The position numbers and the translations under genes were made by a program. A stretch of 64,000 bases of DNA from Alphaproteobacteria bacterium (GTDB lineage: Bacteria > Pseudomonadota > Alphaproteobacteria > Rhodobacterales > Rhodobacteraceae), in contig JAUHVK010000016.1 of NCBI GenBank assembly GCA_030425145.1, positions 1 through 64,000 of the forward strand, written 5' to 3'. The notes under the pieces were generated by a model. The model worked only from the letters and a program-made list of their open reading frames with translations, searched no databases and had not been told where the DNA came from. Below, one piece after another: positions 1 through 64,000 of this stretch; the stretch's first letter is position 1, and every line of letters starts with the position of its first letter.

Positions 1-110
1 TATTTAGTATGCGCGCGCGACTGACGGTGAAACCTCTCAGATCGCGCTCTGTGCAAGGAAACCAAGGGTTTTTGGACGTGCGCGACGAGAGCGCACTTAC
101 TTGCATTCGT

Positions 111-153
111 TTACAAACGGTCGTTTAGTAGTGATACCCTAAATTGCAAACGG
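111..153. other. possible recombinase (res-like) site
   Basis: Just upstream of the serine recombinase gene the heptamer CAAACGG occurs twice (114-120 and 147-153), 33 bases apart (about three helical turns). The left copy lies in an imperfect inverted repeat (AAACG-GT-CGTTT). Serine resolvases commonly act on sites next to their own gene, so this is a candidate binding or resolution site. The rest of positions 1-162 shows no gene. Confidence 0.3.
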
Positions 154-162
154 CCCGATTTC

Positions 163-1059
163 ATGCCCCTCATAGGCTATGCGCGCGTATCCACAGAGGA
201 TCAGACCCCCCTGCCCCAGTCTGAGGCCCTGCAAACTGCGGGTTGCGTCGAAATCTTCGAAGAGCATGCCTCCGGCGGCAATCGGGCGCGTCCGGTGCTT
301 GCGCGGGTCCTGGAGCGCATTAGCAAGGGCGACACTCTGGTTGTCGTTCGGATCGACCGTCTTGCACGGTCTCTGTCTCACTTGCTCGAGGTAATCGAAA
401 TGCTTGAGGCCAAGGGCGCCTTCTTCCGCTCCCTGCAGGACCCCATCGACACCGCTTCCCCGCAGGGCAAGTTCACATTGCAGGTTCTGGGCGCCGCGGC
501 CGAGTTCGAGCGCGCGCTGATACGTGAGCGCACAAAGGCCGGGCTTGCCTCTGCGCGCGCCAAGGGCCGCGTTGGTGGCAATCCTGGGCTTCGCGCCAAG
601 GATCCCGCTGCGCTGCGCAAGGTGCGGCTGGCGCGACAGGACGGCTACATGGAGCGCCTCAACGAGACCGCGCAGGATTGGGTGCCCCATGTGCGCCGCT
701 TGCGGCCGGATATGGCCTGGGAAGACCTGCTGCGGATCATCAATGGCCCTCTGCCCCCAGATCGCCATTGGACACAAAGCCGACTGCTCCGCGCTGTGAA
801 GGCATATGTGCGCGACGGGTTTCTACCCGCCGAGATCCTAGCCCGAGCTGGACGTCGCGAAACCGACGATCGCCTACCCGCGATCGTCGCCGCCATCAAA
901 GGCGCAGACCCGGATATTACGCTGCAGGCGATCTGCGACCGGTTGGAATCCATGCGTGAGCGGACTCCACGGGGACGTACAAGCTGGCAACCATCATCCG
1001 TCAGGATGCTGTTGGAAAGGGCGGAACGACTTGGGTTGCTGGTCAGGCAAATGGATTGA
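163..1059 (+). CDS. serine recombinase / resolvase family protein
   Basis: Site-specific recombinase that would form a covalent phosphoserine link to DNA; likely roles are multimer resolution of the plasmid or movement of a transposon. The N-terminal part (about residues 1-140) is a clear resolvase catalytic domain: YARVSTEDQ with nucleophile Ser10, the conserved arginines in IDRLARS (66 and 69), and the AAAEFERALIRERT helix. The remaining ~160 residues do not look like the short helix-turn-helix tail of Tn3-type resolvases (~185 residues); they hold a longer, arginine-rich DNA-binding region. The ATG at 163 has only a weak Shine-Dalgarno sequence. Its 3' end overlaps the convergent vapC gene by 17 bases. 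Resolvase versus invertase cannot be decided from the sequence. Confidence 0.85.
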   Translation: MPLIGYARVSTEDQTPLPQSEALQTAGCVEIFEEHASGGNRARPVLARVLERISKGDTLVVVRIDRLARSLSHLLEVIEMLEAKGAFFRSLQDPIDTASPQGKFTLQVLGAAAEFERALIRERTKAGLASARAKGRVGGNPGLRAKDPAALRKVRLARQDGYMERLNETAQDWVPHVRRLRPDMAWEDLLRIINGPLPPDRHWTQSRLLRAVKAYVRDGFLPAEILARAGRRETDDRLPAIVAAIKGADPDITLQAICDRLESMRERTPRGRTSWQPSSVRMLLERAERLGLLVRQMD

Positions 1060-1438
1060 CAACGCGCAGCCGCTCTTCGATGAACAATCCGTCGTGCATG
1101 TCCTCGCTCCACAAGGTCGTGCACCCGGCTATCAGTGCGGCAGACACGATCATCGCGTCATAGACCGATAGCTGGTACCTCTCTGCCAACGCGCGACCCA
1201 CTTGATGGGTTTGAACCGTCAGCTCTTCGACCGGGCACAGAGACTGGATACCCTCGAGAAACGCTCCGGTATCTTCCCAACTGAGCCCAGCTTTCCGCCG
1301 GCAATTGACCATCGCCTCGTTGAGGACCTGGACGCTGATCCGAGGTCCCTGCCCCAGAATTTCCTCTGCCCTATCCGCCTTTGGACCATCGTCGAGCAGG
1401 TAAAGCACAACATTCGTGTCTGCGAATTCAGCGCTCAT
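1043..1438 (-). CDS. vapC: PIN-domain toxin (VapC family)
   Basis: Predicted Mg-dependent endoribonuclease toxin of a type II toxin-antitoxin pair; VapC toxins cut tRNA or rRNA when the antitoxin is lost. At 131 residues it has normal VapC length. The PIN-domain acidic residues are visible: Asp7 in ADTNVV, Glu41 in LNEAM, Asp94 in VYDAMIV and Asp113/Asp116 in SEDMHDG. The start overlaps the end of the antitoxin gene by 11 bases, indicating co-translation. Its 3' end runs into the 3' end of the recombinase gene on the other strand. Likely role here is plasmid maintenance. Confidence 0.88.
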   Translation of the reverse strand: MSAEFADTNVVLYLLDDGPKADRAEEILGQGPRISVQVLNEAMVNCRRKAGLSWEDTGAFLEGIQSLCPVEELTVQTHQVGRALAERYQLSVYDAMIVSAALIAGCTTLWSEDMHDGLFIEERLRVVNPFA

Positions 1439-1655
1439 GCGCGGCGTCGCGGCTTAGACGCGCGTCCTTGGGCAGTTTTCCGCGAAACCGCCTTAGCCCT
1501 TGTAGAACTTCATCGGCGCGAGGTTGGCGTCTCACAAGAATGGTTCCATCGTCCTTTACCAGGTCGACCTGATCGCCTTCCTTTAAGCCGAGTTCCCTCA
1601 CAAGATCCGCGGGTAGCCGGACGGCAAGGGAGTTTCCCCATTTGGCAACTTGCAT
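1428..1655 (-). CDS. vapB: AbrB/MazE-type antitoxin (VapB family)
   Basis: Antitoxin partner of the adjacent PIN toxin. The 75 residues start with a swapped-hairpin AbrB fold (KWGNSLAVRLPADLVRELGL, then GDQVDLV), which binds operator DNA. The C-terminal ~30 basic residues would wrap around the toxin. A good ribosome site (AGAGGAAAAG) lies directly before the ATG. Such pairs are autoregulated, with the antitoxin-toxin complex repressing the promoter; a promoter should lie in 1656-1750, but no convincing -35/-10 pair could be fixed there. Confidence 0.88.
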   Translation of the reverse strand: MQVAKWGNSLAVRLPADLVRELGLKEGDQVDLVKDDGTILVRRQPRADEVLQGLRRFRGKLPKDARLSRDAAHER

Positions 1656-2356
1656 CTTTTCCTCTCAGGCATGGATAAACATCCGAGTACGTATATCCAA
1701 AATTATCAAAAGGCAAGCTTTAGTCCGTTCAAGGCATTCGGCGCATATATGCTTAGCGCAGCGCAGGTTCTCCCGTAAGGCAACTGCTTTTGATGTACTA
1801 GACCTAGTCATGAGTGTGCTTCCGTCACTCAGCAATATCACCGAATGAATGGTAGTCACTCGTGGACGGCGTCTTTCGACCTCGGTATGCCTTCCGTTCT
1901 GGCTGGGTCGCATGAGTTTCCGGTCGAAGCATTCGGCAAATCCTAGTCGATTGTCGTCGACTCCCCTCCCCTGCACCGCGGCGCTTCGTGTCCGGCGTGG
2001 CTTGAGTTCGTTTAGCCAACTAGCTGCTGCACATCGAGCTTCCACCAATGAACGAATAGATCGACGACAGAGGGTGGAGAGATCGAACTGCCCACGTTTG
2101 CCCGTTGCATGTCGACGTTGATCTCAAGGACGAATGCGAGGCCTGAAGGGCGTGAAGGCGCATAGGATAAGATGTAAATGCTCGTTGTCGCCGAGTTTAC
2201 AGCTGTAAACTCGGACTAGACGGCGTTAGTGGATATAGTCTCCCGCCGCGTGTTAGACACTAAATAGAGGAAAAATCTTGACTTAGCCGCGTGAATCGCT
2301 GCTCTTATCCCCAAGTGGCGCGAAAAAGGCCACATTTTGGAAATTGAGGCAACCAG
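1656..2356. other. 700-base non-coding region upstream of repA
   Basis: No convincing gene is present; the open frames here lack a ribosome site and any family resemblance. The region carries the vapB promoter at its left end, a parS-like palindrome at 2191-2214, and the repA promoter and leader at its right end. A small inverted repeat (GTGT-TAG-ACAC) around 2248-2258 could be a RepA operator, since RepA proteins repress their own operon, but this is only a guess. Confidence 0.5.
2191..2214. other. parS-like centromere palindrome, copy 1
   Basis: A perfect 24-base palindrome whose 16-base core is GTTTACAGCTGTAAAC. The same core recurs at 3732-3747 inside repB, and a close variant is at 4475-4498. 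It fits the general pattern of repABC parS sites (GTT-N4-GC-N4-AAC), where RepB binds to segregate the plasmid. This upstream copy is the longest perfect one and the most likely main centromere. Confidence 0.8.
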
Positions 2357-3541
2357 ATGATTCCTGTGACACCATTGGCAAATGAGCGTCCATCGGCACT
2401 TGCGACCGAGATATCCGAACGACTCAACGCCGCCATCAGAGAGCACCTACTCTCTGCTTTTGCCCCAGACAATTCAAAAACGCTACGTTCTTTTTCGGCC
2501 CCAGAGACTGCTGAACTCTTGGGTGTGTCCGGGCAATTCATGCGAAAGGTCCACGCCGAAGGGACACTTCCGGAGCCTGAAGATATCCGGGGTGGCAGGC
2601 GCTATTACACAGCCCAAGAAATATGGGATGCCCGTGAAGTCCTGGAAAAAACCTCACGGAAGAAGGGACGGTATATGCCTCGCCGCTTCGGAGAGGAAAA
2701 ACTGCAGATTTGGCAGCTGATGAACTTCAAAGGCGGTTCCAGTAAAAGCACAACGAGCGTCCACCTCGCCCATTACTTTGCCCTTCGGGGTTATCGGGTC
2801 TTGGCCTTGGACCTAGATCCACAGGGGTCTCTCACATCAATGTGTGGGATTAGCCCTGAGATCGAGTTTGATGGGCTGACTGTTTATGATGCAATCCGCT
2901 ATGACGATCCGGTCAGCATGGCAGAGGTTGTGGTCCCGACATATTTCCCGGGGCTCTCGGTAGCGCCTTCTCGCTTAATGTTGTCGGAATTTGAAACAGA
3001 GTCGGCCGTTCACTCGAACCCGGACCAGCCATTCTTTACGCGCATCCGGAATGCCTTGGCGCAGGTCGAGGATGATTTTGATATTGTTCTCATGGATAGT
3101 CCGCCACAACTCGGTTTCTTGACCATCGCAGGGATGGCTGCCGCCAGCTCTTTGATCGTTCCTCTAACTCCATCGATGTTGGACGTTTCCTCTACAGCTC
3201 AGTTTCTCGAACTAGCTGGGGCTTACATGGGCGTGATCGAAGATGCTGGCGCAACTCTGCAGTATGATTTCTTTAAGTTTCTCATTACCCGAGACGAACC
3301 TACAGACGTACCTTCTCAGCAGTTGACCTCTTTCATGCGGGCTCTGTTTCAAGACCGGGTCATGTCGGCAACTGCTTTGAAGAGCACAGCAATCAGTGAC
3401 GCCACCATGCTCAAACAGTCGATTTATGAAGTGGTGCGTTCGGAGATGACACGCGCCACATATGATCGGGCCAAGGGCTCGATGGATGCGGTCGGTCTCG
3501 AAGTGGAAACGATGGTGCATCAATCGTGGGGGCGTAAGTAA
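2357..3541 (+). CDS. repA: plasmid partitioning ATPase RepA (ParA family)
   Basis: Walker-type partition ATPase of the repABC operon; it moves RepB-parS complexes over the nucleoid and represses the operon promoter. Residues ~47-95 form a MerR-like DNA-binding region (ETAELLGVSGQFMRKVHAEG). A deviant Walker A motif KGGSSKST lies at 125-132, followed by DLDPQGS and later LMDSPPQLG. The length of 394 residues is normal for RepA. The ATG at 2357 follows GAGG by seven bases. The stop codon overlaps the repB start (TAATG), so the two are translationally coupled. Family assignment is firm; the repression role is known for the family rather than visible here. Confidence 0.95.
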   Translation: MIPVTPLANERPSALATEISERLNAAIREHLLSAFAPDNSKTLRSFSAPETAELLGVSGQFMRKVHAEGTLPEPEDIRGGRRYYTAQEIWDAREVLEKTSRKKGRYMPRRFGEEKLQIWQLMNFKGGSSKSTTSVHLAHYFALRGYRVLALDLDPQGSLTSMCGISPEIEFDGLTVYDAIRYDDPVSMAEVVVPTYFPGLSVAPSRLMLSEFETESAVHSNPDQPFFTRIRNALAQVEDDFDIVLMDSPPQLGFLTIAGMAAASSLIVPLTPSMLDVSSTAQFLELAGAYMGVIEDAGATLQYDFFKFLITRDEPTDVPSQQLTSFMRALFQDRVMSATALKSTAISDATMLKQSIYEVVRSEMTRATYDRAKGSMDAVGLEVETMVHQSWGRK

Positions 3542-4512
3542 TGGCTAGGAAATCTCTTCGCGATATGTCGGGAATTGCCAACACGATCGCCCGTTCCGGC
3601 GGATCGCAGCCCGAGAGACCGCCTAAGACCAGCGCTCCGGCTTTGGGCGCCCTTCAAGGCTCTTTGGCATCTATCCGTGAGATTGATCCCAATCTGATCG
3701 ACGATTGGGGGCCAGTAGACCGGCTTGAAGAGTTTACAGCTGTAAACGTCGAAGACGACGACGAGAGCTTCGAACGATTAAAGAGCAGCATCCGCGAAGG
3801 CGGCCAGCAAGTGCCTATACTTGTTCGGCGATCAAAAGGCGCTGAAGGGCGCTTTGAAGCAATCTACGGGAGGCGCCGCTTAAAGGCCTGCCGCGAACTC
3901 GGCATTAAGGTACGTGCGAACGTTCAAGACATCGATGATGCGACGGCCTTGCTGGCGAAAGGATTGGAAAATGCAGCACGTCGCAACCTGTCTTTTTACG
4001 AGAAGGCAAGGTTCGCCGAGGCCATCCAAACCGCTGGCCACGATGGAGCAACTGTTCGGCAGGTTCTAAACATATCGGCGTCAGGTCAATCACACCTTAC
4101 GAAGGTGACGCAGAATGTCCCAGTAAAGATCGGTGACCTTATTGGCGCGGCACCAAAGTCCGGCCGTCCTAGGTGGACGGAGTTGGCCGAGCTCTTTCAC
4201 TCTAAGAAGCTCACCGAACGTACGGCTCTCGAAATCCTGGCCAAAATCAGCACAACATTGAGTTCAGACGAGCGCCTTGAAACGCTCATCAAGGAAGCGA
4301 CAAAGCGCGGCGCGAAGAACTCGCGCGAAGTTCGGGAGATCACGCCTGTAGAGGGAGTGACGATCAAAGCTGGTCGCGCAACACTGTCACTTTCCGTGAA
4401 AAAGTCCGGCGCAAACGCTGAGTTTGCAACCTGGCTTGAGAGTAATCTCGCGGAGATAATCAAGCAATCCTATGCTGAATTTACAGATGTAAATTCAGTG
4501 GATGACAACTGA
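3541..4512 (+). CDS. repB: plasmid partitioning protein RepB (ParB family)
   Basis: Centromere-binding protein that pairs with RepA for segregation. A ParB N-terminal domain (about residues 60-150) carries VPILVRRSKG, EAIYGRRRLKACRELG and the GLENAARRNLSFYEKARFA box; a helix-turn-helix follows (GATVRQVLNISASGQSHLTKV). The length of 323 residues is typical. The gene itself contains two of the three parS-like palindromes: a 16-base perfect copy at 3732-3747 and a near-perfect one at 4475-4498 that encodes the last residues. A RepB that spreads from these sites could affect transcription of its own operon. Confidence 0.95.
   Translation: MARKSLRDMSGIANTIARSGGSQPERPPKTSAPALGALQGSLASIREIDPNLIDDWGPVDRLEEFTAVNVEDDDESFERLKSSIREGGQQVPILVRRSKGAEGRFEAIYGRRRLKACRELGIKVRANVQDIDDATALLAKGLENAARRNLSFYEKARFAEAIQTAGHDGATVRQVLNISASGQSHLTKVTQNVPVKIGDLIGAAPKSGRPRWTELAELFHSKKLTERTALEILAKISTTLSSDERLETLIKEATKRGAKNSREVREITPVEGVTIKAGRATLSLSVKKSGANAEFATWLESNLAEIIKQSYAEFTDVNSVDDN
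3732..3747. other. parS-like palindrome, copy 2 (inside repB)
   Basis: The 16-base palindrome GTTTACAGCTGTAAAC is identical to the core of the copy upstream of repA, and it is placed inside the repB reading frame, where it encodes part of EEFTAVNV. Retention of a perfect palindrome in coding sequence indicates selection for RepB binding. Confidence 0.7.
4475..4498. other. parS-like palindrome, copy 3 (3' end of repB)
   Basis: A 24-base palindrome with one mismatch at its centre; the core reads AATTTACAGATGTAAATT. It ends 14 bases before the end of the repB gene, just upstream of the repB-repC spacer. It is a variant of the other two sites and probably a weaker RepB site. Confidence 0.6.
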
Positions 4513-4544
4513 GGACGAGCAGAAAGGAGGAACGGCAAACAAAG

Positions 4545-4572
4545 AAAACCCCCGAAACCGGAGCTTCGAGGG
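4545..4572 (-). terminator. intrinsic terminator of the counter-transcribed RNA
   Basis: Read on the minus strand, CCCTCGAA (4565-4572) pairs with TTTCGGGGG (4549-4557) and is followed directly by TTTT. This is a good Rho-independent terminator. In repABC plasmids the antisense RNA between repB and repC ends in exactly such a hairpin, and the same hairpin in the sense mRNA limits repC expression. Confidence 0.7.
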
Positions 4573-4590
4573 CTGCTGCGCAGAGCGCAA
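4545..4590 (-). ncRNA. probable counter-transcribed RNA controlling repC (incompatibility RNA)
   Basis: The 174-base repB-repC spacer has a minus-strand promoter (TTGGCT, 17-base spacer, TAATCT; 4596-4624) and, about 45 bases downstream, an intrinsic terminator (4545-4572). This is the layout of the small antisense RNA of repABC plasmids, which pairs with the repC leader and lowers RepC synthesis. The exact 5' end is inferred from the promoter, and the short length (about 45 nt) should be treated as approximate. Confidence 0.65.
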
Positions 4591-4595
4591 TTCTT

Positions 4596-4624
4596 AGATT
4601 AGACACCTAGAATCTAGCAGCCAA
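4596..4624 (-). promoter_or_regulatory. sigma70-type promoter of the antisense RNA
   Basis: On the minus strand, -35 TTGGCT (4619-4624) and -10 TAATCT (4596-4601) are separated by 17 bases. The promoter points away from repC into the spacer, toward the terminator at 4545-4572. Confidence 0.6.
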
Positions 4625-4686
4625 CGAATCACCACACAAGAGAAAACGCTTCTGAGCGAACGGGATTTCTTTGCCGCTGGCATAAA

Positions 4687-6048
4687 ATGACAAAATTCAA
4701 TGATGCTCCGCATGGAGCGACTGGGACAGTCATGCCTCAGCAGGGTGTAGGTTTGTCTAATACCAACCAAACCTCGGGGTGGCGCAAAGCGACGGCCGGA
4801 CTGGCGGTTGCCGAACAGCACGCACAAGCTGGTGAAAAAGCAGCCGTGCCCAAGACACAGGCCTTTGTCGCCTTGAAACGCGTTGGTGCGCATATAGGCC
4901 TCAAGGCTGGTGACATGCTGCTTCTCGACACGCTTGGGGCCTTCACACAGGCCCAGGACTGGGAAGAGGGACAGCGTCCGATCGTCTGGGCGTCCAACTC
5001 TTATCTGATGGAGCAAACAGGCTTCTCGCTCTCGGCGCTCAAGCGCCATGCGCGGCGTCTGGCCGAGATCGGCGTGATTGCCTTCAAGGACAGTCCAAAT
5101 GGCAAGCGATGGGGCCACAGGGACGCTGACGGTCGTATCCTCGAGGCTTACGGATTTGATTTGTCGCCGCTGTCGGCTCGCGCCGAAGAGTTTGAGCATC
5201 TCCATGCCGAACTTCAGGCTGAACGTGAACTCTGCCAGCGCCTGAAGCGCCAGATCACAGTTGCGCGCCGAATGATCCGCGCAAGGATTGAAGCGGCGCA
5301 GGGGGGTGCTCTGAGTGGCCCCTGGACACAGCTCTCAAGCCTCTTTGAGGATCTTCTTGGCCGCCTGCCACGTCGGAACACGGCCTCTGAGGCGCTTGCG
5401 CGGCTCCTTGGTTGGTTCAGGGAACTTCAGGAGCGTGTCGAGGCGACTTATCTCAAGGCAGTACGAGCGGATGAAGTTGTGGAAAACACTCCCGCAACCG
5501 CTGAACAAGAGCCAAAAGAGATTCAAGAAATGGACCCCAGGGAGGCCATTTCTGAACCTCATATACTAACTACAACTCAACTAAATTCTGTAACCTGTAA
5601 TCGCTCAGAAACTGAGCAAGCGGCGGCCGTGGTGCCAAATGCGCCACCGGAAGAGAAGGTGGATAGGGAGCTTGAAGACTGGGTGGTTGAAACACGTAAG
5701 AAACGTGGTGCAGCGCTTGATTTGCCGACTGTGATGCAGGCGTGTCCTGAATTCGCGTCCTGGGCCCGTAATATGGGCGGGTATTTGAAGGATTGGGGCG
5801 ATCTGCATCGGGTTGTCGGGCAGCTAAGGCCGATGATCGGCGTCTCAGAGCACGCTTGGAACCTCGCTCAGGACCGTCTCGGCCCCCAAGTCGCGACAGC
5901 AGCGCTCGTTCTCACGTTTGACAAGCATTGCGCCGGCGAAGTGGCGTCTCCGGGTGGATATCTGCGGGGTATGGTCGAGAAGGCTGGGGCAGGGGAGCTG
6001 CATCTAGAGCGTAGCTTCTATGGCCGGTTGAGCGGACAGGCGGCGTAA
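4687..6048 (+). CDS. repC: replication initiator RepC
   Basis: Initiator protein that is needed and rate-limiting for replication of repABC plasmids. The N-terminal third is highly characteristic: KTQAFVALKRVGAHIGLK, DTLGAFTQAQDWEEGQRPIV, TGFSLSALKRHARRLAEIG, then DSPNGKRWGHRD and EAYGFDLSPLSAR. A variable middle (about residues 270-345) is followed by a conserved C-terminal helical domain (FASWARNMGGYLKDWGDL). The length of 453 residues is within the usual range. The ATG at 4687 has a poor ribosome site, which fits control through the leader by the antisense RNA. In this family the replication origin lies within repC. Confidence 0.95.
   Translation: MTKFNDAPHGATGTVMPQQGVGLSNTNQTSGWRKATAGLAVAEQHAQAGEKAAVPKTQAFVALKRVGAHIGLKAGDMLLLDTLGAFTQAQDWEEGQRPIVWASNSYLMEQTGFSLSALKRHARRLAEIGVIAFKDSPNGKRWGHRDADGRILEAYGFDLSPLSARAEEFEHLHAELQAERELCQRLKRQITVARRMIRARIEAAQGGALSGPWTQLSSLFEDLLGRLPRRNTASEALARLLGWFRELQERVEATYLKAVRADEVVENTPATAEQEPKEIQEMDPREAISEPHILTTTQLNSVTCNRSETEQAAAVVPNAPPEEKVDRELEDWVVETRKKRGAALDLPTVMQACPEFASWARNMGGYLKDWGDLHRVVGQLRPMIGVSEHAWNLAQDRLGPQVATAALVLTFDKHCAGEVASPGGYLRGMVEKAGAGELHLERSFYGRLSGQAA
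5552..5605. other. AT-rich block in repC, candidate oriV
   Basis: This short stretch inside repC is clearly more AT-rich than its surroundings, with runs such as CATATACTAACTACAACTC and TAAATTCTGTAACC. In studied repABC plasmids the origin maps to an AT-rich part in the middle of repC, so this is the best candidate in the window. It also coincides with the least conserved part of the protein. Confidence 0.5.
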
Positions 6049-6095
6049 TGGGATGGGTAGCAGGTGTCCCGCATCTGAAGTTCCAAGTCGAGCAT

Positions 6096-6122
6096 GCGGA
6101 GATTGCCGCCCTTATTCTCCGC
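6096..6122. promoter_or_regulatory. operator-like inverted repeat upstream of fic, copy 1
   Basis: GCGGAGA and TCTCCGC, 13 bases apart, give a 27-base element. It has the same arms and total length as the element at 6150-6176; their centres are 54 bases apart, close to five helical turns. The match in both sequence and geometry indicates two binding sites for one dimeric regulator. Confidence 0.55.
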
Positions 6123-6142
6123 GCGGTCTGCGGTGTTTGTTA

Positions 6143-6178
6143 TTGTCTTGCGGAGATTGTGCCGTATAATCTCCGCAA
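6143..6178 (+). promoter_or_regulatory. fic promoter overlapped by operator copy 2
   Basis: A -35 TTGTCT (6143-6148) and a perfect -10 TATAAT (6165-6170) are 16 bases apart. An 11-base perfect inverted repeat (TTGCGGAGATT at 6148-6158 and its complement at 6168-6178) sits on the -10 box. A protein bound there would block the promoter. The fic start codon follows at 6193. Confidence 0.6.
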
Positions 6179-6192
6179 AGAGTGCGTAAAAT

Positions 6193-7287
6193 ATGACCTA
6201 CATTCACGAACTCCCTGATTGGCCCCAGCTTACCTGGGATAAGGCCAAGCTGTCGTCCCAACTTGCTGCGGTCCGTCACCGCCAAGGCAAGCTCTTGGGG
6301 CGCATGGAGGGTCTTGGCTTCGATCTTCGCAACGAGGCAATGCTCAGGACACTGACCAGTGATGTCGTCAAAAGCAGTGAGATCGAGGGGGAAACGCTCG
6401 ACAAGGATCAGGTTCGATCGTCTATCGCAAAGCGGTTGGGTCTGGAAATTGGCGGACTGATCCCGTCTGATCGCCATGTTGATGGTGTCGTCGAGATGAT
6501 GCTGGACGCAACCCAAGCGTATGACCAGCCACTGGATGCGGAGCGTCTGTTCGGCTGGCATGCGGCTCTCTTTCCAACCGGGCGAAGCGGAATGACTCGG
6601 ATCAGGGTAGGGGGGTGGCGTGACGGTCCCATGGAGGTTGTATCAGGACCTTATGGCCGCGAACGCGTGCATTTTGAGGCGCCAGACGCCGAACGGTTAG
6701 ACCCTGAAATGGCGCGCTTCCTGACCTGGTTTAATCAGTCCTCCGAGGCGGATCCCGTCGCACATGCCGCCATCGCCCATCTGTGGTTTGTCACCATCCA
6801 CCCCTTCGATGATGGCAACGGCCGCATCGCGCGCGCGATCGCAGACATGGCCTTGGCGCGATCGGAAGGCAGCGCCCAGCGGTTCTACAGCATGTCGACG
6901 CAAATTCGGCAGGAGCGGAGCGACTATTACGACATGCTCGAGAAAACGCAGAAAGGCGGGCTTGATGTCACGGCGTGGCTCGTTTGGTTCCTGGCTTGCC
7001 TGGACCGCGCATTCGATGGTGCCGAGATCATCCTTGAGGCCGTGTTCCGGAAGGCGCGGTTCTGGGAGAAATACGGAGCGGCGAACATAAACGACCGGCA
7101 GCGGGACATGCTCAACCGCCTGCTGGATGGGTTCGAAGGCAAACTCACGACGTCAAAATATGCAAAGATCGCAAAGTGTTCGCAGGACACGGCATATCGC
7201 GACATCCTCGATCTGATCGACTTGGGCGCCTTGGAGAAAGATGAGGCTGGTGGACGCAGCACCAGCTATTCTCTGACGGCGACGTAA
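6193..7287 (+). CDS. fic: Fic-domain protein (class II, DUF4172 N-terminus, C-terminal winged helix)
   Basis: Probable AMP-transferase (or related NMP-transferase) that modifies hydroxyl groups of target proteins. The active-site loop HPFDDGNGRIAR is complete at residues 203-214. An N-terminal helix holds the auto-inhibitory motif SSEIEG (61-66), placing it in the self-inhibited class II. The first ~90 residues match the DUF4172 arrangement. Residues ~310-362 (KLTTSKYAKIAKCSQDTAYR, then DLGALEKDEAGGRSTSY) look like a winged-helix DNA-binding domain. There is no partner antitoxin gene. The two operator-like repeats upstream suggest autoregulation through the winged helix, which is an inference. 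Confidence 0.9.
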   Translation: MTYIHELPDWPQLTWDKAKLSSQLAAVRHRQGKLLGRMEGLGFDLRNEAMLRTLTSDVVKSSEIEGETLDKDQVRSSIAKRLGLEIGGLIPSDRHVDGVVEMMLDATQAYDQPLDAERLFGWHAALFPTGRSGMTRIRVGGWRDGPMEVVSGPYGRERVHFEAPDAERLDPEMARFLTWFNQSSEADPVAHAAIAHLWFVTIHPFDDGNGRIARAIADMALARSEGSAQRFYSMSTQIRQERSDYYDMLEKTQKGGLDVTAWLVWFLACLDRAFDGAEIILEAVFRKARFWEKYGAANINDRQRDMLNRLLDGFEGKLTTSKYAKIAKCSQDTAYRDILDLIDLGALEKDEAGGRSTSYSLTAT

Positions 7288-7642
7288 AGAGGCTTGTCAC
7301 AGGCGAAGCCCGAAACGCCGACTCCAAGGAAGTATCAGCCAAGAACCGGTGAGGCTTGCCGGTCTGGGGAAATCCTAAGTCGTTGATAAAGTTTGTAAAT
7401 CAGAAGACTAATGAACTTCTTTGCCGATGTGCGTTGCCGATCTTTGGGTGCAGTATGCAATGAAGGTGAACCGCGGTTTTGACGGCCCCAGAATTCCTCA
7501 GCCTGTGCCTCCGGGTTGGCAGAAAGGGAAAGTGTCCTTCCGGTTATGTGACTGACAGATGAGGGACCTTGGGGGTCCCTCGGACGGGTCCGGGCCGGGC
7601 TCCGGTCTGTCTTTCTCACCAACACTCGAAAGGAGGCCAGCC
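7288..7642. other. 355-base non-coding spacer upstream of ardC
   Basis: No gene is supported. Near the right end a perfect 8-base stem, GAGGGACC (7561-7568) with GGTCCCTC (7574-7581), is followed by a very GC-rich tract (7585-7612). In conjugative plasmids leading-region genes such as antirestriction genes can be transcribed from hairpin promoters on single-stranded DNA; whether this hairpin does so is unknown. Confidence 0.4.
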
Positions 7643-8581
7643 ATGGCCCGATCCCGCACGCCCAAATTCGATGCCTCCGAGGTCATCACAAACGAAATCA
7701 TCCGTATCATTGAGCGCGGCGTCCTGCCGTGGCGCAAGCCCTGGACCGCTGGCGGCAGCTCTCGTCCCCTGCGCGTGGGCGGTGAACCCTACCAGGGCGT
7801 GAACAACTTCCTGCTGACGATGCGAACGGTGATGGCGGGCCACAGCTCGCCCTTCTGGATGACGTTGCCGCAGGCCAATGCCTTGGACGCAAAGGTTCGC
7901 AAGGGCGAGAAGTCCTCTGTCGTAGTCTACTACGGTCAAAGCCGGAAAGACGCCGGCGGCGAGGACGACCGCAGCGATGGGGATGATAGCTCTGAGGAAG
8001 CCCGCATCTTCCGCTTCCAGAAATCCTACCGCGTGTTCAATGCCTGCCAGATCGAGGGCCTGCCCGACAGTTTCTTCCCAGATCCGGAGCCGGCACCCGA
8101 ACATCCGCCGTCCGAGCCCATCCCGCATATGCAAGCGTTTTTTGATGCCATCGACATCACGACCGTCTTCACGGGCACGGAAGCCTACTATTTGCCGCCC
8201 GTGGACAAAGTCTTCATGCCCTCCATTTCCAGGTTCGATAACCCGCGGAACTTCTACGGGATCTGGGCACATGAGCTGGCCCACGCCACGAAAGCACCAC
8301 ACCGGCTCAACCGCGATTATGGCCTCTCGAAATTTGGAAACACCTCCTATGCGCGCGAAGAGATCGTCGCCGAACTGACCTCGGTGTTCCTTGGCCAGAC
8401 GCTCGGCTTTACAGCCCATACGCTCGAGATGAACGCGGCGTATCTCTACAATTGGCTGCGCGTTCTGCGCTCGGACAAGGGCGCGATCTTCAAGCACGCC
8501 GCTGACGCGCAGCGCGCCTGCGGCTACCTGATCGCACGGTCGGAGGCGGGGAGGGCAGGGGAGGACGCCGAGGCCGCCTGA
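7643..8581 (+). CDS. ArdC-like antirestriction protein / zincin metallopeptidase
   Basis: Two-domain protein of the ArdC family, which protects incoming plasmid DNA from restriction. Residues ~10-135 form the single-stranded-DNA-binding domain (EIIRIIERGVLPWRKPW, EPYQGVNNFLL, SSVVVYYGQSRK, QKSYRVFNACQIEGLP). Residues ~165-300 form the metallopeptidase-like domain with HELAH at 210-214 and a downstream glutamate helix (AREEIVAELTS). The start at 7643 is preferred because AAAGGAGG lies seven bases upstream; the frame remains open further 5' without a ribosome site. An acidic linker (EDDRSDGDDSSEE) interrupts the first domain. It heads a series of same-strand plasmid genes. Confidence 0.88.
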   Translation: MARSRTPKFDASEVITNEIIRIIERGVLPWRKPWTAGGSSRPLRVGGEPYQGVNNFLLTMRTVMAGHSSPFWMTLPQANALDAKVRKGEKSSVVVYYGQSRKDAGGEDDRSDGDDSSEEARIFRFQKSYRVFNACQIEGLPDSFFPDPEPAPEHPPSEPIPHMQAFFDAIDITTVFTGTEAYYLPPVDKVFMPSISRFDNPRNFYGIWAHELAHATKAPHRLNRDYGLSKFGNTSYAREEIVAELTSVFLGQTLGFTAHTLEMNAAYLYNWLRVLRSDKGAIFKHAADAQRACGYLIARSEAGRAGEDAEAA

Positions 8582-8604
8582 CCACAGGGAGAACGGAGAC
8601 GCCC

Positions 8605-8814
8605 ATGTCACGCAAGGAACCCAAGACGCTGCGGGTGGCCTGCTTTGAAGGTGGCCGCCGCAAGATCATCACCTTCAAACGCGGAGCATATTGGTGGAGC
8701 CCATCCGAGGGCGCCTATCCACTCTCGGCAGCGCTCGAGACCATCAAGGAACAGGGCGGCTGGATCGAAACCATCCCCAACCCGAATTACAGACCCAAGG
8801 GGCTGTTCGGGTAG
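8605..8814 (+). CDS. small conserved plasmid protein, 69 residues
   Basis: Short basic protein of unknown function. It has no signal peptide or membrane segment; visible features are a KIITFKRGAYWWSP segment and a C-terminal NPNYRPKGLFG. A GGAG ribosome site lies before the ATG, and the gene sits 23 bases behind ardC, so the two probably share a transcript. Position between ardC and a DUF3768 gene suggests a plasmid leading-region or maintenance role, which is inference. Confidence 0.6.
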   Translation: MSRKEPKTLRVACFEGGRRKIITFKRGAYWWSPSEGAYPLSAALETIKEQGGWIETIPNPNYRPKGLFG

Positions 8815-8901
8815 GGCGCCTTCGGCCTCGATACATCCGCCGTGCGGAAAAGGAAAAGTGAGCTTTGGATTGGGTGTTTCAACTTCACAGAGGAATGCCC
8901 C

Positions 8902-9291
8902 ATGACCATCACCGCACAACCCCAGACAGACCGCCCTGATCCTAGTGTGATCGCGGCGCAGAACGACGCGTTTCGCAGGCTCGCATGCCTTGGAGTATCG
9001 CCCGCGCAGCCCATCCAGGGCCGCATGCATGTCACCCGCTCGATTATGGAGGCTGGCGACGGCTTCATGGCCGAGGCGGTGAAGGCCACGGGCATGTTCG
9101 AGACCTTCGAGCCCGAGAACGATCCCGAAGGATGGCATGATTTCGGGGCGGTCGAGATCCGCGGCGAGACCGTGTTCTGGAAAATTGATCTCTATGAGGC
9201 AGATTCCGATTTCCGCTACGGGGCCGAGACCCCGGACAACCCCGCCACCACCATGCGCGTGCTGACCATCATGTTGGCGCGCGACTGGTAG
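8902..9291 (+). CDS. DUF3768 domain protein
   Basis: A 129-residue protein with the DUF3768 pattern: IAAQNDAFRRL near the N-terminus, HVTRSIMEAG, then FETFEPENDPEGWHDFGAVE and VFWKIDLYEAD. The function is unknown; members are common on alphaproteobacterial plasmids next to ardC and ParB-like genes. The ATG at 8902 is chosen over an upstream in-frame ATG at 8842 because AGAGGA precedes it and the family similarity begins after it. Confidence 0.8.
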   Translation: MTITAQPQTDRPDPSVIAAQNDAFRRLACLGVSPAQPIQGRMHVTRSIMEAGDGFMAEAVKATGMFETFEPENDPEGWHDFGAVEIRGETVFWKIDLYEADSDFRYGAETPDNPATTMRVLTIMLARDW

Positions 9292-9327
9292 GGGAGGGGA
9301 CTCCTCCCACTGACACCTCAGACGATG

Positions 9328-9365
9328 AAGGCCCGCTGCCCCCTAAAAGGCAAAGCGGGCCTTTT
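9328..9365 (+). terminator. intrinsic terminator after the DUF3768 gene
   Basis: AAGGCCCGC (9328-9336) and GCGGGCCTT (9355-9363) form a perfect nine-base stem followed by T residues. It would end the ardC-to-DUF3768 transcript and separates it from the ParB-like gene. Confidence 0.75.
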
Positions 9366-9446
9366 GTCGTGGTGATCCCCGAAGCCGGGGATTGGTCACG
9401 CGCATGAACGCGCGGGCCGCTCCAAATCCATCGAGAAGGATATCCC

Positions 9447-11429
9447 ATGACCGCAAGCTTCAAACCCGTCTCCGTCGCTATTGGCGATCTGACAGCCCAC
9501 CCCGCCAATGTGCGCAGCAACTCCCCGGAAACCCATGACCCCGAAAACATCGCGCATCTGAAAGCCAGCATCGCCGTGCTGGGTCTCCTGCAGCCGCTGC
9601 TGGTTCAGAAGCTCGACGGCAAATACGCTGTGCTCGCCGGTGGCCGGCGCCATGCCGCCCTGAAGGAGCTGGTCGCTGACAAGGCTGCCAAGGGGTTCGC
9701 CGCGAAGACCAAGATCGACTGCCGCCTTGTGCCGGAGGATTGCGACGTGACCACGGCGCTGTCGCTCGCCGAGAACATCACACAAGCCCCGATGAATGCC
9801 ATCGACGAGTTCGAGGCTTTCGCGCGGATGATGGAAGTCAACGGCCAGACGCCCGAGACCATCGCAAAGACCTTCGGCACCACGGTGGCCGCCGTCAAAG
9901 GCCGCTTGCGCTATGGCCTGATCCACCCCGACATCCGCGCCGCGGCCCGGGCGAAGACGATCACGCTCGATACGATGAAGGCCTTTGCCGAGCATCCGAG
10001 CCAGGAGGTGCAGCGCGAGGTCTATGAGGCGCTCACCAAGGAGGACAGCTACCTTCAGGCCTACACGGTCCGTCAGGCGCTCAAGTCCCGCGGCGTGCAG
10101 GTGAGTGACGATATCGGGGCCTTCGTGCGCGCGGACTACGAGGCCCGCGGCGGACCGATCGCGGCCGACCTTCTGGACGAGCATTCGGTGCTGGAAGACG
10201 CCGCGCTGGTCGAGGCCATCCTGCTCGAGAAGCTCGGGGCAGCTGCCGAGGAGGCCCGCGCAAAACTTGGCTTTGCTTGGGCGGATGCAATGCAGCACTA
10301 TGATTACGCGACCATGGCCGCCTACGGCCGCGTCTATCCCGGTCCGATCGAGCCCGATGAGGCCGCCCAAAAGCGCATCGATGAGATCACCGCCGAGCTC
10401 GAGCAACTTCAGCTCGAGATGGAGTATGAGGGGCTCGAAGACGATGCCTACAATACGCTCTACGACCGCGTGGACGCCTTGGAAGAGGAAGTCCGCGACC
10501 TGCAGGAAGCCTACCGCGCCGAGGACCTTGCCCGTGCAGGCGTGGTCGCGTCGTGGCAAGGTGGTCAGGTGACGCTCCATCTGGGCCTCGTCCGCCCCGA
10601 GGACACTGTGAAAGAGAAGGGCGCGCCCAGTTCCTCGACCAACACCACCGGGGAGGAAGCCCCCGATGCTGGCGAAATCACCTACCCGGCGTCGCTGGCC
10701 GAGGATCTCAAGACCGAGCGGGCCATGGCCCTTGGCGCCGCGATGGCGCTGCATCCCGAGGCCACGCTCGATCTGACGCTCTTCAAGATGGTCAGTGATG
10801 TTCTGACCAGCGGCATGAGTGTCACGGAGGCGATCAAGATCGATGCCCGCAAGGAATACCGCAGCCATGCCAAGATGGACGAGATCGACGAGACCTCGCT
10901 TCAGCAGGTGGCGGCGGCGCTTGATGCGCTGGACCTCTCCTGGCTCGATGACACCCGGTCCCCTGCCGATCAGTTCGCGGAGTTTCGCGCGCTGGACGCC
11001 GGCGAGAAGGCCAAGCTCGTGGCCTATGCCACGGCCAGCACCACGCAGTCCTGCTTTGCCCGGGACCCGCGGCGCGACAGCCTGATGCATGAGTTCGAGA
11101 TCGAGATCATGCCCGACATTCGCGCGCATTGGACGCCGAACGCGGCGCTCTTCAATCGCTTCAAGAAGGCCTGGCTCCTGAAGATCCTCGGCGAGGATCT
11201 GGGTCTCGCCCAGGAGGCGTTGACGCTGGCCTCATCCAGCAAGAAGGAAATCGTCGCCTTCTGCGACAAGCTCTTCGCCGAGCCCTTCGCCACACTCACG
11301 GACGCGCAGCGCGCAGCCGTGGCCGCCTGGTGCCCGCCGATGATGCAGACTGCGGGTGTCGCCTGTGATGAGGCGGAGCCCACTGCGGAAACCCCGGAGC
11401 CTGACAGCGAGGTCGCGCAAGCGGCCTGA
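9447..11429 (+). CDS. large ParB/KorB-like DNA-binding protein
   Basis: A 660-residue ParB-domain protein distinct from RepB. The ParB N-terminal domain spans about residues 8-105 (LTAHPANVRSNSPETHDPEN, LLQPLLVQKLDG, AVLAGGRRHAAL, LSLAENITQAPMNAIDEFEA). A helix-turn-helix follows at about 130-160 (ETIAKTFGTTVAAVKGRLRYG). The central part (~305-365) is acidic and probably coiled-coil, and the C-terminal ~250 residues have no recognisable fold. Proteins of this size and layout are typical of alphaproteobacterial plasmids and are often annotated as chromosome-partitioning proteins; since repAB already supplies partition, a regulatory or DNA-processing role is possible. The start at 9447 has AAGGA before it. 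Confidence 0.85.
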   Translation: MTASFKPVSVAIGDLTAHPANVRSNSPETHDPENIAHLKASIAVLGLLQPLLVQKLDGKYAVLAGGRRHAALKELVADKAAKGFAAKTKIDCRLVPEDCDVTTALSLAENITQAPMNAIDEFEAFARMMEVNGQTPETIAKTFGTTVAAVKGRLRYGLIHPDIRAAARAKTITLDTMKAFAEHPSQEVQREVYEALTKEDSYLQAYTVRQALKSRGVQVSDDIGAFVRADYEARGGPIAADLLDEHSVLEDAALVEAILLEKLGAAAEEARAKLGFAWADAMQHYDYATMAAYGRVYPGPIEPDEAAQKRIDEITAELEQLQLEMEYEGLEDDAYNTLYDRVDALEEEVRDLQEAYRAEDLARAGVVASWQGGQVTLHLGLVRPEDTVKEKGAPSSSTNTTGEEAPDAGEITYPASLAEDLKTERAMALGAAMALHPEATLDLTLFKMVSDVLTSGMSVTEAIKIDARKEYRSHAKMDEIDETSLQQVAAALDALDLSWLDDTRSPADQFAEFRALDAGEKAKLVAYATASTTQSCFARDPRRDSLMHEFEIEIMPDIRAHWTPNAALFNRFKKAWLLKILGEDLGLAQEALTLASSSKKEIVAFCDKLFAEPFATLTDAQRAAVAAWCPPMMQTAGVACDEAEPTAETPEPDSEVAQAA

Positions 11430-11437
11430 GTTCTCAC

Positions 11438-11473
11438 GCGACCCGTGCGAGGCATGCCGCCCGCGCGGGTCGC
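11438..11473 (+). other. GC-rich hairpin between two plasmid genes
   Basis: GCGACCCG (11438-11445) pairs with CGGGTCGC (11466-11473). There is no T-tract, so it is more likely an RNA-processing or partial-termination element than a strong terminator. Confidence 0.35.
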
Positions 11474-11503
11474 CCCTCCCACACCCAACAGAAAGACATC
11501 CCC

Positions 11504-12097
11504 ATGGCTATTCTCAAGTTCTCTGCGTCCGCAGTTGCGGCGCAGATCGCCCATGCGCGCGCTTGTAAAACCTTCCTGCCCAACTGGAACGGACCGGTGG
11601 ACAGGCCCGCCCTGATCCTCATTGTCGGCAACGGCGTGCATCTGCGCTCGAACGGCATCGATGGCACAACCACCCGCATCGTCACCACCGAGCAGGCCGA
11701 TCCCTCCTTCGCCTTCGCCGATGGCATGAACCCGTTTCGGGATACCGACTGGATGGCGCAGCGCCGCATGGCGTTTCGCGATCTGACCGGCCAGTTCTAC
11801 ACCGACATTCTTCACGATGTGCAGGTGCTCATCGACCGCGGGCAGGGTGCCATCCGGCTCGCCACCGATGGCCACAGCATCCGGGTCTTCGTGCGTCGGG
11901 CCTCGGACTATCTCATCGGCGGAACCTACGAGGTGCCCTCGGGCCTCGGCGGCACCTTCCGGGTCATCCTCAAGGATGCCTGCGATACCTTCGCGATCGT
12001 GCAGAACTGCGGCAATTGCGAGGATTTCGACGCCATGCAGCCCTACCGCGTGCCGCTCGATGCGCTGATAGAAATCGATGACCGGAGGGCGGCGTAA
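11504..12097 (+). CDS. plasmid protein of unknown function (DUF3085-like)
   Basis: A 197-residue soluble protein. The stretch LILIVGNGVHLRSNG followed by FAFADGMNPFRDTDW and WMAQRRMAFR resembles the DUF3085 pattern; this match is from memory and moderate. No catalytic motif, signal peptide or membrane segment is visible. The C-terminal half contains a compact beta-rich segment with two close cysteines (QNCGNCEDF). Its stop codon overlaps the start of the next gene (TAATGG), so the two are coupled. Confidence 0.65.
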   Translation: MAILKFSASAVAAQIAHARACKTFLPNWNGPVDRPALILIVGNGVHLRSNGIDGTTTRIVTTEQADPSFAFADGMNPFRDTDWMAQRRMAFRDLTGQFYTDILHDVQVLIDRGQGAIRLATDGHSIRVFVRRASDYLIGGTYEVPSGLGGTFRVILKDACDTFAIVQNCGNCEDFDAMQPYRVPLDALIEIDDRRAA

Positions 12098-12750
12098 TGG
12101 GTTGGCTCTTCTACATCGACGGCCGCGTCCAGACCTATGCGGATGAAAAGGCGGAGATTGCGCGGCTCTGCTCTTTCGAGGGCGACACGCGCAAAACCGA
12201 ACTGGTCAAAGCCTGCAAGGTCGGCTCCACCTGGTATGCGGCGGCAAGGGTCACCAATCTCGACGGCACCGCTGTCGAAGACGCGACCTATGTCACCGAT
12301 CCTGATGGCTCGATCACTTTCGGGGCCGTCTTCCTCACCCGATACGATGACGGCTGCTGGGGCTACAAGGACATGGAGGAAAGCGCGGGACCGGTCGAAT
12401 CCCGCGCGCCACTGAGCCTGTTGGCCCTGCTGTCCGACCTGAAAGACCCGGCCAGCTACGCCCATACCTGGCGCCAGCGCTGCCGGGACTGGGCTGCGAT
12501 CCCGGACTACGAGGAAGGCGACAAAATCAGGCTCGCGGCCCCTGTGACGCTCACCGATGGCAGCACCTGCCAGATCGTCACCGCTACGCACTACAGGCGG
12601 GGTCGGCAAAAACGCCGCTGCTACCGCATCGAGAAAACCGGCGGCCTCGTGCGCCTGTCGAAAGCTTCGCTTGCGGGCTCGGAGCTGCTCAGCTCCGCGA
12701 AGGGCGCGGCCAGTCCTGTGTTGGCGGAGTATCTCGCGGGGCGAGAATAG
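12097..12750 (+). CDS. plasmid protein of unknown function (DUF6927-like)
   Basis: A 217-residue soluble protein beginning MGWLFYIDGRVQTYADEKAE, an N-terminus I associate with DUF6927 proteins of Rhodobacterales plasmids. Other visible blocks are STWYAAARVTN and GAVFLTRYDDGCWGYKDMEE. There is no known activity. It is translationally coupled to the preceding gene and is the last of the ParB-like gene series. Confidence 0.65.
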   Translation: MGWLFYIDGRVQTYADEKAEIARLCSFEGDTRKTELVKACKVGSTWYAAARVTNLDGTAVEDATYVTDPDGSITFGAVFLTRYDDGCWGYKDMEESAGPVESRAPLSLLALLSDLKDPASYAHTWRQRCRDWAAIPDYEEGDKIRLAAPVTLTDGSTCQIVTATHYRRGRQKRRCYRIEKTGGLVRLSKASLAGSELLSSAKGAASPVLAEYLAGRE

Positions 12751-12806
12751 GTGCTGCGCCGGACAGTTCATCGACCTGCCGGCGTCAGCAGATCCTGCGG
12801 CTTTTC

Positions 12807-12835
12807 TTGACAAGACAATGCAAATGCATTACCTA
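12807..12835 (+). promoter_or_regulatory. promoter/operator of the prlF-yhaV operon
   Basis: A perfect -35 TTGACA (12807-12812) and -10 TACCTA (12830-12835) are 17 bases apart. Between them lies the near-palindrome AATGCAAATGCATT, a good candidate for antitoxin binding, since PrlF-type antitoxins repress their own operon. Confidence 0.6.
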
Positions 12836-12874
12836 TCGCGGGCTACAAAGACCCTTGTCTTTCAGGAGACTGCC

Positions 12875-13201
12875 ATGACAGCGCTCGCACAAGACGTCTC
12901 GAAACTCACGGATCGGTATCAGACGACCGTGCCGGCGAGTGTGCGCAAACAGCTCAAGCTGGGCAAGGGCGACCGGATTCGCTACTGCACCGAACCGAGT
13001 GGAAGGGTCTATATCGAGCCCGTGCGCGCCGAAGAGGATGATCCCGCGCTCGACGCCTTTCTCGATTTTGTCGAGGCCGATATCAAGGCGCATCCGGAAC
13101 GCATTCGGGCGTTCGATGGGGCTTTGCATGACCGTCTTGCAGCACTGGTCGGAGAGGTTGAGGTCGATCTCGATGCGCCGCTATCGCTCGAGGATGAATG
13201 A
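12875..13201 (+). CDS. prlF: PrlF/SohA-type antitoxin
   Basis: Antitoxin of a PrlF-YhaV type II pair, 108 residues. An AbrB-like swapped hairpin is visible at about residues 8-50 (KLTDRYQTTVPASVRKQLKL, KGDRIRYCTEPSGRVYIEPV), followed by an acidic C-terminal part (DDPALDAFLDFVEAD and EVEVDLDAPLSLEDE) that would neutralise the basic toxin. CAGGAG lies before the ATG. The last codons overlap the toxin start by four bases (ATGA). Confidence 0.9.
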   Translation: MTALAQDVSKLTDRYQTTVPASVRKQLKLGKGDRIRYCTEPSGRVYIEPVRAEEDDPALDAFLDFVEADIKAHPERIRAFDGALHDRLAALVGEVEVDLDAPLSLEDE

Positions 13202-13716
13202 GCGGCGATAGCGTGCCCGCCCAAGCGCCCCTTGTCGTAAACGGATGGTCGATTTATGCGCATCCGCTCTTTCTGGACCAGCTCGAAGGGCTGATCGAGG
13301 AAGTTGAAGCGCGTAAGGCACGCAATCCCAAGACCTGGCGCAAGAAAAACCCGACGAAACGGCTGGCCGCCATCTTCAAGCTGGTCACCGAGGCCATACC
13401 GGCAGATCCGGGTGCCGCCACCTTCCGGCAAGGCGGCACACTCGGCGATCACCGCAAGCACTGCTTCCGGGCGAAATTCTTCCAGCAGTATCGGTTGTTC
13501 TACCGTTTCAACAGTGATGCGAAGGTCATCGTGGTGGCATGGGTGAATGACGACAAGACCCTGCGTGCCTATGGCAGCAAGACGGATGCATATGCGACGT
13601 TCAAAGGGATGTTGGAAGATGGAAATCCACCTGATAATTTCGACGCGCTCTTGAAAGAAGCTGCAGCGGCGGACAAGCGGTTCGAGACGTCTCTTGAAGC
13701 GGCGACCGATCGGTAA
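13198..13716 (+). CDS. yhaV: YhaV-family ribonuclease toxin
   Basis: Toxin of the PrlF-YhaV pair, a RelE-superfamily mRNA-cleaving enzyme. Family blocks are clear: NGWSIYAHPLFLDQLEGLI, NPTKRLAAIFKLV, DHRKHCFRAKFFQQYRLFYR, VVAWVNDDKTLRAYGSKTDA. The length of 172 residues is slightly over the usual ~155. It overlaps the antitoxin gene. It is one of several addiction-type modules on this replicon. Confidence 0.9.
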   Translation: MSGDSVPAQAPLVVNGWSIYAHPLFLDQLEGLIEEVEARKARNPKTWRKKNPTKRLAAIFKLVTEAIPADPGAATFRQGGTLGDHRKHCFRAKFFQQYRLFYRFNSDAKVIVVAWVNDDKTLRAYGSKTDAYATFKGMLEDGNPPDNFDALLKEAAAADKRFETSLEAATDR

Positions 13717-14106
13717 GTGGCTCGAATGCTGGATGGGGGCAGAATCCTACGCCAAGGCTGTCCGTAAGGGGGGCGTTAGTTTTGCAATCTCCCGTCATCC
13801 TTGAACTGAGTGAAATAGGCGACATTGATGTGCCAGATGGCTGTTACAATGAAATTCTCAGAAGACCTACCGTATCCGCACACCTGCCGTTCGCTGCATC
13901 GAGTACGAACTGGTAAGATGCGGACAAATCGGACTTTTGCAGGTACGGCTATTGCTGACGCAGCATTTGTTCGAAGATGCAGCGACGTGCGTTTTGCAGC
14001 GCAGCAAATTTCACCAAACCAGGCGCCCGGGCGCTGGCGATGCCGTGGCTTCCTCCGGTGGCGAGCGCTGCTTACCAGCTGAAGTCGATAGCGGGCTCAT
14101 GCAAAG
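13717..14106. other. 390-base non-coding junction before the first catabolic block
   Basis: No gene is supported. It carries, on the minus strand at 13917-13960, a ~44-base element related to one at 44104-44148 in the opposite orientation. The region marks the change from plasmid backbone to catabolic genes. Confidence 0.5.
13917..13960 (-). repeat. dispersed repeat, copy A
   Basis: Read on the minus strand this segment starts GTCAGCAATAGC and continues through AAGTCCG, TTTGTCC and GCATCT. The same blocks occur in the same order and nearly the same spacing on the plus strand at 44104-44148. By eye about 80% of positions match. The two copies are inverted relative to each other. Confidence 0.5.
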
Positions 14107-15486
14107 CTACAAATCGGTTAGCGTGCCCAGGGCGCGTTCTGCGGCAAAACCAACGGTTTCGGAAAGTGTCGGATGTGCATGGACCGCGAGTGACACATCT
14201 TCGAGTGTTGCACCCATTTCCATTGCCAGCACGCATTCTGCCAAAAGCTCTCCGGCATTTCGCCCTACAATGGTCGCGCCCAGCAGACGATGGGTGTCGG
14301 GGCAGTAGACCAGTTTGGTCAAACCGTCCCCACCGCCCGATGACAGGTTGCGCCCGCTCGCTGCCCAGGGAAAACTCGCAACTTTGTGCGGGATGCCGCT
14401 TTCCGTGGCTTTGGCCTGTGTCAGGCCAGCCCAGGCCAATTCAGGTGCCGTGTAGGCGACCGACGGTATGAGATCGCTATCCAGAGCGGCGGCATGGCCC
14501 GAGGCGACTTCGGCCGCCACATGGCCCTGATGGGTCGCGCGGTGTGCCAGCATCGGGTTTCCGGTGACATCACCGATGGCGAAGATGGTTGCAACGTTGG
14601 TGCGGCAGGACGCATCCACTGGGATGATGCCACGGTCGTCAACCTCGACTCCCGCAGAGGCCGGATCGACGAGGCTCCCGTTTGAGCGACGGCCCACCGC
14701 CTGAATTGCCGCATCCGCCTTGATCGGGCCCTCAAACCCGCCTTCACAGGTGAGCGTTAGGGCGGTTTTTGAGGCCTTCACCTCGGTCACTTTGGTGCCT
14801 GTGTGAATCGTGACATCTTCCGCCTCGAGCGCCGCACGCAGGATTGCGACAGCGTCGGCATCCGCGCCGGGGGCGATCTGATCCATGAACTCGATGACAG
14901 TCACCTTGCTGCCAAGCGCCGCATAGACCGTCGCCATCTCCAACCCGATGATGCCGCCGCCCACGATCGAAAGCCGTTTGGGGATCTCACGCAGTTCTAG
15001 TGCATCGGTGGAGTCCCAGATACGATCATCCTCGGGCCAGCCGTGCAGGCGTACTGGCGCTGAGCCCACAGCAATCACAGCTTGGTCGAAGGTCCATGAC
15101 TCGCCGTCAATCTCAAGGCTCTTGTCGCTTGTGAACTGCGCCGAGCCTCGAATGGTCTTGACTTTGCGTCGCTTGGCAAGGCCGCCGAGGCCAGTGGTCA
15201 GTTGTTCAACGATGCTGTCTTTCTTCGCGCGCAACTTGTCCAGATCGACAGAGACGTTACCGGTCGAAATGCCCCAGTCGTCGCCGTGGCGGGTCTCGCG
15301 GATCACCTCGGCGGCATGCAAGAGGGCTTTGGACGGGATGCAGCCAACATTCAGGCAGACGCCACCAAGTGTTGGGCGTGGGTCGACCATGATGACACTG
15401 CGCCCCAGATCTGCGGCGCGAAAGGCACAGGCATAGCCACCCGGGCCTGCGCCCAGCACGATGAGGTCTGCGTGGGTGTTGGACAT
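14107..15486 (-). CDS. lpdA: dihydrolipoyl dehydrogenase (E3)
   Basis: FAD- and NAD-dependent E3 subunit that reoxidises dihydrolipoyl groups of the adjacent 2-oxoacid dehydrogenase complex. GAGPGGY near the N-terminus binds FAD; the redox disulfide is Cys44/Cys49 in GGVCLNVGCIPSK; GGGIIGLEMA is the NAD site; the C-terminal catalytic HAHPTLSE is present. The length of 459 residues is normal and there is no fused lipoyl domain. It is the last gene of the leftward operon, ten bases after the E2 catalytic gene, so it is probably dedicated to this complex rather than being the housekeeping E3. Confidence 0.93.
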   Translation of the reverse strand: MSNTHADLIVLGAGPGGYACAFRAADLGRSVIMVDPRPTLGGVCLNVGCIPSKALLHAAEVIRETRHGDDWGISTGNVSVDLDKLRAKKDSIVEQLTTGLGGLAKRRKVKTIRGSAQFTSDKSLEIDGESWTFDQAVIAVGSAPVRLHGWPEDDRIWDSTDALELREIPKRLSIVGGGIIGLEMATVYAALGSKVTVIEFMDQIAPGADADAVAILRAALEAEDVTIHTGTKVTEVKASKTALTLTCEGGFEGPIKADAAIQAVGRRSNGSLVDPASAGVEVDDRGIIPVDASCRTNVATIFAIGDVTGNPMLAHRATHQGHVAAEVASGHAAALDSDLIPSVAYTAPELAWAGLTQAKATESGIPHKVASFPWAASGRNLSSGGGDGLTKLVYCPDTHRLLGATIVGRNAGELLAECVLAMEMGATLEDVSLAVHAHPTLSETVGFAAERALGTLTDL

Positions 15487-15496
15487 TTGCGGCCCC

Positions 15497-16375
15497 CTAG
15501 ACCATGATCCGGCGGGGATCGGCGATCAGCCCGGCAAGGTAGCTCAAAAAGCGGGCCGCATCGGCGCCGTTGATAACCCGGTGGTCATAGCTCAGATCTA
15601 GCGGGACCATTGGCACTGGACGGGGGGTGTCGCCCTCCCAAACCGTGACGGTTTCCGTGCGCGTGATGCCAAGAATGGCCACTTCGGGCGGGTTGACGAT
15701 GGGCGTGAAGCCAATGCCACCGATGCCACCCAGGTTGGTGATCGTCATCGACGCGCCGCCCATTTCATCTGGTCCAACCTTGCGGTTTTGCGCGCGTGAG
15801 GCGAGATCGGAAATCTCTGTTGCGATCTGCCAAAGTCCTTTGCGGTCCACATCGCGGACAACCGGAACCATCAGGCCATGGGCCGTGTCCACGGCTATGC
15901 CGATGTGAACATAGTCCTTGAGCGTCAAGGTTTTGCCGTCAGGCGACAGCGAAGAATTGAACCGTGGGAATTCGCGCAGCGCGCGCGAGAGCGCCTTGGC
16001 CTGAAACGCCAGCGCGGTCAGCTTGACGCCGCGCGCCTGTGCTTCCGGCTTCAGTGCTTTACGCAGCGCTTCGATGGCTGTGACATCGGCACGGTCATGG
16101 TGCGTGACCTGCGGGATGTGGACATTTGCAGCGCCAAGATTAGCTGCGGCAACTTGCGCAAAACGGCTCATCGGTTCTTCGGTCACGGGGCCGAATTGGC
16201 TATGGTCCACATCCCAATGTGACGTGTCACCGGCTGGTCCGGCGGCAGGATTTCCGCCCTCCAAATCCTCACGCGCGATGGATGTGCGGCCCAGGTCCCT
16301 GGCCAGCTTTTCGAGGTCGATTCCCTTTTGCAGGGCCAACGCCCGGACCGATGGTGCTGCGATGACGTCGCTCAT
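15497..16375 (-). CDS. E2 acyltransferase catalytic subunit lacking lipoyl domains
   Basis: Acyltransferase (CoA-transferring) core of the complex. It begins with a peripheral-subunit-binding segment (APSVRALALQKGIDLEKLAR, residues ~7-28), then a full catalytic domain ending SYDHRVINGADAARFLSYL with the active-site His and an Asn in place of the usual Asp, a variant known in other E2 enzymes. At 292 residues it has no lipoyl domain at all. The lipoyl domains are in the separate gene at 17832-19127. The start at 16375 follows AAGGGGG; the frame extends further upstream without support. Confidence 0.85.
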   Translation of the reverse strand: MSDVIAAPSVRALALQKGIDLEKLARDLGRTSIAREDLEGGNPAAGPAGDTSHWDVDHSQFGPVTEEPMSRFAQVAAANLGAANVHIPQVTHHDRADVTAIEALRKALKPEAQARGVKLTALAFQAKALSRALREFPRFNSSLSPDGKTLTLKDYVHIGIAVDTAHGLMVPVVRDVDRKGLWQIATEISDLASRAQNRKVGPDEMGGASMTITNLGGIGGIGFTPIVNPPEVAILGITRTETVTVWEGDTPRPVPMVPLDLSYDHRVINGADAARFLSYLAGLIADPRRIMV

Positions 16376-16385
16376 GTCCGCCCCC

Positions 16386-17816
16386 TTACCAGCTGGCCGA
16401 AATGTATTGCGTTTCCATGAATTCAAGCATGCCTTCATGCCCGCCTTCACGGCCAAGCCCGGATTGCTTTACGCCACCAAAGGGCGCGGCGGGGTCAGAC
16501 ACGAGGCCACGGTTCAGGCCGACCATACCGTAATCGAGCCGTTCACAGACCTGTAGCGCGCGTTTGAAATCTTCGGAAAAGACATAGGCGACAAGGCCGT
16601 ATTCGGTGTCATTGGCCCGCGCTATGACGTCTTCTTGGTCGGTAAATGTCTGGATTGCCGCAACCGGGCCGAAGATCTCGTCGCGCACGCAGGCGGCGTT
16701 TTCCGGTACGTTGGACAGCACTGTCGGCGGATAGTAGAAGCCTTTGCCATCGGGCGGGGTGCCGCCGCATTCGATTTTTGCACCCTTAGCCACGGCGTCG
16801 GAAACGAATTCCGCGACTTTGTCGCGCGTATCGGCGTTGACCAGCGGTCCGACATCGACGCTCGGGTCGGTGCCGTCGCCGACCTTTAGGGCCGACATTC
16901 GGGCGCTGAGCTGCTTTGTGAATTCCTCGGCGATGTTTTCGTGCACATAGATGCGGTTGGCGGCGGTGCAGGCTTCGCCGAGGTTTCGCATCTTGGCCAG
17001 CATCGTCCCTTCGATCGCTGTGTCCATAGCGGCGTCGTCAAAGACGATGACGGGGGCATTGCCGCCCAGTTCCATCGCAGGTTTGAGAACCTGATCGGCG
17101 GCGCCTTTCAGCAGCTTCTGGCCAACACCTGTGGAACCGGTGAAGCTGACCACCCGCACACGCGGATCATGCAGCATGTGATCAACAAGTGACCCTGTTT
17201 TTCGGCTGGGCAGGACGTTTACAAGACCTGCGGGAACACCGGCCTCCTCCAGAAGAGGCATGAGAGCGAGCATCGTCAACGGAGTCTCGGAGGCAGGCTT
17301 GATGATTACGCCGCAGCCTGCGGCAAGCGCGGGCGCGATCTTGCGGGTGCCCATCGCGGCCGGATAGTTCCATGGCGTGATCAACACGGCGAGGCCCGCA
17401 GGTTTGTGCTGCACCACGATGCGTGCACCCGATGACGGCGCATGGGTGATCATCCCGTCGGCGCGCACGGCTTCCTCTGCGAACCAGCGGAAAAACTCGG
17501 CGGCGTAGGTCGCTTCGCCCATCGCGTCAGCTCGCGCCTTGCCGTTTTCAAGTGTTATCAGATGGGCAAACTCCTCAAGTCGCCCTGTCATCAGTTCCCA
17601 AGCTCTCCGAAGCACTTCGGACCGCTGGCGCGGCGTGCGTGCCGCCCAGTCTTTCATCGCGGCTTCGGCGGCATCGAGAGCGGCGTCTGCATCGGCGATA
17701 TCAGCGGAAGCGACAGAGGCAAGGACCTCCTCGGTGGCGGGGTTGATCACGTCGAAACGCGCACCCGAGGTGCCCTTTGTCCAGGTGCCGTTGATATAGA
17801 GATCGTTATATTCCAT
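16386..17816 (-). CDS. NAD(P)-dependent aldehyde dehydrogenase (succinate-semialdehyde dehydrogenase-like)
   Basis: Oxidises an aldehyde to the acid; the sequence is closest in style to GabD-type enzymes. Visible sites are TPWNYPAAM, GCGVIIKPASETP, the FTGSTGVGQ nucleotide loop, the general base in ELGGNAPV and the nucleophile in GEACTAANR. The length of 476 residues is normal. The ATG at 17816 is chosen because GGAG lies seven bases upstream. Its position between the two halves of the E2 suggests that it removes the aldehyde released by the adjacent E1 (acetaldehyde if the substrate is acetoin-like) or an aldehyde earlier in the pathway. Confidence 0.85.
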   Translation of the reverse strand: MEYNDLYINGTWTKGTSGARFDVINPATEEVLASVASADIADADAALDAAEAAMKDWAARTPRQRSEVLRRAWELMTGRLEEFAHLITLENGKARADAMGEATYAAEFFRWFAEEAVRADGMITHAPSSGARIVVQHKPAGLAVLITPWNYPAAMGTRKIAPALAAGCGVIIKPASETPLTMLALMPLLEEAGVPAGLVNVLPSRKTGSLVDHMLHDPRVRVVSFTGSTGVGQKLLKGAADQVLKPAMELGGNAPVIVFDDAAMDTAIEGTMLAKMRNLGEACTAANRIYVHENIAEEFTKQLSARMSALKVGDGTDPSVDVGPLVNADTRDKVAEFVSDAVAKGAKIECGGTPPDGKGFYYPPTVLSNVPENAACVRDEIFGPVAAIQTFTDQEDVIARANDTEYGLVAYVFSEDFKRALQVCERLDYGMVGLNRGLVSDPAAPFGGVKQSGLGREGGHEGMLEFMETQYISASW

Positions 17817-17831
17817 GGGTGTCTCCAAGAC

Positions 17832-19127
17832 TTAGAGCAGGTGGCGGAGCGGTTGCTCCATGCGACCTGCGAATTCTGATAGAAGGTTGACGGCCTCGCC
17901 CGCGGTGAGGTCTTGGCCCGCGCATTCCAGCGTGATGGACAGCCCGCTGCTGGCTTGCGTCAACGTGAGGACCGGCGCGTCTTCCGCGCCGAGATCGACA
18001 GTGCTGATGCGGCTCAACCGCAGATCGCGCAGGATGAGGTCAGGCGCGCTGTCATCCTCGGCCCTGGTGATGGCGCTGAACGGACCAGCAGGAACCCTGT
18101 AGGCGCGGCTTTGCCCGAAGCTTTCGACGGCAATCGTTGCTGTATCGCGACCAAGGCTTGCTGCGGCAAGGCCTGCGAGCAGGGCATTTGCGTCTTTCAG
18201 GTCGGTGTTTTCAGCAGACCATGCGGCAAACGCACCAAAGCCATCGTTAGGCAGGCCAGCGGTCAGGCGACGCGATGGTGTAGTTATGTGTCCGGCAGGC
18301 TCTGCGGGCATCGCCCTAAGCGTCTCAAGATCCGCAACGTGGAAGGGTTGAGGATGCCCGGCCTCGACCAGTCGATTCAGGTCCAGCCCCTGTTCCAGCG
18401 CCAGCCGCCGCGCTTTGGGGGACGCGAGGATACGACCACCAGAGGATGTGGCAACCTGCGCTTTGGGCGCCTTCCCTGGCGCAGGATTGGATTCGTCCTT
18501 TGCTGTGGGGGCCGGATCGGGTGGTGCAGCCGGTTTTGCTGCGCCACCATCCGCAATGCTGCGCTGCACGGGATTGGCAGGTTTTTCGGCAGATATGATC
18601 GCAATCGTATCCCCGACAGGTGCGGCTTCGGTTGCCTCGGCCAGCAAGGCCGCGACGAAGCCACCGGCGCCTGCCTTGACCTCCATGGTGGCCTTGTCGG
18701 TTTCGACCTCGAACAGGATATCGTCCGCGGCCACGGCGTCGCCCAGTCCCTTGTGCCAAGCGACAATCACTCCAGTGTCCTGCGCCATGCCAAGTGCGGG
18801 CATTATGACAGCCTTGCCGTCTGGCAGCGGTGCGTCATCGCCGCCGTTTGCTTTGGCGGGGGTCTGCACAACCTTGCCGCTGCCTTCAGCGGTGTCGGAC
18901 ACAAGAGCGATGACATTGCCCACGGGCACGTCCTCTCCTGCCTCGGCCTGCACGTCTGTCAGGTAGCCGTCGGCGGGGGATTCAACCTCCATCGTCGCTT
19001 TATCGGTTTCCACCTCAAACAACGCGTCACCGGTTTTCACAGCGTCACCGGACGACTTGAGCCAACTGATGATCTTACCTGTGTCCTGCGCCATGCCCAA
19101 GGCGGGCATGATGACCTCATGCGGCAT
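17832..19127 (-). CDS. lipoyl-carrier E2-like protein with two lipoyl domains and a degenerate catalytic domain
   Basis: Carries the swinging lipoyl arms of the complex. Two tandem lipoyl domains are obvious, each beginning VIMPALGMAQDTG and each with the lipoylation motif ETDKATMEV (residues ~40-48 and ~147-155). A Pro/Ala linker leads to a peripheral-subunit-binding domain (RILASPKARRLALEQGLDL, ~232-250). The last ~160 residues resemble a shrunken acyltransferase domain, but no His-x3-Asp-Gly active site is present. The start overlaps the E1 beta gene by 11 bases, and GGGGGAG precedes it. It probably acts with the separate catalytic E2 at 15497-16375. Confidence 0.85.
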   Translation of the reverse strand: MPHEVIMPALGMAQDTGKIISWLKSSGDAVKTGDALFEVETDKATMEVESPADGYLTDVQAEAGEDVPVGNVIALVSDTAEGSGKVVQTPAKANGGDDAPLPDGKAVIMPALGMAQDTGVIVAWHKGLGDAVAADDILFEVETDKATMEVKAGAGGFVAALLAEATEAAPVGDTIAIISAEKPANPVQRSIADGGAAKPAAPPDPAPTAKDESNPAPGKAPKAQVATSSGGRILASPKARRLALEQGLDLNRLVEAGHPQPFHVADLETLRAMPAEPAGHITTPSRRLTAGLPNDGFGAFAAWSAENTDLKDANALLAGLAAASLGRDTATIAVESFGQSRAYRVPAGPFSAITRAEDDSAPDLILRDLRLSRISTVDLGAEDAPVLTLTQASSGLSITLECAGQDLTAGEAVNLLSEFAGRMEQPLRHLL

Positions 19128-20112
19128 GGATCATCTCCCCCGACATGAGCTTGCGCGCGTTCTCAGCCACGGTTTCGGGCGTCGGCACCGTAATGTCTTC
19201 GAGCGCGGGCGAGAACGGCACGGGCACATCCATCGCGCCCATGCGCAGAACCGGTGCGTCGAGGTGATAGAACGCTTTTTCGTTGATCCGGCCCGCGATT
19301 TCGCCCGTGATGCCATAGCTTTGGTGTCCTTCGTCCACCACGATCACGCGAGAGGTTTTCTTGGCCGATGCGATAAGGGTTTCTTCGTCCAACGGCACGA
19401 TCGTACGCGGGTCGATGACCTCGGCGTCAATGCCTTCTTTGGCAAGGATTTCAGCCGCCGCCTCGCAGACCTGCACCATCGAGGACGTAGCAATCAGCGT
19501 GATGTCGCGACCCTCTCGCTTGACGTTGGCCTCTCCGAAGGGGATCAGGAATTCCTCCTCGGGAACGGGGGCCTTGTCGTTATACATCAGCTTGTCTTCG
19601 AAGATCACGACCGGGTTGTTGTCACGGATTGCAGTTTTCATCAGGCCCTTGGCTTCATAGGCAGAGGACGGCATTGCAACCTTGAGACCTGGGATATGGG
19701 CGACAAGCGCGTGCAGCGACTGCGAGTGTTGCGCGGCTGAGCGGCGGGTTGCGCCCATGTTGGTGCGTAGAACCAAAGGCGCGCTCATTTTGCCGCCAGA
19801 CATGTAGTGCGTCTTGGCGGCCTGATTGCAAAGCTGATCCATGATCAGATAAATGAAATCGCCAAACATAAGGTCGACAACAGGGCGTGTGCCCGTCATT
19901 GCGGCACCAACAGCGAGGCCCATGAAACCGGGTTCGGCAATAGGCGTATCGACAACGCGCTCAGTGCCGAATTCCTCGACAAGGCCGCTGAGGACCTTGA
20001 AGGGCGTTCCGGCCTCGGCGACATCTTCGCCAATGATGAACACAGTTTCATCGCGGCGCATTTCTTCGGCCAGGGCTTCGTTAACCGCCTGGGACAGTGT
20101 AATCTCTCGCAT
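19117..20112 (-). CDS. 2-oxoacid / acetoin dehydrogenase E1 component, beta subunit
   Basis: Beta subunit of a thiamine-diphosphate E1, with transketolase-like pyrimidine-binding and C-terminal domains. Typical blocks are TLSQAVNEALAEEMRRDE, FIIGEDVAEAG, TPIAEPGFMGLAVGAAMTG, the RRSAAQHSQSLHAL region and DPRTIVPLDEETL. The length of 331 residues is normal. The start at 20112 follows GAGGAGAAAG. It lies ten bases after E1 alpha, the usual alpha-beta order. Acetoin dehydrogenase and pyruvate dehydrogenase beta subunits cannot be separated safely by eye; the context of two butanediol-dehydrogenase-like SDR genes favours an acetoin-like substrate. Confidence 0.88.
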   Translation of the reverse strand: MREITLSQAVNEALAEEMRRDETVFIIGEDVAEAGTPFKVLSGLVEEFGTERVVDTPIAEPGFMGLAVGAAMTGTRPVVDLMFGDFIYLIMDQLCNQAAKTHYMSGGKMSAPLVLRTNMGATRRSAAQHSQSLHALVAHIPGLKVAMPSSAYEAKGLMKTAIRDNNPVVIFEDKLMYNDKAPVPEEEFLIPFGEANVKREGRDITLIATSSMVQVCEAAAEILAKEGIDAEVIDPRTIVPLDEETLIASAKKTSRVIVVDEGHQSYGITGEIAGRINEKAFYHLDAPVLRMGAMDVPVPFSPALEDITVPTPETVAENARKLMSGEMIHAA

Positions 20113-20122
20113 GTCTTTCTCC

Positions 20123-21118
20123 TCAGGCCAGCGCGTGTTTAATGTCGGTAAAGACGTGCATGTCGACTTCGGTCTCGTCGGGGTAAGGCGCGGCTTCTGC
20201 GTAGGCGACAGCCTCTTCTGCGTCTTTCTTGACCTCCGCATTCATCGCTTCGATATCATCCTCAGTCGCAATGCCCTGCTCGACGAGCCAGCTGCGGAAT
20301 TTGATGATCGGATCGCGGTTTTCCTTCCAATCCTGCTCTTCTTCCTTCGAACGATAGTATTCCCGGTTGATGTCGCCGACGTGGTGGCCGTGGTAACGGT
20401 AGGTCATGAGTTCCATAAAGAACGGTCCTTCGCCCTTACGGGCGCGGGCAACAAGATCTTGCGTCAACTCGTTGACGGCCAGCACATCCTGCCCGTCGAC
20501 CTGATGCGCCTCGATGCCAAATGCCTCTGCGCGGGCAGTGATTGAACCCGCGGCGATTTCCTCGGTCTTGGTGTATTCGGAATAGCCGTTGTTTTCGCAG
20601 GCGTAGATGACAGGCAATTTCCAAAGCGCGGCCATGTTCATGACCTCGTACATCAGCCCCTGCGCCGTGGCCCCGTCGCCAAAGAAACAAACGGTGACGT
20701 CGTCTTTGCCCAAAAGCTTGGCTGTAAAGGCCGAGCCGGTCGCGATCCCCATCGACCCGCCAACGATGGCGTTGGCCCCGAGGTTTCCATTGGACTGGTC
20801 GGCAATATGCATTGAGCCGCCCTTGCCGCGGCAGTACCCTTCTTCCTTGCCTAGAAGTTCGCAAAACATCTCTTTGAACTCGGCGCCCTTGGCGACGCAA
20901 TGGCCGTGCCCACGGTGTGTTGAGGTGATCTTGTCGGTCACTTTCAGGGCTTCACAGATGCCGACGGCAACAGCTTCTTCGCCGGAATACATATGGGTCA
21001 GACCCGGCATTTTGGCGGAGAGATAAAGCTGGTTGGCGTTGTCCTCGAAAGTGCGGATGCGGACCATCTGGCGGTACATTCGCAAGTAGTCTTCTGTGTT
21101 TGTCTTTGTCTTGACCAT
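20123..21118 (-). CDS. 2-oxoacid / acetoin dehydrogenase E1 component, alpha subunit
   Basis: Alpha subunit of the thiamine-diphosphate E1, 331 residues. The thiamine-diphosphate motif runs from GDGATAQG to ENNGYSEYT. Other hallmarks are GLTHMYSGEEAVAVGICEAL, STHRGHGHCVAKG and GKGGSMHIAD. The overall pattern resembles acetoin dehydrogenase AcoA more than pyruvate dehydrogenase PdhA. The start at 21118 (MVKTKTNTEDY) follows GAGGAC; upstream in-frame ATG codons lack a ribosome site. It is the first gene of the complex and is separated from the upstream M24-fold gene by 73 bases that hold a hairpin. Confidence 0.88.
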   Translation of the reverse strand: MVKTKTNTEDYLRMYRQMVRIRTFEDNANQLYLSAKMPGLTHMYSGEEAVAVGICEALKVTDKITSTHRGHGHCVAKGAEFKEMFCELLGKEEGYCRGKGGSMHIADQSNGNLGANAIVGGSMGIATGSAFTAKLLGKDDVTVCFFGDGATAQGLMYEVMNMAALWKLPVIYACENNGYSEYTKTEEIAAGSITARAEAFGIEAHQVDGQDVLAVNELTQDLVARARKGEGPFFMELMTYRYHGHHVGDINREYYRSKEEEQDWKENRDPIIKFRSWLVEQGIATEDDIEAMNAEVKKDAEEAVAYAEAAPYPDETEVDMHVFTDIKHALA

Positions 21119-21144
21119 GATGTCCTCGTGGGCGATGGGCTCGT

Positions 21145-21179
21145 CTCCGCCTTGCGCAGGGAGAAAACGCAAAGCGGAG
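21145..21179 (-). other. hairpin between the M24-fold gene and E1 alpha
   Basis: CTCCGCCTTGCG (21145-21156) and CGCAAAGCGGAG (21168-21179) form a 12-base stem with one mismatch. It has no T-tract and probably tunes expression or mRNA stability between the two genes. Confidence 0.4.
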
Positions 21180-21191
21180 ATTTGTCGCCGT

Positions 21192-22502
21192 TCAGTAGCG
21201 GTTGGCGATGGGCAGCTCTTCGGCAGGGAAGAGGCTGATGACTTCGCAACCTGTTTCGGTCACGACGACTTCTTCCTCGATCCGGGCGGCTGAATACCCG
21301 TCCGAAGCTGGGCAGTAGGTTTCGAGCGCAAAGACCATGCCGGTCTGTATCTCCATCGGGTGATCCATGCTGACCGCGCGGGAGATGATGGGCCGTTCAT
21401 GGAGCGCCAGCCCTAGGCCATGGCCGAATTGCAGGCCAAATGCCTGATCTTCGTTGTCAAACCCAAGAGATTGGGCGGTTGGCCAGACTTCGGCGACCTT
21501 GTCGGTGGTCACACCGGGTTTGATCATCGAGATCGACGCGTCGATCCATTCGCGGGCCTTCACATAGGCGTCATTCTGCGCGGGCGTTGCGCGTCCCACG
21601 TTGAAGGTCCGGTAATAGCAGGTCCGATAGCCTTGATAGCTTTGCAGAATGTCAAAGAAGGCCTGATCGCCGGGGCGGATCAAACGGTCGGTGAAGTTGT
21701 GTGGGTGCGGATTGCAGCGTTCGCCGGAAATGGCGTTGATTGCCTCAACATCGTCCGAGCCCATCTCGTAGAGCATCTTGTTGGAGAGCGCGACGATATC
21801 GTTCTCGCGCACGCCCGGTTTCAGCTCTTCGTAGATCATGTGATAGACGCCATCGACCATCGAGGCAGCCTGCGTCAGAAGCTGGATTTCGTCCCAGTTC
21901 TTGATCTCACGCGCGGCCAGCATGATTTGTTGGCCGTCAACAACGTGAATGCCCTCTTCCTGCAGCGCGTGGAACATCGCGGTCTCTGCATAGTCGACGC
22001 CCACAGGCATATCAGCCATGCCCGCATCCTTGATCAGCTGAGCGATCATCTTGGCGTATTTTTTCATCAGGCCGAATTCGGGAGGGATCGTACCGCGCAT
22101 ACCCACAACTCCGGCAAGGCAGTGGTCCGGCTCCAGCCAATCGGAATAGCGTTTGTGGTGCACTGCAGCCGAGCCGAAATCCCAGACGTAGGGGCTGTCA
22201 TCGCCGGTAAGCAGGCAGAACCGGCACATCTTGTCCCGTTCCCATTCGCCGATTTTGGTCGCGGATACGTAGCGGATGTTGTTCACGTCGAACAAAAGCA
22301 GCGACCCGGCATTGGAATTCTGCAGGGACTGCCGCGTGCGGGCCAAACGATAGCGTCGCAGCCTATCGTGGTCGACCCGGCGCTCGAAATCGACAGAGCT
22401 ATGACCCCAGGCAGGGATTTTGTCGCGCCATTCCCAATTGGTTTCAAGATCCTGCGGGGTAAGCAGGTTCGGCATAAGGGCATTGCCCGGACGTTCTGAC
22501 AT
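21192..22502 (-). CDS. M24-fold (creatinase/aminopeptidase/DddP-like) protein with altered metal site
   Basis: A 436-residue protein with the two-domain layout of creatinase, Xaa-Pro peptidases and DMSP lyase DddP. C-terminal pita-bread motifs are GDQAFFDILQSYQG, QFGHGLGLALHERP, ALETYCPAS and ARIEEEVVVTE. The usual second metal Asp (GY-x-x-D-x-T-R-T) is replaced: here GYRTCYYRTF, with Cys. The His of GHGLG and the two late Glu remain. The first metal Asp (FFDI) is present. It could therefore be a hydrolase with an unusual metal site or a non-peptidase such as creatinase. The start at 22502 follows AAAGGAG. It sits in the E1/E2/E3 operon, so a C-N or C-C cleaving step in the pathway is possible. 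Confidence 0.8.
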   Translation of the reverse strand: MSERPGNALMPNLLTPQDLETNWEWRDKIPAWGHSSVDFERRVDHDRLRRYRLARTRQSLQNSNAGSLLLFDVNNIRYVSATKIGEWERDKMCRFCLLTGDDSPYVWDFGSAAVHHKRYSDWLEPDHCLAGVVGMRGTIPPEFGLMKKYAKMIAQLIKDAGMADMPVGVDYAETAMFHALQEEGIHVVDGQQIMLAAREIKNWDEIQLLTQAASMVDGVYHMIYEELKPGVRENDIVALSNKMLYEMGSDDVEAINAISGERCNPHPHNFTDRLIRPGDQAFFDILQSYQGYRTCYYRTFNVGRATPAQNDAYVKAREWIDASISMIKPGVTTDKVAEVWPTAQSLGFDNEDQAFGLQFGHGLGLALHERPIISRAVSMDHPMEIQTGMVFALETYCPASDGYSAARIEEEVVVTETGCEVISLFPAEELPIANRY

Positions 22503-22516
22503 AGGAAACTCCTTTC

Positions 22517-22535
22517 GGGTGCGCCAAGCGCACCC
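22517..22535 (-). other. hairpin upstream of the M24-fold gene
   Basis: GGGTGCGC and GCGCACCC form a perfect eight-base stem with a three-base loop, placed just ahead of the AAAGGAG ribosome site of the M24-fold gene in the SDR-M24 spacer. Confidence 0.4.
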
Positions 22536-22566
22536 GCATGTTTTTAAAAAGCTGGGGGTGAGGGCT

Positions 22567-23376
22567 TTACGTCGTGGCCCAACCGCCATCGATTGAGATC
22601 ATCTGACCGGTCATGTAATCGCTGTCGTCCGATGCGAGGAAAGACGCAGTGCCTACGATATCTTTGGGGTAGGACACGCGCTTTATCACGAGGGCGCCGT
22701 CAACGATATCCTCATAGGCCTGGCCTTCGCGCTCCTTAAAGCCGATCTCGACCAGATCCTTATCCAGCTGTTCCCACAGCGGTGTGACCACCACGCCCGG
22801 CGCATAGCCATTGACGGTGATATTGTGCTCTGCCAGCCCCAGAGCGCCACACTCCGTCAGCGCCAGGCAGCCGTATTTGGAGGTGCAGTAGACCGTCACA
22901 TCAACCAGCGGCTTTTTCGACGCGATAGAGCCGACATTGATCAGTTTGTAGGGGTGATCTTCCATCGGGCCCTGGGCGATCATCTGGCGGGCCACTTCCT
23001 GCATGCCCAGCCACATCGCCTTGGTGTTGACGTTCATGATCATGTCCCAGTTGTCCTCATCGATATCCATGAAGAACCGGGGTTTATTCAGGCCCGCGTT
23101 GAACAGACCCACGTTGATCGACCCGAATGCCTCGACCGTGGCGGCCACGGCGGCAGCATTGTCTGCGCGGCTGGTGACATCCATCCTGACGGCGATCGCC
23201 TTGCCGTTACCCGCTGCATTGATCGCATCGGCAACCTTCTGCGCCTCGTCACCGTCCAGATCGCCCAGACAGACATTCGCGCCCTGGGCGGCAAAGCTTT
23301 CGGCGTTGGCCTGACCCATGCCGCGGGCGGCACCGGTGATGAGAATGTTTTTACCTTTGAGGCGGTTGGGGTCCAT
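22567..23376 (-). CDS. SDR-family dehydrogenase (butanediol dehydrogenase-like)
   Basis: NAD(P)-dependent short-chain dehydrogenase, 269 residues. The coenzyme motif TGAARGMGQANAE lies near the N-terminus, followed by DLDGDEAQ, FNAGLNKP, the catalytic Ser in NVGSIASKKP and Tyr/Lys in YCTSKYG. The C-terminus SDYMTGQMISIDGG is typical of diol and ketone reductases such as acetoin/2,3-butanediol dehydrogenases. It is clearly paralogous to the SDR at 26495-27286 in the divergent operon, sharing the NKP and DSDYMTGQ segments and the DKDLVEIG/DQDLMDIG motif. The two may oxidise two positions or two stereoisomers of one substrate. Confidence 0.9.
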   Translation of the reverse strand: MDPNRLKGKNILITGAARGMGQANAESFAAQGANVCLGDLDGDEAQKVADAINAAGNGKAIAVRMDVTSRADNAAAVAATVEAFGSINVGLFNAGLNKPRFFMDIDEDNWDMIMNVNTKAMWLGMQEVARQMIAQGPMEDHPYKLINVGSIASKKPLVDVTVYCTSKYGCLALTECGALGLAEHNITVNGYAPGVVVTPLWEQLDKDLVEIGFKEREGQAYEDIVDGALVIKRVSYPKDIVGTASFLASDDSDYMTGQMISIDGGWATT

Positions 23377-23394
23377 GGTTGTCTCCTCCTGATG

Positions 23395-25236
23395 TCACGT
23401 AGACCTATGTTTTTTTATGACTGCGTCCGCGCGCTCCTGAGCGCGACGCAATGTTTCTGACGGTGCGATCAACCCGCGCAGCATGTCGTGGAATTCCTCA
23501 CCACAGATCTGGATGATCTCGGCGATCTCAGGCACAGGAGGACGCGGCCAAAATTGCAGCTCGTCGCGCCACGACATTGCATCGACTGCTTCGAAGATCT
23601 GCGACAGCCGGCGCACATCCGGGTCAGCGCCTACCGAGTAGCGAGGATTGGTGCGGCTGCCGTTTTGCACGAAGAGTTTCTGTGCCTCAGGCGAGGTAAA
23701 GACGCGCAGCGCCTCAACGGCCGCGGGCACACGGTCGGGCGGCAGATTGGCAGGAATGCCCATGATATAGCCGCCAACCGGCGCAATCGGGCTGGCACCT
23801 GGTCCAGCGGGATGAGGCAGATAGCCCGTCTTGCCGTTGGCGGGTGAGTCCTCGTCAAGCTCGAAATACGGCGCAAGCAGAGTGTAGCCATAAGCCATAG
23901 CGATCCGACCCGCCGCGTAGGGTCGCACTCTTTCATACCAGGACATGGACAGGATATCAGGTGGCGAGTATTTCAGAAGTTCCAGGAGAAATTCAGCGGC
24001 ACGCAGGCCCGCATCCGTGTCGATGGTGACGTTGTAGCGCCGATCGGCCAATTGGTCCGTAGCAAAGCCACCCGCGATGCGTGGCAGATCAAAGACCGGC
24101 TGACCAAAGTCGGCAAGCGTCATCAGGACAGTGTGGCCAAGGGCTGTCCCACGCGCAGCATTCCAGGCAATCCCGTGTTGGCCGCTTTGAGGATCGTGCA
24201 AGGCCTTTGCCGCAGCCAAAAGCGCGTCGGTCGTCGCTGGTGGCTCCAACCCGGCTGCCGCAAACAGATCCTTGCGGTAGAACAGAAGCTCCGGCGTTGT
24301 CTGCGCCGGCACACCGTAGGGCCTTCCGCCCCAATGCGCAGCCTGCCAGCCAGCGGTGTGAAAATCGGCAGGGTCGAGACGCGCAACATCCATCGCATCG
24401 TCAAGCGGCATCAGTATCTGGCGATCTGCAAATTCTCCAACCCAGGGGAGGTCGACGGCGATAATATCATACTTACTTGCCTTGCGTTCAGCATTGCGAA
24501 CGGCTTCCTCGTGCAGGCGGTCGATGGAAAAAGCTCGTTGATGGATCTGCGCGCCAATTGATTGTTCAAACTGTCGCTTGAGATTGTCCATCACCATGAA
24601 GGTTGGGTCACCATGAACCAGCACCCGCAAACCACCCGCCAGCTTCAGGGATTCAGACAGTACCTGAAGCGGTGGGATTGAATTGGTGCTCAGATAAGAT
24701 TCGCCAAAGTAGTAATCGCCTGTATCGCCGGGCTTATTTCGCACGCCGAAATGGCCGACAGCCAGTCGGGCAACACGGTTCGAGAGCTGTGCCCATTGCT
24801 CCAAGAGTGCTTCGCTCGGATGCATAGAAAAGCTTTTGCCAGTCTTCGTGCGAGGGCGTTGCTCGATCAGACCCGCCTCGATCATGTCCTTCAGGCGACG
24901 GTTCGCCGTGGCATATGGTACTCGGCTAGCGCCGATCAGAGCGGTGGCAGTGATTGCGCGCCCTTCGAGGTGCCCACGCAATAAAAGAAGGGTCATGCGC
25001 AGGTTAGGATTCGGTGCAGACAGCTCCACCAGATCTTCCAACTCGTCGCCCAACTCCTCAAGAAAGGTGATGATCTGAAGCATCTCGGTCTTGGCCCTCG
25101 GAGGGGTGAACCGGGCTGAGTTACCTCTGTTCATCGCATTCATAGGAACTAGCTTTTTCTTTCTCGCTGACTGTGACGACTGTGCTTTGCGATTACCGCC
25201 AGAAGTATCCATTTTGGACGAATCGGATTTGCCCAT
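23395..25236 (-). CDS. winged-helix regulator fused to a family-1 solute-binding-protein domain
   Basis: A 613-residue protein that appears to be a cytoplasmic sugar sensor. The N-terminus is polar and basic, without a signal peptide. Residues ~50-165 form a winged helix-turn-helix (LLLRGHLEGRAITATALIGA, VPYATANRRLKDMIEAGLI). Residues ~200-600 have the pattern of MalE/SBP_bac_1 periplasmic binding proteins (DIIAVDLPWVGEFADRQILM, YGVPAQTTPELLFYRKDLF, AAVEALRVFTSPEAQKLF). GGAGG precedes the ATG at 25236. It is transcribed divergently from a ribose-type ABC operon and is first in the leftward operon. Ligand-controlled DNA binding at the TATCC-type sites upstream is the likely mechanism. Confidence 0.85.
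   Translation of the reverse strand: MGKSDSSKMDTSGGNRKAQSSQSARKKKLVPMNAMNRGNSARFTPPRAKTEMLQIITFLEELGDELEDLVELSAPNPNLRMTLLLLRGHLEGRAITATALIGASRVPYATANRRLKDMIEAGLIEQRPRTKTGKSFSMHPSEALLEQWAQLSNRVARLAVGHFGVRNKPGDTGDYYFGESYLSTNSIPPLQVLSESLKLAGGLRVLVHGDPTFMVMDNLKRQFEQSIGAQIHQRAFSIDRLHEEAVRNAERKASKYDIIAVDLPWVGEFADRQILMPLDDAMDVARLDPADFHTAGWQAAHWGGRPYGVPAQTTPELLFYRKDLFAAAGLEPPATTDALLAAAKALHDPQSGQHGIAWNAARGTALGHTVLMTLADFGQPVFDLPRIAGGFATDQLADRRYNVTIDTDAGLRAAEFLLELLKYSPPDILSMSWYERVRPYAAGRIAMAYGYTLLAPYFELDEDSPANGKTGYLPHPAGPGASPIAPVGGYIMGIPANLPPDRVPAAVEALRVFTSPEAQKLFVQNGSRTNPRYSVGADPDVRRLSQIFEAVDAMSWRDELQFWPRPPVPEIAEIIQICGEEFHDMLRGLIAPSETLRRAQERADAVIKKHRST
25206..25218. promoter_or_regulatory. TATCC-type operator candidate 1 (inside regulator start)
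   Basis: TATCCATTTTGGA lies within the first codons of the regulator gene. It matches, with two differences, the minus-strand reading of 25314-25326 (TATCCATTTTGAC). A site here would let the regulator block its own gene. Confidence 0.4.
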
Positions 25237-25290
25237 CGGTGCTTGCCTCCGTAAGATGCGAAAGTGGGAGGCCCAAAAGTATCTTAGAAA

Positions 25291-25305
25291 TATCCAAATC
25301 GGATA
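25291..25305. promoter_or_regulatory. TATCC-type operator candidate 2
   Basis: TATCC-AAATC-GGATA is a 15-base inverted repeat in the divergent promoter region, 55 bases upstream of the regulator start codon. It shares the TATCC half-site with the other two candidates. Confidence 0.5.
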
Positions 25306-25313
25306 AAAAAATT

Positions 25314-25333
25314 GTCAAAATGGATACATTTTG
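25314..25333. promoter_or_regulatory. TATCC-type operator candidate 3
   Basis: On the minus strand this reads TATCCATTTTGAC, nearly the same as candidate 1. On the plus strand CAAAAT-GGATAC-ATTTTG (25316-25333) is also an inverted repeat. It lies 23 bases from candidate 2, a little over two helical turns centre to centre, between the two divergent operons. Confidence 0.45.
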
Positions 25334-25451
25334 TGGCGCGATGTTTCTGTCAAACTCGCAGGGTAGCTTCAGTCCACCGGACAATGATTCCCAGCAGGAG
25401 GCGGGAGTCGAATGAATTGAGCTTAGACAAGTTCCTTGGGAGGAAGCCAAA

Positions 25452-26408
25452 ATGAAACTTCGTAGAATTCTTGCGGCCACGACAGCAACGGCGGCAATGA
25501 CCGTCGCCGGAATGGCCGCAGCCGAAACCATGACGATCGGCATCACGCAGAACAACGTTGGGGTCGACAGCTACCAGACCACGTACGAAAAAGCCTTTAT
25601 CGCAGCCGCAGAAGCCAACGCAGACGTCGAAGTCGTCGTCCTGGACGCAGGTGGTGACGTTGCCCGCCAGATCGCTCAGATGGAAGACCTGATCCAGCAA
25701 GAAGTTGACGCGATCATCATCTGGCCAACAAACGGCGAAGCCGTGATACCCGCAGTTCGCAAGGCGCATCAGGCTGGCATTCCAGTTGTCGTGACCAACT
25801 CGAACATCGCCGAGGCAGGTTTCCCGTTCGTTTCGACGTTCTCTGGCCCGGACAACATCACACAAGGCGCCCGTTCCGCCGAAATCATGTGTGATCGCTT
25901 CAAGGCATTGGGCATCGAGAACGAAGCAAAGGTCGTGCACATCACGGGCCAGCCGGGCTACACGACCGCCATCGAGCGGGCCAAGGGCTTCAACGATCGT
26001 CTGCCCGAAGTCTGTCCGAACGTTGAACAGATCGACGAGCAGCCAGGCGACTGGAACCGCGAAAAGTCGCAGCAGGTCATGGAGGCCTTCCTCGTCAAGT
26101 ATGACGACATTGACGGTGTTTATTCCGGTGACGACAACATGGGCGTTGGCGCAATGAACGCTGCCATCGCAGCGGGCCGCGAAGGCATCACCTTCGTTGG
26201 CGCAACCAACTTCGCAGTTGGTTATGAGGCAATGGCCGCAGGCACCTACTGGGGGTCAATCTACCAGTCACCTGTTGATGACGCCGAAGCCGCGCTGAAG
26301 TCCGCGATTGACCTGCTCAACGGTGAAGAACTGCCGTTCCTGAACTACTTCGACACACCGAAGATCACTCAGGACAACATGGGCGACTTCACCAAGCCCG
26401 TCTTCTAA
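25452..26408 (+). CDS. sugar ABC transporter periplasmic binding protein (RbsB type)
   Basis: Periplasmic ligand-binding component of a ribose/autoinducer-type (CUT2) importer. A signal peptide is evident (residues 1-24: MKLRR, hydrophobic stretch, cleavage near AAAET). The mature protein has the peripla_BP_4 pattern: TIGITQNNVGVDSYQT, QMEDLIQQEVDAIIIWPTNG, VVVTNSNIAEAG, then ITGQPGYTTAIERAKGF, VYSGDDNMGVGAM and a C-terminal GTYWGSIYQSP. The length of 318 residues is normal. AGGAAG lies before the ATG. A strong hairpin follows, so this gene is probably expressed above the rest of the operon. The ligand is not identifiable. Confidence 0.92.
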   Translation: MKLRRILAATTATAAMTVAGMAAAETMTIGITQNNVGVDSYQTTYEKAFIAAAEANADVEVVVLDAGGDVARQIAQMEDLIQQEVDAIIIWPTNGEAVIPAVRKAHQAGIPVVVTNSNIAEAGFPFVSTFSGPDNITQGARSAEIMCDRFKALGIENEAKVVHITGQPGYTTAIERAKGFNDRLPEVCPNVEQIDEQPGDWNREKSQQVMEAFLVKYDDIDGVYSGDDNMGVGAMNAAIAAGREGITFVGATNFAVGYEAMAAGTYWGSIYQSPVDDAEAALKSAIDLLNGEELPFLNYFDTPKITQDNMGDFTKPVF

Positions 26409-26424
26409 GACCAAACTTTCGGGC

Positions 26425-26442
26425 GGGGGGCTTCGGCCCCCC
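26425..26442 (+). terminator. GC-rich hairpin after the binding-protein gene
   Basis: GGGGGG and CCCCCC flank the stable loop CTTCGG, followed by TTCCT. It is probably a partial terminator or mRNA stabiliser that gives excess binding protein over the downstream genes, common in ABC operons. Confidence 0.55.
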
Positions 26443-26494
26443 TTCCTACCTCTGGTCGGTTTCCAACAATAAATTCAGGTACGGGAGAAGACCG

Positions 26495-27286
26495 ATGGGT
26501 CGAGTCTCTGGTCGGTCGTGCATTGTGACCGGTGCGGCACAAGGTATTGGACGCGCTATTGCGGAGGCACTGTTGGACGAGGGCGCCAGCGTCTGTTTCG
26601 CAGACTTAAATGGCAAGAAGGTTGCAGAGATCGCGGATCTGAACCGGTCAGCGCACGGCGAAAGCCGGGTAACGCATACCCAGGTTGATGTGACAGACCG
26701 CGAAACCGTCCGCGCCATGATTGACCATACAGTCGCGACATTTGGCAAACTGGATGTGAATTTCAATAATGCCGGCGTCAACAAGCCCATGAATTTTCTC
26801 GATGTGACCGAAGAGAACTGGCGCTTTATCAACGATGTAAACGGTCTTGGTTGTCTTATCGGGATGCAGGAAGCGGCAAAGCAGTTTATCCGCCAGGGCA
26901 CGTTCGGAAAGATCATCAACACCGCCTCGATCGCGTCGCGGCAAGGCTTTGACAACGTAGCCCCCTATTGCGCTTCAAAGTTTGGCGTTGTTGCGCTGAC
27001 GCAATCTGGTGCACGGGATCTGGCGAAACATAACATCACCGTAACCGGTTTTGCGCCCGGTGTTGTTGACACCGAAATGTGGGCGCAGGTCGATCAGGAT
27101 CTGATGGACATTGGAGCAGCCGAACGACCGGGACAGGCGATGGAAGAGTTTTCAGCGGATATCCTGAAAGGCCGGGTGGCTAAGCCGCAAGATATCACAG
27201 GTACGACAACGTTTTTGGCCGCGCCTGACAGTGACTACATGACAGGCCAGATCGTTATGATCGATGGGGGAATGACGTTGGTTTGA
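26495..27286 (+). CDS. SDR-family dehydrogenase, second paralogue
   Basis: NAD(P)-dependent oxidoreductase, 263 residues. TGAAQGIGRAIAEAL is the coenzyme motif; FNNAGVNKP, the catalytic Ser in NTASIASRQG and the YCASKFG Tyr/Lys pair are present; the C-terminus is SDYMTGQIVMIDGG. It resembles the SDR at 22567-23376 along its whole length but is encoded in the opposite operon, inserted between the binding protein and the permeases. An oxidoreductase placed inside the transport operon points to direct oxidation of the imported sugar or polyol. Confidence 0.9.
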   Translation: MGRVSGRSCIVTGAAQGIGRAIAEALLDEGASVCFADLNGKKVAEIADLNRSAHGESRVTHTQVDVTDRETVRAMIDHTVATFGKLDVNFNNAGVNKPMNFLDVTEENWRFINDVNGLGCLIGMQEAAKQFIRQGTFGKIINTASIASRQGFDNVAPYCASKFGVVALTQSGARDLAKHNITVTGFAPGVVDTEMWAQVDQDLMDIGAAERPGQAMEEFSADILKGRVAKPQDITGTTTFLAAPDSDYMTGQIVMIDGGMTLV

Positions 27287-27361
27287 CCCACGCTTCGGTG
27301 GTGGGCCGCCGATGGATAAGACAAGAGAAAGACAGCCAAGCGCGGCTTTAGGGAGGGAACT

Positions 27362-28336
27362 ATGGCGGAGTCAACGAAGCAGGATATCGGAAAGCTGCTG
27401 GCGAAGCAGGGCATCCTGATCGCCTTCGCACTTTTCATAATCGGATTCACAATTGCCAACCCGAAATTTCTGACTCTCGACAATTTCGAGAACGTTGTTA
27501 GGTCCTCGGCAATTCTGGGGGTGATGGCCTTGGGAGTCACCTTCGTCGTGATCAGCGGCAATCTGGATCTCTCTGTCGGGTCAATGATGTCATTCTCGAC
27601 CATCGTTGTTCTTGATCTTCACGACAAACTGGGTCCGACCCTTGCGATCCCCGCCATGTTCGCGATGACGCTCTGCCTGGGGGCGCTCATCGGGTTCCTT
27701 GTCGGCTATCTCAAGCTCAATTCCCTGATTGTGACTCTGGGTATGCTGTCGGCAATCCACGGGCTGACGCTGACCTATTCAGGCGGCAAGAACATGGACA
27801 TTGCTGACAAGGAAGGGACCTGGTTTGCCATCTTCGGGCAGGGTAACATCCTCGGAATCCAGACGCCTATTCTGATCTTCATCGCGCTGGCGGCTTTGCT
27901 GGGGATCATCTTGGCCAAGACGCCTTTCGGGCGAAAGGTCTACGCGGTAGGCGGCAACGGTACGGCGGCGACCTTCTCGGGGATCCGGCGCGCGCGCGTC
28001 GTTTTTCTGTGCTATATCATGTCTGCGCTTTGTGTGGCGACGGCAGGCTTGATTCAGGCGAGCCGCTCCATGGGATCACAAAACACCGTCGGGCAGGGTC
28101 TGGAGCTTGAAGTGTTGGCCGCTGTCATTCTTGGCGGCGCGTCGCTGCTGGGTGGATCGGGGACGATCTTCAAGACAGTGATCGGCGTTCTGATCCTTGG
28201 ATTTATTCAGAATGGCCTTTTGCTGGTCGGGCTCGACTTCTCGGTTCAGTACGTTGTGACCTGGATCATCATCATCCTTGCAGTCTGGCTCGATATTGCA
28301 GCCAAACGCGGCAAGCTCATGTCGCCGATCGCGTAA
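27362..28336 (+). CDS. ribose-type ABC transporter permease (first)
   Basis: Membrane subunit of the CUT2-type importer, 324 residues with about eight to ten hydrophobic segments. Family blocks are SSAILGVMALGVTFVVISGN followed by LDLSVGSMMS, and the C-terminal EVLAAVILGGASLLGGSGT. GGGAGG precedes the ATG at 27362. It pairs with the next permease to form a heterodimeric channel, each binding one half of the ATPase. Confidence 0.93.
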   Translation: MAESTKQDIGKLLAKQGILIAFALFIIGFTIANPKFLTLDNFENVVRSSAILGVMALGVTFVVISGNLDLSVGSMMSFSTIVVLDLHDKLGPTLAIPAMFAMTLCLGALIGFLVGYLKLNSLIVTLGMLSAIHGLTLTYSGGKNMDIADKEGTWFAIFGQGNILGIQTPILIFIALAALLGIILAKTPFGRKVYAVGGNGTAATFSGIRRARVVFLCYIMSALCVATAGLIQASRSMGSQNTVGQGLELEVLAAVILGGASLLGGSGTIFKTVIGVLILGFIQNGLLLVGLDFSVQYVVTWIIIILAVWLDIAAKRGKLMSPIA

Positions 28337-28348
28337 GGGGGGAAGAAC

Positions 28349-29350
28349 ATGCAAGTTGGAAAACTCTCGAAATACTTGGCGGGTGGCGCCATCTGGGGCT
28401 TCATCGTTCTTGAGCTGATCTTCTTCTCGGTTGCCGGTGAGTTCTTCTCGGTCAGTGACAAAGCCTTCATGGACGCTGACAACATGCTGTTGTTGCTGAA
28501 ACAGTCGGCACCCATCGGGATCATCGCCATGGGGATGACCATTGTCATGGTCAACGGCAACATCGATCTGTCGGTCGGGGCGATTTATGCGATTTGCGCC
28601 ATTATCCTGCTGGATTCGATGACTTGGACGATGTTCGCGGGCCTTGGAAACTGGGTCATTCCTGTGGCCTGGTGCCTCGCGCTCCTGACGGGTCTCGTTC
28701 TCGGCGCGATCAATGGATTGATCGTGTGGAAGACCGGGGTAGATGCCTTTATCGTGACGCTTGGTTCCATGCTGGGCTATCGCGGGCTGGTCTTCATGTA
28801 CAACGGAGAGCAGCCGACAAGCCATCTGAACTGGACACTGGTTGATTTTGCCGAGGCGCAATTCCTTGGCCTCCACACGGCGACTTGGTTCCTGCTGGTT
28901 GTCACCGTGGCGATCTGGTTCCTGATGAACCGCACAGTGCATGGCCGCAACGCCTATGCCATCGGAAACAACCGCGAGGCGGCGGTCAATGCGGGTATCC
29001 GCGTCGGCCCGCATATGATGATCAACTTCATGATCATCGGGTTTCTGGCGGCGCTGTCTGCCGTGGTGTTCTATTCGGAATCCGGTTCCGTGAACCCCAA
29101 CGACGGCCAGCTTTATGAGTTGTGGGTGATCACCGCTGTCGTTCTGGGCGGCACCAAGCTGACTGGTGGGGCAGGTTCGATTGTCTCGACATTCGGGGGT
29201 GTGATCGCGATCCAGCTCTTGCGTAAGGGCCTTGCCCATATCGGCGCTGACACATCCACCGTGAACCTTGTGATCGGTCTGATCCTGATCGCCGTGCTGT
29301 TCCTCGATCGTCAGTTGAACGTGAAAGGCAAAGAGGAGTTGAAGGTATGA
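28349..29350 (+). CDS. ribose-type ABC transporter permease (second)
   Basis: Second membrane subunit, 333 residues. MGMTIVMVNGNIDLSVGAIY and WVITAVVLGGTKLTGGAGS are the family signatures; the N-terminus holds one extra hydrophobic helix. It begins 12 bases after the first permease and its last four bases overlap the ATPase start (ATGA). Two different permeases rather than one duplicated gene are typical of several CUT2 systems. Confidence 0.93.
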   Translation: MQVGKLSKYLAGGAIWGFIVLELIFFSVAGEFFSVSDKAFMDADNMLLLLKQSAPIGIIAMGMTIVMVNGNIDLSVGAIYAICAIILLDSMTWTMFAGLGNWVIPVAWCLALLTGLVLGAINGLIVWKTGVDAFIVTLGSMLGYRGLVFMYNGEQPTSHLNWTLVDFAEAQFLGLHTATWFLLVVTVAIWFLMNRTVHGRNAYAIGNNREAAVNAGIRVGPHMMINFMIIGFLAALSAVVFYSESGSVNPNDGQLYELWVITAVVLGGTKLTGGAGSIVSTFGGVIAIQLLRKGLAHIGADTSTVNLVIGLILIAVLFLDRQLNVKGKEELKV

Positions 29351-30876
29351 CCGAGATCATTGATCAAACCACCCCCACCCCCGTCCTGCGGCTGGAAGAC
29401 ATCGTTAAAACCTTTCCCGGCGTGCGTGCCCTTGATGGCGTCTCGCTGACCATTCTGCCTGGCGAAGTCCATGCCCTTATGGGCGAAAACGGCGCCGGCA
29501 AGTCAACCCTGATGAAGGTGCTTGGAGGCATTCACCAACCCGACGAAGGCCAGATCATCGTTGCAGAACAACCGGTGGTCATGTCCGGCCCGCTCGACGC
29601 GAAGGCCAAAGGCATCGTCTTCATTCACCAGGAACTCAGCCTCGCGGATGAACTTTCCGTGGCCGAGAATATCTATCTGGGTGAATTGCCACACAAACGG
29701 TTCGGACTGGTCGACTGGGCCGAACTTGAGGCCAAGACCAACGCGATCCTCGAAAAGCTCAAGGTTGGCTTCAATGCAAAGACCCGCGTCGGCGATCTTT
29801 CGATCGCCAATCAGCAGATGGTCGAAATCGCCCGCGCGCTGACGGTGGATGCCAAAGCTGTGATCTTTGACGAACCGACCGCTTCGCTCACCGATGCTGA
29901 GAAAGTGGTTCTGTTCGAGGTTATTTCCGACCTGCAGGAGCAAGGGGTGGGCATCGCCTACATTTCGCACCGTATGGAAGAGATATTCAAAATCACCGAC
30001 CGCATCAGCGTTCTGCGCGACGGCCAATATCAAGGAACGGTCAACACCGCCGACACAAACGAAGAAAATGTGACGCAGATGATGATCGGCCGCAAGCTCG
30101 ACCTGAGCCGCAACGAAGCCCATCACGAGCTTGGCGAGGTCGCGCTCGAAGTGCGCGGACTGAGCTGTGGCAGTCTTTTCGAAGATGTCAATTTCGAAGT
30201 GCGGCGTGGAGAAGTTGTAGGCTTTTATGGCCTTGTTGGCGCGGGTCGGACTGAAATCGCCGAAACCCTGTTTGGCTTACGGAACCCAACATCCGGCTCC
30301 ATCTTTTTGGATGGTGCCGAGGTGGCGATCACATCGCCCCATGACGCTATTGAGCGGGGTATCTCGCTTGTGCCTGAAGACCGCAAAGGCCAGGGATTGG
30401 TGCTGGGCATGAACTGCCGCGACAACATGACCTTGCCTCAAGTTGATGATCTCAAGGCCGGCCCCTTCGTCGCCGACGGGGCCGAGATCGCAATCTTTGA
30501 TCAATACCGCGACAAGCTCGATATCAGGACACCGGGTTGGAAACAGCTCGTAGGTAACCTCTCGGGTGGCAATCAACAAAAGATCGTCATCGGGAAATGG
30601 CTGTCGATGCGCCCCAATGTGCTTATCGTCGATGAACCGACACGCGGGATCGACGTTGGATCGAAAGCTGAAATTCACAACCTACTTCGAGACCTGGCCG
30701 CCCAGGGTTATGCGGTGATCGTGATCAGCTCGGAAATGCCCGAGGTTCTTCACGTGGCCGACCGCATTGTTGCAATGTATTCGGGTCGGATTATGCGGAC
30801 TTTCACTTCTGAAGAAGTGACGGAGGAAAACCTCATCGCAGCCATATCCGGACTGAACACCGAAAAGGTAGCCTGA
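29347..30876 (+). CDS. ribose-type ABC transporter ATP-binding protein (RbsA type)
   Basis: Double-domain ATPase of the importer, 509 residues. The first half has Walker A GENGAGKST and Walker B VIFDEPTASL; the second half has the typical degenerate P-loop GLVGAGRTE, the signature LSGGNQQK and VLIVDEPTRGIDVG. It ends with ISSEMPEVLHVADRI. Translational overlaps with both neighbours (ATGA upstream, shared base downstream) show tight co-expression. Confidence 0.94.
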   Translation: MTEIIDQTTPTPVLRLEDIVKTFPGVRALDGVSLTILPGEVHALMGENGAGKSTLMKVLGGIHQPDEGQIIVAEQPVVMSGPLDAKAKGIVFIHQELSLADELSVAENIYLGELPHKRFGLVDWAELEAKTNAILEKLKVGFNAKTRVGDLSIANQQMVEIARALTVDAKAVIFDEPTASLTDAEKVVLFEVISDLQEQGVGIAYISHRMEEIFKITDRISVLRDGQYQGTVNTADTNEENVTQMMIGRKLDLSRNEAHHELGEVALEVRGLSCGSLFEDVNFEVRRGEVVGFYGLVGAGRTEIAETLFGLRNPTSGSIFLDGAEVAITSPHDAIERGISLVPEDRKGQGLVLGMNCRDNMTLPQVDDLKAGPFVADGAEIAIFDQYRDKLDIRTPGWKQLVGNLSGGNQQKIVIGKWLSMRPNVLIVDEPTRGIDVGSKAEIHNLLRDLAAQGYAVIVISSEMPEVLHVADRIVAMYSGRIMRTFTSEEVTEENLIAAISGLNTEKVA

Positions 30877-31742
30877 TGCGGGTCGGCTTTGTTGGGCTGG
30901 GACGGATGGGCGCCCTTATGGTGCGCAATTTGGCGCGGTCGGGGCATGACGTAACGCTGTGGAACCGCACCCGCAACAAGGCCGAAGCCTTGGCCAGCGA
31001 ATTGAACTGCGCCGTGGCCGATAGCCCGCGCGCGCTGTCGGACGCGGCGCATGTCGTTGTCACGATGCTGGCCGACGATCCGTCGTCAAAGGCAGTACAC
31101 GCCGGCGAAGATGGCCTTTTTGCCGGATCGACGGAAACCTTCATTGAAATGGGCACGATGAGTCCGGACCACATCGCATGGCTGGCGCAACGGGCTCCTG
31201 CGGGTGCCCGTGTCATCGACGCGCCGGTCTCTGGCGCAACACAGGCCGCCGCCGACGCGCAGCTTCTGATTATGGCGGGCTGCGCGCCGGACGAGGCCGC
31301 CACACTCTCCGCGCTTTTTGATTCCATGGGCAAGCAGACTATTTACCTCGGTGAAACAGGACGTGGCGCTGTGATGAAGCTGTCGGTCAATGCATTAATC
31401 CACGGTATCAATCAAACCTTGGCCGAGGCGATGACTCTGGCCGAGGCGGCGGGCATCGAACCGGACGCGGCCTTTGATGTGATTGAGGCCTCTGCCGCCT
31501 GCGCGCCGATGCTTAAATACCGCCGCCCGATTTACCTCGATGAGGCCGCGCATGACGTGACCTTCACCGTGGCTCTTGCGCGCAAGGATATGGAAGTCAC
31601 TGTCGATCTGGCCCGCAAACTCGGAACCGACATGCCACAGGGGCGAAGCACCTTGGACATCCTGGAAAAGGCGGAATCAGAAGGTTATTCCGCCCGCGAT
31701 ATGGCCTCGATCCTGAACTTTATGAGAGGACAAAATACATGA
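30876..31742 (+). CDS. NAD(P)-dependent beta-hydroxyacid dehydrogenase family protein
   Basis: Member of the 3-hydroxyisobutyrate/tartronate-semialdehyde/6-phosphogluconate dehydrogenase family, 288 residues. The N-terminal Rossmann motif is GFVGLGRMGALMVRNLARSG; the substrate loop DAPVSGATQAA and the catalytic lysine helix GAVMKLSVNALIHGINQTL are present. It would oxidise a beta-hydroxy acid or reduce a semialdehyde. It starts directly at the end of the ATPase gene and overlaps the next gene by four bases. The substrate is unknown. Confidence 0.88.
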   Translation: MRVGFVGLGRMGALMVRNLARSGHDVTLWNRTRNKAEALASELNCAVADSPRALSDAAHVVVTMLADDPSSKAVHAGEDGLFAGSTETFIEMGTMSPDHIAWLAQRAPAGARVIDAPVSGATQAAADAQLLIMAGCAPDEAATLSALFDSMGKQTIYLGETGRGAVMKLSVNALIHGINQTLAEAMTLAEAAGIEPDAAFDVIEASAACAPMLKYRRPIYLDEAAHDVTFTVALARKDMEVTVDLARKLGTDMPQGRSTLDILEKAESEGYSARDMASILNFMRGQNT

Positions 31743-32443
31743 AAGCTGTTCTTTTTGTAGGAGGGTGGGAAGGCCATGCTCCTATGGATTTCGCGGATTG
31801 GTATCGCGATCTGCTTCAGGAGAACGGGTTTGAGGTTGTCATCCATGACACGCTGGAGCCACTGGAACATCCCCAGGAAATGGCGGACGTCGATCTGATC
31901 ACCCCGATCTGGTCGTCCGCGCGCTCTGGGCACAAAGAAGAGTTTGGCAATATGACCAAGCCACAAGAGGATGGCCTCCTTAAGCTCATCGGCGATGGCT
32001 GTGGACTTGCCGGCTGGCATGGCCATATGGGCGATGCGTTTCGCGACCGTCCGACCTATCACTTCCTGATCGGCGGCCAATTCGTCGCCCACCCCCCCGG
32101 CTGGCCCGACAACCTCCAGCCCAAAGAAGACTATATTGATTATGACGTGACGATCTGCCAGCCGGATCACCCGCTTGTCAAAGGCATCCGCAGTTTCCGC
32201 ATTACATCAGAGCAATATTACATGCTCACGGACCCGTCGAACAACGTACTCGCGACGACGACCTTTTCAGGTGACCACCTTTGGTGGATTGAGGGGACCG
32301 TTATACCCGTCACTTGGACACGTCGTTGGGACAGGGGGCGGGTGTTCTACTGTTCGATCGGGCATGAACTGGATGATCTCAAGGTTCCTGAAGTGACCGA
32401 GATGATCCGGCGTGGCGCGGTTTGGGCTGCGAGCAAAACTTAA
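31739..32443 (+). CDS. ThuA-domain protein
   Basis: A 234-residue protein of the ThuA family, a glutamine-amidotransferase-like fold often found with sugar-utilisation operons (first described in trehalose utilisation). Visible segments are AVLFVGGWEGHAPMDFADWY, GLAGWHGHMGDAFRDRPTYH, PLVKGIRSFRITSEQYYML and VIPVTWTRRWDRGRVFYCSI. There is no signal peptide. The biochemical role of ThuA proteins is not settled; a role in sugar oxidation or isomerisation is suggested by context. It is the last gene of the rightward operon. Confidence 0.88.
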   Translation: MKAVLFVGGWEGHAPMDFADWYRDLLQENGFEVVIHDTLEPLEHPQEMADVDLITPIWSSARSGHKEEFGNMTKPQEDGLLKLIGDGCGLAGWHGHMGDAFRDRPTYHFLIGGQFVAHPPGWPDNLQPKEDYIDYDVTICQPDHPLVKGIRSFRITSEQYYMLTDPSNNVLATTTFSGDHLWWIEGTVIPVTWTRRWDRGRVFYCSIGHELDDLKVPEVTEMIRRGAVWAASKT

Positions 32444-32782
32444 GGGCCAATTCACAGTGAACTTACACATTGCCGCGCGGCCTGAAACTTGAGCGCTTCG
32501 TTATCGCTGTAGGTCACATTCATGGCCGGTCTTGTCCCTGCCCTGCGGCAATGTAATTTTGCTGTTGCAGCAATATCCGCGCTGCATGCGCTTGCGGCGA
32601 GAGAAACGAATTTACAGATTGGGCTCCTAGCGGCCGGTCGCTGCGCGCTGCCTCAATGTCGGCTTTATTGATCAACAAGTTCCGTGGTTTTGCTGGGTGG
32701 CATTCTCTTTGTTGCAGAGGAGGGCGGATTGAACCGCGCCGGGTTTGCCGGAGGCTCCAACTCCAGAGTAGGATGGAGCATC

Positions 32783-33109
32783 ATGAGCAAGACGACGAAC
32801 AAGTATTCCCCAGAAGTGCGCGAACGTGCCGTACGGATGGTTTTGGACAACGCGGGGCAGCATGAGAGCCGCTGGTCGGCGATCCTGTCGATTTCATCGA
32901 AGATCGGTTGCGCGCCTCAGACGCTGAACGAGTGGGTCAAGAAGGCCGAGGTCGATCGCGGAGACCGCGCCGGTATTACGACCGAGATGGCCGAGAAGCT
33001 GAAGGCCTTGGAGCGCGAGAACCGCGAACTGAAGGAAGCCAACGAGATCCTGCGGAAGGCTTCGGCGTATTTTGCTCAGGCGGAGCTCGACCGCCGATCC
33101 AGGACATGA
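32783..33109 (+). CDS. IS3-family transposase OrfA
   Basis: A 108-residue helix-turn-helix protein: [17 protein letters not shown], then [20 protein letters not shown] and a C-terminal leucine-zipper-like helix ([20 protein letters not shown]). The ATG at 32783 is chosen because the family similarity starts there. Its stop overlaps the orfB start (ATGA), where IS3 elements make a frameshift fusion. Confidence 0.85.
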
Positions 33110-33738
33110 TCGCCTTCATCGAAGAGCACCGTCGCACCATCGGGGTCGAGCCGATCTGCAAGCAACTGCCGATTGCCCCATCTATTACCCGGCAGGCGAA
33201 TTGCACAGCAATTCTGCCGAGAGGGCACGTTCTACGATCACATGGCCAAGCGGGCGAACCCCGATCTGCTGTCGGATCGGGCGAAGCGGGACATGGCCTT
33301 GAAGCCCGAGATCGAGCGCGTCTGGGAACAGAACTACAAGGTCTACGGCGTTCGCAAGGTCTGGCACCAGCTGCGCCGGGAGGGCTTCGATGTGGCCAGA
33401 TGCACAGTGGCGCGGCTGATGAAAGACTTGGGCCTAGAAGGCATCATTCGCGGCAAGAAACACAGGACGACCATTCCAGACAAGTCTCAGCCATGTCCGC
33501 TGGACAAGGTGAACCGTCAGTTCAAGGCCCCGGCGCCGAACATGCTGTGGGTCAGCGATTTCACCTATGTGGCGACATGGCAGGGCTTCGTTCACGTAGC
33601 CTTTGTCATCGATGCTTTTGCGCGCCGCATTGTGGGCTGGCGGGTCAGTCGGACGGCTCATGCCGGGTTTGTCCTGGATGCTTTGGAGCAGGCCGTGCAT
33701 CAGCGGCAACCCGGATCGGGCCTGGTTCATCACTCGGA
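33106..33738 (+). pseudogene. broken IS3-family transposase OrfB
   Basis: The DDE transposase is split. It begins normally ([20 protein letters not shown]) but a ~47-base interruption around 33182-33229 changes the frame. It then continues in another frame with FYDHMAKRANPDLLSDRAKR, MLWVSDFTYVATWQGFVHVA, DAFARRIVGWRVS and HHSDRG, after which homology ends. Two of the three DDE residues remain (the Asp of VSDFT and of HHSDRG); the C-terminal Glu region is lost. It cannot encode an active enzyme. Confidence 0.85.
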
Positions 33739-33807
33739 TCGCGGGTGGATTTCCGAAAGACTCTCTCGGCAGCAGTTCCCTGCGGCCCAACAACTGTGCC
33801 TCACCCT

Positions 33808-35463
33808 TCACGATTTGACCAATCTGGTTTCGAGCAATTCGCCCTCACGCGCCAAGATCGGATGAGCAACAGTCGTGATCCATGAATTGAATTCCTTTAA
33901 CAGGTATGCTGTCTCGACGTGCCTGTCACTGGTTGCAAAACTCTCCGTGTTTCCAAGATCCAGACGCTTGAGGTGGTTCTTTCGGCTTCGCCTTTCGATC
34001 TTTGCCATCTCCGCTTTGTTTTCCAGAAGCGCACGGGCGCTCTCCACATCACCGCTGATGAGGACGTTGGTGGCAATGGCCAAATTTTCGGTGACGCGCC
34101 AGTGGATGTCCTCCAGCTCGTCCTTTCCCGCTTCGCTGAACAAGAGACCATCCTTGTGCATCTCGCCCGCAAGTGGCAGGAGCCGTTTGACGATGATGTC
34201 TCCGGCCGCCTCCAATGCGATGGCATAGTCGACAAGTGCCCGCCTTTCCTTGTGTTGTTTCTGGCTCAGGGCTTCCTCGGGAAGCACGGCCGAATAACGC
34301 CGAACACCATCAAGCGCCGCATTCACAACCTCATCCTGTTCGTTGATGGTTTTTACTCTCTCCGGGTCCGGACTGGCGTATATGTCCATTACGGGCCTGA
34401 GCATTTCCGCCACGATTCCCGCCATTCTGAGAATTTCACGTCGCAGGTAGGCAAGTGCCTGTTCCGGCAGCAGGTCCGTATTGTCGCTGAGAACCGACCG
34501 GAACTGCGGATTGTCAAACTTAGGGTTGTTGTCGGTTGGTTCCGGCAAGACCGCCGCCATGGGCTTTTCCAACAGGTGACACGCCGGTATCAGCAACAGC
34601 AGCGCAGCATTGAAGCAGATGTGCAGGAGGATCAGCTCATGTGCACTGTCGAGGTTGCGCAGCACTTCTGCTGCCATCGCCGAATTCAACATGAACAATG
34701 CGAAAACCGCCGCAGAGCCGCGAATGGCCAGATTGGCAATCGGAATGCGCCGCGCCTGAGCCGAGTAGTCCCGGCACAACCAGACAGGTATCAGCGCGGA
34801 GCCCAGGTTCGCGCCCAGCACCAACGAAATTCCGACCGACATTGGCAGCGCTCCGATACCCACCACCGCAACACACATCAGAACCGTGGCAACAGAAGAA
34901 TGCATCACGAAGGCCAGCACAGCACCGGCAATGAAAGCTGTGACGTAGTCGCGTTCGAGATAGGACGCGATGGCCGGCAGGAAATCGCTGTCCCGGATCG
35001 GTTCCATCGTGTCGCGCAGCAGATCAAGCGAGATCAGGATCAAGGCGATGCCCAATACGATCCGTCCGGCTTGTCGCAGCGCACGTCGTTCCGTCTTGAG
35101 AAACAGCATGCCGCCGATCACCAGCAAGAGCGGCGACAGCCAATCGTGACGCAGCGACAGCACCTGGATCAGCAAGGCAGAGCCAAGATCACCGCCAAGG
35201 ACCATTGCGATACCGGCCGGGAATGACACAACGCCCCCGCCCGCGAATCCCGCGACCAGTACGGTTACCGCTGCCGAACTTTGCAGGACGATGGCCATCA
35301 AGATGCCCAAGGGAGCCTGATGCAGGGGACTGCTTCCCGATGTCATCATGCGCCGGAACCATCCTCCATACGCACGCTCGATCCCTGTGCGCACCATTCT
35401 CACGGCAAACAGCAGCAGAAAGGTTGCCCCGAACAGCTGCGTGAGAAACGAAATAATGGCCAT
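33808..35463 (-). CDS. Na/Pi-cotransporter family protein with PhoU-like domain
   Basis: A 551-residue membrane protein. Residues 1-290 hold about eight to nine hydrophobic segments with the repeated Na/Pi signature (VLQSSAAVTVLVAGFAGGG and FVMHSSVATVLMCVAVVG). The C-terminal ~230 residues are a cytoplasmic PhoU-like helical domain (LRREILRMAGIVAEML, ending VAHPILAREGELLETRL). As the last gene of the phosphonate operon it probably moves the inorganic phosphate released by PhnA; family members can export Pi. Its Shine-Dalgarno region is part of a nested hairpin (35478-35528). Confidence 0.87.
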   Translation of the reverse strand: MAIISFLTQLFGATFLLLFAVRMVRTGIERAYGGWFRRMMTSGSSPLHQAPLGILMAIVLQSSAAVTVLVAGFAGGGVVSFPAGIAMVLGGDLGSALLIQVLSLRHDWLSPLLLVIGGMLFLKTERRALRQAGRIVLGIALILISLDLLRDTMEPIRDSDFLPAIASYLERDYVTAFIAGAVLAFVMHSSVATVLMCVAVVGIGALPMSVGISLVLGANLGSALIPVWLCRDYSAQARRIPIANLAIRGSAAVFALFMLNSAMAAEVLRNLDSAHELILLHICFNAALLLLIPACHLLEKPMAAVLPEPTDNNPKFDNPQFRSVLSDNTDLLPEQALAYLRREILRMAGIVAEMLRPVMDIYASPDPERVKTINEQDEVVNAALDGVRRYSAVLPEEALSQKQHKERRALVDYAIALEAAGDIIVKRLLPLAGEMHKDGLLFSEAGKDELEDIHWRVTENLAIATNVLISGDVESARALLENKAEMAKIERRSRKNHLKRLDLGNTESFATSDRHVETAYLLKEFNSWITTVAHPILAREGELLETRLVKS

Positions 35464-35477
35464 GCGTGCCTCTAGTC

Positions 35478-35528
35478 ACCTCCCTAAAGGAACTGCGGGG
35501 CACGACTGCCCCGCTAGGTTAGGGAGGT
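35478..35528 (-). promoter_or_regulatory. nested hairpin covering the ribosome site of the Na/Pi gene
   Basis: An outer perfect 10-base stem (ACCTCCCTAA at 35478-35487 with TTAGGGAGGT at 35519-35528) encloses an inner eight-base stem (GCGGGGCA with TGCCCCGC, 35495-35514). In the mRNA the Na/Pi gene's extended Shine-Dalgarno AGGGAGGTGA (minus strand, about 35476-35485) is paired in the outer stem. Translation of the transporter could therefore depend on opening this structure. A second weak ribosome site (AGAGG) lies closer to the ATG. Confidence 0.5.
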
Positions 35529-35533
35529 TCATG

Positions 35534-36991
35534 CTATTCCGGCCAAGGGAGGGAATAAGTCTTGACATTGGTGAAGAACTTCATCGCCTCGATGACCCCT
35601 TCCTTGACGCCGTTGCCACTGTCTTTGATGCCACCGAACGGCGACATTTCGATGCGGTATCCGGGCTGCTCCCAGATGTTGCAGGTACCCACGTCCAACC
35701 CGTTTATATAGGCGATGGCGCGGTTCAGGTCGTTTGTGCAGACGCCCGAGCTCAACCCGAACTGGGTCGCGTTCGAAATTGCCATGACTTCCGCGTCATC
35801 GTCCGGCACCCGGACGATGGGTACAATGGGACCGAACGTCTCTTCCATCACCAGTTCGCTGTCATGCGGCACATGATCCACCACGATGGGCGGCAGCAGC
35901 GCCCCTTTGCGTTCGGGGTGGTAGAGTATCTTTGCTCCGTCTTTTTCCGCCTGCAGCACGCGGTTCTCGAACAGTTCCGCCGCCTGCGAGTGGATGACAC
36001 ATCCCAGTTCCGTTTCGGGATCCTGCGGATCGCCGAATTTAATCTTTCTCGCTTTTTCCAGCACCAGCGGCACGAACCTGTCGGCAACGCTTTGCTGCAC
36101 GAGGATGCGTTTGACCGCCGTGCAGCGCTGGCCGGAATTGCCTGTGGCTCCCGCAATGGCGATGGTGGCTGCCTTTTCCAGATCGGCATCGTCCAGGTCG
36201 TTGCAGACGATCAGTGGGTCATTCCCTCCCAGTTCCAATGCCTGCCGCTTGTATCCTGCCTTCTGCGCGATCAGCTTGCCCACGGGCACCCCGCCGGTGA
36301 AGGTGATGATGTCGATGTGATCGTTGACCATCATCTCTTCACCGATGTCCTTGGGCCACCCCGTGACGATTTGGAACATCTCGGGCGGAAGGCCAGCTTC
36401 ATAGAGGATATCCGCAAGCGCGATCGCCGTCAGTGGCGTCAACTCGGTCGGTTTACAGACCATGCAGTTGTTGGTGGCGATGCTGGGCGCGATCTTGTGG
36501 CTGACCATGTTGAGCGGATGGTTGAAAGGCGTGATCGCACTGATCGCCCCCACCGGTTCGCGTTTTGTGAAAATCTTGCGCGCCTTGCCGTTGTGGGTCA
36601 GGTCGCAGGAAAACACCTCCCCGTCGTCCTTCATCGCCTCTGCCGCGGCAAACTGGTATACGTCCTGCGCCCGCTTGGTCTCGTAGATCGCGTGCTGGTG
36701 GGAGATGCCCAGTTCCAGCGTGAGCCACTTGGCGAGATAAGCGCGTTTCTCGCCGATCAATTCTCCCGCGCGTTGCAGGATCTGGCTGCGCTCGTAGCGG
36801 GTCAGCTTCGGCTTGTAGTTGGCGGCAATCTCGAAGGCGCGGCGTGCGTGCTCCGCCGTACCGGCCGGAACTGTGCCGACGACCTCTTCGGTGTAGGGAT
36901 AGGTCACCTCGATCACGTCATCGGCGAAAACCACTTCCCCACCGATGCGCATGCCTTCGTTGCGGATTTCCGTCGCTGTCATTTTGTTCAT
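35534..36991 (-). CDS. phnY: phosphonoacetaldehyde dehydrogenase PhnY
   Basis: Aldehyde-dehydrogenase-family enzyme that oxidises phosphonoacetaldehyde to phosphonoacetate with NAD. At 485 residues it shows the family sites: [37 protein letters not shown], the general base in [11 protein letters not shown] and the nucleophile in [12 protein letters not shown]. The position next to phosphonoacetate hydrolase and inside a phosphonate import operon gives the specific call; the family alone would not. Its start overlaps the end of phnA by four bases. Confidence 0.88.
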
Positions 36992-38247
36992 GCCAGCGCC
37001 CCCGCCAGTGCCGCCGCTTTCGCTGCGTAGAAAAACGCGTCGAAGTTGCGCAGGACCGGCGCCTTGGGCAGATCCAGCACCCGGTTGCAGATGAAGGGCA
37101 CTTCCTGTTCGGTCAGCCCGCCGTGGCTGCGCAGCGGCTCGTTGAGGGCGGCCAGATCGTGACGGTGTTCCGACGAGCCGATCGTCATGTTCTCGGTCGA
37201 GATCATCACGATGTCGCCGATCCGGTCACCCGGCAGTTCGAAGCGTTTGACCGCCTCTTCCTTCGTCATCACTTCGAGGAGCTCCGGCTGGGCCGCCAAT
37301 CGTGCGATGATATCCGTGCGATCCGTACCCTCGGGCAGATAGGCGGTGCCGAAGCCGCCAAGGGCGCCGTGGTGCACAACGTAAGGGTCGGTGATCGGCA
37401 GGATCACCCTTGCCGCCGCTTCGCCCAGCCACTCGTCCAGAAGATCCTGCACGTAGATCACCTGCGGATCGCCATTGGCGTCGTGCTTGGGCTTCATGCC
37501 GTGGTCGGCAGTCACCACAATGGCCGCACCCAGTTCGTCAAGCTGACCAAGATAGCGGTCAAACATCTCGTAAAAGGCTTTCGCTTCGGCTTGATCGGGG
37601 GCGTATTTGTGCTGCACGTAATCCGTGGTGGTCAGATACATCACGTCGGGCTTCCATTCCTGCAGCAATTTCACACCCGCAGCAAAGACGAACTCCGAAA
37701 GCTCCGCTGAATAGACCTCCGGTTGCGCCATTCCAAGCCATTTGCTGGCCACGTCCTGCCCGTGTTCCGCCTGCGTCGTGGTGTCCGATTTTTCCGCTGA
37801 GAAACACTTCGCCCGGTCCTCGTCGAACTTCAGCCCCGCCCCCAAGAGCGCGCGCAGCTTGTCCTTGGCGGTCACGACTGCAACACGAGCGCCAGCCTCG
37901 TAGAACTTTGAAAACACCGTGGGTGCGCGCAGGAAACGCACATCATTCATCATCACCTCTTCGCCGGTGTCGGGATCATAGAGATAGTTGCCGCAAATCC
38001 CGTGCACAGCAGGCGGACGTCCGGTGGCAATCGAAAGATTGTTTGGATTGGTAAATGAAGGAATGACCGAGTGTGCAAGGCGATCCGTCCCGGTCTCCTT
38101 CATCCGCGCAAGGTGTGGCATCAGCCCGTCAGCGATGGCCTTGTCGAGGTATTCAGGCTCACACCCGTCGAGACAGATGGCAATCGCGCAGGTGGTCGGG
38201 GCCGCATAGGTACGATCGTTCGCAACAATGGGGGTTCGGATGGTCAT
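36988..38247 (-). CDS. phnA: phosphonoacetate hydrolase PhnA
   Basis: Zinc-dependent alkaline-phosphatase-superfamily hydrolase that cleaves phosphonoacetate to acetate and phosphate. The 419 residues have the expected metal and nucleophile sites: [10 protein letters not shown] near the N-terminus, the nucleophile Thr in [35 protein letters not shown] and the late His in [20 protein letters not shown] precedes the ATG. Together with PhnY it forms the terminal two steps of 2-carbon phosphonate breakdown, which yields phosphate without phosphonoacetaldehyde hydrolase. Confidence 0.9.
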
Positions 38248-38267
38248 GTTCTTGTTCCTTGATTCAT

Positions 38268-39107
38268 TTATTTGGCGCGATTAACGGCTGACCTCAGGTA
38301 GCCGGACAAGAATTCGGCTATGAGAACCATCGCGATAATTGACAGGATGATGGCGGCAACCCGCAGGTTTTCGAGTTGCTGCACGTTGCGCTTGAGATAC
38401 CAACCCATGCCGCCGCCCCCAAAGAACCCGACGACCGTTGCGGCGCGGAAGGCGACATCCCACGTGTAAATAGCGATACCGGTGAAGGCGACGCGTACCT
38501 GCGGCACTACGGCAAAAAGAAACACCTGGAGCGGATTGGCACCGGCAGATTGCATCGCTTCGACCGGGCCCATGTCGATGGCTTCGATCTCGTCCGCGAA
38601 AAGCTTGCCGGCAAAACCGATGCAGAACATCGTCAGGGCACTGACCCCGGCCAGCATTCCGAAACCGAGAACCGACACGAAAAGGATCGTCCAGATCGTT
38701 TCGTGAATAGCACGGCAGGAAATCACGCCCAGACGACCGACCGGGAACATGACCCTGTGCGGCGTGACGTTGCCCGCCGAGAACCAAGCCAGCGGAACTG
38801 CGAGGCAAACTCCGGCGAAACTACCCAGAAAGGACATTTGCAGCGTGTCGAGGATGGCCGCGAGATAGCCGCGATCCAGCACGTATTCCAGATCAGGCGG
38901 ATAGTAGCGGTCGCTGACGACTCCGACGAGGCGACCCAGCGCGCCAATCAGCTTGGCGATATCCACGTTCAGGAAATGCAGCGAATAGCCCAGGAATAAG
39001 ACGACAACCAGCAGAGTGCCGAAGCGGTAGAGCGATTCAGGATACCTGTAGCGCGACCATGTCGGGCCGTTGGAAGGCAATTTGGCGGTAATGGCTTGTT
39101 CAGTCAT
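38268..39107 (-). CDS. phnE: phosphonate ABC transporter permease PhnE (second copy)
   Basis: Membrane subunit of the phosphonate importer, 279 residues with about six membrane segments. The permease loop is seen in IDMGPVEAMQSAGANPLQVF and RAATVVGFFGGGGMGWYL. It lies ten bases downstream of the first phnE. The two copies probably form a heterodimer. Confidence 0.92.
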   Translation of the reverse strand: MTEQAITAKLPSNGPTWSRYRYPESLYRFGTLLVVVLFLGYSLHFLNVDIAKLIGALGRLVGVVSDRYYPPDLEYVLDRGYLAAILDTLQMSFLGSFAGVCLAVPLAWFSAGNVTPHRVMFPVGRLGVISCRAIHETIWTILFVSVLGFGMLAGVSALTMFCIGFAGKLFADEIEAIDMGPVEAMQSAGANPLQVFLFAVVPQVRVAFTGIAIYTWDVAFRAATVVGFFGGGGMGWYLKRNVQQLENLRVAAIILSIIAMVLIAEFLSGYLRSAVNRAK

Positions 39108-39117
39108 CGTACCCTCC

Positions 39118-39945
39118 TCAGATCACGGCTTTGCGCAGGTAATGCGATATGACTTCGCCCAGGACGATCAGCAGCAGGATCGCGAGGATAACCATGCTGA
39201 CACCGCCGTAGTTGAAACTGTTCATCTGGCGGAAGAACAGCAGTCCAAGGCCACCAGCTCCGACCAGACCCATCACGGCTGAGCGTCGGATGTTGATGTC
39301 CCATTCAAAGATCACGGTGGCCAGCACCACGGGATAGATCTGCGGCAGGATGCCGTAGTACATCACCTGGAACTGGTTGCCGCCGACAGCGCGGATCGCC
39401 TCGACCGGTTTAGCGTCGATGTTCTCGATCGCCTCGGCGGTAATCTTCGAGATGAAGCCGACCGAGCGCATCGCAATTGCCAAAATACCGGGCAAGGCAC
39501 CGAGACCCACGGCGCTGACAAAGATTAGCGCCCAGACGATCTCGTGGACCGAGCGGCTGAGCACCATCAGGAAACGTCCGATAGGGTAAAGGATTGTCTT
39601 GGAGGGTGTCACATTGGCAGCACCAAGCCAGGCTACTGGCAGCGAAAAGAAACACCCCAGAACGGTGCCGACGCAGGCCATCATGAAAGTTTCCAGCGTC
39701 GGGATGATCAGTTCGGGAAACAGCCCGATATCCAGCGTCAGATAACGCCCGATCGATGCCAGCACACCACTGCGCCCGCCGATGCGGGACCAGTCAGTAT
39801 CTGCGATGATCGTACCGCTGACACACCATCCGATGAACAGGAGAACAGCCAGCCAGATCAGCCCCATCTTCGTGAAGCGGCGCCGACGCAGGTCGGCTTG
39901 TAGGCTGATGGCCGCTGGGTTGACGTCGAGGGAGGCCATGGTCAC
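39118..39945 (-). CDS. phnE: phosphonate ABC transporter permease PhnE (first copy)
   Basis: Membrane subunit, 275 residues, about six membrane segments. The coupling loop reads IDAKPVEAIRAVGGNQFQVM and the C-terminal part RRSAVMGLVGAGGLGLLF. Its start overlaps the end of phnC by four bases. It resembles the following copy in the middle and C-terminal parts and is likely an old duplication. Confidence 0.92.
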   Translation of the reverse strand: MTMASLDVNPAAISLQADLRRRRFTKMGLIWLAVLLFIGWCVSGTIIADTDWSRIGGRSGVLASIGRYLTLDIGLFPELIIPTLETFMMACVGTVLGCFFSLPVAWLGAANVTPSKTILYPIGRFLMVLSRSVHEIVWALIFVSAVGLGALPGILAIAMRSVGFISKITAEAIENIDAKPVEAIRAVGGNQFQVMYYGILPQIYPVVLATVIFEWDINIRRSAVMGLVGAGGLGLLFFRQMNSFNYGGVSMVILAILLLIVLGEVISHYLRKAVI

Positions 39946-40694
39946 AGCACCTCCATCGCGTAAATTTCTTCCAAGTCGGCATCGCGCAGTGTTTCGGTCG
40001 CCCCGTCGAACTTCTTGATGCCATCCTGCATGCCGATTATGCGATTGCAGAATTCCTTGGCCAGTTGCACGTCATGGATATTGCACAGCGCGGGAACTTT
40101 CAGCTCCAGCGCGATGTCGCGGATCAGATGCATGACCTCACGAGAAATCTTTGGGTCAAGAGCAGACGTCGGCTCATCCAGCAACAGCAGCTTTGGACGT
40201 TGCATCAACGCGCGTGCGATGCCAACCCTTTGGCGCTGTCCGCCTGAAAGTTCATCTGCCCGTTTGTTGATGTGATCGCTCAACCCAACGCGATCAAGAT
40301 AGTAGAGCGCCTGATTGACATCCGATTGAGGAAAGGCGCGAAATAGCGACCGCAGATTGCCGGTATAGCCCAGCCTGCCGGACAGTACGTTGTCCATCAC
40401 GGACATGCGGTTGATCAGGTTGAATTCTTGAAAGATCATACCGACGTTGCGGCGCAATCCGCGCAACTGCCGGGGATTCAGGTTGCGGACGTCCTCACCA
40501 AGAAGTGTGATCCTGCCGCCTGTCGGTTCTACCAGCCGGTTCACAGCCCGGATCAACGTGGACTTGCCTGCGCCGCTGGGGCCGATGATGGCAAGGAAAT
40601 CGTCATCCTTCACTTCAAAGTCGATGCCCTTGAGAATTTCAGGGCCCTTCGCGGAATAGCGGACTTTCAGATCCGAAACCTCAAGAACATTCAT
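39942..40694 (-). CDS. phnC: phosphonate ABC transporter ATP-binding protein PhnC
   Basis: ATPase subunit of the importer, 250 residues. Walker A is GPSGAGKST, the signature is LSGGQRQRVGIARAL and Walker B is LLLLDEPTSALDP. The RNVGMIFQEFNLINRMSVMD region is typical of PhnC. It lies between the binding protein and the permeases, and a strong hairpin in the upstream spacer probably lowers its expression relative to PhnD. Confidence 0.94.
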   Translation of the reverse strand: MNVLEVSDLKVRYSAKGPEILKGIDFEVKDDDFLAIIGPSGAGKSTLIRAVNRLVEPTGGRITLLGEDVRNLNPRQLRGLRRNVGMIFQEFNLINRMSVMDNVLSGRLGYTGNLRSLFRAFPQSDVNQALYYLDRVGLSDHINKRADELSGGQRQRVGIARALMQRPKLLLLDEPTSALDPKISREVMHLIRDIALELKVPALCNIHDVQLAKEFCNRIIGMQDGIKKFDGATETLRDADLEEIYAMEVL

Positions 40695-40716
40695 TGTTTT
40701 CCCTCACGAAATTGAG

Positions 40717-40745
40717 CCTGCCCTGTCGCCCGACGACAGGGCAGG
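40717..40745 (-). other. strong hairpin between phnD and phnC
   Basis: CCTGCCCTGTCG (40717-40728) and its exact complement (40734-40745) form a 12-base stem with a five-base loop. There is no T-tract on the transcribed strand, so it is more likely to protect the phnD mRNA 3' end than to terminate strongly. Confidence 0.55.
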
Positions 40746-40756
40746 ATACGACCTGT

Positions 40757-41650
40757 CTATTTCTCGTCCTTGGCCTTCTTGAGTGCCCGGATGATGTCGT
40801 AGTCCTGATCGGTCATCGCCACGAACTTGCTGGCATTGACGTTCTTGAGATACTCGCGACCGTCTTCGGTCTCTCCCAGCGTCAGGAACGCTTGTGTGAT
40901 GTTCTCGACCAACTCGTCACACAGCTTGCCGGAGACAACAAAGGGGTCCTGTGGAATCACGGGCGAGGACCAGATCACATTGAAGTCTTCCATCTTCACC
41001 AGACCCCGGTCGATCACGTTGTCCAGCCGGTGTGTTGCCACGAAAGCCACATCGACTTGGCCTTCGAAGACAGCCATAGCCGACAGGTCATGACCGCCGG
41101 TATAAACCACACGGGAAAACTCTTCCTCAAGCTCCTTGCCGATGACTTCAGTAAAGGAAACCCGCGGTAGCAGATTGCCCGAGGTCGAGGCCGGGTCGGT
41201 CAGACCGACGACCGTTCCTGGCAGGTCTTCAATTGTCTTGATCCCGGAGTCCGAGCGCGAGACGAGCACGGCCTTGTAACCGGGGCCATCCTCCTGGAAG
41301 TGGCCCTTGTGTTTCGCATAGGTCGCAAAGACCTTGAGCGAGGGGTCTCTCTCCTGTGCAATCACGTAGGAATAAGGACCGTGCATGCCGATGTCGACAA
41401 AACCGCCTAGCATTGCCTCGACCACCGACGCATAGGACGTTGGCAGGAAGAATTCGACATCCTTGCCGGTCGCTGCCTTGAGCTTGTTGACCATCGGCTG
41501 ATAGAGCGACAACTCCTGTGTCGTTTCTTCGGTCGGGATCATCGAGAAACGCAGGACATCGGGGTCCTTGCATTCCTGCGCTGCGACCATACCGCCGGTT
41601 GCGATCGCGATGCCGAAAATGGCGACTCCGATTGCGCTGTGTTTTGTCAT
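40757..41650 (-). CDS. phnD: phosphonate ABC transporter substrate-binding protein PhnD
   Basis: Periplasmic phosphonate-binding protein, 297 residues. A signal peptide covers about residues 1-24 (hydrophobic AIGVAIFGIAIATGGMVAA). The mature protein begins with CKDPDVLRFSMIPTEETTQE, the usual PhnD start, followed by VEFFLPTSYASVVEAMLGG, DIGMHGPYSYVIAQ and a SGNLLPRVSF loop. GAGGAGG precedes the ATG. The exact phosphonate ligand cannot be read from the sequence. Confidence 0.92.
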   Translation of the reverse strand: MTKHSAIGVAIFGIAIATGGMVAAQECKDPDVLRFSMIPTEETTQELSLYQPMVNKLKAATGKDVEFFLPTSYASVVEAMLGGFVDIGMHGPYSYVIAQERDPSLKVFATYAKHKGHFQEDGPGYKAVLVSRSDSGIKTIEDLPGTVVGLTDPASTSGNLLPRVSFTEVIGKELEEEFSRVVYTGGHDLSAMAVFEGQVDVAFVATHRLDNVIDRGLVKMEDFNVIWSSPVIPQDPFVVSGKLCDELVENITQAFLTLGETEDGREYLKNVNASKFVAMTDQDYDIIRALKKAKDEK

Positions 41651-41700
41651 TTGACTTCCTCCTCTTGAGATTTTGGCATTTTGCCTTCACTTCGTTCGGT

Positions 41701-42825
41701 TCATGCAGCTGACAGTTTTATGACGTCCTGCCGTGTCGCGGCGGCGAGGAAGTTCTCCTTGCTGCCGACAAAATTCTTCCCGCGCTCCCCGGCAAAAGCC
41801 TCGTCGACGATGGCCACACATTTTTCTGCGGGGACCCCATGATCGGCAAACCGTGTGCCGACATCCAGTCTGTTGAGGAACCGGGTCAACTCAACGGAAC
41901 CGGCCTCTAGGTCGTCGCCGAAGATTTCCTTGAGCGCCGCTTCGCGGAACCCGCCCATGCCAATGACCGAACTCAGCACGGTCGGCAGTGTGAACGAGCA
42001 GGCAATGCCGTGCTGCACCCCCCAGCCCAGCGTGATCGGGTAGGACAGGTTGTGGGCAATTGCCGTTTTTGTATTTGAAAACGCGAGACCTGCACACAAA
42101 GATGCTTCGGCCATATCACGGCGCAGATTGGCATTGCCCAGATCGCGCAACAGCTTTGGCAGCGCGTCAATTATCAGCCTTGCGGCGGCAACGGCGTGCC
42201 GCGCGGAGACAGGGTTCGCGTTGACGTTCCAGATGCTTTCGAGCGAATGCGACAAGGCGTCCAGCCCGGTAGCCATCGTAAGCCCGTAGGGTTTGCCCAA
42301 CATCAGTTCGGGGTCGACAAAAGCCGTTTCGGGGTAGAGGCGCGGGTGGGCGAGCGAGTATTTCTTGCCCTGCGCCTCGTTCCAGACAGTCGCCCAGCAT
42401 GTCACTTCGCTGCCCGTACCGGCGGTCGTGGGGACCGCGATGATGGGCAGGAAGGAAAACGCATCGGCACCTTCTTTCGTTTCGAGGAATGTCGCAACTC
42501 GATCAAAGGACCCGCCGGCTGCCGCAAATACCTTGGCAGAATCGATGACCGATCCGCCGCCCAGTGCGACAATCACCTCGATTTCATCAAGTCCGGCAAA
42601 TTTGGCTGACTGCCGACGGAGCAGTTCATAGTCGGGGTTGGGAGCAACGTCTTCGATCGTCAGTACCGGCGCCCCGGCTTGGCTCGCCAGGGTGTTGGCC
42701 AACTCGGGGAAAGGTGAATCTGGATAGGTGACCAGAGCATACCGACGGCCGCCGATCAAATCCGCGAGAGAGCGGAACTGCCCATCTCCAAAGATCACTT
42801 TCACCGGGTTTTGATAGTTCCACAT
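41701..42825 (-). CDS. iron-type alcohol dehydrogenase in the phosphonate operon
   Basis: Group III (iron-dependent) alcohol dehydrogenase, 374 residues. The coenzyme loop is ALGGGSVIDSAKVF; metal ligands are the Asp and His of GLDALSHSLES and the His residues in AIAHNLSYP and GVQHGIACS. It is first in the operon, ahead of phnD, and divergent from the LysR gene. Related enzymes interconvert phosphonoacetaldehyde and 2-hydroxyethylphosphonate; oxidation of that alcohol would feed PhnY and PhnA directly. That substrate is an inference from context. Confidence 0.85.
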   Translation of the reverse strand: MWNYQNPVKVIFGDGQFRSLADLIGGRRYALVTYPDSPFPELANTLASQAGAPVLTIEDVAPNPDYELLRRQSAKFAGLDEIEVIVALGGGSVIDSAKVFAAAGGSFDRVATFLETKEGADAFSFLPIIAVPTTAGTGSEVTCWATVWNEAQGKKYSLAHPRLYPETAFVDPELMLGKPYGLTMATGLDALSHSLESIWNVNANPVSARHAVAAARLIIDALPKLLRDLGNANLRRDMAEASLCAGLAFSNTKTAIAHNLSYPITLGWGVQHGIACSFTLPTVLSSVIGMGGFREAALKEIFGDDLEAGSVELTRFLNRLDVGTRFADHGVPAEKCVAIVDEAFAGERGKNFVGSKENFLAAATRQDVIKLSAA

Positions 42826-42895
42826 AGTCGCCCTCGTTGCTCAGTTCGGCCGCCAGATTCAGCATGTTTCCGAACCATGCAGAGTAGAAAGGTAT

Positions 42896-42914
42896 TAAAC
42901 AAATTGATTGTTTA
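42896..42914. promoter_or_regulatory. operator-like inverted repeat in the LysR/phosphonate divergent promoter
   Basis: TAAACAA-ATTGA-TTGTTTA is a perfect seven-base inverted repeat with a five-base centre, lying 24 bases before the lysR start codon and 70 bases from the alcohol dehydrogenase gene. AT-rich dyads of this size are typical LysR binding sites. The surrounding TATCTATATAC may contain the lysR -10 region. Confidence 0.55.
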
Positions 42915-42937
42915 GATGCTATCTATATACTGAAGCT

Positions 42938-43810
42938 ATGCTTAGATCAGAACTCAGAGCCTTTGATGCTGTTGCCAGAAACAACGGGTTCTCCCGTGCC
43001 GCAAAGGCTCTGAACGTCAGCCAGCCAACGCTTTCGACACAAGTCAAAGCGCTGGAGCAAAGATACGAGATTGAACTGTTCAATCGCGTTGGAAGAAGCG
43101 TGCGATTGACCGCACCGGGCAAGGAATTGTTTGAGGCCACGACGCGTCTTATGCAGGCTGAACGGGACGCGACCGAGCTGCTTGAAAGTTATCAGGGGCT
43201 CCACAGCGGGTCGCTGAATCTTGCCGCGGTCGGGCCATTCCACGCGACAGACATGATTGTCGCGTTCAAGAATGCCTATCCCCTCATCGGTGTCGAAGTC
43301 CGCTTTGGCAATTCCGTACGATGCTTCGAACGGATTCTTTCCTACGAAGCGGATGTCGGTATCATCGCCGAGGTTCCCGCGGACAAGCGGGTCACCACTT
43401 TACCATACAGTACTCATGAGGTCGTCGTTTTCGTCAACGCCCACCATCCTTTTGCATCTCGTACTGAAATCGAATTCTCCGAATTGGCGGGTCAGAAGGT
43501 CTTGCGTCGGGAGCCGGGATCAACCACCCGAATGGCGATTGAGAGTGCCCTAATGGAACGCGAAATTGAAACCGAAAACATTCTCGAACTCGGAAGTCGC
43601 GAAGCGATCTGGAAAGGTGTGGAGCAAGGATTGGGCATCGGCTTTGTAGCTGATTTCGAGTTCGTGCCCCATCCAAACCTGCGGGCCGTTCGTATTTCAG
43701 ATATGGATGTCCGCACCAAGTATTTTCTCGCCTATCTGACGGAAAGGTCTAGCTCCAAGCTGATCGCCAACTTCTGCAAGGTGGCATTGGATCTAGTTGG
43801 TGAGGCATAG
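42938..43810 (+). CDS. LysR-family regulator of the phosphonate operon
   Basis: A 290-residue LysR-type activator. The N-terminal helix-turn-helix is ELRAFDAVARNNGFSRAAKA and NVSQPTLSTQVKALEQR; the effector domain starts near residue 90 (LNLAAVGPFHATDMIVAF) and ends with GVEQGLGIGFVADFEF. The start at 42938 is the one where the family similarity begins. It is transcribed divergently from the phosphonate operon with a dyad between them, so it almost certainly controls that operon, perhaps in response to the phosphonate or an intermediate rather than to phosphate starvation. Confidence 0.88.
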   Translation: MLRSELRAFDAVARNNGFSRAAKALNVSQPTLSTQVKALEQRYEIELFNRVGRSVRLTAPGKELFEATTRLMQAERDATELLESYQGLHSGSLNLAAVGPFHATDMIVAFKNAYPLIGVEVRFGNSVRCFERILSYEADVGIIAEVPADKRVTTLPYSTHEVVVFVNAHHPFASRTEIEFSELAGQKVLRREPGSTTRMAIESALMEREIETENILELGSREAIWKGVEQGLGIGFVADFEFVPHPNLRAVRISDMDVRTKYFLAYLTERSSSKLIANFCKVALDLVGEA

Positions 43811-44214
43811 CTGATCCCAAGCAACTTTGAGTGTGAACGTCACGTGAGTGAGACACCTATCGATGATCCAGAGCAAGACTAAGCGACCAGTGCAGTTCAA
43901 ACTGAAGGAAAACACACGTGAATCCATTCTGATCTAGTGGTACCGCAAAGGATCGGCGGCAGGGTTGTCCGGTTCTCGCTGATCTGTTCCGCTAGCGGCG
44001 AAGTTTCGGCCCGAGTTCGGACGAATCGACACCAGCGAATGTCCCATCTGGTGACGTCTGCCGCGTTGCGATACGACGAGTTCTGCAAATGCAAGCGTAT
44101 AGTGTCAGCAATAGCTGCAACTGCACAAGTCCGGATTGTCCCGCATCTATCCTCTTCAGCTCGGGCGCCACGAAGGTCCGGTCCTGAGATTTTTCGCAGT
44201 AGATGGCTTTGAAG
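43811..44214. other. 404-base non-coding junction after the phosphonate block
   Basis: No gene is supported; the open frames have no ribosome site or family resemblance. It carries the repeat copy at 44104-44148. Together with 13717-14106 it brackets the two catabolic blocks. Confidence 0.5.
44104..44148 (+). repeat. dispersed repeat, copy B
   Basis: It starts GTCAGCAATAGC and continues through AAGTCCG, TTGTCC and GCATCT, the same order as the minus-strand reading of 13917-13960. About four of five positions match by eye. It is inverted relative to copy A. Confidence 0.5.
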
Positions 44215-44547
44215 TTAGTCTGCGAACACCGGTCTTGCCGACGCGAGCCTCATCCAGTCCCGACTGCCGAATGCGACGAGAGCGAGATAAACAATTCCGG
44301 TATCTAAATCCGGTTTGAATACGATGGTCAGTCGGTGACCTGCGCCGCCATGGCGCACGAGCCATCCGTCCAGCTTGCCGCTGAGGCGAGCACCGGATTT
44401 TGGGTTTTCGGCAATTTTCTGGATAACGGCATCGATTTCATCGAGCCTTCGGCTTGCTGCAGCGACGTCACCGTCGGTCACGTCGACAATATGATCAACG
44501 ATACCGATAAGGTCCCGTTCAAAGAACGGATGCCTGATAAAACGCAT
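44215..44547 (-). CDS. RelE/ParE-superfamily toxin
   Basis: A 110-residue basic protein: MRFIRHPFFERDLIGIVDHI, then ASRRLDEIDAVIQKIAENPK, and the beta-sheet part RHGGAGHRLTIVFKPDLDTG ending with VAFGSRDWMRL. This is the ParE/RelE fold of type II toxins, acting on gyrase or on translating ribosomes; which one cannot be told. The start at 44547 is fused to the antitoxin stop (TGATG). Confidence 0.8.
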   Translation of the reverse strand: MRFIRHPFFERDLIGIVDHIVDVTDGDVAAASRRLDEIDAVIQKIAENPKSGARLSGKLDGWLVRHGGAGHRLTIVFKPDLDTGIVYLALVAFGSRDWMRLASARPVFAD

Positions 44548-44822
44548 CAGGTCTTCTGAGCCATCGCCGCAAGATGGGCCCGCGCGCCTGCGGTGACGTC
44601 TGAGGCTTCGCCGACGGGTTCCCATTGGTCGAGTGGGAGAGACAGGCGGCGTTCCAGTTCTGCCTCAAACAAAGACCGTTCACGATCCCGCTCTGCCTTG
44701 GCCTTCGCCAATTCACCCGAGACCGCCGCGCTCATGTTCGGGTACTCGCCCGCTTCAACCAGCTCCTTGGCGAAAGTGTAGGCCGTGTCGGTAAAGCTGA
44801 CAGATTGCTTTTGAACGCTCAT
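44547..44822 (-). CDS. ParD-like antitoxin
   Basis: A 91-residue partner of the adjacent toxin. The N-terminal VSFTDTAYTFAKELVEAGEY followed by PNMSAAVSGEL is a ribbon-helix-helix-like region as in ParD; the C-terminal part is helical (AKAERDRERSLFEAELERRL). AAGGAG lies before the ATG at 44822. It probably represses the operon with the toxin. Confidence 0.78.
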   Translation of the reverse strand: MSVQKQSVSFTDTAYTFAKELVEAGEYPNMSAAVSGELAKAKAERDRERSLFEAELERRLSLPLDQWEPVGEASDVTAGARAHLAAMAQKT

Positions 44823-45380
44823 GGCAGACTCCTTGGTGCTCCAGTAGACTACCAAGTATTGCAATGTCTGGCAAGCTGTGCAGGCCGGCAAGGCGTAGTG
44901 CGTCGATAGCCTTGCGGCCTCACCGCAGCGTCGCACCCAGGCCCCCGGTTTACCCGCCTCGCGAGCACGTCCCTCCCCGGCCGCTCCGCCGGATTGCACT
45001 CTGGTCTGTTTTGGCCCGAGGCCGAAACGATCCCGCCGCTGCATCCGTCTCCCGCGTCCGGTCGGGCCGCTTGCCTGCTCGTGTCGGGCAAACCTACCGT
45101 CAAAACACACACACATGAGTGCGGAAGCATATCCTCCGGATGGCCCCCAAATCAGCCCGCGTCAAGGATCGCAAAACTTTTCGGCGAGGACGGGGCCTGT
45201 GGCTTGGGGCGGTCCCGTGCGTGAGCGCGGGCCTGTGTCAGTTGCTGCGCGTGGAAAACTTTTGCGCCCGGCAAGCCGGCGGCTGCGCTGTCCCTGACCT
45301 GGGCAGATTCGGAAACCAGGCATTCGGCCATGCCCCCACACTCACGTGGTGGCCTTGGAACCGAATACTGGAGACCAGAC
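44823..45380. other. 558-base region between the toxin-antitoxin pair and the DUF2493 gene
   Basis: Apart from the antitoxin promoter near 44832-44874, no gene is supported. The open frames are typical of GC-rich non-coding DNA (arginine- and proline-rich, no ribosome site). A CA-rich tract (ACACACACA) lies near 45105. Confidence 0.45.
44832..44874 (-). promoter_or_regulatory. promoter and operator of the toxin-antitoxin pair
   Basis: On the minus strand TTGCCA (44869-44874) and TAGTCT (44846-44851) are 17 bases apart. An inverted repeat CTTGGT (44832-44837) / ACCAAG (44851-44856) overlaps the -10 box and the start of transcription, as expected for an autoregulated pair. Confidence 0.5.
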
Positions 45381-46300
45381 ATGGCTTACGACCAAGCGAA
45401 CACTTACGAGACCATCGAACTTTTCGGGCTGACCGAGAAGGACGCACAGCTCCCGATCCCGGAAGATCACGTCCTGACCGACCGCATCATCCGCGAGAGC
45501 TTCGAGGCTCTGCTTGGTCAGTTGCGCGGGACCGGGCTCGAAGCAGAAATCGAACCGCTGGCCCATGGGCTCGCGACGATCCTGCAGCGCCGCAAGGTGG
45601 CGCTCGGCAAGGAGGTCGACCGCACCGCCGACAAGATCGGCGCGCTGGCAAAATCCCACGACGGATCGGAGATCGCCGAGACCGCGCTCGAAGAAGCGCA
45701 GGCGCGCTTCCTGCAGTTGCGCGAGATCGTCGGCGCCATCGAGGTGATGAGCGAGGCGGCGGCGGAATGCTACGAGATCGAGACCAGTCACGCCTTCATC
45801 CCGGCAGCGGGCTCGCGGGCGAGCGTTCGGGCGCAAGAGACCGGGGCGGTCTTCGAGGCGCGGCAGCTCCTCGAGCAGCACGACCGCGAGACTGCCGAGA
45901 AATCGAAAGTCGAGGGGGTGCTCCTGATCGTCTCAGGCGCCACCGACTGGACCGATGTCGATGTGATCTTCAACACGCTCGACAAGGTTCGCGAACGGAT
46001 CAAGCAGAACCGCAACCAGGAGATCTTCCTCTGCCACAAGGGTGGCAAGCACGGGGCGGAAATGATCGCCGCCCGTTGGGCGCGCGCCCGCGGGATAGCG
46101 CAGGCGCGCTTTGATCCGCGCATGGGCGGGCGGCTCCGTTCAAGTGCAACGACGAAATGCTGGACGACATGTTCGCGGCCACAGGCGTCGTGCTCTTCGG
46201 CGGCAACGGGGTCGCGCTGAACCTCGGGCAGAAAGCGGAAGCGAAAGGCCTGACAGTCATGCGGGTTGCGGACCCGGCGAAGACGGCGTCGCAGGAGTGA
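45381..46300 (+). pseudogene. DUF2493 plasmid protein, interrupted by a frameshift
   Basis: A gene of the DUF2493 family, unknown function, common on Rhodobacterales plasmids. The intact part runs from MAYDQANTYETIELFGL through the helical middle to the DUF2493 core (LLIVSGATDWTDVDVIFNTL, NQEIFLCHKGGKHGAEMIAA) and RFDPR near 46123. There a short deletion changes frame: the expected end (CNDEMLDDMFAATGVVLFGG, then GQKAEAKGLTVMRVADP) continues in another frame to a TGA at 46300. Translated as is, the protein ends with an unrelated tail at 46220. A sequencing error is possible; if real, the gene is inactivated. Confidence 0.75.
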
Positions 46301-46401
46301 ATTGAGAGGGTCGCCTTCGGGCGGCCTTTTCGTCATGTCTCATGGACGTGGTGGTGCCCTCTCGTCCATTTTGCCTAGCAATTTTATTTTTTGATAGGTA
46401 T

Positions 46402-47451
46402 ATGCATGCCAAGCAAAACCTGAAATTGATAGGCATGATTTCTCTCAGCAGTATCGCAATGAGCGCCTACACCGATCTGGTACGGCTCCTGAAGGATGAC
46501 GCCTTGTCCGGTGTTCAAGGCAAGCCAACGCTCAAAGAGCGCGGCGACAAGGCCTATTGGTACGCCGCGCGACGCGTCGGAACGGAGATGCGGTTCATCT
46601 ATATCGGCGAGGACAGTGACGAGACGCGTGCGCGCATCGACCGGATTGAGGAGCTGCGCGCGACCGCCAAGGATCGGCAGGCGGAACGGTCTCGGCTTGT
46701 CCGCCTCTTGCGCGCCGAAGGCATGACACCCACCGACCGGGCAACCGGGTCCATCCTGTCTGCGATGGCCGCGGCCGGCACCTTCCGGTTGGGTGGCACC
46801 ATCGTCGGGACAAACGCGTTCCGGCTCTATGAAGGTGAGCTTGGCATTCGCCTTCCCCTGGGCGGTACGGCCAACACCGGCGACATCGACATCGCGCAGT
46901 TCGAAAAGCTCAGCGTGGCGTTGCAAGATCAGGTTGACCCCGGTCTGGCCGAGACCTTCTCGGCGCTCAAATTTGATCCCTTACCGGCTCTTGACCAAGG
47001 TCAGACTTGGCGATGGGTCCAGGGTGGCAGCGGCCAGTTGGTCGAGTTTCTGACACCTGCGTCCGGGGATGAAACCACACGTGATCTGCCAGCCTTGGGC
47101 GTGAATGCCCAAGGATTGAACTATCTGAACTTCCTGATCGCTGAGCCGATCCATGCGGCGGCGATCTATCGATCCGGCATTCTCGTGCAGGTGCCGCGCC
47201 CGGAGCGCTATGCAATCCACAAACTGATCATTGCCGACCGGCGCCGCGACGGAGCAGGGAGCCTCAAATTGGCGAAGGACCGGGAGCAGGCCGCGTTCCT
47301 GATTGAGGCGATGGCCGAGGACCGGCCCGATGATCTTGCCGGTGCCTATGCCACCGCCATGGAGGTTGGACCGCGCTGGCGAGAGCATCTTGGTAACTCG
47401 TTGAAGCGGATGCCGGAGACGAAGGCGGTCCTTGAGAGCTTGGGCACATAA
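46402..47451 (+). CDS. GSU2403-type nucleotidyltransferase-fold protein
   Basis: A ~350-residue protein whose central part matches the GSU2403 nucleotidyltransferase-fold family: SAYTDLVRLLKDDALSGVQG and RYAIHKLIIADRRRD near the C-terminus, with GTIVGTNAFRLYEGELGIRL in the middle (the Gly-Thr loop in place of the usual G-S of nucleotidyltransferases) and TGDIDIAQFEK, which supplies the two Asp residues. The start is uncertain: ATG codons at 46402, 46435 and 46459 are all possible and none has a strong ribosome site; family members usually start near the last. Related proteins act in abortive-infection or toxin-antitoxin systems, but no function can be assigned. No partner gene is adjacent on the same strand. 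Confidence 0.7.
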   Translation: MHAKQNLKLIGMISLSSIAMSAYTDLVRLLKDDALSGVQGKPTLKERGDKAYWYAARRVGTEMRFIYIGEDSDETRARIDRIEELRATAKDRQAERSRLVRLLRAEGMTPTDRATGSILSAMAAAGTFRLGGTIVGTNAFRLYEGELGIRLPLGGTANTGDIDIAQFEKLSVALQDQVDPGLAETFSALKFDPLPALDQGQTWRWVQGGSGQLVEFLTPASGDETTRDLPALGVNAQGLNYLNFLIAEPIHAAAIYRSGILVQVPRPERYAIHKLIIADRRRDGAGSLKLAKDREQAAFLIEAMAEDRPDDLAGAYATAMEVGPRWREHLGNSLKRMPETKAVLESLGT

Positions 47452-47484
47452 TAGTCGAGTTGAAGACGCTCGGAATCCACCCAG

Positions 47485-47805
47485 CTACTGATCTGCCGCT
47501 CTCAGGATCGCATGCCAATCCTGCCCTGCTCCCAGCACGCGCAAAATAACCAACTGATCTCCTTCGACCCGATAGATGATCAGATGCTCAGCACTGGGAT
47601 GAATGCGCACAGGCGGATCGAATTCTGGGCGCTCACGGGCCATCTCCGGCATGAAAAGCAACCGATCAAAGGTATCTTCTATGATATCGGTGTAGCGATC
47701 GGCCTGCGCCATCGACCATGCCTGCGCCGTATAAAGCCAGATGTCTTCCAGATCGCGTTGGGCTGCTGGCGTCAGCCGGTAGGCGATGGGATTACTTGCG
47801 GACAT
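47485..47805 (-). CDS. parE: ParE-family toxin
   Basis: A 106-residue RelE/ParE-fold toxin: IAYRLTPAAQRDLEDIWLYT, AQADRYTDIIEDTFDRL, then RIHPSAEHLIIYRVEGDQLV and the conserved ending ILRVLGAGQDWHAIL. This is a classic ParE pattern, likely a gyrase poison. The start at 47805 overlaps the antitoxin gene by 14 bases. The frame remains open upstream, but the family similarity starts at this ATG. Confidence 0.9.
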   Translation of the reverse strand: MSASNPIAYRLTPAAQRDLEDIWLYTAQAWSMAQADRYTDIIEDTFDRLLFMPEMARERPEFDPPVRIHPSAEHLIIYRVEGDQLVILRVLGAGQDWHAILRAADQ

Positions 47806-48037
47806 GTTTCTCCCGCATCCGCGCCTTGAACGTTTTGAAGTCGAACGGCGCGGGGTCACCGCTCTTGAGGCCTTCATCGATCGCTTGCTGCAAAGCTTCG
47901 ATCGCTTGAGCGCGCTCTTGGTCACGGCGGATGAGGTGGCGCACATAATCGCTGGTATTGCTGAAGCTGCCATCCTTCAGGCGTGCTTCAACCCAAGACT
48001 TCATCGGATCGGGAAGAGATACATTCATAGTGGCCAT
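47792..48037 (-). CDS. parD: ParD-family antitoxin
   Basis: An 81-residue ribbon-helix-helix antitoxin: MNVSLPDPMKSWVEARLKDG, FSNTSDYVRHLIRRDQERAQ, AIEALQQAIDEGLKSG and a basic tail (FKTFKARMREKHVRK). AGGAGG lies seven bases before the ATG at 48037; an in-frame ATG at 48064 would lie inside the operator region. Confidence 0.9.
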   Translation of the reverse strand: MATMNVSLPDPMKSWVEARLKDGSFSNTSDYVRHLIRRDQERAQAIEALQQAIDEGLKSGDPAPFDFKTFKARMREKHVRK

Positions 48038-48052
48038 AGCAATCCTCCTTCT

Positions 48053-48089
48053 TGGTATAGGCATATCATGGAATACCAGATTTTGTCAA
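48053..48089 (-). promoter_or_regulatory. promoter and operator of parDE
   Basis: On the minus strand a perfect -35 TTGACA (48084-48089) is followed by a weak -10 (GATATG, spacer 16). An inverted repeat TGGTAT (48053-48058) / ATACCA (48073-48078) overlaps it, a good ParD binding site for autorepression. Confidence 0.55.
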
Positions 48090-48720
48090 AAAATATGGCA
48101 AACCTTGCCACATCCGCAGCCACCTTGAGCTTTGCCCGTGCGTCGAAGTGCGGAGGCTATCCCGGCAATGTTGTCTGTGACCAGAAGCTGTGTCGGGAGT
48201 TGCTATTGGCGTGGCCCTTTCTTCGTGTCTCATGGAGCGCGTCGACGCGTGATCGGCAGCTCACGGCGTCCAGCACCGTCATCGCTCTACCCGGTTCGTC
48301 AGAGTGCGGCCTATCCGCATCGGTGCGGGCTTGGCATCGTGCGCACCTCACCCACATCGTCACCAGCGCAAGACGCGAGGGGTCGAGACGTCGCACATGA
48401 GGCTGAAGACCTGCACGTCCCTCGGGTGGTGTTTCGGAACATCTCATCAAAGCGGGCGGGCTCCGTCAGCACTCCGGCCAGGCTTGGCGGGACACGGACG
48501 CGGATGGTGGCGTCGGCGTGATGGCAAGGATCATCCGGATCACTCCTTTTTGCTCATAGATGTGGATCGCATGGGGTCGGCCCAATCGTGCCCTGCACTT
48601 CGCTTCGGCAAGCACAAATACGGCTTCCACGGCGGAGCCGCGGACCCTCCGCATTTGCGCTTGCGACCGGGCCTCTTTCCCCGTGCTGGCAGCTCCCCAT
48701 CGCAATAAGGAGTAACCCAA
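48090..48720. other. ~630-base region without a supported gene
   Basis: Nothing recognisable is encoded on either strand. A minus-strand frame around 48466-48600 contains RLGRPHAIHIYEQKGVIRM, which looks somewhat protein-like, but it lacks a start, a ribosome site and any known match. It may be decayed plasmid sequence. Confidence 0.4.
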
Positions 48721-48927
48721 ATGACCAACCACTACGTCGCCACCGTCCCCGTCAAGTTCACCGACACCGATGGCCAGGAGCGCACCCGCTTCCAACGCGT
48801 GGGTGCCATGTTCCGCAACACCCGCAACGGGGATGGCTCGGAGTTCTTCAGCCTCAAGCTCGACTTCCCGGTCGCGGTCTCGGAGCTGGTGATGTTCCCA
48901 CCGAGCGCGAAAGATCCCCAGGACTAA
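48721..48927 (+). CDS. small conserved plasmid protein, 68 residues
   Basis: Short soluble protein of unknown function: VATVPVKFTDTDGQERTRFQ, RVGAMFRNTRNGDGSEFFSL, KLDFPVAVSELVMFPPS. The regular beta-strand pattern suggests a small barrel. AAGGAG precedes the ATG. It lies upstream of the oriT and mobilisation genes, where such small proteins are often found. A GC-rich hairpin (48944-48974) follows the gene. Confidence 0.65.
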   Translation: MTNHYVATVPVKFTDTDGQERTRFQRVGAMFRNTRNGDGSEFFSLKLDFPVAVSELVMFPPSAKDPQD

Positions 48928-48943
48928 ATCCTCTGACGAGGAT

Positions 48944-48974
48944 GGGCCGCCTCATGACGATCTTGGGGCGGCCC
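48944..48974 (+). terminator. hairpin after the 68-residue protein gene
   Basis: GGGCCGCC (48944-48951) and GGCGGCCC (48967-48974) form an eight-base stem, extendable by two pairs. No T-run follows, so termination is likely weak or factor-dependent. Confidence 0.4.
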
Positions 48975-49164
48975 GATCCCTGTTCCAGGGATGCCGGGTC
49001 CGGCGGTCAGATCGCCCGAGGCGACCTCACGAAGCCGCCGGTCGCTGCGTATTGAACGGACGCACTTCTCCCGGAATGATCAGGCCGCGACAGACCGGCC
49101 AGTCCGCCTCAAGGGGGCCATCCACAAAAACAGGCAGGCCAGGGCCTCCCGGTTTTTGCGGCAG

Positions 49165-49204
49165 AGATTTGGCTGAGCCAAATCTGGCCCTCCTTGACCC
49201 TGCC
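49165..49204 (+). other. candidate origin of transfer (oriT)
   Basis: A 21-base palindrome with perfect 10-base arms (AGATTTGGCT, 49165-49174, and AGCCAAATCT, 49176-49185) is followed 11 bases later by ACCCTGCC (49197-49204). This has one mismatch to the ATCCTG-C nick consensus of RP4- and Ti-type relaxases. An inverted repeat a short distance before the nick is the standard layout of such origins. The MobC-like gene and VirD2-type relaxase follow at 49492 and 50072. A second hairpin (CCGAACAC/GTGTTCGG, 49248-49267) lies downstream. The rest of 48928-49491 holds no gene. Confidence 0.6.
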
Positions 49205-49491
49205 TGTCCGCCCTGTCGGTGGGGTTTGCGCCCGCCCGCGGTTCCGTCCGAACACATGCGTGTTCGGTCAGACCCTCGGGCGATGCTGGGGAAGGGGGCC
49301 TTTGAGGCTGGAGGCTGTGCTGGTTGTGAGGGCGGCAGAGCCGCGTCCCTGCGGGCCGCGGCGTGAAGTGGACACCAAGGCTGCCTGAGACTGAATGCAA
49401 CGTAAGTATATAATTGACAGTATGATATATGATCGTAAGGTAGGGGCAGCCTTGGTGGAAGGTGGCAGGAAATAGGGGGTCTTTCTTCCGC

Positions 49492-50085
49492 ATGTCCCGA
49501 ACAAAACGCCTGACAGAGATCGAAAAGATGCAGATCGTCCGTGAGGCCGCGGAGGGTGTGTCGACGTCTGAGCTGGCTGAGCGTTTCGAGGTCACATCGC
49601 GGGCCGTGCGCTACGTCCTGAAAGCCGATGCCGAGCGTCAGATGGATGCTGCGATCCCGGTCTCGGCTGTCAGTGTGAAGGTCACGGCTGCGGAGCTTGC
49701 GGCGCTCGACGAGGTGCTGGCCGAGGCCGGAATCGAGAGCCGTGCCGAGGGGCTGCGGCGGCTGATCCAGGCGGCAGGCGGGGTGTTCGTTCCGGACGCG
49801 CAGATGGCAGCCGAAATGGCGCGATACAGGGCCTCGTTGCACGAGGTCGGCAATGGGGTCGCGCAGATCGCCAAGCAGATGACGCGGGCCAACCGGCAGG
49901 GGCAGGGCGCTGACGGTTCCACGAGTGCCGAGTTTTCGGAACTGCGCCTCGCGCAGATGCGCGGACTGGCGCGGTTCATCTTGGATTCCGCTGACGAGAT
50001 CGATCTGCTCCTGCGCCGCCGTCGCGACGCGATGCAGCTCGAGGCCACGGCCGCGCTGAGGGAGTTTGCGCATGCGGCTGAATGA
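49492..50085 (+). CDS. MobC-like mobilisation accessory protein
   Basis: A 197-residue DNA-binding protein. The N-terminus holds a helix-turn-helix (KMQIVREAAEGVSTSELAER, FEVTSRAVRYVLKADAER); the middle VKVTAAELAALDEVLAEAGI and GLRRLIQAAGGVF with the HEVGNGVAQIAKQMTRANRQ helix is the MobC/relaxosome pattern. It would bind oriT and help the relaxase. The ATG at 49492 is chosen over an upstream GTG because family-like sequence begins there. It overlaps the relaxase gene by 14 bases. Confidence 0.8.
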   Translation: MSRTKRLTEIEKMQIVREAAEGVSTSELAERFEVTSRAVRYVLKADAERQMDAAIPVSAVSVKVTAAELAALDEVLAEAGIESRAEGLRRLIQAAGGVFVPDAQMAAEMARYRASLHEVGNGVAQIAKQMTRANRQGQGADGSTSAEFSELRLAQMRGLARFILDSADEIDLLLRRRRDAMQLEATAALREFAHAAE

Positions 50086-51085
50086 TGCCGTCGACGCTGT
50101 CACCGGCGAGGTCTTTAGGGACGGTTGGAGCCGTATCCGGGGCTCGATGCAGGGGCTGCATGTCGCCAAGCAGAGCCAGCTTGTGCGCGCGGCAGCCGGG
50201 CACCGTCCGGCGGTTTTCAAGGCGATCCGGGGTGGGGGCACGCATACCAAATCGCAGCTGATGAACCAGCTCGATTACCTCACCACCAAGTCCACCCATA
50301 TCGTGGACAGTAGCGGATTTCTGGACGGCAAGGCAAAGCTCGAGGCGAAGGATATTAAGGACCTGACCGAGCGCTTTGCCAAGCGGTGGGATGCGGGCTT
50401 CAAGCCCAAGCTCGGTCAGACCACCCACATGCTCATGTCCTTCCCTATCGGCACGCGGGGCGAGGATGTGCGCGATATTTCCGAAAGCGTGGCGAAGAGG
50501 TTCTTCCAGACCGATGAGGGGCATTTCGATTACATCATCGCGGTCCATGAAGACCGCGATCACCCCCATGCGCATCTCGTGCTGAACCGCCGCTCGCAGG
50601 AAGGCGAGTTCTTCTTTCTGGGGCGCAACCACCGCTTCAACTATGACGATTTCCGCCTCGCCATGGTCGAGGAGGCCGAGAAGTACGGCGTGCGGCTGGA
50701 GGCCACGCGGCGGGTGGATCGCGGCGTCGTGCATTACCCCGCCCGGACCAGCGAGGTCTATGCCGCGAAAGAAGAGGGGCGCGCACCCCGCGAGCGGGAA
50801 CGCGTTGGGGCTGACCTGACGCGGACGCTGGCCGAGATCGCCAACACCAGAACTGTCTACCACTCGCTGGCCGCGGAAGCCTCCCGGGAGGCCCGCGAAG
50901 ACATCGCCGCAGCCCTCTTCCGCGCGGGCGAGGTGCTGGCGCGTGGCGGGCAGGTGGACCGAACAGGAGATGTGTACATGGCCGAGGATCAAAGTTTCGA
51001 GGATCTAAGAAGCCTCTATGCGGAGAAGCTCGCGCGGGTACAGGGCATGATCGCCGACCGGAGGACGCGCAACTTATCCATCTGA
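50072..51085 (+). CDS. VirD2-type relaxase
   Basis: DNA-nicking relaxase, 337 residues. The three-histidine motif HEDRDHPHAH is complete at residues 159-168, and a candidate nicking tyrosine lies in LMNQLDYLTTKS (Tyr69). The segments THMLMSFPIGTRGEDVR, AVEE-like MVEEAEKYGVRLEATRRVDR and VVHYPARTSEVYAA are typical of alphaproteobacterial plasmid relaxases. GGAG lies seven bases before the ATG. It appears complete, so it may still act on the oriT candidate upstream. The 3' end overlaps the remnant coupling-protein gene. Confidence 0.85.
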   Translation: MRLNDAVDAVTGEVFRDGWSRIRGSMQGLHVAKQSQLVRAAAGHRPAVFKAIRGGGTHTKSQLMNQLDYLTTKSTHIVDSSGFLDGKAKLEAKDIKDLTERFAKRWDAGFKPKLGQTTHMLMSFPIGTRGEDVRDISESVAKRFFQTDEGHFDYIIAVHEDRDHPHAHLVLNRRSQEGEFFFLGRNHRFNYDDFRLAMVEEAEKYGVRLEATRRVDRGVVHYPARTSEVYAAKEEGRAPRERERVGADLTRTLAEIANTRTVYHSLAAEASREAREDIAAALFRAGEVLARGGQVDRTGDVYMAEDQSFEDLRSLYAEKLARVQGMIADRRTRNLSI

Positions 51086-52009
51086 TCATCGGCAGCTTCG
51101 CCGCTGCCGGCCTGATGCTGAGCCTCGCCCTCTCGGGATCGGCCCTCACACGCTTTGGCCAGACCCATTGGCAGTCTGCGCGCGAGATGAAGGCGAATGG
51201 TTTTTTCGGCGCGCCCGGCACCGGCTTCATCCTCGGCAAGCTCGGTTCCCCGAAGTCCCGCGCCAAGTACATCTGCTCGAAGGTCTTTCCGCATGCGCTG
51301 ATCGTGGCGCCCGCCGCGCGCTGCAGGGCAACGCGGGCGTGAAGCTCTACTTGACGCCGTTCGATGAAAAAACCGTCGAGGAGCTGAGCAAGGCGGTCGG
51401 CAAGACCACGAAGACCGTGGTGACGCGGTCTCAATCCATCGGCAAGAACCCCTTCGAGGGCCGCAGCCAATCCACACGGACCGAAGAAAGTTCCTTGCTC
51501 CCAGAAGATGAGGCGCGTCGCCTGCCGCTCGACGAAATCGTCATGGTGATCGATGCCCAGATGCCGGTCCGTGCGAAGCGGATCCAGTACTTTGACGACC
51601 GGCTGTTCAAGGCGATCCACGACGCACAGTCAGGGGAGTTTCCGTTTCCGGAGCCGGGGGGAGGGGGGCGCTAGGCACGCTTCCGTTGAGTATGCGCGCG
51701 ATGCCGATGACACCGGCTGCGAATGGGTCGGGTGGGCATGAGGCCGAAGTGGACGCTGCACACCAGGTCGCTGCTGGTCAACCGTCAGGGCAATCTGACG
51801 TTGTTCCAAAGAAAACCGCGCCTGTCGTTCAAGCGGTTATCGCCGAGGAGCAGCGTCAGATGGAGATGGATTTTGAGGGCCCGGTCGCGGATGCCGAGAC
51901 AGTGGGCGTGGAAGACGAGGCGCGGATGCGTTCTGCCGTCGATGGCTTGGACGACATGGAAGCGATGCTGCAGGAGGGGGATGGAGGTGAAAAGCTGGTT
52001 GCTCGATAA
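51061..52009 (+). pseudogene. VirD4/TraG-type coupling protein, internally deleted
   Basis: Only the ends of a type IV coupling protein remain. The N-terminal part, in one frame, reads QLIHLIIGSFAAAGLMLSLA, TRFGQTHWQSAREMKANGFF, KLGSPKSRAKYICSKVFPHA and stops at LIVAP, exactly where the Walker A loop should follow. After about 51325 a C-terminal part in another frame reads GNAGVKLYLTPFDEKTVEEL, SLLPEDEARRLPLDEIVMVI and MPVRAKRIQYFDDRLFKAIH, to a stop at 51674. A probable tail (APVVQAVIAEEQRQMEMDFE) continues in a third frame to 52009. The whole central ATPase region, several hundred residues in intact homologues, is missing. Confidence 0.85.
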
Positions 52010-52355
52010 AGTGGCGGGCATGATTTTCTGCCAGGGCGGGCGGGAAGCTGACTTTCGCTGCGATCATGATATGGTCGGGCGGTTTCGGCGGAAGCTGACA
52101 TTCAGAAGATGTACAAACCGGTTTTTGGGCTGTGCCGCCGCAAGGTGGGATGGCGCCAAATGTAACCACTGCTGCGCGCAACCCGGAAAGCACGAATGCA
52201 CATGAATCGCACCAAATTTCAAAGGCCCAATAGAAACACGCCATCGAGACAAAGTCCGCCCCCCGCAGTGGATTTTGTCATCGCTGCAGGGGCGCTGTCT
52301 CCTTTGCCGATTGATTTAGGTCGCGCGACTTGTCATCGCCCTTGTGCGCGATCGA
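52010..52355. other. 346-base non-coding junction before the third catabolic block
   Basis: No gene, strong hairpin or clear repeat was recognised. It separates the remains of the mobilisation genes from the amino-acid-type catabolic block. Confidence 0.45.
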
Positions 52356-53336
52356 TTATGGTTCCTCTGTTTGTCCATAGGTGCGTTCTTCAAGGCTGAT
52401 TTTCGAAAGTTCGGTCATGCACGTGGTCAGAAAGGCCGCCTCTGCGTTTGATTGGCGACGCGCGGGATTGATCACAAGATAGATGGAGACCATCGGCAAA
52501 TCGTCATAGGGCGGTAATTGCCGTACGTACCCGGCAACTTCATCGCGTTGCGCGACGTGCAGGGGTAAGGCACCGATGCCGATGTTGGCCATGATCAAGC
52601 GGCGGATTTCCGTGAGGTTCGAGGAGACGCCGCGCCAGCTGTTGGCGAGGCCAGCGCGGGCACGCAGCCGCGCTATGGCCTCAAGCGGCCCGCCCTCTGC
52701 CTCCGTTTGGAAGGCTACGAACGGCTCGCCCTCTATGTCACCTGGGTGGATTTCCGCCGCATGAAACAAGGGGTGGCGGGCCCCGCAGAACAGCCCGAAA
52801 TACTCCCGGTAGAGCACGGTGGTCGTCAGGCTCTCTGGTTGCTTGGACAGCAGGCAGATGCCGAGACTGGCTCGGTTCTGGGAAACTGTTGTCACCACAT
52901 CGTCGCTCTCTTCAACGGTGAAGGAATAGGTGACGTGCGGATGCGCCTGCGAAAACCGGCTTAGTATGTCATCGAAATGCACGGACATGACCGAGCTGGT
53001 CGTGGCGATTGATAAATGCCCTCGCAAGTCTGCGTTGTCTGCATCCATCAGGGAGGGCAACTGCGCAATCGTGCCGAAAATCCGGGCACATTCGCGATAA
53101 AGCGCCTGTCCGGCGCGGGTGACTGCAAATTCGTTGGGTTTGCGAATGATCAGTTGCTGACCGGTCGAGTCTTCCAGCCGCTTCAGGGCCGCCGAGACGG
53201 TGGGTTGTTTGAGGCCGAGCTGGTCGGCGGCTTTGGAAATCCCGCGCTGCTCGACGATAACCATAAAAGTACGAAGCAGATTCCAGTCCAGATTCCAGGG
53301 AAAGCGTTGTTGTTTGGGTAGGAGCATAATTTTCAT
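52356..53336 (-). CDS. LysR-family regulator
   Basis: A 326-residue LysR-type regulator. The N-terminal helix-turn-helix is LLRTFMVIVEQRGISKAADQ and LGLKQPTVSAALKRLEDSTG; the effector domain contains LSIATTSSVMSVHFDDIL, ESDDVVTTVSQNRASLGICL and NIGIGALPLHVAQRDEV. The first ATG (53336) and one three codons later are both possible. It is divergent from the amino-acid-type importer operon and very likely controls it. Confidence 0.88.
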   Translation of the reverse strand: MKIMLLPKQQRFPWNLDWNLLRTFMVIVEQRGISKAADQLGLKQPTVSAALKRLEDSTGQQLIIRKPNEFAVTRAGQALYRECARIFGTIAQLPSLMDADNADLRGHLSIATTSSVMSVHFDDILSRFSQAHPHVTYSFTVEESDDVVTTVSQNRASLGICLLSKQPESLTTTVLYREYFGLFCGARHPLFHAAEIHPGDIEGEPFVAFQTEAEGGPLEAIARLRARAGLANSWRGVSSNLTEIRRLIMANIGIGALPLHVAQRDEVAGYVRQLPPYDDLPMVSIYLVINPARRQSNAEAAFLTTCMTELSKISLEERTYGQTEEP

Positions 53337-53362
53337 CTATATTCGCGGTAGATTATATTTAT

Positions 53363-53390
53363 TTGCGCAATGCTGCGCTTGCATGCAAGC
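53363..53390. promoter_or_regulatory. two palindromes in the LysR/importer divergent region
   Basis: TTGCGCAA (53363-53370) and the perfect 14-base palindrome GCTTGCATGCAAGC (53377-53390) lie side by side between the divergent genes. They are likely regulator binding sites; an AT-rich stretch on their left (53350-53362) may contain a -10 region. Confidence 0.45.
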
Positions 53391-53463
53391 CTTTTGATCA
53401 GCGACTCCCTTTCGCCAACACAACCGGGCAAGTCCCGCAACAATGACCAACAGGAGAAAACAC

Positions 53464-54240
53464 ATGACACTTCGCCGTACGATATTGAGATCCGCCGTGG
53501 CCGCCGCCGGCCTTTCGGTGTTTGGGCTGACCATGGCCGCTGCCGAGGAACTCGATACGCTCAAGGAAAAAGGCGTGATCCGGATCGCTATGTCAGGAGC
53601 CTACCCTCCGTTCAATTTCGTCAACGACCAGAACCAGGTGGTGGGTTTTGATCCGGCCATCGGCACCGAGATTGCCAAGCGAATGGGCATGGAAGCTGAG
53701 ATCGTCACCACCGCATGGGACGGTATCATCGGAGGACTGCTGGCCAACAAGTATGACGCCATCGTGGGGTCGATGACCATCACGGCAGAACGTGATGAAG
53801 TGGTCGACTTCGTCGGTCCCTACTATTCGGACAAGCGGGCGATCTTTACCAAGCCCGGGTCGGGCATCGCCTCTCTGGAAGATCTCGAAGGCAAGAAGGT
53901 TGGTCTTACATTGGGTGAGACGCACGAGGATTGGGCCCGTGAAAGAGGCTACAATATCAACACCTATAAAGGCTTGCCGGAGCTTCTGCTGGAGTTGGAA
54001 AATGGCCGGGTGGACGCCATCGTGAACGATTCCATCGCTGCGATCCTTGCCATGGGTGAGAAGGGTCAGGAGTTTGAGATGTTCGGCGATCCGACGACCG
54101 AGCCCTTTGGCGCGGGCATTGCCATTCGCGAAGGCAACCCGGAACTGGCCGCAGCCATGCAGGCGGCGCTGGATTCCATGATGGAAGACGGCACTTATCT
54201 CGCCATCGCCGAGGAATGGATCGGCGCGGACATCCGCTGA
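53464..54240 (+). CDS. amino-acid ABC transporter substrate-binding protein
   Basis: Periplasmic binding protein of the polar-amino-acid family (SBP_bac_3), 258 residues. A signal peptide covers about residues 1-27 (ending TMAAAEE). The mature protein has VIRIAMSGAYPPFNFVNDQN, VVGFDPAIGTEIAKRMGMEA, DAIVGSMTITAERDEVVDFV and GLTLGETHEDWA. The ATG at 53464 follows AGGAG. It heads the catabolic operon, so its ligand should be the pathway substrate. Confidence 0.92.
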   Translation: MTLRRTILRSAVAAAGLSVFGLTMAAAEELDTLKEKGVIRIAMSGAYPPFNFVNDQNQVVGFDPAIGTEIAKRMGMEAEIVTTAWDGIIGGLLANKYDAIVGSMTITAERDEVVDFVGPYYSDKRAIFTKPGSGIASLEDLEGKKVGLTLGETHEDWARERGYNINTYKGLPELLLELENGRVDAIVNDSIAAILAMGEKGQEFEMFGDPTTEPFGAGIAIREGNPELAAAMQAALDSMMEDGTYLAIAEEWIGADIR

Positions 54241-54312
54241 TCCATCATCCCCGCGTCTGCCATGGCGCGGGGACCCTCTGCTCTGCCGCCATCTGCCTGA
54301 AGGGATCGCCAT

Positions 54313-54960
54313 ATGGACATAGAATTGATGCTCAAGGTCTATCCATTCTTTCTGGATGCGGCTTGGGTCACCATTCTACTATCAGTTCTGACGGCAATTC
54401 TCGGGCTGATCTGCGGGACATTGGGGGCAGCAGCGCGCCTTTCGCGCTTTGCCCTGCTGCGGTTCCTAGGGGTAGCCTATGTTAGCCTGTTTCGCGGCAC
54501 GCCTGCGCTGATCCAGCTTTTCATTCTCTACTTCGGCGGACCGCAAATCGGCATCCAACTGGACGCCTTTGAGGCTGGGGTCATCGGACTTGGCATCAAT
54601 GCCGGTGCCTACATGACCGAAACCATCCGCGGTGCGATTATTGCCATCGACAAGGGGCAGCGCGAAGCGGCACGGACGCTGGGCCTCAGCAGTTGGCAAT
54701 CGACCTATAAGGTGATCCTGCCGCAGGCGGCGCGCTTGATGGTGCGCCCCTTGGGGGTAAACCTGAACATGTTGATCAAGGCGACGGCGTTGGTGGCGGC
54801 GATCTCGGTGATCGAACTGACCTACACCGCACAGCGCTATATCGGCTCGACCTACAAACCGTTCGAAATGTTCCTGCTCGCCGGGGTTCTATACATGATC
54901 ATCATCTATGCGACGGGGCGGGGCGTAGCCTGGCTGGATCGCAAGGTGCGGATCACCTGA
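54313..54960 (+). CDS. amino-acid ABC transporter permease (first)
   Basis: HisM-type permease, 215 residues with about five membrane segments. Family blocks are FRGTPALIQLFILYFG, GAYMTETIRGAIIAIDKGQR and EAARTLGLSSWQSTYKVILP. It pairs with the next permease. AAGGGATCG precedes the ATG. Confidence 0.92.
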   Translation: MDIELMLKVYPFFLDAAWVTILLSVLTAILGLICGTLGAAARLSRFALLRFLGVAYVSLFRGTPALIQLFILYFGGPQIGIQLDAFEAGVIGLGINAGAYMTETIRGAIIAIDKGQREAARTLGLSSWQSTYKVILPQAARLMVRPLGVNLNMLIKATALVAAISVIELTYTAQRYIGSTYKPFEMFLLAGVLYMIIIYATGRGVAWLDRKVRIT

Positions 54961-54978
54961 GCGCGAAAGGATTTCCAC

Positions 54979-55635
54979 ATGGGTCTCGATTTCTCCATTG
55001 TCCCCAAATACATGGACATCATTTTGCTGGGCGTCGGCTGGACCGTCGGCATCACCTTCGCCGCTGCTTTGCTGAGCTTTGTCGGGGGCGTCCTGTTCGC
55101 GGTCACTGCGCTCTATGCGCCGTGGATCGTGCGTCAGCCGTTCCGACTTATCGAATGGGTGTTCATGGGCACGCCGCTGCTTTTGCAACTATTCCTGATC
55201 TACTTCGGCCTCGTACAGATTGGTATTGACCTACCAGCCTTTGTTGCCGGGATCATCGGGCTCGGGCTGCACTTTGCGGTTTACAATTCCGAATTGATCC
55301 AGACTGCGATCCTCGCTGTCGACAAAGGCCAGATGGAAGCCGCGCGTACGTTGGGTCTCAGCCGGGGGCAGGCGCTCCGCAAGGTGGTGGTGCCGCAGGC
55401 AGTGCGGGCCGTGATCCCGCCTATCGGCAACAACATGATCGCGCTTCTGAAGGACAGCGCACTTGTCTCAGTGATCGGCGTGAGCGAGCTGACACTCTCG
55501 GCACAACGCGTCATCGGCAAGACCTATCGCCCGTTTGAGTTCTACATCGTCGCGGCAGCATTCTACTACGTCATAAACCTTTGCATGGAATGGGTGCAGC
55601 GCAAGATCGAACGCCGCATCTCCATTTCGCGCTGA
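54979..55635 (+). CDS. amino-acid ABC transporter permease (second)
   Basis: HisM-type permease, 218 residues. FMGTPLLLQLFLIYFG, HFAVYNSELIQTAILAVDKG and EAARTLGLSRGQALRKVVVP match the family. It is 18 bases after the first permease, with AAAGGA before the ATG. Two permeases imply a heterodimeric channel. Confidence 0.92.
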   Translation: MGLDFSIVPKYMDIILLGVGWTVGITFAAALLSFVGGVLFAVTALYAPWIVRQPFRLIEWVFMGTPLLLQLFLIYFGLVQIGIDLPAFVAGIIGLGLHFAVYNSELIQTAILAVDKGQMEAARTLGLSRGQALRKVVVPQAVRAVIPPIGNNMIALLKDSALVSVIGVSELTLSAQRVIGKTYRPFEFYIVAAAFYYVINLCMEWVQRKIERRISISR

Positions 55636-55650
55636 CCTCGGGAGGCCTCT

Positions 55651-56421
55651 ATGAGCGACCCCAAACAATTCGTCGAAATTCGCCATGCACAGAAATCGTT
55701 CGGCGATCTCGAAGTGCTCAAGGACATCAGCCTGACCGTTGAGCGCGGCCAGATCGTTGGCATCATCGGCTCTTCCGGCTCCGGCAAATCCACGCTGCTC
55801 AGGGCGATCAACGATCTTGATCCGTTGACCGGCGGGGAAGTCTGGCTCGATGGCACTCAGGTGAACAAGAAACTGCCGCACCGTCAGTATGAGGCGCATA
55901 TCAACGCCATGCGCCAGCAGGTTGGTATGGTGTTCCAGCACTTCAACCTTTTCCCGCATATGACCGCGCGGGAGAATGTCATAATGGCACCGATGCTCTT
56001 GAAGGGCATCTCCAGGGAAGAGGCGGACCGGTTGGCCGAAGAGCAACTCGACAAGGTCGGGATGCTGGAGCGGATCGACTATTACCCAACGCAGTTGTCT
56101 GGGGGACAGAAGCAACGTGTTGCCATTGCCCGCGCTCTGGCGATGAAACCCAAGCTGATGCTTTTTGACGAGGCGACCTCGGCGCTCGACCCGGAGTTGG
56201 TCGAAGAGGTCAATCTGGTCATGAAGAAACTCGCGGAAGAAGACATGACAATGATCATCGTCACGCACGAAATGGATTTCGCGGCCTCGGTCTGTGACCG
56301 GGTGCTGTTCATGGATCAAGGTGTGGTCGTCGAAGAAGGCCCGCCCAGTGTCCTGTTCAAGACCCCCACACAGGACCGCACCCGCGCGTTCCTGCGCAAA
56401 CATCTGGAAGGTGCAGCGTGA
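55651..56421 (+). CDS. amino-acid ABC transporter ATP-binding protein
   Basis: ATPase of the importer, 256 residues. Walker A is GSSGSGKST, the signature [15 protein letters not shown] and Walker [14 protein letters not shown], followed by the switch histidine in [10 protein letters not shown]. The DEATSALDP spelling is typical of polar-amino-acid importers, with Ala in place of the more common Pro. Its stop overlaps the aminotransferase start by four bases, which ties transport to catabolism. Confidence 0.94.
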
Positions 56422-57767
56422 GCGACGACTCGTTCCTCTTTTATCAATCCCGCAACCCGCGTCCGTTTCTGGACTACGGCGAGGGCATCTATCTCTTCGA
56501 CGAGAGCGGCAAGCGCTATATCGATGGATCAAGCGGCGCGATGGTGTCGAACATCGGTCATTCCAACCCGCGCGTCCTGGCCAAAATGAAGGCGCAGATG
56601 GACAAGGCGACCTTTGGCTATCGCCTGCATTTCCGCACCCATCCGTCCGAGGATCTGGCGGCCAAGACCGTGGCCATGACACCCGAAGGACTGGACCGTG
56701 TGTTCTTTGTATCCGGCGGGTCCGAGGCGGTGGAAAGCGCGGTTAAACTGGCGCGGCAGTATGCGCTGACTCAAGGACAGGGTAGCCGCTACAAGGTGAT
56801 TTCCCGTTTCCCGTCTTACCATGGCTGCACTTTCGGGGCGCTGGACCTGACGGGCTATGACCCGCTCCGTGCGCCTTTCGCGCCGCTGATGGAAGGCATG
56901 CCAAAGATCGCCGCGCCCGCCACGTACCTCGACCGTGACAATCTCACCGAAGAGGCGCGGGGGCTGAAATATGCGGAATTGCTCCGCGACAAAATCATAG
57001 AGGAAGGACCGGACACGGTTCTGGCCTTCATCATGGAGCCGGTCGGTGGGGCCTCGACCGGGGCGCTGGTCGCGCCCGACAGCTATTATGCTCGCATTCG
57101 CGAAATTTGCGACGAGTATGGCGTGCTGCTTATCTACGACGAGGTGATGACTGGTGCGGGACGCACCGGCAAATTTCTCGCCGCCGAGCATTGGGGCATC
57201 ACACCGGACCTTGTCGCAATGTCCAAGGGTTTTGGCGCGGGCTACGCCCCGCTTGGCGCTATCATCGCAGGCAAGAGGCTCGTGGAGCCGGTCCTTGATG
57301 CGGGCGGCTTCCTGCATGGCTTCACTTATGCGGGCAATCCGCTCGCCTGTTCCGCCGGGCTCGCCGTGCTCGAAGAGATGGAGGATCAGGGGCTGATTGA
57401 GAACGCCGCCCGCATGGGCGATGTGCTCATGGAGCAGTTGCAGGGCCTAATGGACCGCTATCCGTTCATCGGGGATGTGCGGGGCAAGGGGCTGCTGACC
57501 GCCTTTGAATTCGTCGCGGATCGAACCACTATGGAGCCGCTCGACCCAAAACTGAACGCCTATGATCGCCTTGTCGAACTGGCTTATACGCGCGGTCTCA
57601 TCCTCTATTCGCGGCGCACCCGGGGCGGCACTGCAGGCGACCACTTCCTCGTCGCGCCGCCGCTGATCATCACCAAAGAGCAGATCGGTGAGATGATTGA
57701 CATCTTGCGGAGTGCGCTTGATGTCTTCGCCGAAGACTTGGGTCTGCCGGTCGAGGTTGCCGCATGA
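56418..57767 (+). CDS. class III (omega) aminotransferase
   Basis: PLP-dependent aminotransferase of fold type I, class III, 449 residues. Visible are [36 protein letters not shown], the PLP-binding Asp in [15 protein letters not shown] and the Lys in [17 protein letters not shown]. Such enzymes act on terminal or beta amino groups. In this operon it would convert an imported amino acid to a semialdehyde or a 3-oxoacid; the following CoA-transferase favours the 3-oxoacid. It overlaps both neighbours by four bases. Confidence 0.9.
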
Positions 57768-58456
57768 GACTACCGAACAAGACCTGCGCGATGGGAGCCA
57801 CCATTGCCCGGATCAACGATGGCGACACCGTGATGGTCGGCGGATTTGGCGTTCCGGGCACGCCGATGACGTTGATTCATGCGCTTGTCGCCCATGGCGC
57901 AAAGAACCTGACCATCATCAAGAATGATGCTAACGAGCCGGGCATGGGCATCGACCATCTGTTGCGTGCGGGTTTGGTCAAGCGTCTGATCACCACGCAT
58001 CTGGGCCTGAATGCCCATGCGATTGGCCTGATGAACGCGGGCAAGATTGAGGTGGAGTTCAACGCGCAGGGCATTCTGGCCGAGCGCATCCGCGCAGGCG
58101 GTGCTGGCATCGGCGCGATCTTGAGCGATGTCGGTATCGACACCGAACTGGCCCAAGGCAAGCAGATCGTCGAGGTAGAGGGCAAGCCACATCTGGTAGA
58201 GACCGCACTGCGCGCCGATGTGGCACTGATCCATGCCGACCGTGCCGATCCTTTTGGCAACCTTGGGTATGTCGCCACGGCGCGAAACTTTAATCCAGTC
58301 ATGGCCATGGCCGCCAAATGCGTGATCGTCGAGGCCGAAGCGGTCGTTCCCTTGGGCGCACTGCCTGCCGACGCGGTTCAGACGCCCGGCGTGTTTGTCG
58401 ACCATGTGGTCGCGCTGGAAACGCTCACCGAGGAGTATGCCGTTGTCGAGCGCTAG
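57764..58456 (+). CDS. 3-oxoacid CoA-transferase, subunit A
   Basis: Alpha subunit of a family I CoA-transferase, 230 residues. GDTVMVGGFGVPGTPMTLIH is the glycine-rich start; GLVKRLITTHLGLNAHAIGL and ERIRAGGAGIGAILSDVGID are conserved blocks. Such enzymes move CoA from succinyl-CoA or acetyl-CoA to acetoacetate, 3-oxoadipate or a similar acid. Overlap with the aminotransferase gene by four bases and with subunit B shows one translational unit. Confidence 0.9.
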   Translation: MRLPNKTCAMGATIARINDGDTVMVGGFGVPGTPMTLIHALVAHGAKNLTIIKNDANEPGMGIDHLLRAGLVKRLITTHLGLNAHAIGLMNAGKIEVEFNAQGILAERIRAGGAGIGAILSDVGIDTELAQGKQIVEVEGKPHLVETALRADVALIHADRADPFGNLGYVATARNFNPVMAMAAKCVIVEAEAVVPLGALPADAVQTPGVFVDHVVALETLTEEYAVVER

Positions 58457-59096
58457 AGACCGCATGATCGCCCGCGCCGCCCTCGAAATCGAATCGGGCA
58501 TGACCGTCAACCTTGGCATCGGCCTTCCAACGAAAGTGATCGACCATCTGCCATCGCATCTGGAAGTCTGCTTGCACACGGAGAACGGCATGTCGGGCAT
58601 CGGCCCGACGCTGCCCTCGGATCGCGCGGACCGAAACCTGATTGACGCGGGCGGGGCCTATGTTTCGACTGTGCCGGGATCGGCGTTCTTTGACAGCGTG
58701 ACGAGCTTTGCCATGGTGCGCTCGGGGCGGCTGGATCTGACGATGCTCGGCGCATTCGAGGTGGGGGCAAACGGCGATCTGGCAAACTGGAAGATCCCCG
58801 GCAAGTTCAGCCCCGGCGTTGGCGGCGGCATTGAGCTGGCGCAGAAGGCGCGGCGTGTGGTGGTTCTGACCACGCATACCGACCGTGCAGGCAAGCCAAA
58901 GCTCAAGACAGAATGCTCCCTGCCACTGACTGCGCGCGGTTGCGTAGCACGAATATTCACCGACATGGCTGTGATCGACGTGGGGCCCGAGGGATTCGAG
59001 TTGGTGGAAACGGCCCAAGGCGTTTCGTCTGCAGATGTCGCGGCTGCCACGGGCGCCCCGCTGCGTATCCCCAATACCGCTCTTCCAAGTTTCTGA
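58437..59096 (+). CDS. 3-oxoacid CoA-transferase, subunit B
   Basis: Beta subunit, about 219 residues. It contains the catalytic glutamate in TENGMSGIGP and the GMTVNLGIGLPTKVIDHL and DLTMLGAFEVGANGDLANWK blocks. The start is uncertain: ATG 58437 (inside the end of subunit A) or ATG 58464; homologues usually begin a few residues before the RAALEIESG segment, which fits 58437. With subunit A it would activate a 3-oxoacid for thiolysis. Confidence 0.88.
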   Translation: MPLSSARDRMIARAALEIESGMTVNLGIGLPTKVIDHLPSHLEVCLHTENGMSGIGPTLPSDRADRNLIDAGGAYVSTVPGSAFFDSVTSFAMVRSGRLDLTMLGAFEVGANGDLANWKIPGKFSPGVGGGIELAQKARRVVVLTTHTDRAGKPKLKTECSLPLTARGCVARIFTDMAVIDVGPEGFELVETAQGVSSADVAAATGAPLRIPNTALPSF

Positions 59097-59106
59097 AGGT
59101 ACGGAC

Positions 59107-60399
59107 ATGCATGACGATCTCAAAACGCGCCTCTGCGATGCCGTCGATGCGGCGTTTGACGACCAGGTGGCGTTCCTATCCGAACTGACATCGCACCCCT
59201 CGATCCGAGGCAATGAACAGTCGGCGCAGGATTTCATGTCCAGTGAGTTGGCTGCGCGTGGTCTGAACGTGGATCGATGGCAGATTGACGTGGCCGAGAT
59301 TCAGCATCTGCCGGGGTTTTCGCCGGTGCTCGGCCGTTATGACGACGCGGTCAACGTGGTGGGCACACATCGCGCGGCCACGCAAAAGGGCCGGTCACTG
59401 ATCCTGAATGGTCACATCGACGTGGTGCCTGAGGGCCCTTTGGATATGTGGGACAGCCCGCCGTATGAGCCGCGCATCGCCGATGGCTGGCTCTATGGGC
59501 GCGGAGGAGGCGACATGAAGGCGGGGCTTGCGTCGAACCTCTTTGCTTTGGATGCGCTTACTGCATGCGGTCTGGCTCCTTCGGCGGATGTCTACTTTCA
59601 GTCCGTGGTCGAAGAGGAATGCACTGGAAATGGCGCTTTGGCCTGTCTCGCGCGCGGTTATACTGCCGATGCCGCACTGATCCCCGAACCATTTTCCGAA
59701 CATCTGGTGACAGCGCAGCTTGGGGTGCTGTGGTTTCAAGTCCACCTGAAAGGCCTGCCGAAACATGTGGCCTATGCCGGGACCGGCTCGAACGCAATCG
59801 AGGCTGCGATCCCGATCATTCAAGCGCTGCACGACATGGAGCACCGCTGGAACGAGCCCGACAAGCGCACTGCCGATTATGCTCATATGGAGCACGCGCT
59901 GAACCTCAATGTCGGCAAGATCAAGGGCGGCGATTGGACCAGTTCGGTGCCCGCATGGTGCGTGTTCGACGTGCGCATGGGGCTGTTTCCCGGGAAGTCG
60001 CTTGAGGCTGCCAAGGCTGAAATTGAAGGTGTTATCCTTGAGGCCGCGCGCAGCAACACTTTCTTGCGCAATTCCCTGCCAGAGATCGTCTATCATGGCT
60101 TCCACGCCGAGGGCTACGCGCTGTCACAGGATGGTTCAGCCAAGGCAACACAGGCCATTGACGCACTGGAGCGCGCACACCAGACCGCAACTGGCACGAC
60201 GCTTGAGCGTGAGGCCATCACCGCTACGACCGATGCGCGGTTCTTTGGTCTTTATGCCGACACGCCAGCGCTGGTCTACGGGCCGCGCGCCGAGGCAATC
60301 CATGGTTTCAACGAACGTGTTGAGCTCGAAAGCATGCGCCGTGTCACCAAAGCCACCGCCCTGTTTATCGCCGATTGGTGCGGCCTCGAGCCCCGATAA
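59107..60399 (+). CDS. M20-family deacylase (ArgE/DapE type)
   Basis: Zinc-dependent amidohydrolase, 430 residues. Metal and catalytic sites are LILNGHIDVVPEGP, YGRGGGDMKAG and VVEEECTGNGALA; the late metal His is in AIHGFNERVEL. Relatives remove acyl groups from amino acids (acetylornithine, N-acetyl-diaminobutyrate). There is no signal peptide, so it acts in the cytoplasm. In this operon it may release the free amino acid from an N-acyl form. The start at 59107 lies ten bases after the previous stop. Confidence 0.87.
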   Translation: MHDDLKTRLCDAVDAAFDDQVAFLSELTSHPSIRGNEQSAQDFMSSELAARGLNVDRWQIDVAEIQHLPGFSPVLGRYDDAVNVVGTHRAATQKGRSLILNGHIDVVPEGPLDMWDSPPYEPRIADGWLYGRGGGDMKAGLASNLFALDALTACGLAPSADVYFQSVVEEECTGNGALACLARGYTADAALIPEPFSEHLVTAQLGVLWFQVHLKGLPKHVAYAGTGSNAIEAAIPIIQALHDMEHRWNEPDKRTADYAHMEHALNLNVGKIKGGDWTSSVPAWCVFDVRMGLFPGKSLEAAKAEIEGVILEAARSNTFLRNSLPEIVYHGFHAEGYALSQDGSAKATQAIDALERAHQTATGTTLEREAITATTDARFFGLYADTPALVYGPRAEAIHGFNERVELESMRRVTKATALFIADWCGLEPR

Positions 60400-60411
60400 G
60401 GACCCAGTACC

Positions 60412-61587
60412 ATGCGTGACGCAGTTATCGTCTCCACCGCCCGCACTCCGATTGGCAAAGCCTATCGCGGGGCCTTCAACAATCTCGAAGCCCCCAGCCT
60501 CGCAGCGCCTGCGGTCAAAGCGGCGCTGGCCCGGGCGGGACTGGAGGGAGGCGAGGTTGAAGAGGCAGTCTTTGGCTCGGCCCTCACGCAAGGCTCATCA
60601 GGCATCAACGTTGCGCGGCATGTCACGCTGGCCTCCGGATTGCCGGACAGCGTCGCCGGGGCGACCGTGGACAGGCAATGCGCGTCGGGACTTAACGCGC
60701 TGGCCATCGTTTCGCATATGGTGCGCTGCGAAGGCGTCAATGTTGCACTGGCCGGGGGGCTTGAGAGCATCTCACTTGTGCAAAATGATCATTGGAACGG
60801 GTTTCGCTACCGCGATCCGTCTGTGCGTGATGATTATTACATGGCCATGCTGGACACAGCAGAAGTGGTGGCAGAGCGTTATGGCATAACCCGCGCGGCG
60901 CAGGATGCCTATGCGTTGCAAAGCCAGAACCGCACCGCCAGAGCGCAAGAGGCCGGATTGTTTGACAAAGAGATCATCCCGGTTCGTGCGGTGAGGCGGG
61001 TCACGGAAAAGGCGACGGGCAAGACCAGCGAGGTGCCCGTGATCCTGACGAGCGACGAATGCAATCGCCCCGGCACGACCGCGGCCGGATTGGCCAGCCT
61101 TGGTGCCGTGCGCGGCGAGGGCATGACCGTGACCGCAGGAAATGCCAGCCAGTTGTCAGACGGGGCGGCGGCGCTTGTCGTGATGGAAGCGGAAGAGGCA
61201 AAGCGTCGTGGGCTTGCTCCTTTGGGCGCGTTGCGCGGATTCGCGGTCGCGGGGGTTGCCCCAGAGGAGATGGGCATTGGGCCGGTGATGGCTATCCCGC
61301 GGTTGTTGGAGCGGGCCGGGCTGCTTATGGATGATATCGACCTGTGGGAGATCAACGAGGCCTTCGCGTCGCAGCTTTTGTATTGCCGCGACACATTGGG
61401 CATTCCCGATGATCGGTTGAATGTCAACGGCGGCGCAATTTCTATCGGTCATCCTTATGGCATGAGTGGCGCCCGCATGGCCGGGCACCTCTTGTTGGAA
61501 GGACGCAGGCGCGGCGCGAAATGGGGAGTTGTGTCCATGTGCGTCGGCGGCGGTCAGGGCGCTGCCGGATTGTTCGAAATTTTCTGA
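60412..61587 (+). CDS. thiolase (acetyl-CoA acyltransferase)
   Basis: Degradative-type thiolase, 391 residues. The nucleophilic Cys lies in [11 protein letters not shown], the catalytic His in [11 protein letters not shown] and the second Cys in [10 protein letters not shown]. It would cleave the 3-oxoacyl-CoA formed by the adjacent CoA-transferase into acetyl-CoA and a shortened acyl-CoA. Together with the CoA-transferase it forms the classic ending for acetoacetate- or 3-oxoadipate-like intermediates. Confidence 0.92.
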
Positions 61588-61598
61588 AAGGGGGCGGT

Positions 61599-62759
61599 AT
61601 GGGCGTTCTCTCCCACCCGCAGATCACGTATCTGACCACGCTTCGCCAAGAGCTACACCGGCGCCCCGAGATTTCCGGTGAAGAGCGCCAGACCGCGGAG
61701 CGGATCGCGGGTGAATTGCAAACGCTTGACGCGGATCAAATCTGGCGCGGGCTCGGCGGGCATGGTGTCGCCGCCGAGTTCAAAGGCACCGGGCCGGGGC
61801 CAACCGTCCTGCTTCGGTGCGAGCTTGACGGGCTGCCAATCCGAGAAATCTCGGACAAGGCCTACCGTTCCGGGATCGAGGGCAAGGGTCATCTGTGCGG
61901 TCATGATGGCCATATGGTGTCGATGCTCGGCGTCGGCATGCACCTGTGCGACCATCCACCCGCGCGGGGCCGCGTGATCCTGCTGTTCCAGCCCGCTGAA
62001 GAGAACGGCGCCGGGGCGCAGGCAGTGATCGACGATCCGCACTGGCCTGAGCTGCGGCCCGATTTTGCTTTCGCCTATCACAACGTGCCGGGTCGCCCTT
62101 TGGGGGAGGTCGGCCTGCGCCCGGGACCCGGCAATTGCGCGTCGCGCGGGATGCAGGTGATGCTGGAGGGCAAAAGCTCGCACGCGGCAGCCCCTGAGGA
62201 CGGGGTGTCGCCCGCCGGAGCGATGGCCGCCCTGATGATTGCGCTGCCCGCGCTTGGACATGGCCAAATCGGAGAGGACGGATATTCGCTCGCGACCCTG
62301 ACCCACGCGCGGCTGGGAGAACCGACCTTTGGCATTGCCCCCGCGCATGGTGAGTTACGCGTCACTCTGCGGTCCATGACCAATGCCCGGATGGCGACAA
62401 TGATGACCCAGGCGCAATCGCTTGTGCGGCGCCATGCTGAGGGTTTGAAGGTCAGCATCGCGTGGCACGATGTGTTCCGGGCCGTGGTCAACGATCCCGA
62501 GGCCACTGACATTACGCGGAGTGTGGCTTTGGCCCTTGGTCTTCGGACAAACGAGATGGCCTTGCCAATGCGGTGGTCCGAGGATTTCGGGCGCTTTGGC
62601 GATGACGGGGCGCAGGCGGCGCTGCTCTATATTGGAGCAGGCGAGGACCATCCGCAATTGCACAACCCGGACTACGATTTCCCGGACGCGCTCATCCCGA
62701 CAGTGACCGATTTATTCAGTGGCATCGTCGACGCGGTGCTGCAGCCGCCGTCCAGCTAA
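61599..62759 (+). CDS. M20D amidohydrolase (IAA-amino-acid/hippurate hydrolase type)
   Basis: Metal-dependent amidase, 386 residues. Family sites are LRQELHRRPEISGEE at the N-terminus, CELDGLPI, the LCGHDGHMVSML metal motif and QPAEENGAGA. It hydrolyses N-acyl amino acids. AAAGGGGG precedes the ATG at 61599. Having two different M20 enzymes in one operon with an amino-acid importer points to N-acylated or amide-linked substrates. Confidence 0.87.
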   Translation: MGVLSHPQITYLTTLRQELHRRPEISGEERQTAERIAGELQTLDADQIWRGLGGHGVAAEFKGTGPGPTVLLRCELDGLPIREISDKAYRSGIEGKGHLCGHDGHMVSMLGVGMHLCDHPPARGRVILLFQPAEENGAGAQAVIDDPHWPELRPDFAFAYHNVPGRPLGEVGLRPGPGNCASRGMQVMLEGKSSHAAAPEDGVSPAGAMAALMIALPALGHGQIGEDGYSLATLTHARLGEPTFGIAPAHGELRVTLRSMTNARMATMMTQAQSLVRRHAEGLKVSIAWHDVFRAVVNDPEATDITRSVALALGLRTNEMALPMRWSEDFGRFGDDGAQAALLYIGAGEDHPQLHNPDYDFPDALIPTVTDLFSGIVDAVLQPPSS

Positions 62760-62763
62760 TCCC

Positions 62764-63885
62764 GTGGCTTGTTCCTCTTCATGGTGCAGAATCCATCTGG
62801 ACCGCATAGCGGCGAATCTTGAACGCGCCTTGGGCCTTGTCCCCGATGGGCGCAATTTTTGCGCCGTGCTTAAAGCCGATGCATATGGTCATGGCATGGA
62901 TCGGGTTGTCCCGCTGGTCATGGAACAGGATGTCAGCACCATCGGCATCATTTCGAACGCCGAGGCAAAGGGCGTCCGGGCCGCCGGCTTTTCCGGGCGC
63001 TTGCTGCGACTACGGGCTGCCACGCCCGCGGAGCGCGAAGACGCCTTGGCACTCAGAGTCGAAGAACAGGTCTCATCGCAGGAGGAGGCGCTGCATCTTC
63101 GGGGCCTTTTTGAGAAGGGCGCGTTGCAGGCTCCTGTCCATCTGGCCCTGAATTCGGGGGGCATGGCACGGGACTCGGTCGAACTCAACACGACGACCGA
63201 GCGCCAGAGTTGCCAGACCATTCTCGAAACCCTGCGGAGTACGATCGGGGGGATCAGCACGCATTTTGCCTCGAACGCGGCTTCGGATTTGACCAGTGCC
63301 AACATCCGCTTTCAGCGCGATGTGGACTGGGTTCTGGAAAACTCGGACCTCAGCCGCCCGGAGACCCTTGTTCATGCGGGCAGCTCGCTGACGTTGGTCT
63401 CGAGTGTCCCGGTGACGACTGATATGTATCGATGTGGTGCTCTGCTGTACGGGATTCTCAAACCGGATTGGGGGTTTTGTCCGACGATGGACGTCGAGGC
63501 CCGGGTAGTCAGCTTGCAAGATTACCCGGAAGGCACGTGTGTTGGCTATGACCACGCGGGGCAACTGGACAGGGACAGTCGGCTGGCCTGCATCTCAATC
63601 GGCTATCAAAATGGGTTTGGCAGGGTCGCGGTGAACCAAAGCGCGGTGGCCATCCATGATCATCTGGTCCCGGTCATCGGCAAGGTTTCCATGAATACCA
63701 TCATCGCCGACGTGACACCGATCCGGTCCGTGGCGGTCGGCGATGTGGTCACGGTATTTGGCGGCAACGGACCTGGGGCAATAGGGCCAGTGCGTGCCGA
63801 GCGGCAGTTCGGCACAATCATGGCAGACCTTTATACGCATTGGGGCACGTCCAACGATCGGATCTACGCTGAAGTGAGAACCTGA
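62764..63885 (+). CDS. alanine-racemase-fold PLP enzyme
   Basis: Fold type III PLP enzyme of the alanine racemase family, about 373 residues. The PLP lysine is in FCAVLKADAYGHG; NSGGMARD, STHFASNAASD and VIGKVSMNTIIADVT follow the usual order. The C-terminal domain catalytic-tyrosine motif reads SIGYQNGFGR, with Asn in place of the common Asp. The start is a GTG at 62764, since no ATG with a ribosome site fits; coupling to the preceding stop codon is likely. The operon context suggests a racemase for the pathway amino acid rather than cell-wall D-alanine supply. Confidence 0.8.
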   Translation: MACSSSWCRIHLDRIAANLERALGLVPDGRNFCAVLKADAYGHGMDRVVPLVMEQDVSTIGIISNAEAKGVRAAGFSGRLLRLRAATPAEREDALALRVEEQVSSQEEALHLRGLFEKGALQAPVHLALNSGGMARDSVELNTTTERQSCQTILETLRSTIGGISTHFASNAASDLTSANIRFQRDVDWVLENSDLSRPETLVHAGSSLTLVSSVPVTTDMYRCGALLYGILKPDWGFCPTMDVEARVVSLQDYPEGTCVGYDHAGQLDRDSRLACISIGYQNGFGRVAVNQSAVAIHDHLVPVIGKVSMNTIIADVTPIRSVAVGDVVTVFGGNGPGAIGPVRAERQFGTIMADLYTHWGTSNDRIYAEVRT

Positions 63886-64000
63886 TAAGGAATTGCTGGT
63901 TGCTGCAATTGGGCACCAATCCGTCAGAAGGTCAGTTTCCCAACTCAAAGTATTAGGTGTTCAGTCCGCACTTCCAACGCAAAAACCATGAATAGTCATT

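Follow-up and report, generated by a model that had tools for sequence, protein, structure and literature searches.

The gene at positions 23395–25236 on the minus strand of the window (the whole 64,000-nt stretch of DNA analysed here) encodes a 613-aa protein in which a predicted MarR-fold winged helix precedes an SBP_bac_1 sensor domain, with no recognisable signal peptide. We consider it likely that this protein works as a ligand-responsive one-component regulator whose sensor is derived from a CUT1 importer's binding protein and whose target is the neighbouring CUT2 importer, and which probably regulates its own gene as well. Its reading frame opens with an ATG codon, and reading of the sequence placed a GGAGG motif at 25246–25250, 9 nt 5' of the start.

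A Pfam scan of the regulator protein matched residues 252–520 to SBP_bac_1 with an E value of 8.8e-29 and a score of 101.9 bits, which reached the curated cut-off of 26, and SBP_bac_8 was also matched above its cut-off (E 1.4e-21). Based on Pfam, PDB sequence matches and the structural model, we delimited this sensor domain to residues ~203–611 (23404–24630, minus strand). The best sequence match among solved structures was 5iai, the Agrobacterium sugar-binding protein Arad_9887, which aligned with residues 203–603 at an E value of 8.1e-32, or 2.9e-58 when the family profile was used. The binding proteins of CUT1 importers, including 5iai, the trehalose/maltose-binding protein 1eu8 and 4rya, are homologous to the sensor over its whole length; the ligands of 5iai, 4rsm and 4rs3 are presumably polyols. 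The full-length AlphaFold2 model had a middling mean pLDDT of 64.6, and a Foldseek search with it returned 5iai and other family-1 binding proteins as the top PDB matches. The alignment behind this first model (A2) comprised 28 of the 80 loci. Some loci were left out on account of a stop in their stretch, including L058 and L071, which have open frames of 606 and 609 aa. The family-1 binding-protein domain that the preliminary description had read from the C-terminal part was thus recovered by both sequence and model, and a non-binding-protein fold in its place did not appear.

The N-terminal DNA-binding unit (residues ~48–163; 24748–25095, minus strand) was delimited on AlphaFold2 models as a long helix, a winged helix (~77–140) and a long C-terminal helix. 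In a separate AlphaFold2 model of residues 49–196, the winged-helix block had pLDDT values of ~87–96 and was flanked by two long helices, in agreement with the N-terminal winged helix proposed earlier. PDB matches of this model were weak (E 6.2e-4 to 2e-3, TM ~0.4–0.5) and were led by the MarR family, namely MexR, HcaR, PefR and MarR. In Pfam, MarR_2 was matched at residues 83–130 below its cut-off (E 0.0014; 19.2 bits against 27), with further sub-threshold matches to HTH_24 and TrmB (E about 0.045 each), and six of the 11 members of A4 matched MarR_2 at E ≤ 0.01. The curated Pfam score for MarR was therefore missed, while the AlphaFold2 model has the winged-helix fold with flanking helices of that family. 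A linker at residues ~159–200 (24637–24762, minus strand), modelled partly at low confidence, carries a conserved DYYFG-SY motif. Taken from sequence and model, the sensor is of the MalE/CUT1 type and the DNA-binding unit is most like MarR; a dimer formed through the N-terminal unit is to be expected.

The gene facing the regulator, at 25452–26408 on the plus strand, encodes an RbsB-type (CUT2) substrate-binding protein (Peripla_BP_4, E 3.7e-53), so the divergent sugar importer operon with its own RbsB-type protein is arranged as had been described. It is followed on the same strand by an SDR dehydrogenase resembling acetoin/polyol (iditol) dehydrogenases (26495–27286), by the CUT2 importer (27362–30876), consisting of permeases at 27362–28336 and 28349–29350 and a double ATPase at 29347–30876, and by a HIBADH-like reductase (30876–31742) and a ThuA-domain protein (31739–32443) that together occupy 30876–32443. 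Directly behind the regulator on the minus strand (21192–23376) are another SDR (22567–23376) and an M24-family protein (21192–22589) that resembles the DMSP lyase DddP at 122 bits against an NCBIfam cut-off of 600, and beyond the M24 gene lie PDH-like E1/E2/E3 genes and then an SSADH-like aldehyde dehydrogenase. These enzymes (the acetoin/iditol dehydrogenase-like SDR, PDH-like E1/E2, the SSADH-like protein and the DddP-like M24 protein) did not indicate any single substrate. Before the importer operon, a GC-rich, partly conserved stretch at 25380–25440 (CCCGCCTCC...GGGAATCAT, minus strand) could, from its sequence, form a hairpin leader.

To evaluate how widely this arrangement is kept, we used 88 ortholog regions, obtained from 97 loci of at least 60% identity by removing near-duplicates; they include the window and are mutually related, so that they do not count as independent cases. 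The fusion lay divergent from a CUT2 binding-protein gene in all 88 distinct loci, a pairing for which the preliminary description had proposed a survey. Where the flank was long enough, the ATPase was kept in 75 of 75 orthologs, the SDR behind the regulator in 86 of 86 and the M24 gene in 72 of 73; E1-alpha was present in 43 of 65. Among distant relatives, those of Skermanella and Shinella face a sugar-binding-protein gene accompanied by CUT2-like permease and ATPase genes, and that of the betaproteobacterium Paraburkholderia faces a sugar-binding-protein gene, with no importer permease in the stretch examined. A Peripla_BP_4 protein, assigned by Pfam, is likewise faced in L152 (a 1.4-Mb genome of the same class) and L153 (a genome outside the class), where the permeases and ATPases were assigned by reading; in G541, a genome outside the class, it is a CUT2-type binding-protein gene that the fused gene faces. 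Two relatives are not directly divergent: in Loktanella (L034) dehydrogenase genes separate the fused gene from the importer, and on the Agrobacterium plasmid pAtCFBP6626a (L032) the fused gene points the same way as its neighbours, CUT2 genes preceding it and CUT1 genes following it. The CUT1 set of L032 is complete, with its own secreted-type binding protein, which would make it a good place to compare the ligands of sensor and transporter. In L152, SDR and sugar-isomerase-like genes lie near the CUT2-type operon that the regulator faces. The nearest relative in named records, on the 60.9-kb plasmid pP92_e of Phaeobacter inhibens, has the same gene cluster with a regulator of 93.6% identity, and by this analogy the window's cluster may be plasmid-borne.

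This neighbourhood bears on which signal the regulator would sense. Since the sensor is of the CUT1 and the importer of the CUT2 binding-protein class, their ligands need not match, and the signal might instead be an unrelated cytoplasmic metabolite that couples the catabolic cluster to general carbon status; according to PMC13060122, glutamate is bound by SgrR, a regulator with a binding-protein-type sensor. We regard this explanation as rather unlikely, as the pairing of the regulator with the CUT2 gene (88/88) and with the SDR (86/86) better fits a pathway-specific signal.

Between the regulator and the divergent CUT2 binding-protein gene lies a 15-bp palindrome, TATCCAnnnTGGATA. Predicted operator box 1 (TATCCAAATCGGATA, 25291–25305) has one mismatch to TATCCANNNTGGATA, box 2 (25312–25326), 21 bp from the first, has three, and box 3 (25206–25220), within codons 6–11 of the regulator gene, has two, which confirmed the presence of the TATCC sites reported before. 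The motif was drawn up by visual inspection of sequences that included the window. Allowing at most one mismatch, TCCANNNTGGA was found at 211 sites in 86 of the 88 ortholog upstream regions, compared with a mean of 13.25 and a maximum of 18 after shuffling and with 4 in a coding control. Successive sites were most commonly spaced by 21 bp (56 cases), and a 21-bp pair, with two mismatches allowed in one site, was present in 85 of 88 regions against a mean of 0.05 and a maximum of 1 in 20 shuffles. In the intergenic alignment TATCCA...TGGATA occurs twice, and these are, with the ribosome-binding sites, among the best conserved blocks. The third, downstream box was found with at most one mismatch in only 49 of 88 orthologs. 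MarR regulators, too, have palindromic operators between divergent genes.

A single box lacked specificity when larger sequences were searched. The window has 18 matches at up to three mismatches where 10.9 were expected. When one mismatch was allowed, the 15-mer had a single occurrence in the 4.9-Mb genome, at 25291–25305, and a reversed control pattern also had one; at up to two mismatches there were 58 places against 52 for the control pattern. Box matches also occurred in 54 of 61 related genomes, irrespective of the fused gene, and were about as numerous as those of the control. Genome-wide uniqueness was therefore dropped as support, because a single box is at background level in the controls, and it is conservation, pairing and position that speak for the operator. 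The outlying L146 (genome G541, outside the class) has a perfect box and another at a distance of 21 bp, where 0.21 matches were expected. A core match (≥7 of 8) was absent from 11 of 19 diverged fused genes within the stretch tested, and three of the other eight (L020, L033 and L035) have a single weak match, indicating that the TATCCAnnnTGGATA operator is confined to part of the family. On the regulator's strand, TTGACA-N18-GATATT (25289–25318) resembles a promoter by match to the consensus only; it overlaps boxes 1 and 2 and would fit self-repression, and a second promoter-like match on the other strand overlaps the start of the importer gene.

We infer DNA binding, dimerisation, a ligand response, the sign of regulation and the path of signal transfer as follows. 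The protein would dimerise through its N-terminal unit and bind the TATCCAnnnTGGATA boxes, of which the two spaced by 21 bp would be exposed on one side of the DNA helix, making cooperative binding by two dimers possible, while the third box, in the regulator's own first codons, may aid self-repression. The candidate signal is a small sugar, polyol or hydroxyketone imported by the CUT2 system, or an early breakdown product of it. Binding of such a ligand would close the binding-protein domain and alter the winged helices, so that the protein would be released or repositioned and the importer and catabolic genes induced. The importer class from which the sensor would descend (CUT1) would then differ from that of the importer it controls (CUT2).

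It is also conceivable that the protein regulates the locus through a binding-protein domain that has ceased to sense small molecules and instead oligomerises, or docks to the importer or another protein. MalT and MalK are the comparison case for sensing by docking to an importer. Some fused members do have a very divergent sensor, such as L035 (26% identity), and L035 and the members from the 1.4-Mb genomes sit on long branches of the sensor tree described below. Nevertheless, the binding-protein core residues N359, W433, G488 and G489 are invariant across 18 diverse fused members and are shared with the secreted relative L027, and mean column identity in the sensor (84%, 72 orthologs) exceeds that of the N-terminal unit (71%, 71 orthologs). 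Given this conservation, we hold this alternative to be improbable, more so than an unrelated metabolite as signal, and favour a ligand-responsive sensor.

We then considered where the protein resides and whether the fusion is intact. The most hydrophobic 19-residue stretch within the first 90 residues had a mean of 0.59, compared with 1.62 in the lone relative L027. Kyte-Doolittle values alone did not separate regulator from substrate-binding protein (15-residue means: median 1.69 and minimum 0.03 for the binding-protein N-termini, median 1.27 and maximum 1.83 for the whole regulator), and mechanically picked start codons inflated the N-terminal hydrophobicity of some loci (L041, 2.21; L104, 1.77), so run length was used instead. 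Within residues 32–99 of the regulator, none of the 88 orthologs had a run lacking charged and amide side chains that was longer than 11, and the median of the longest runs was 6. For the N-terminal 40 residues of the divergent RbsB-type protein the median was 19, and the lowest value, 5, came from one locus. By hydrophobicity and run length, no signal segment was recognised in the regulator N-terminus in any of the 88 orthologs; export was therefore ruled out with the secreted protein as control, and the regulator should be cytoplasmic, as the missing signal peptide had already implied. Whereas CUT1 binding proteins are exported and serve importers, this protein has a DNA-binding unit at the place of the signal peptide, and the importer adjacent to it is CUT2 rather than CUT1, which does not fit a working transport protein.

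A tblastn search with the fused core gave 112 matching loci. The fusion, defined as a match from residue ≤120 to ≥595 within a single open frame, was present in 108 of them, with frames of 574 codons or more. Of the remaining loci, three are lone substrate-binding proteins (L027 and the near-identical L002 and L025, which come from two genomes), and in the last, L078, the contig ends inside the gene. The C-terminal part encoded by L078 (Candidatus Endobugula sertula, MDLC01000111.1) shares 96% identity with the window's regulator, and this is perhaps a roseobacter contig misassigned to the symbiont assembly. Split genes and an annotation artefact were ruled out by the 108 single-frame loci, and none of the orthologs examined showed a signal segment or was encoded as two genes, either of which would have spoken against the fusion. 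Although plasmid records mostly label the regulator 'extracellular solute-binding protein', a periplasmic or misannotated binding protein, or an erroneous fusion of two genes, is hardly credible in view of the missing hydrophobic signal segment, the one open frame and the conserved paired palindromes.

To trace the origin of the fusion, we built a tree from the sensor domains of 53 fused proteins together with six lone substrate-binding proteins, after removal of seven duplicate rows; it includes 13 of the 80 named loci. All fused sensors fell on one side of a branch whose support, 94/83 with recovery in 96% of 200 bootstrap trees, narrowly misses the star given by the program. L027, which has a signal-peptide-like start and is neighboured by permease genes of the CUT1 type and ATPase genes of the MalK type (Pfam confirmed one of each), adjoins the fused group, and the lone binding proteins, like L035 and the 1.4-Mb genomes, are on long branches. 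The tree suggests a single fusion event, and the position next to the secreted L027 suggests a sensor derived from the binding protein of a CUT1 importer.

Of 425 relatives, 80 were retained as loci. Fused genes were found in 17 of the 61 genomes of the relatives search, and in at least eight of 385 genomes of the class and at least six of 398 of the phylum, the window's own being included each time; the latter two counts are lower bounds because at most 10 and at most three candidates per genome, respectively, were scored. At least 80% of the protein was matched in one place in 34 plasmid records, and fused regulators were also found outside the class. The 1.4-Mb genomes, which belong to one family (L121–L123 and L152), retain a divergent 561-aa fused regulator. 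L023, L024, L139 and L150 form another fused clade, in which the 450 nt upstream contain no core palindrome, and L023 and L024 (39% identity) have a CUT2-binding-protein-like gene just downstream on the opposite strand. A related C-terminal MarR-like winged helix (E 5e-13 to 7e-9) was found in 16 alphaproteobacterial loci (L124–L140 except L139) encoding proteins of ~160–360 aa; of three that were scanned, two have an N-terminal receiver domain and L135 is a lone winged helix. In receiver-domain proteins such as L124 and L126 the winged helix is thus related to the regulator's, but its partner is different, so that, to judge from these sequences, the winged-helix unit has been shuffled more than once. 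On the wider proposal of a widespread regulator family with one origin, in which a MarR-type unit took the place of a CUT1 binding protein's signal peptide and pairing with CUT2 genes came later, so that the ligand of one pathway would be served by two unrelated binding-protein folds, type I outside the cell and type II inside it, our judgement is evenly balanced.

Comparison with known systems places the regulator outside several established families. LacI/GalR proteins are one-component sugar regulators with a sensor akin to the binding protein of an importer, and LacI combines an RbsB-type (type I) fold with a LacI HTH. The window regulator likewise has a sensor related to an importer binding protein, but it is SBP_bac_1 joined to a MarR-fold winged helix; LacI membership was rejected since Pfam matched only SBP_bac_1/8, MarR_2, HTH_24 and TrmB and neither a Peripla_BP sensor nor a LacI HTH. 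MexR, HcaR and MarR share the winged helix with flanking long helices seen in the regulator's model, whereas the MarR chains matched are ~130–165 residues long and have no separate sensor domain. Among the titles and abstract openings listed in searches of the open-access literature, we found no description of a fusion between SBP_bac_1 and a MarR-type winged helix. Fusions of a GntR-type HTH with SBP_bac_1 may exist.

The closest precedent is the SgrR family, in which the winged helix is SgrR_N and the sensor, SBP_bac_5, also has a type II fold. Membership in this family was rejected, as neither SBP_bac_5 nor SgrR_N was matched at E ≤ 0.1 in the Pfam scan. According to PMC13060122, SgrR and Vibrio DsvR consist of an N-terminal HTH and a C-terminal SBP_bac_5 domain, and E. 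coli SgrR represses its own gene and has SgrS, SgrT and SetA as targets. As far as that account goes, SgrR and DsvR resemble the window regulator in carrying an HTH and a solute-binding domain on one chain without a signal peptide, but differ from it in their sensor, SBP_bac_5 in place of SBP_bac_1/8, and in that the SgrR targets given there include no CUT2 operon while the window regulator's family is steadily partnered with CUT2 genes. The preliminary description had called a MalE-type fold unusual as a sensor; an SBP_bac_1 sensor was indeed found, yet SgrR and DsvR, with SBP_bac_5, already set a precedent (PMC13060122). On that basis an internal binding-protein sensor is already known, and it is the SBP_bac_1 and MarR-type make-up and the partnership with CUT2 importers that differ.

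The label 'extracellular solute-binding protein' conceals a regulator and points to the wrong cell compartment, and the family might yield new switches that respond to sugars or polyols. With predicted operators, a predicted regulon and a divergent importer, the system can be used to study how clamshell closure would drive a MarR-type winged helix. It would represent a further case, after SgrR, of an exported-type binding protein turned into an internal sensor, and one for which a secreted relative, L027, is available for comparison.
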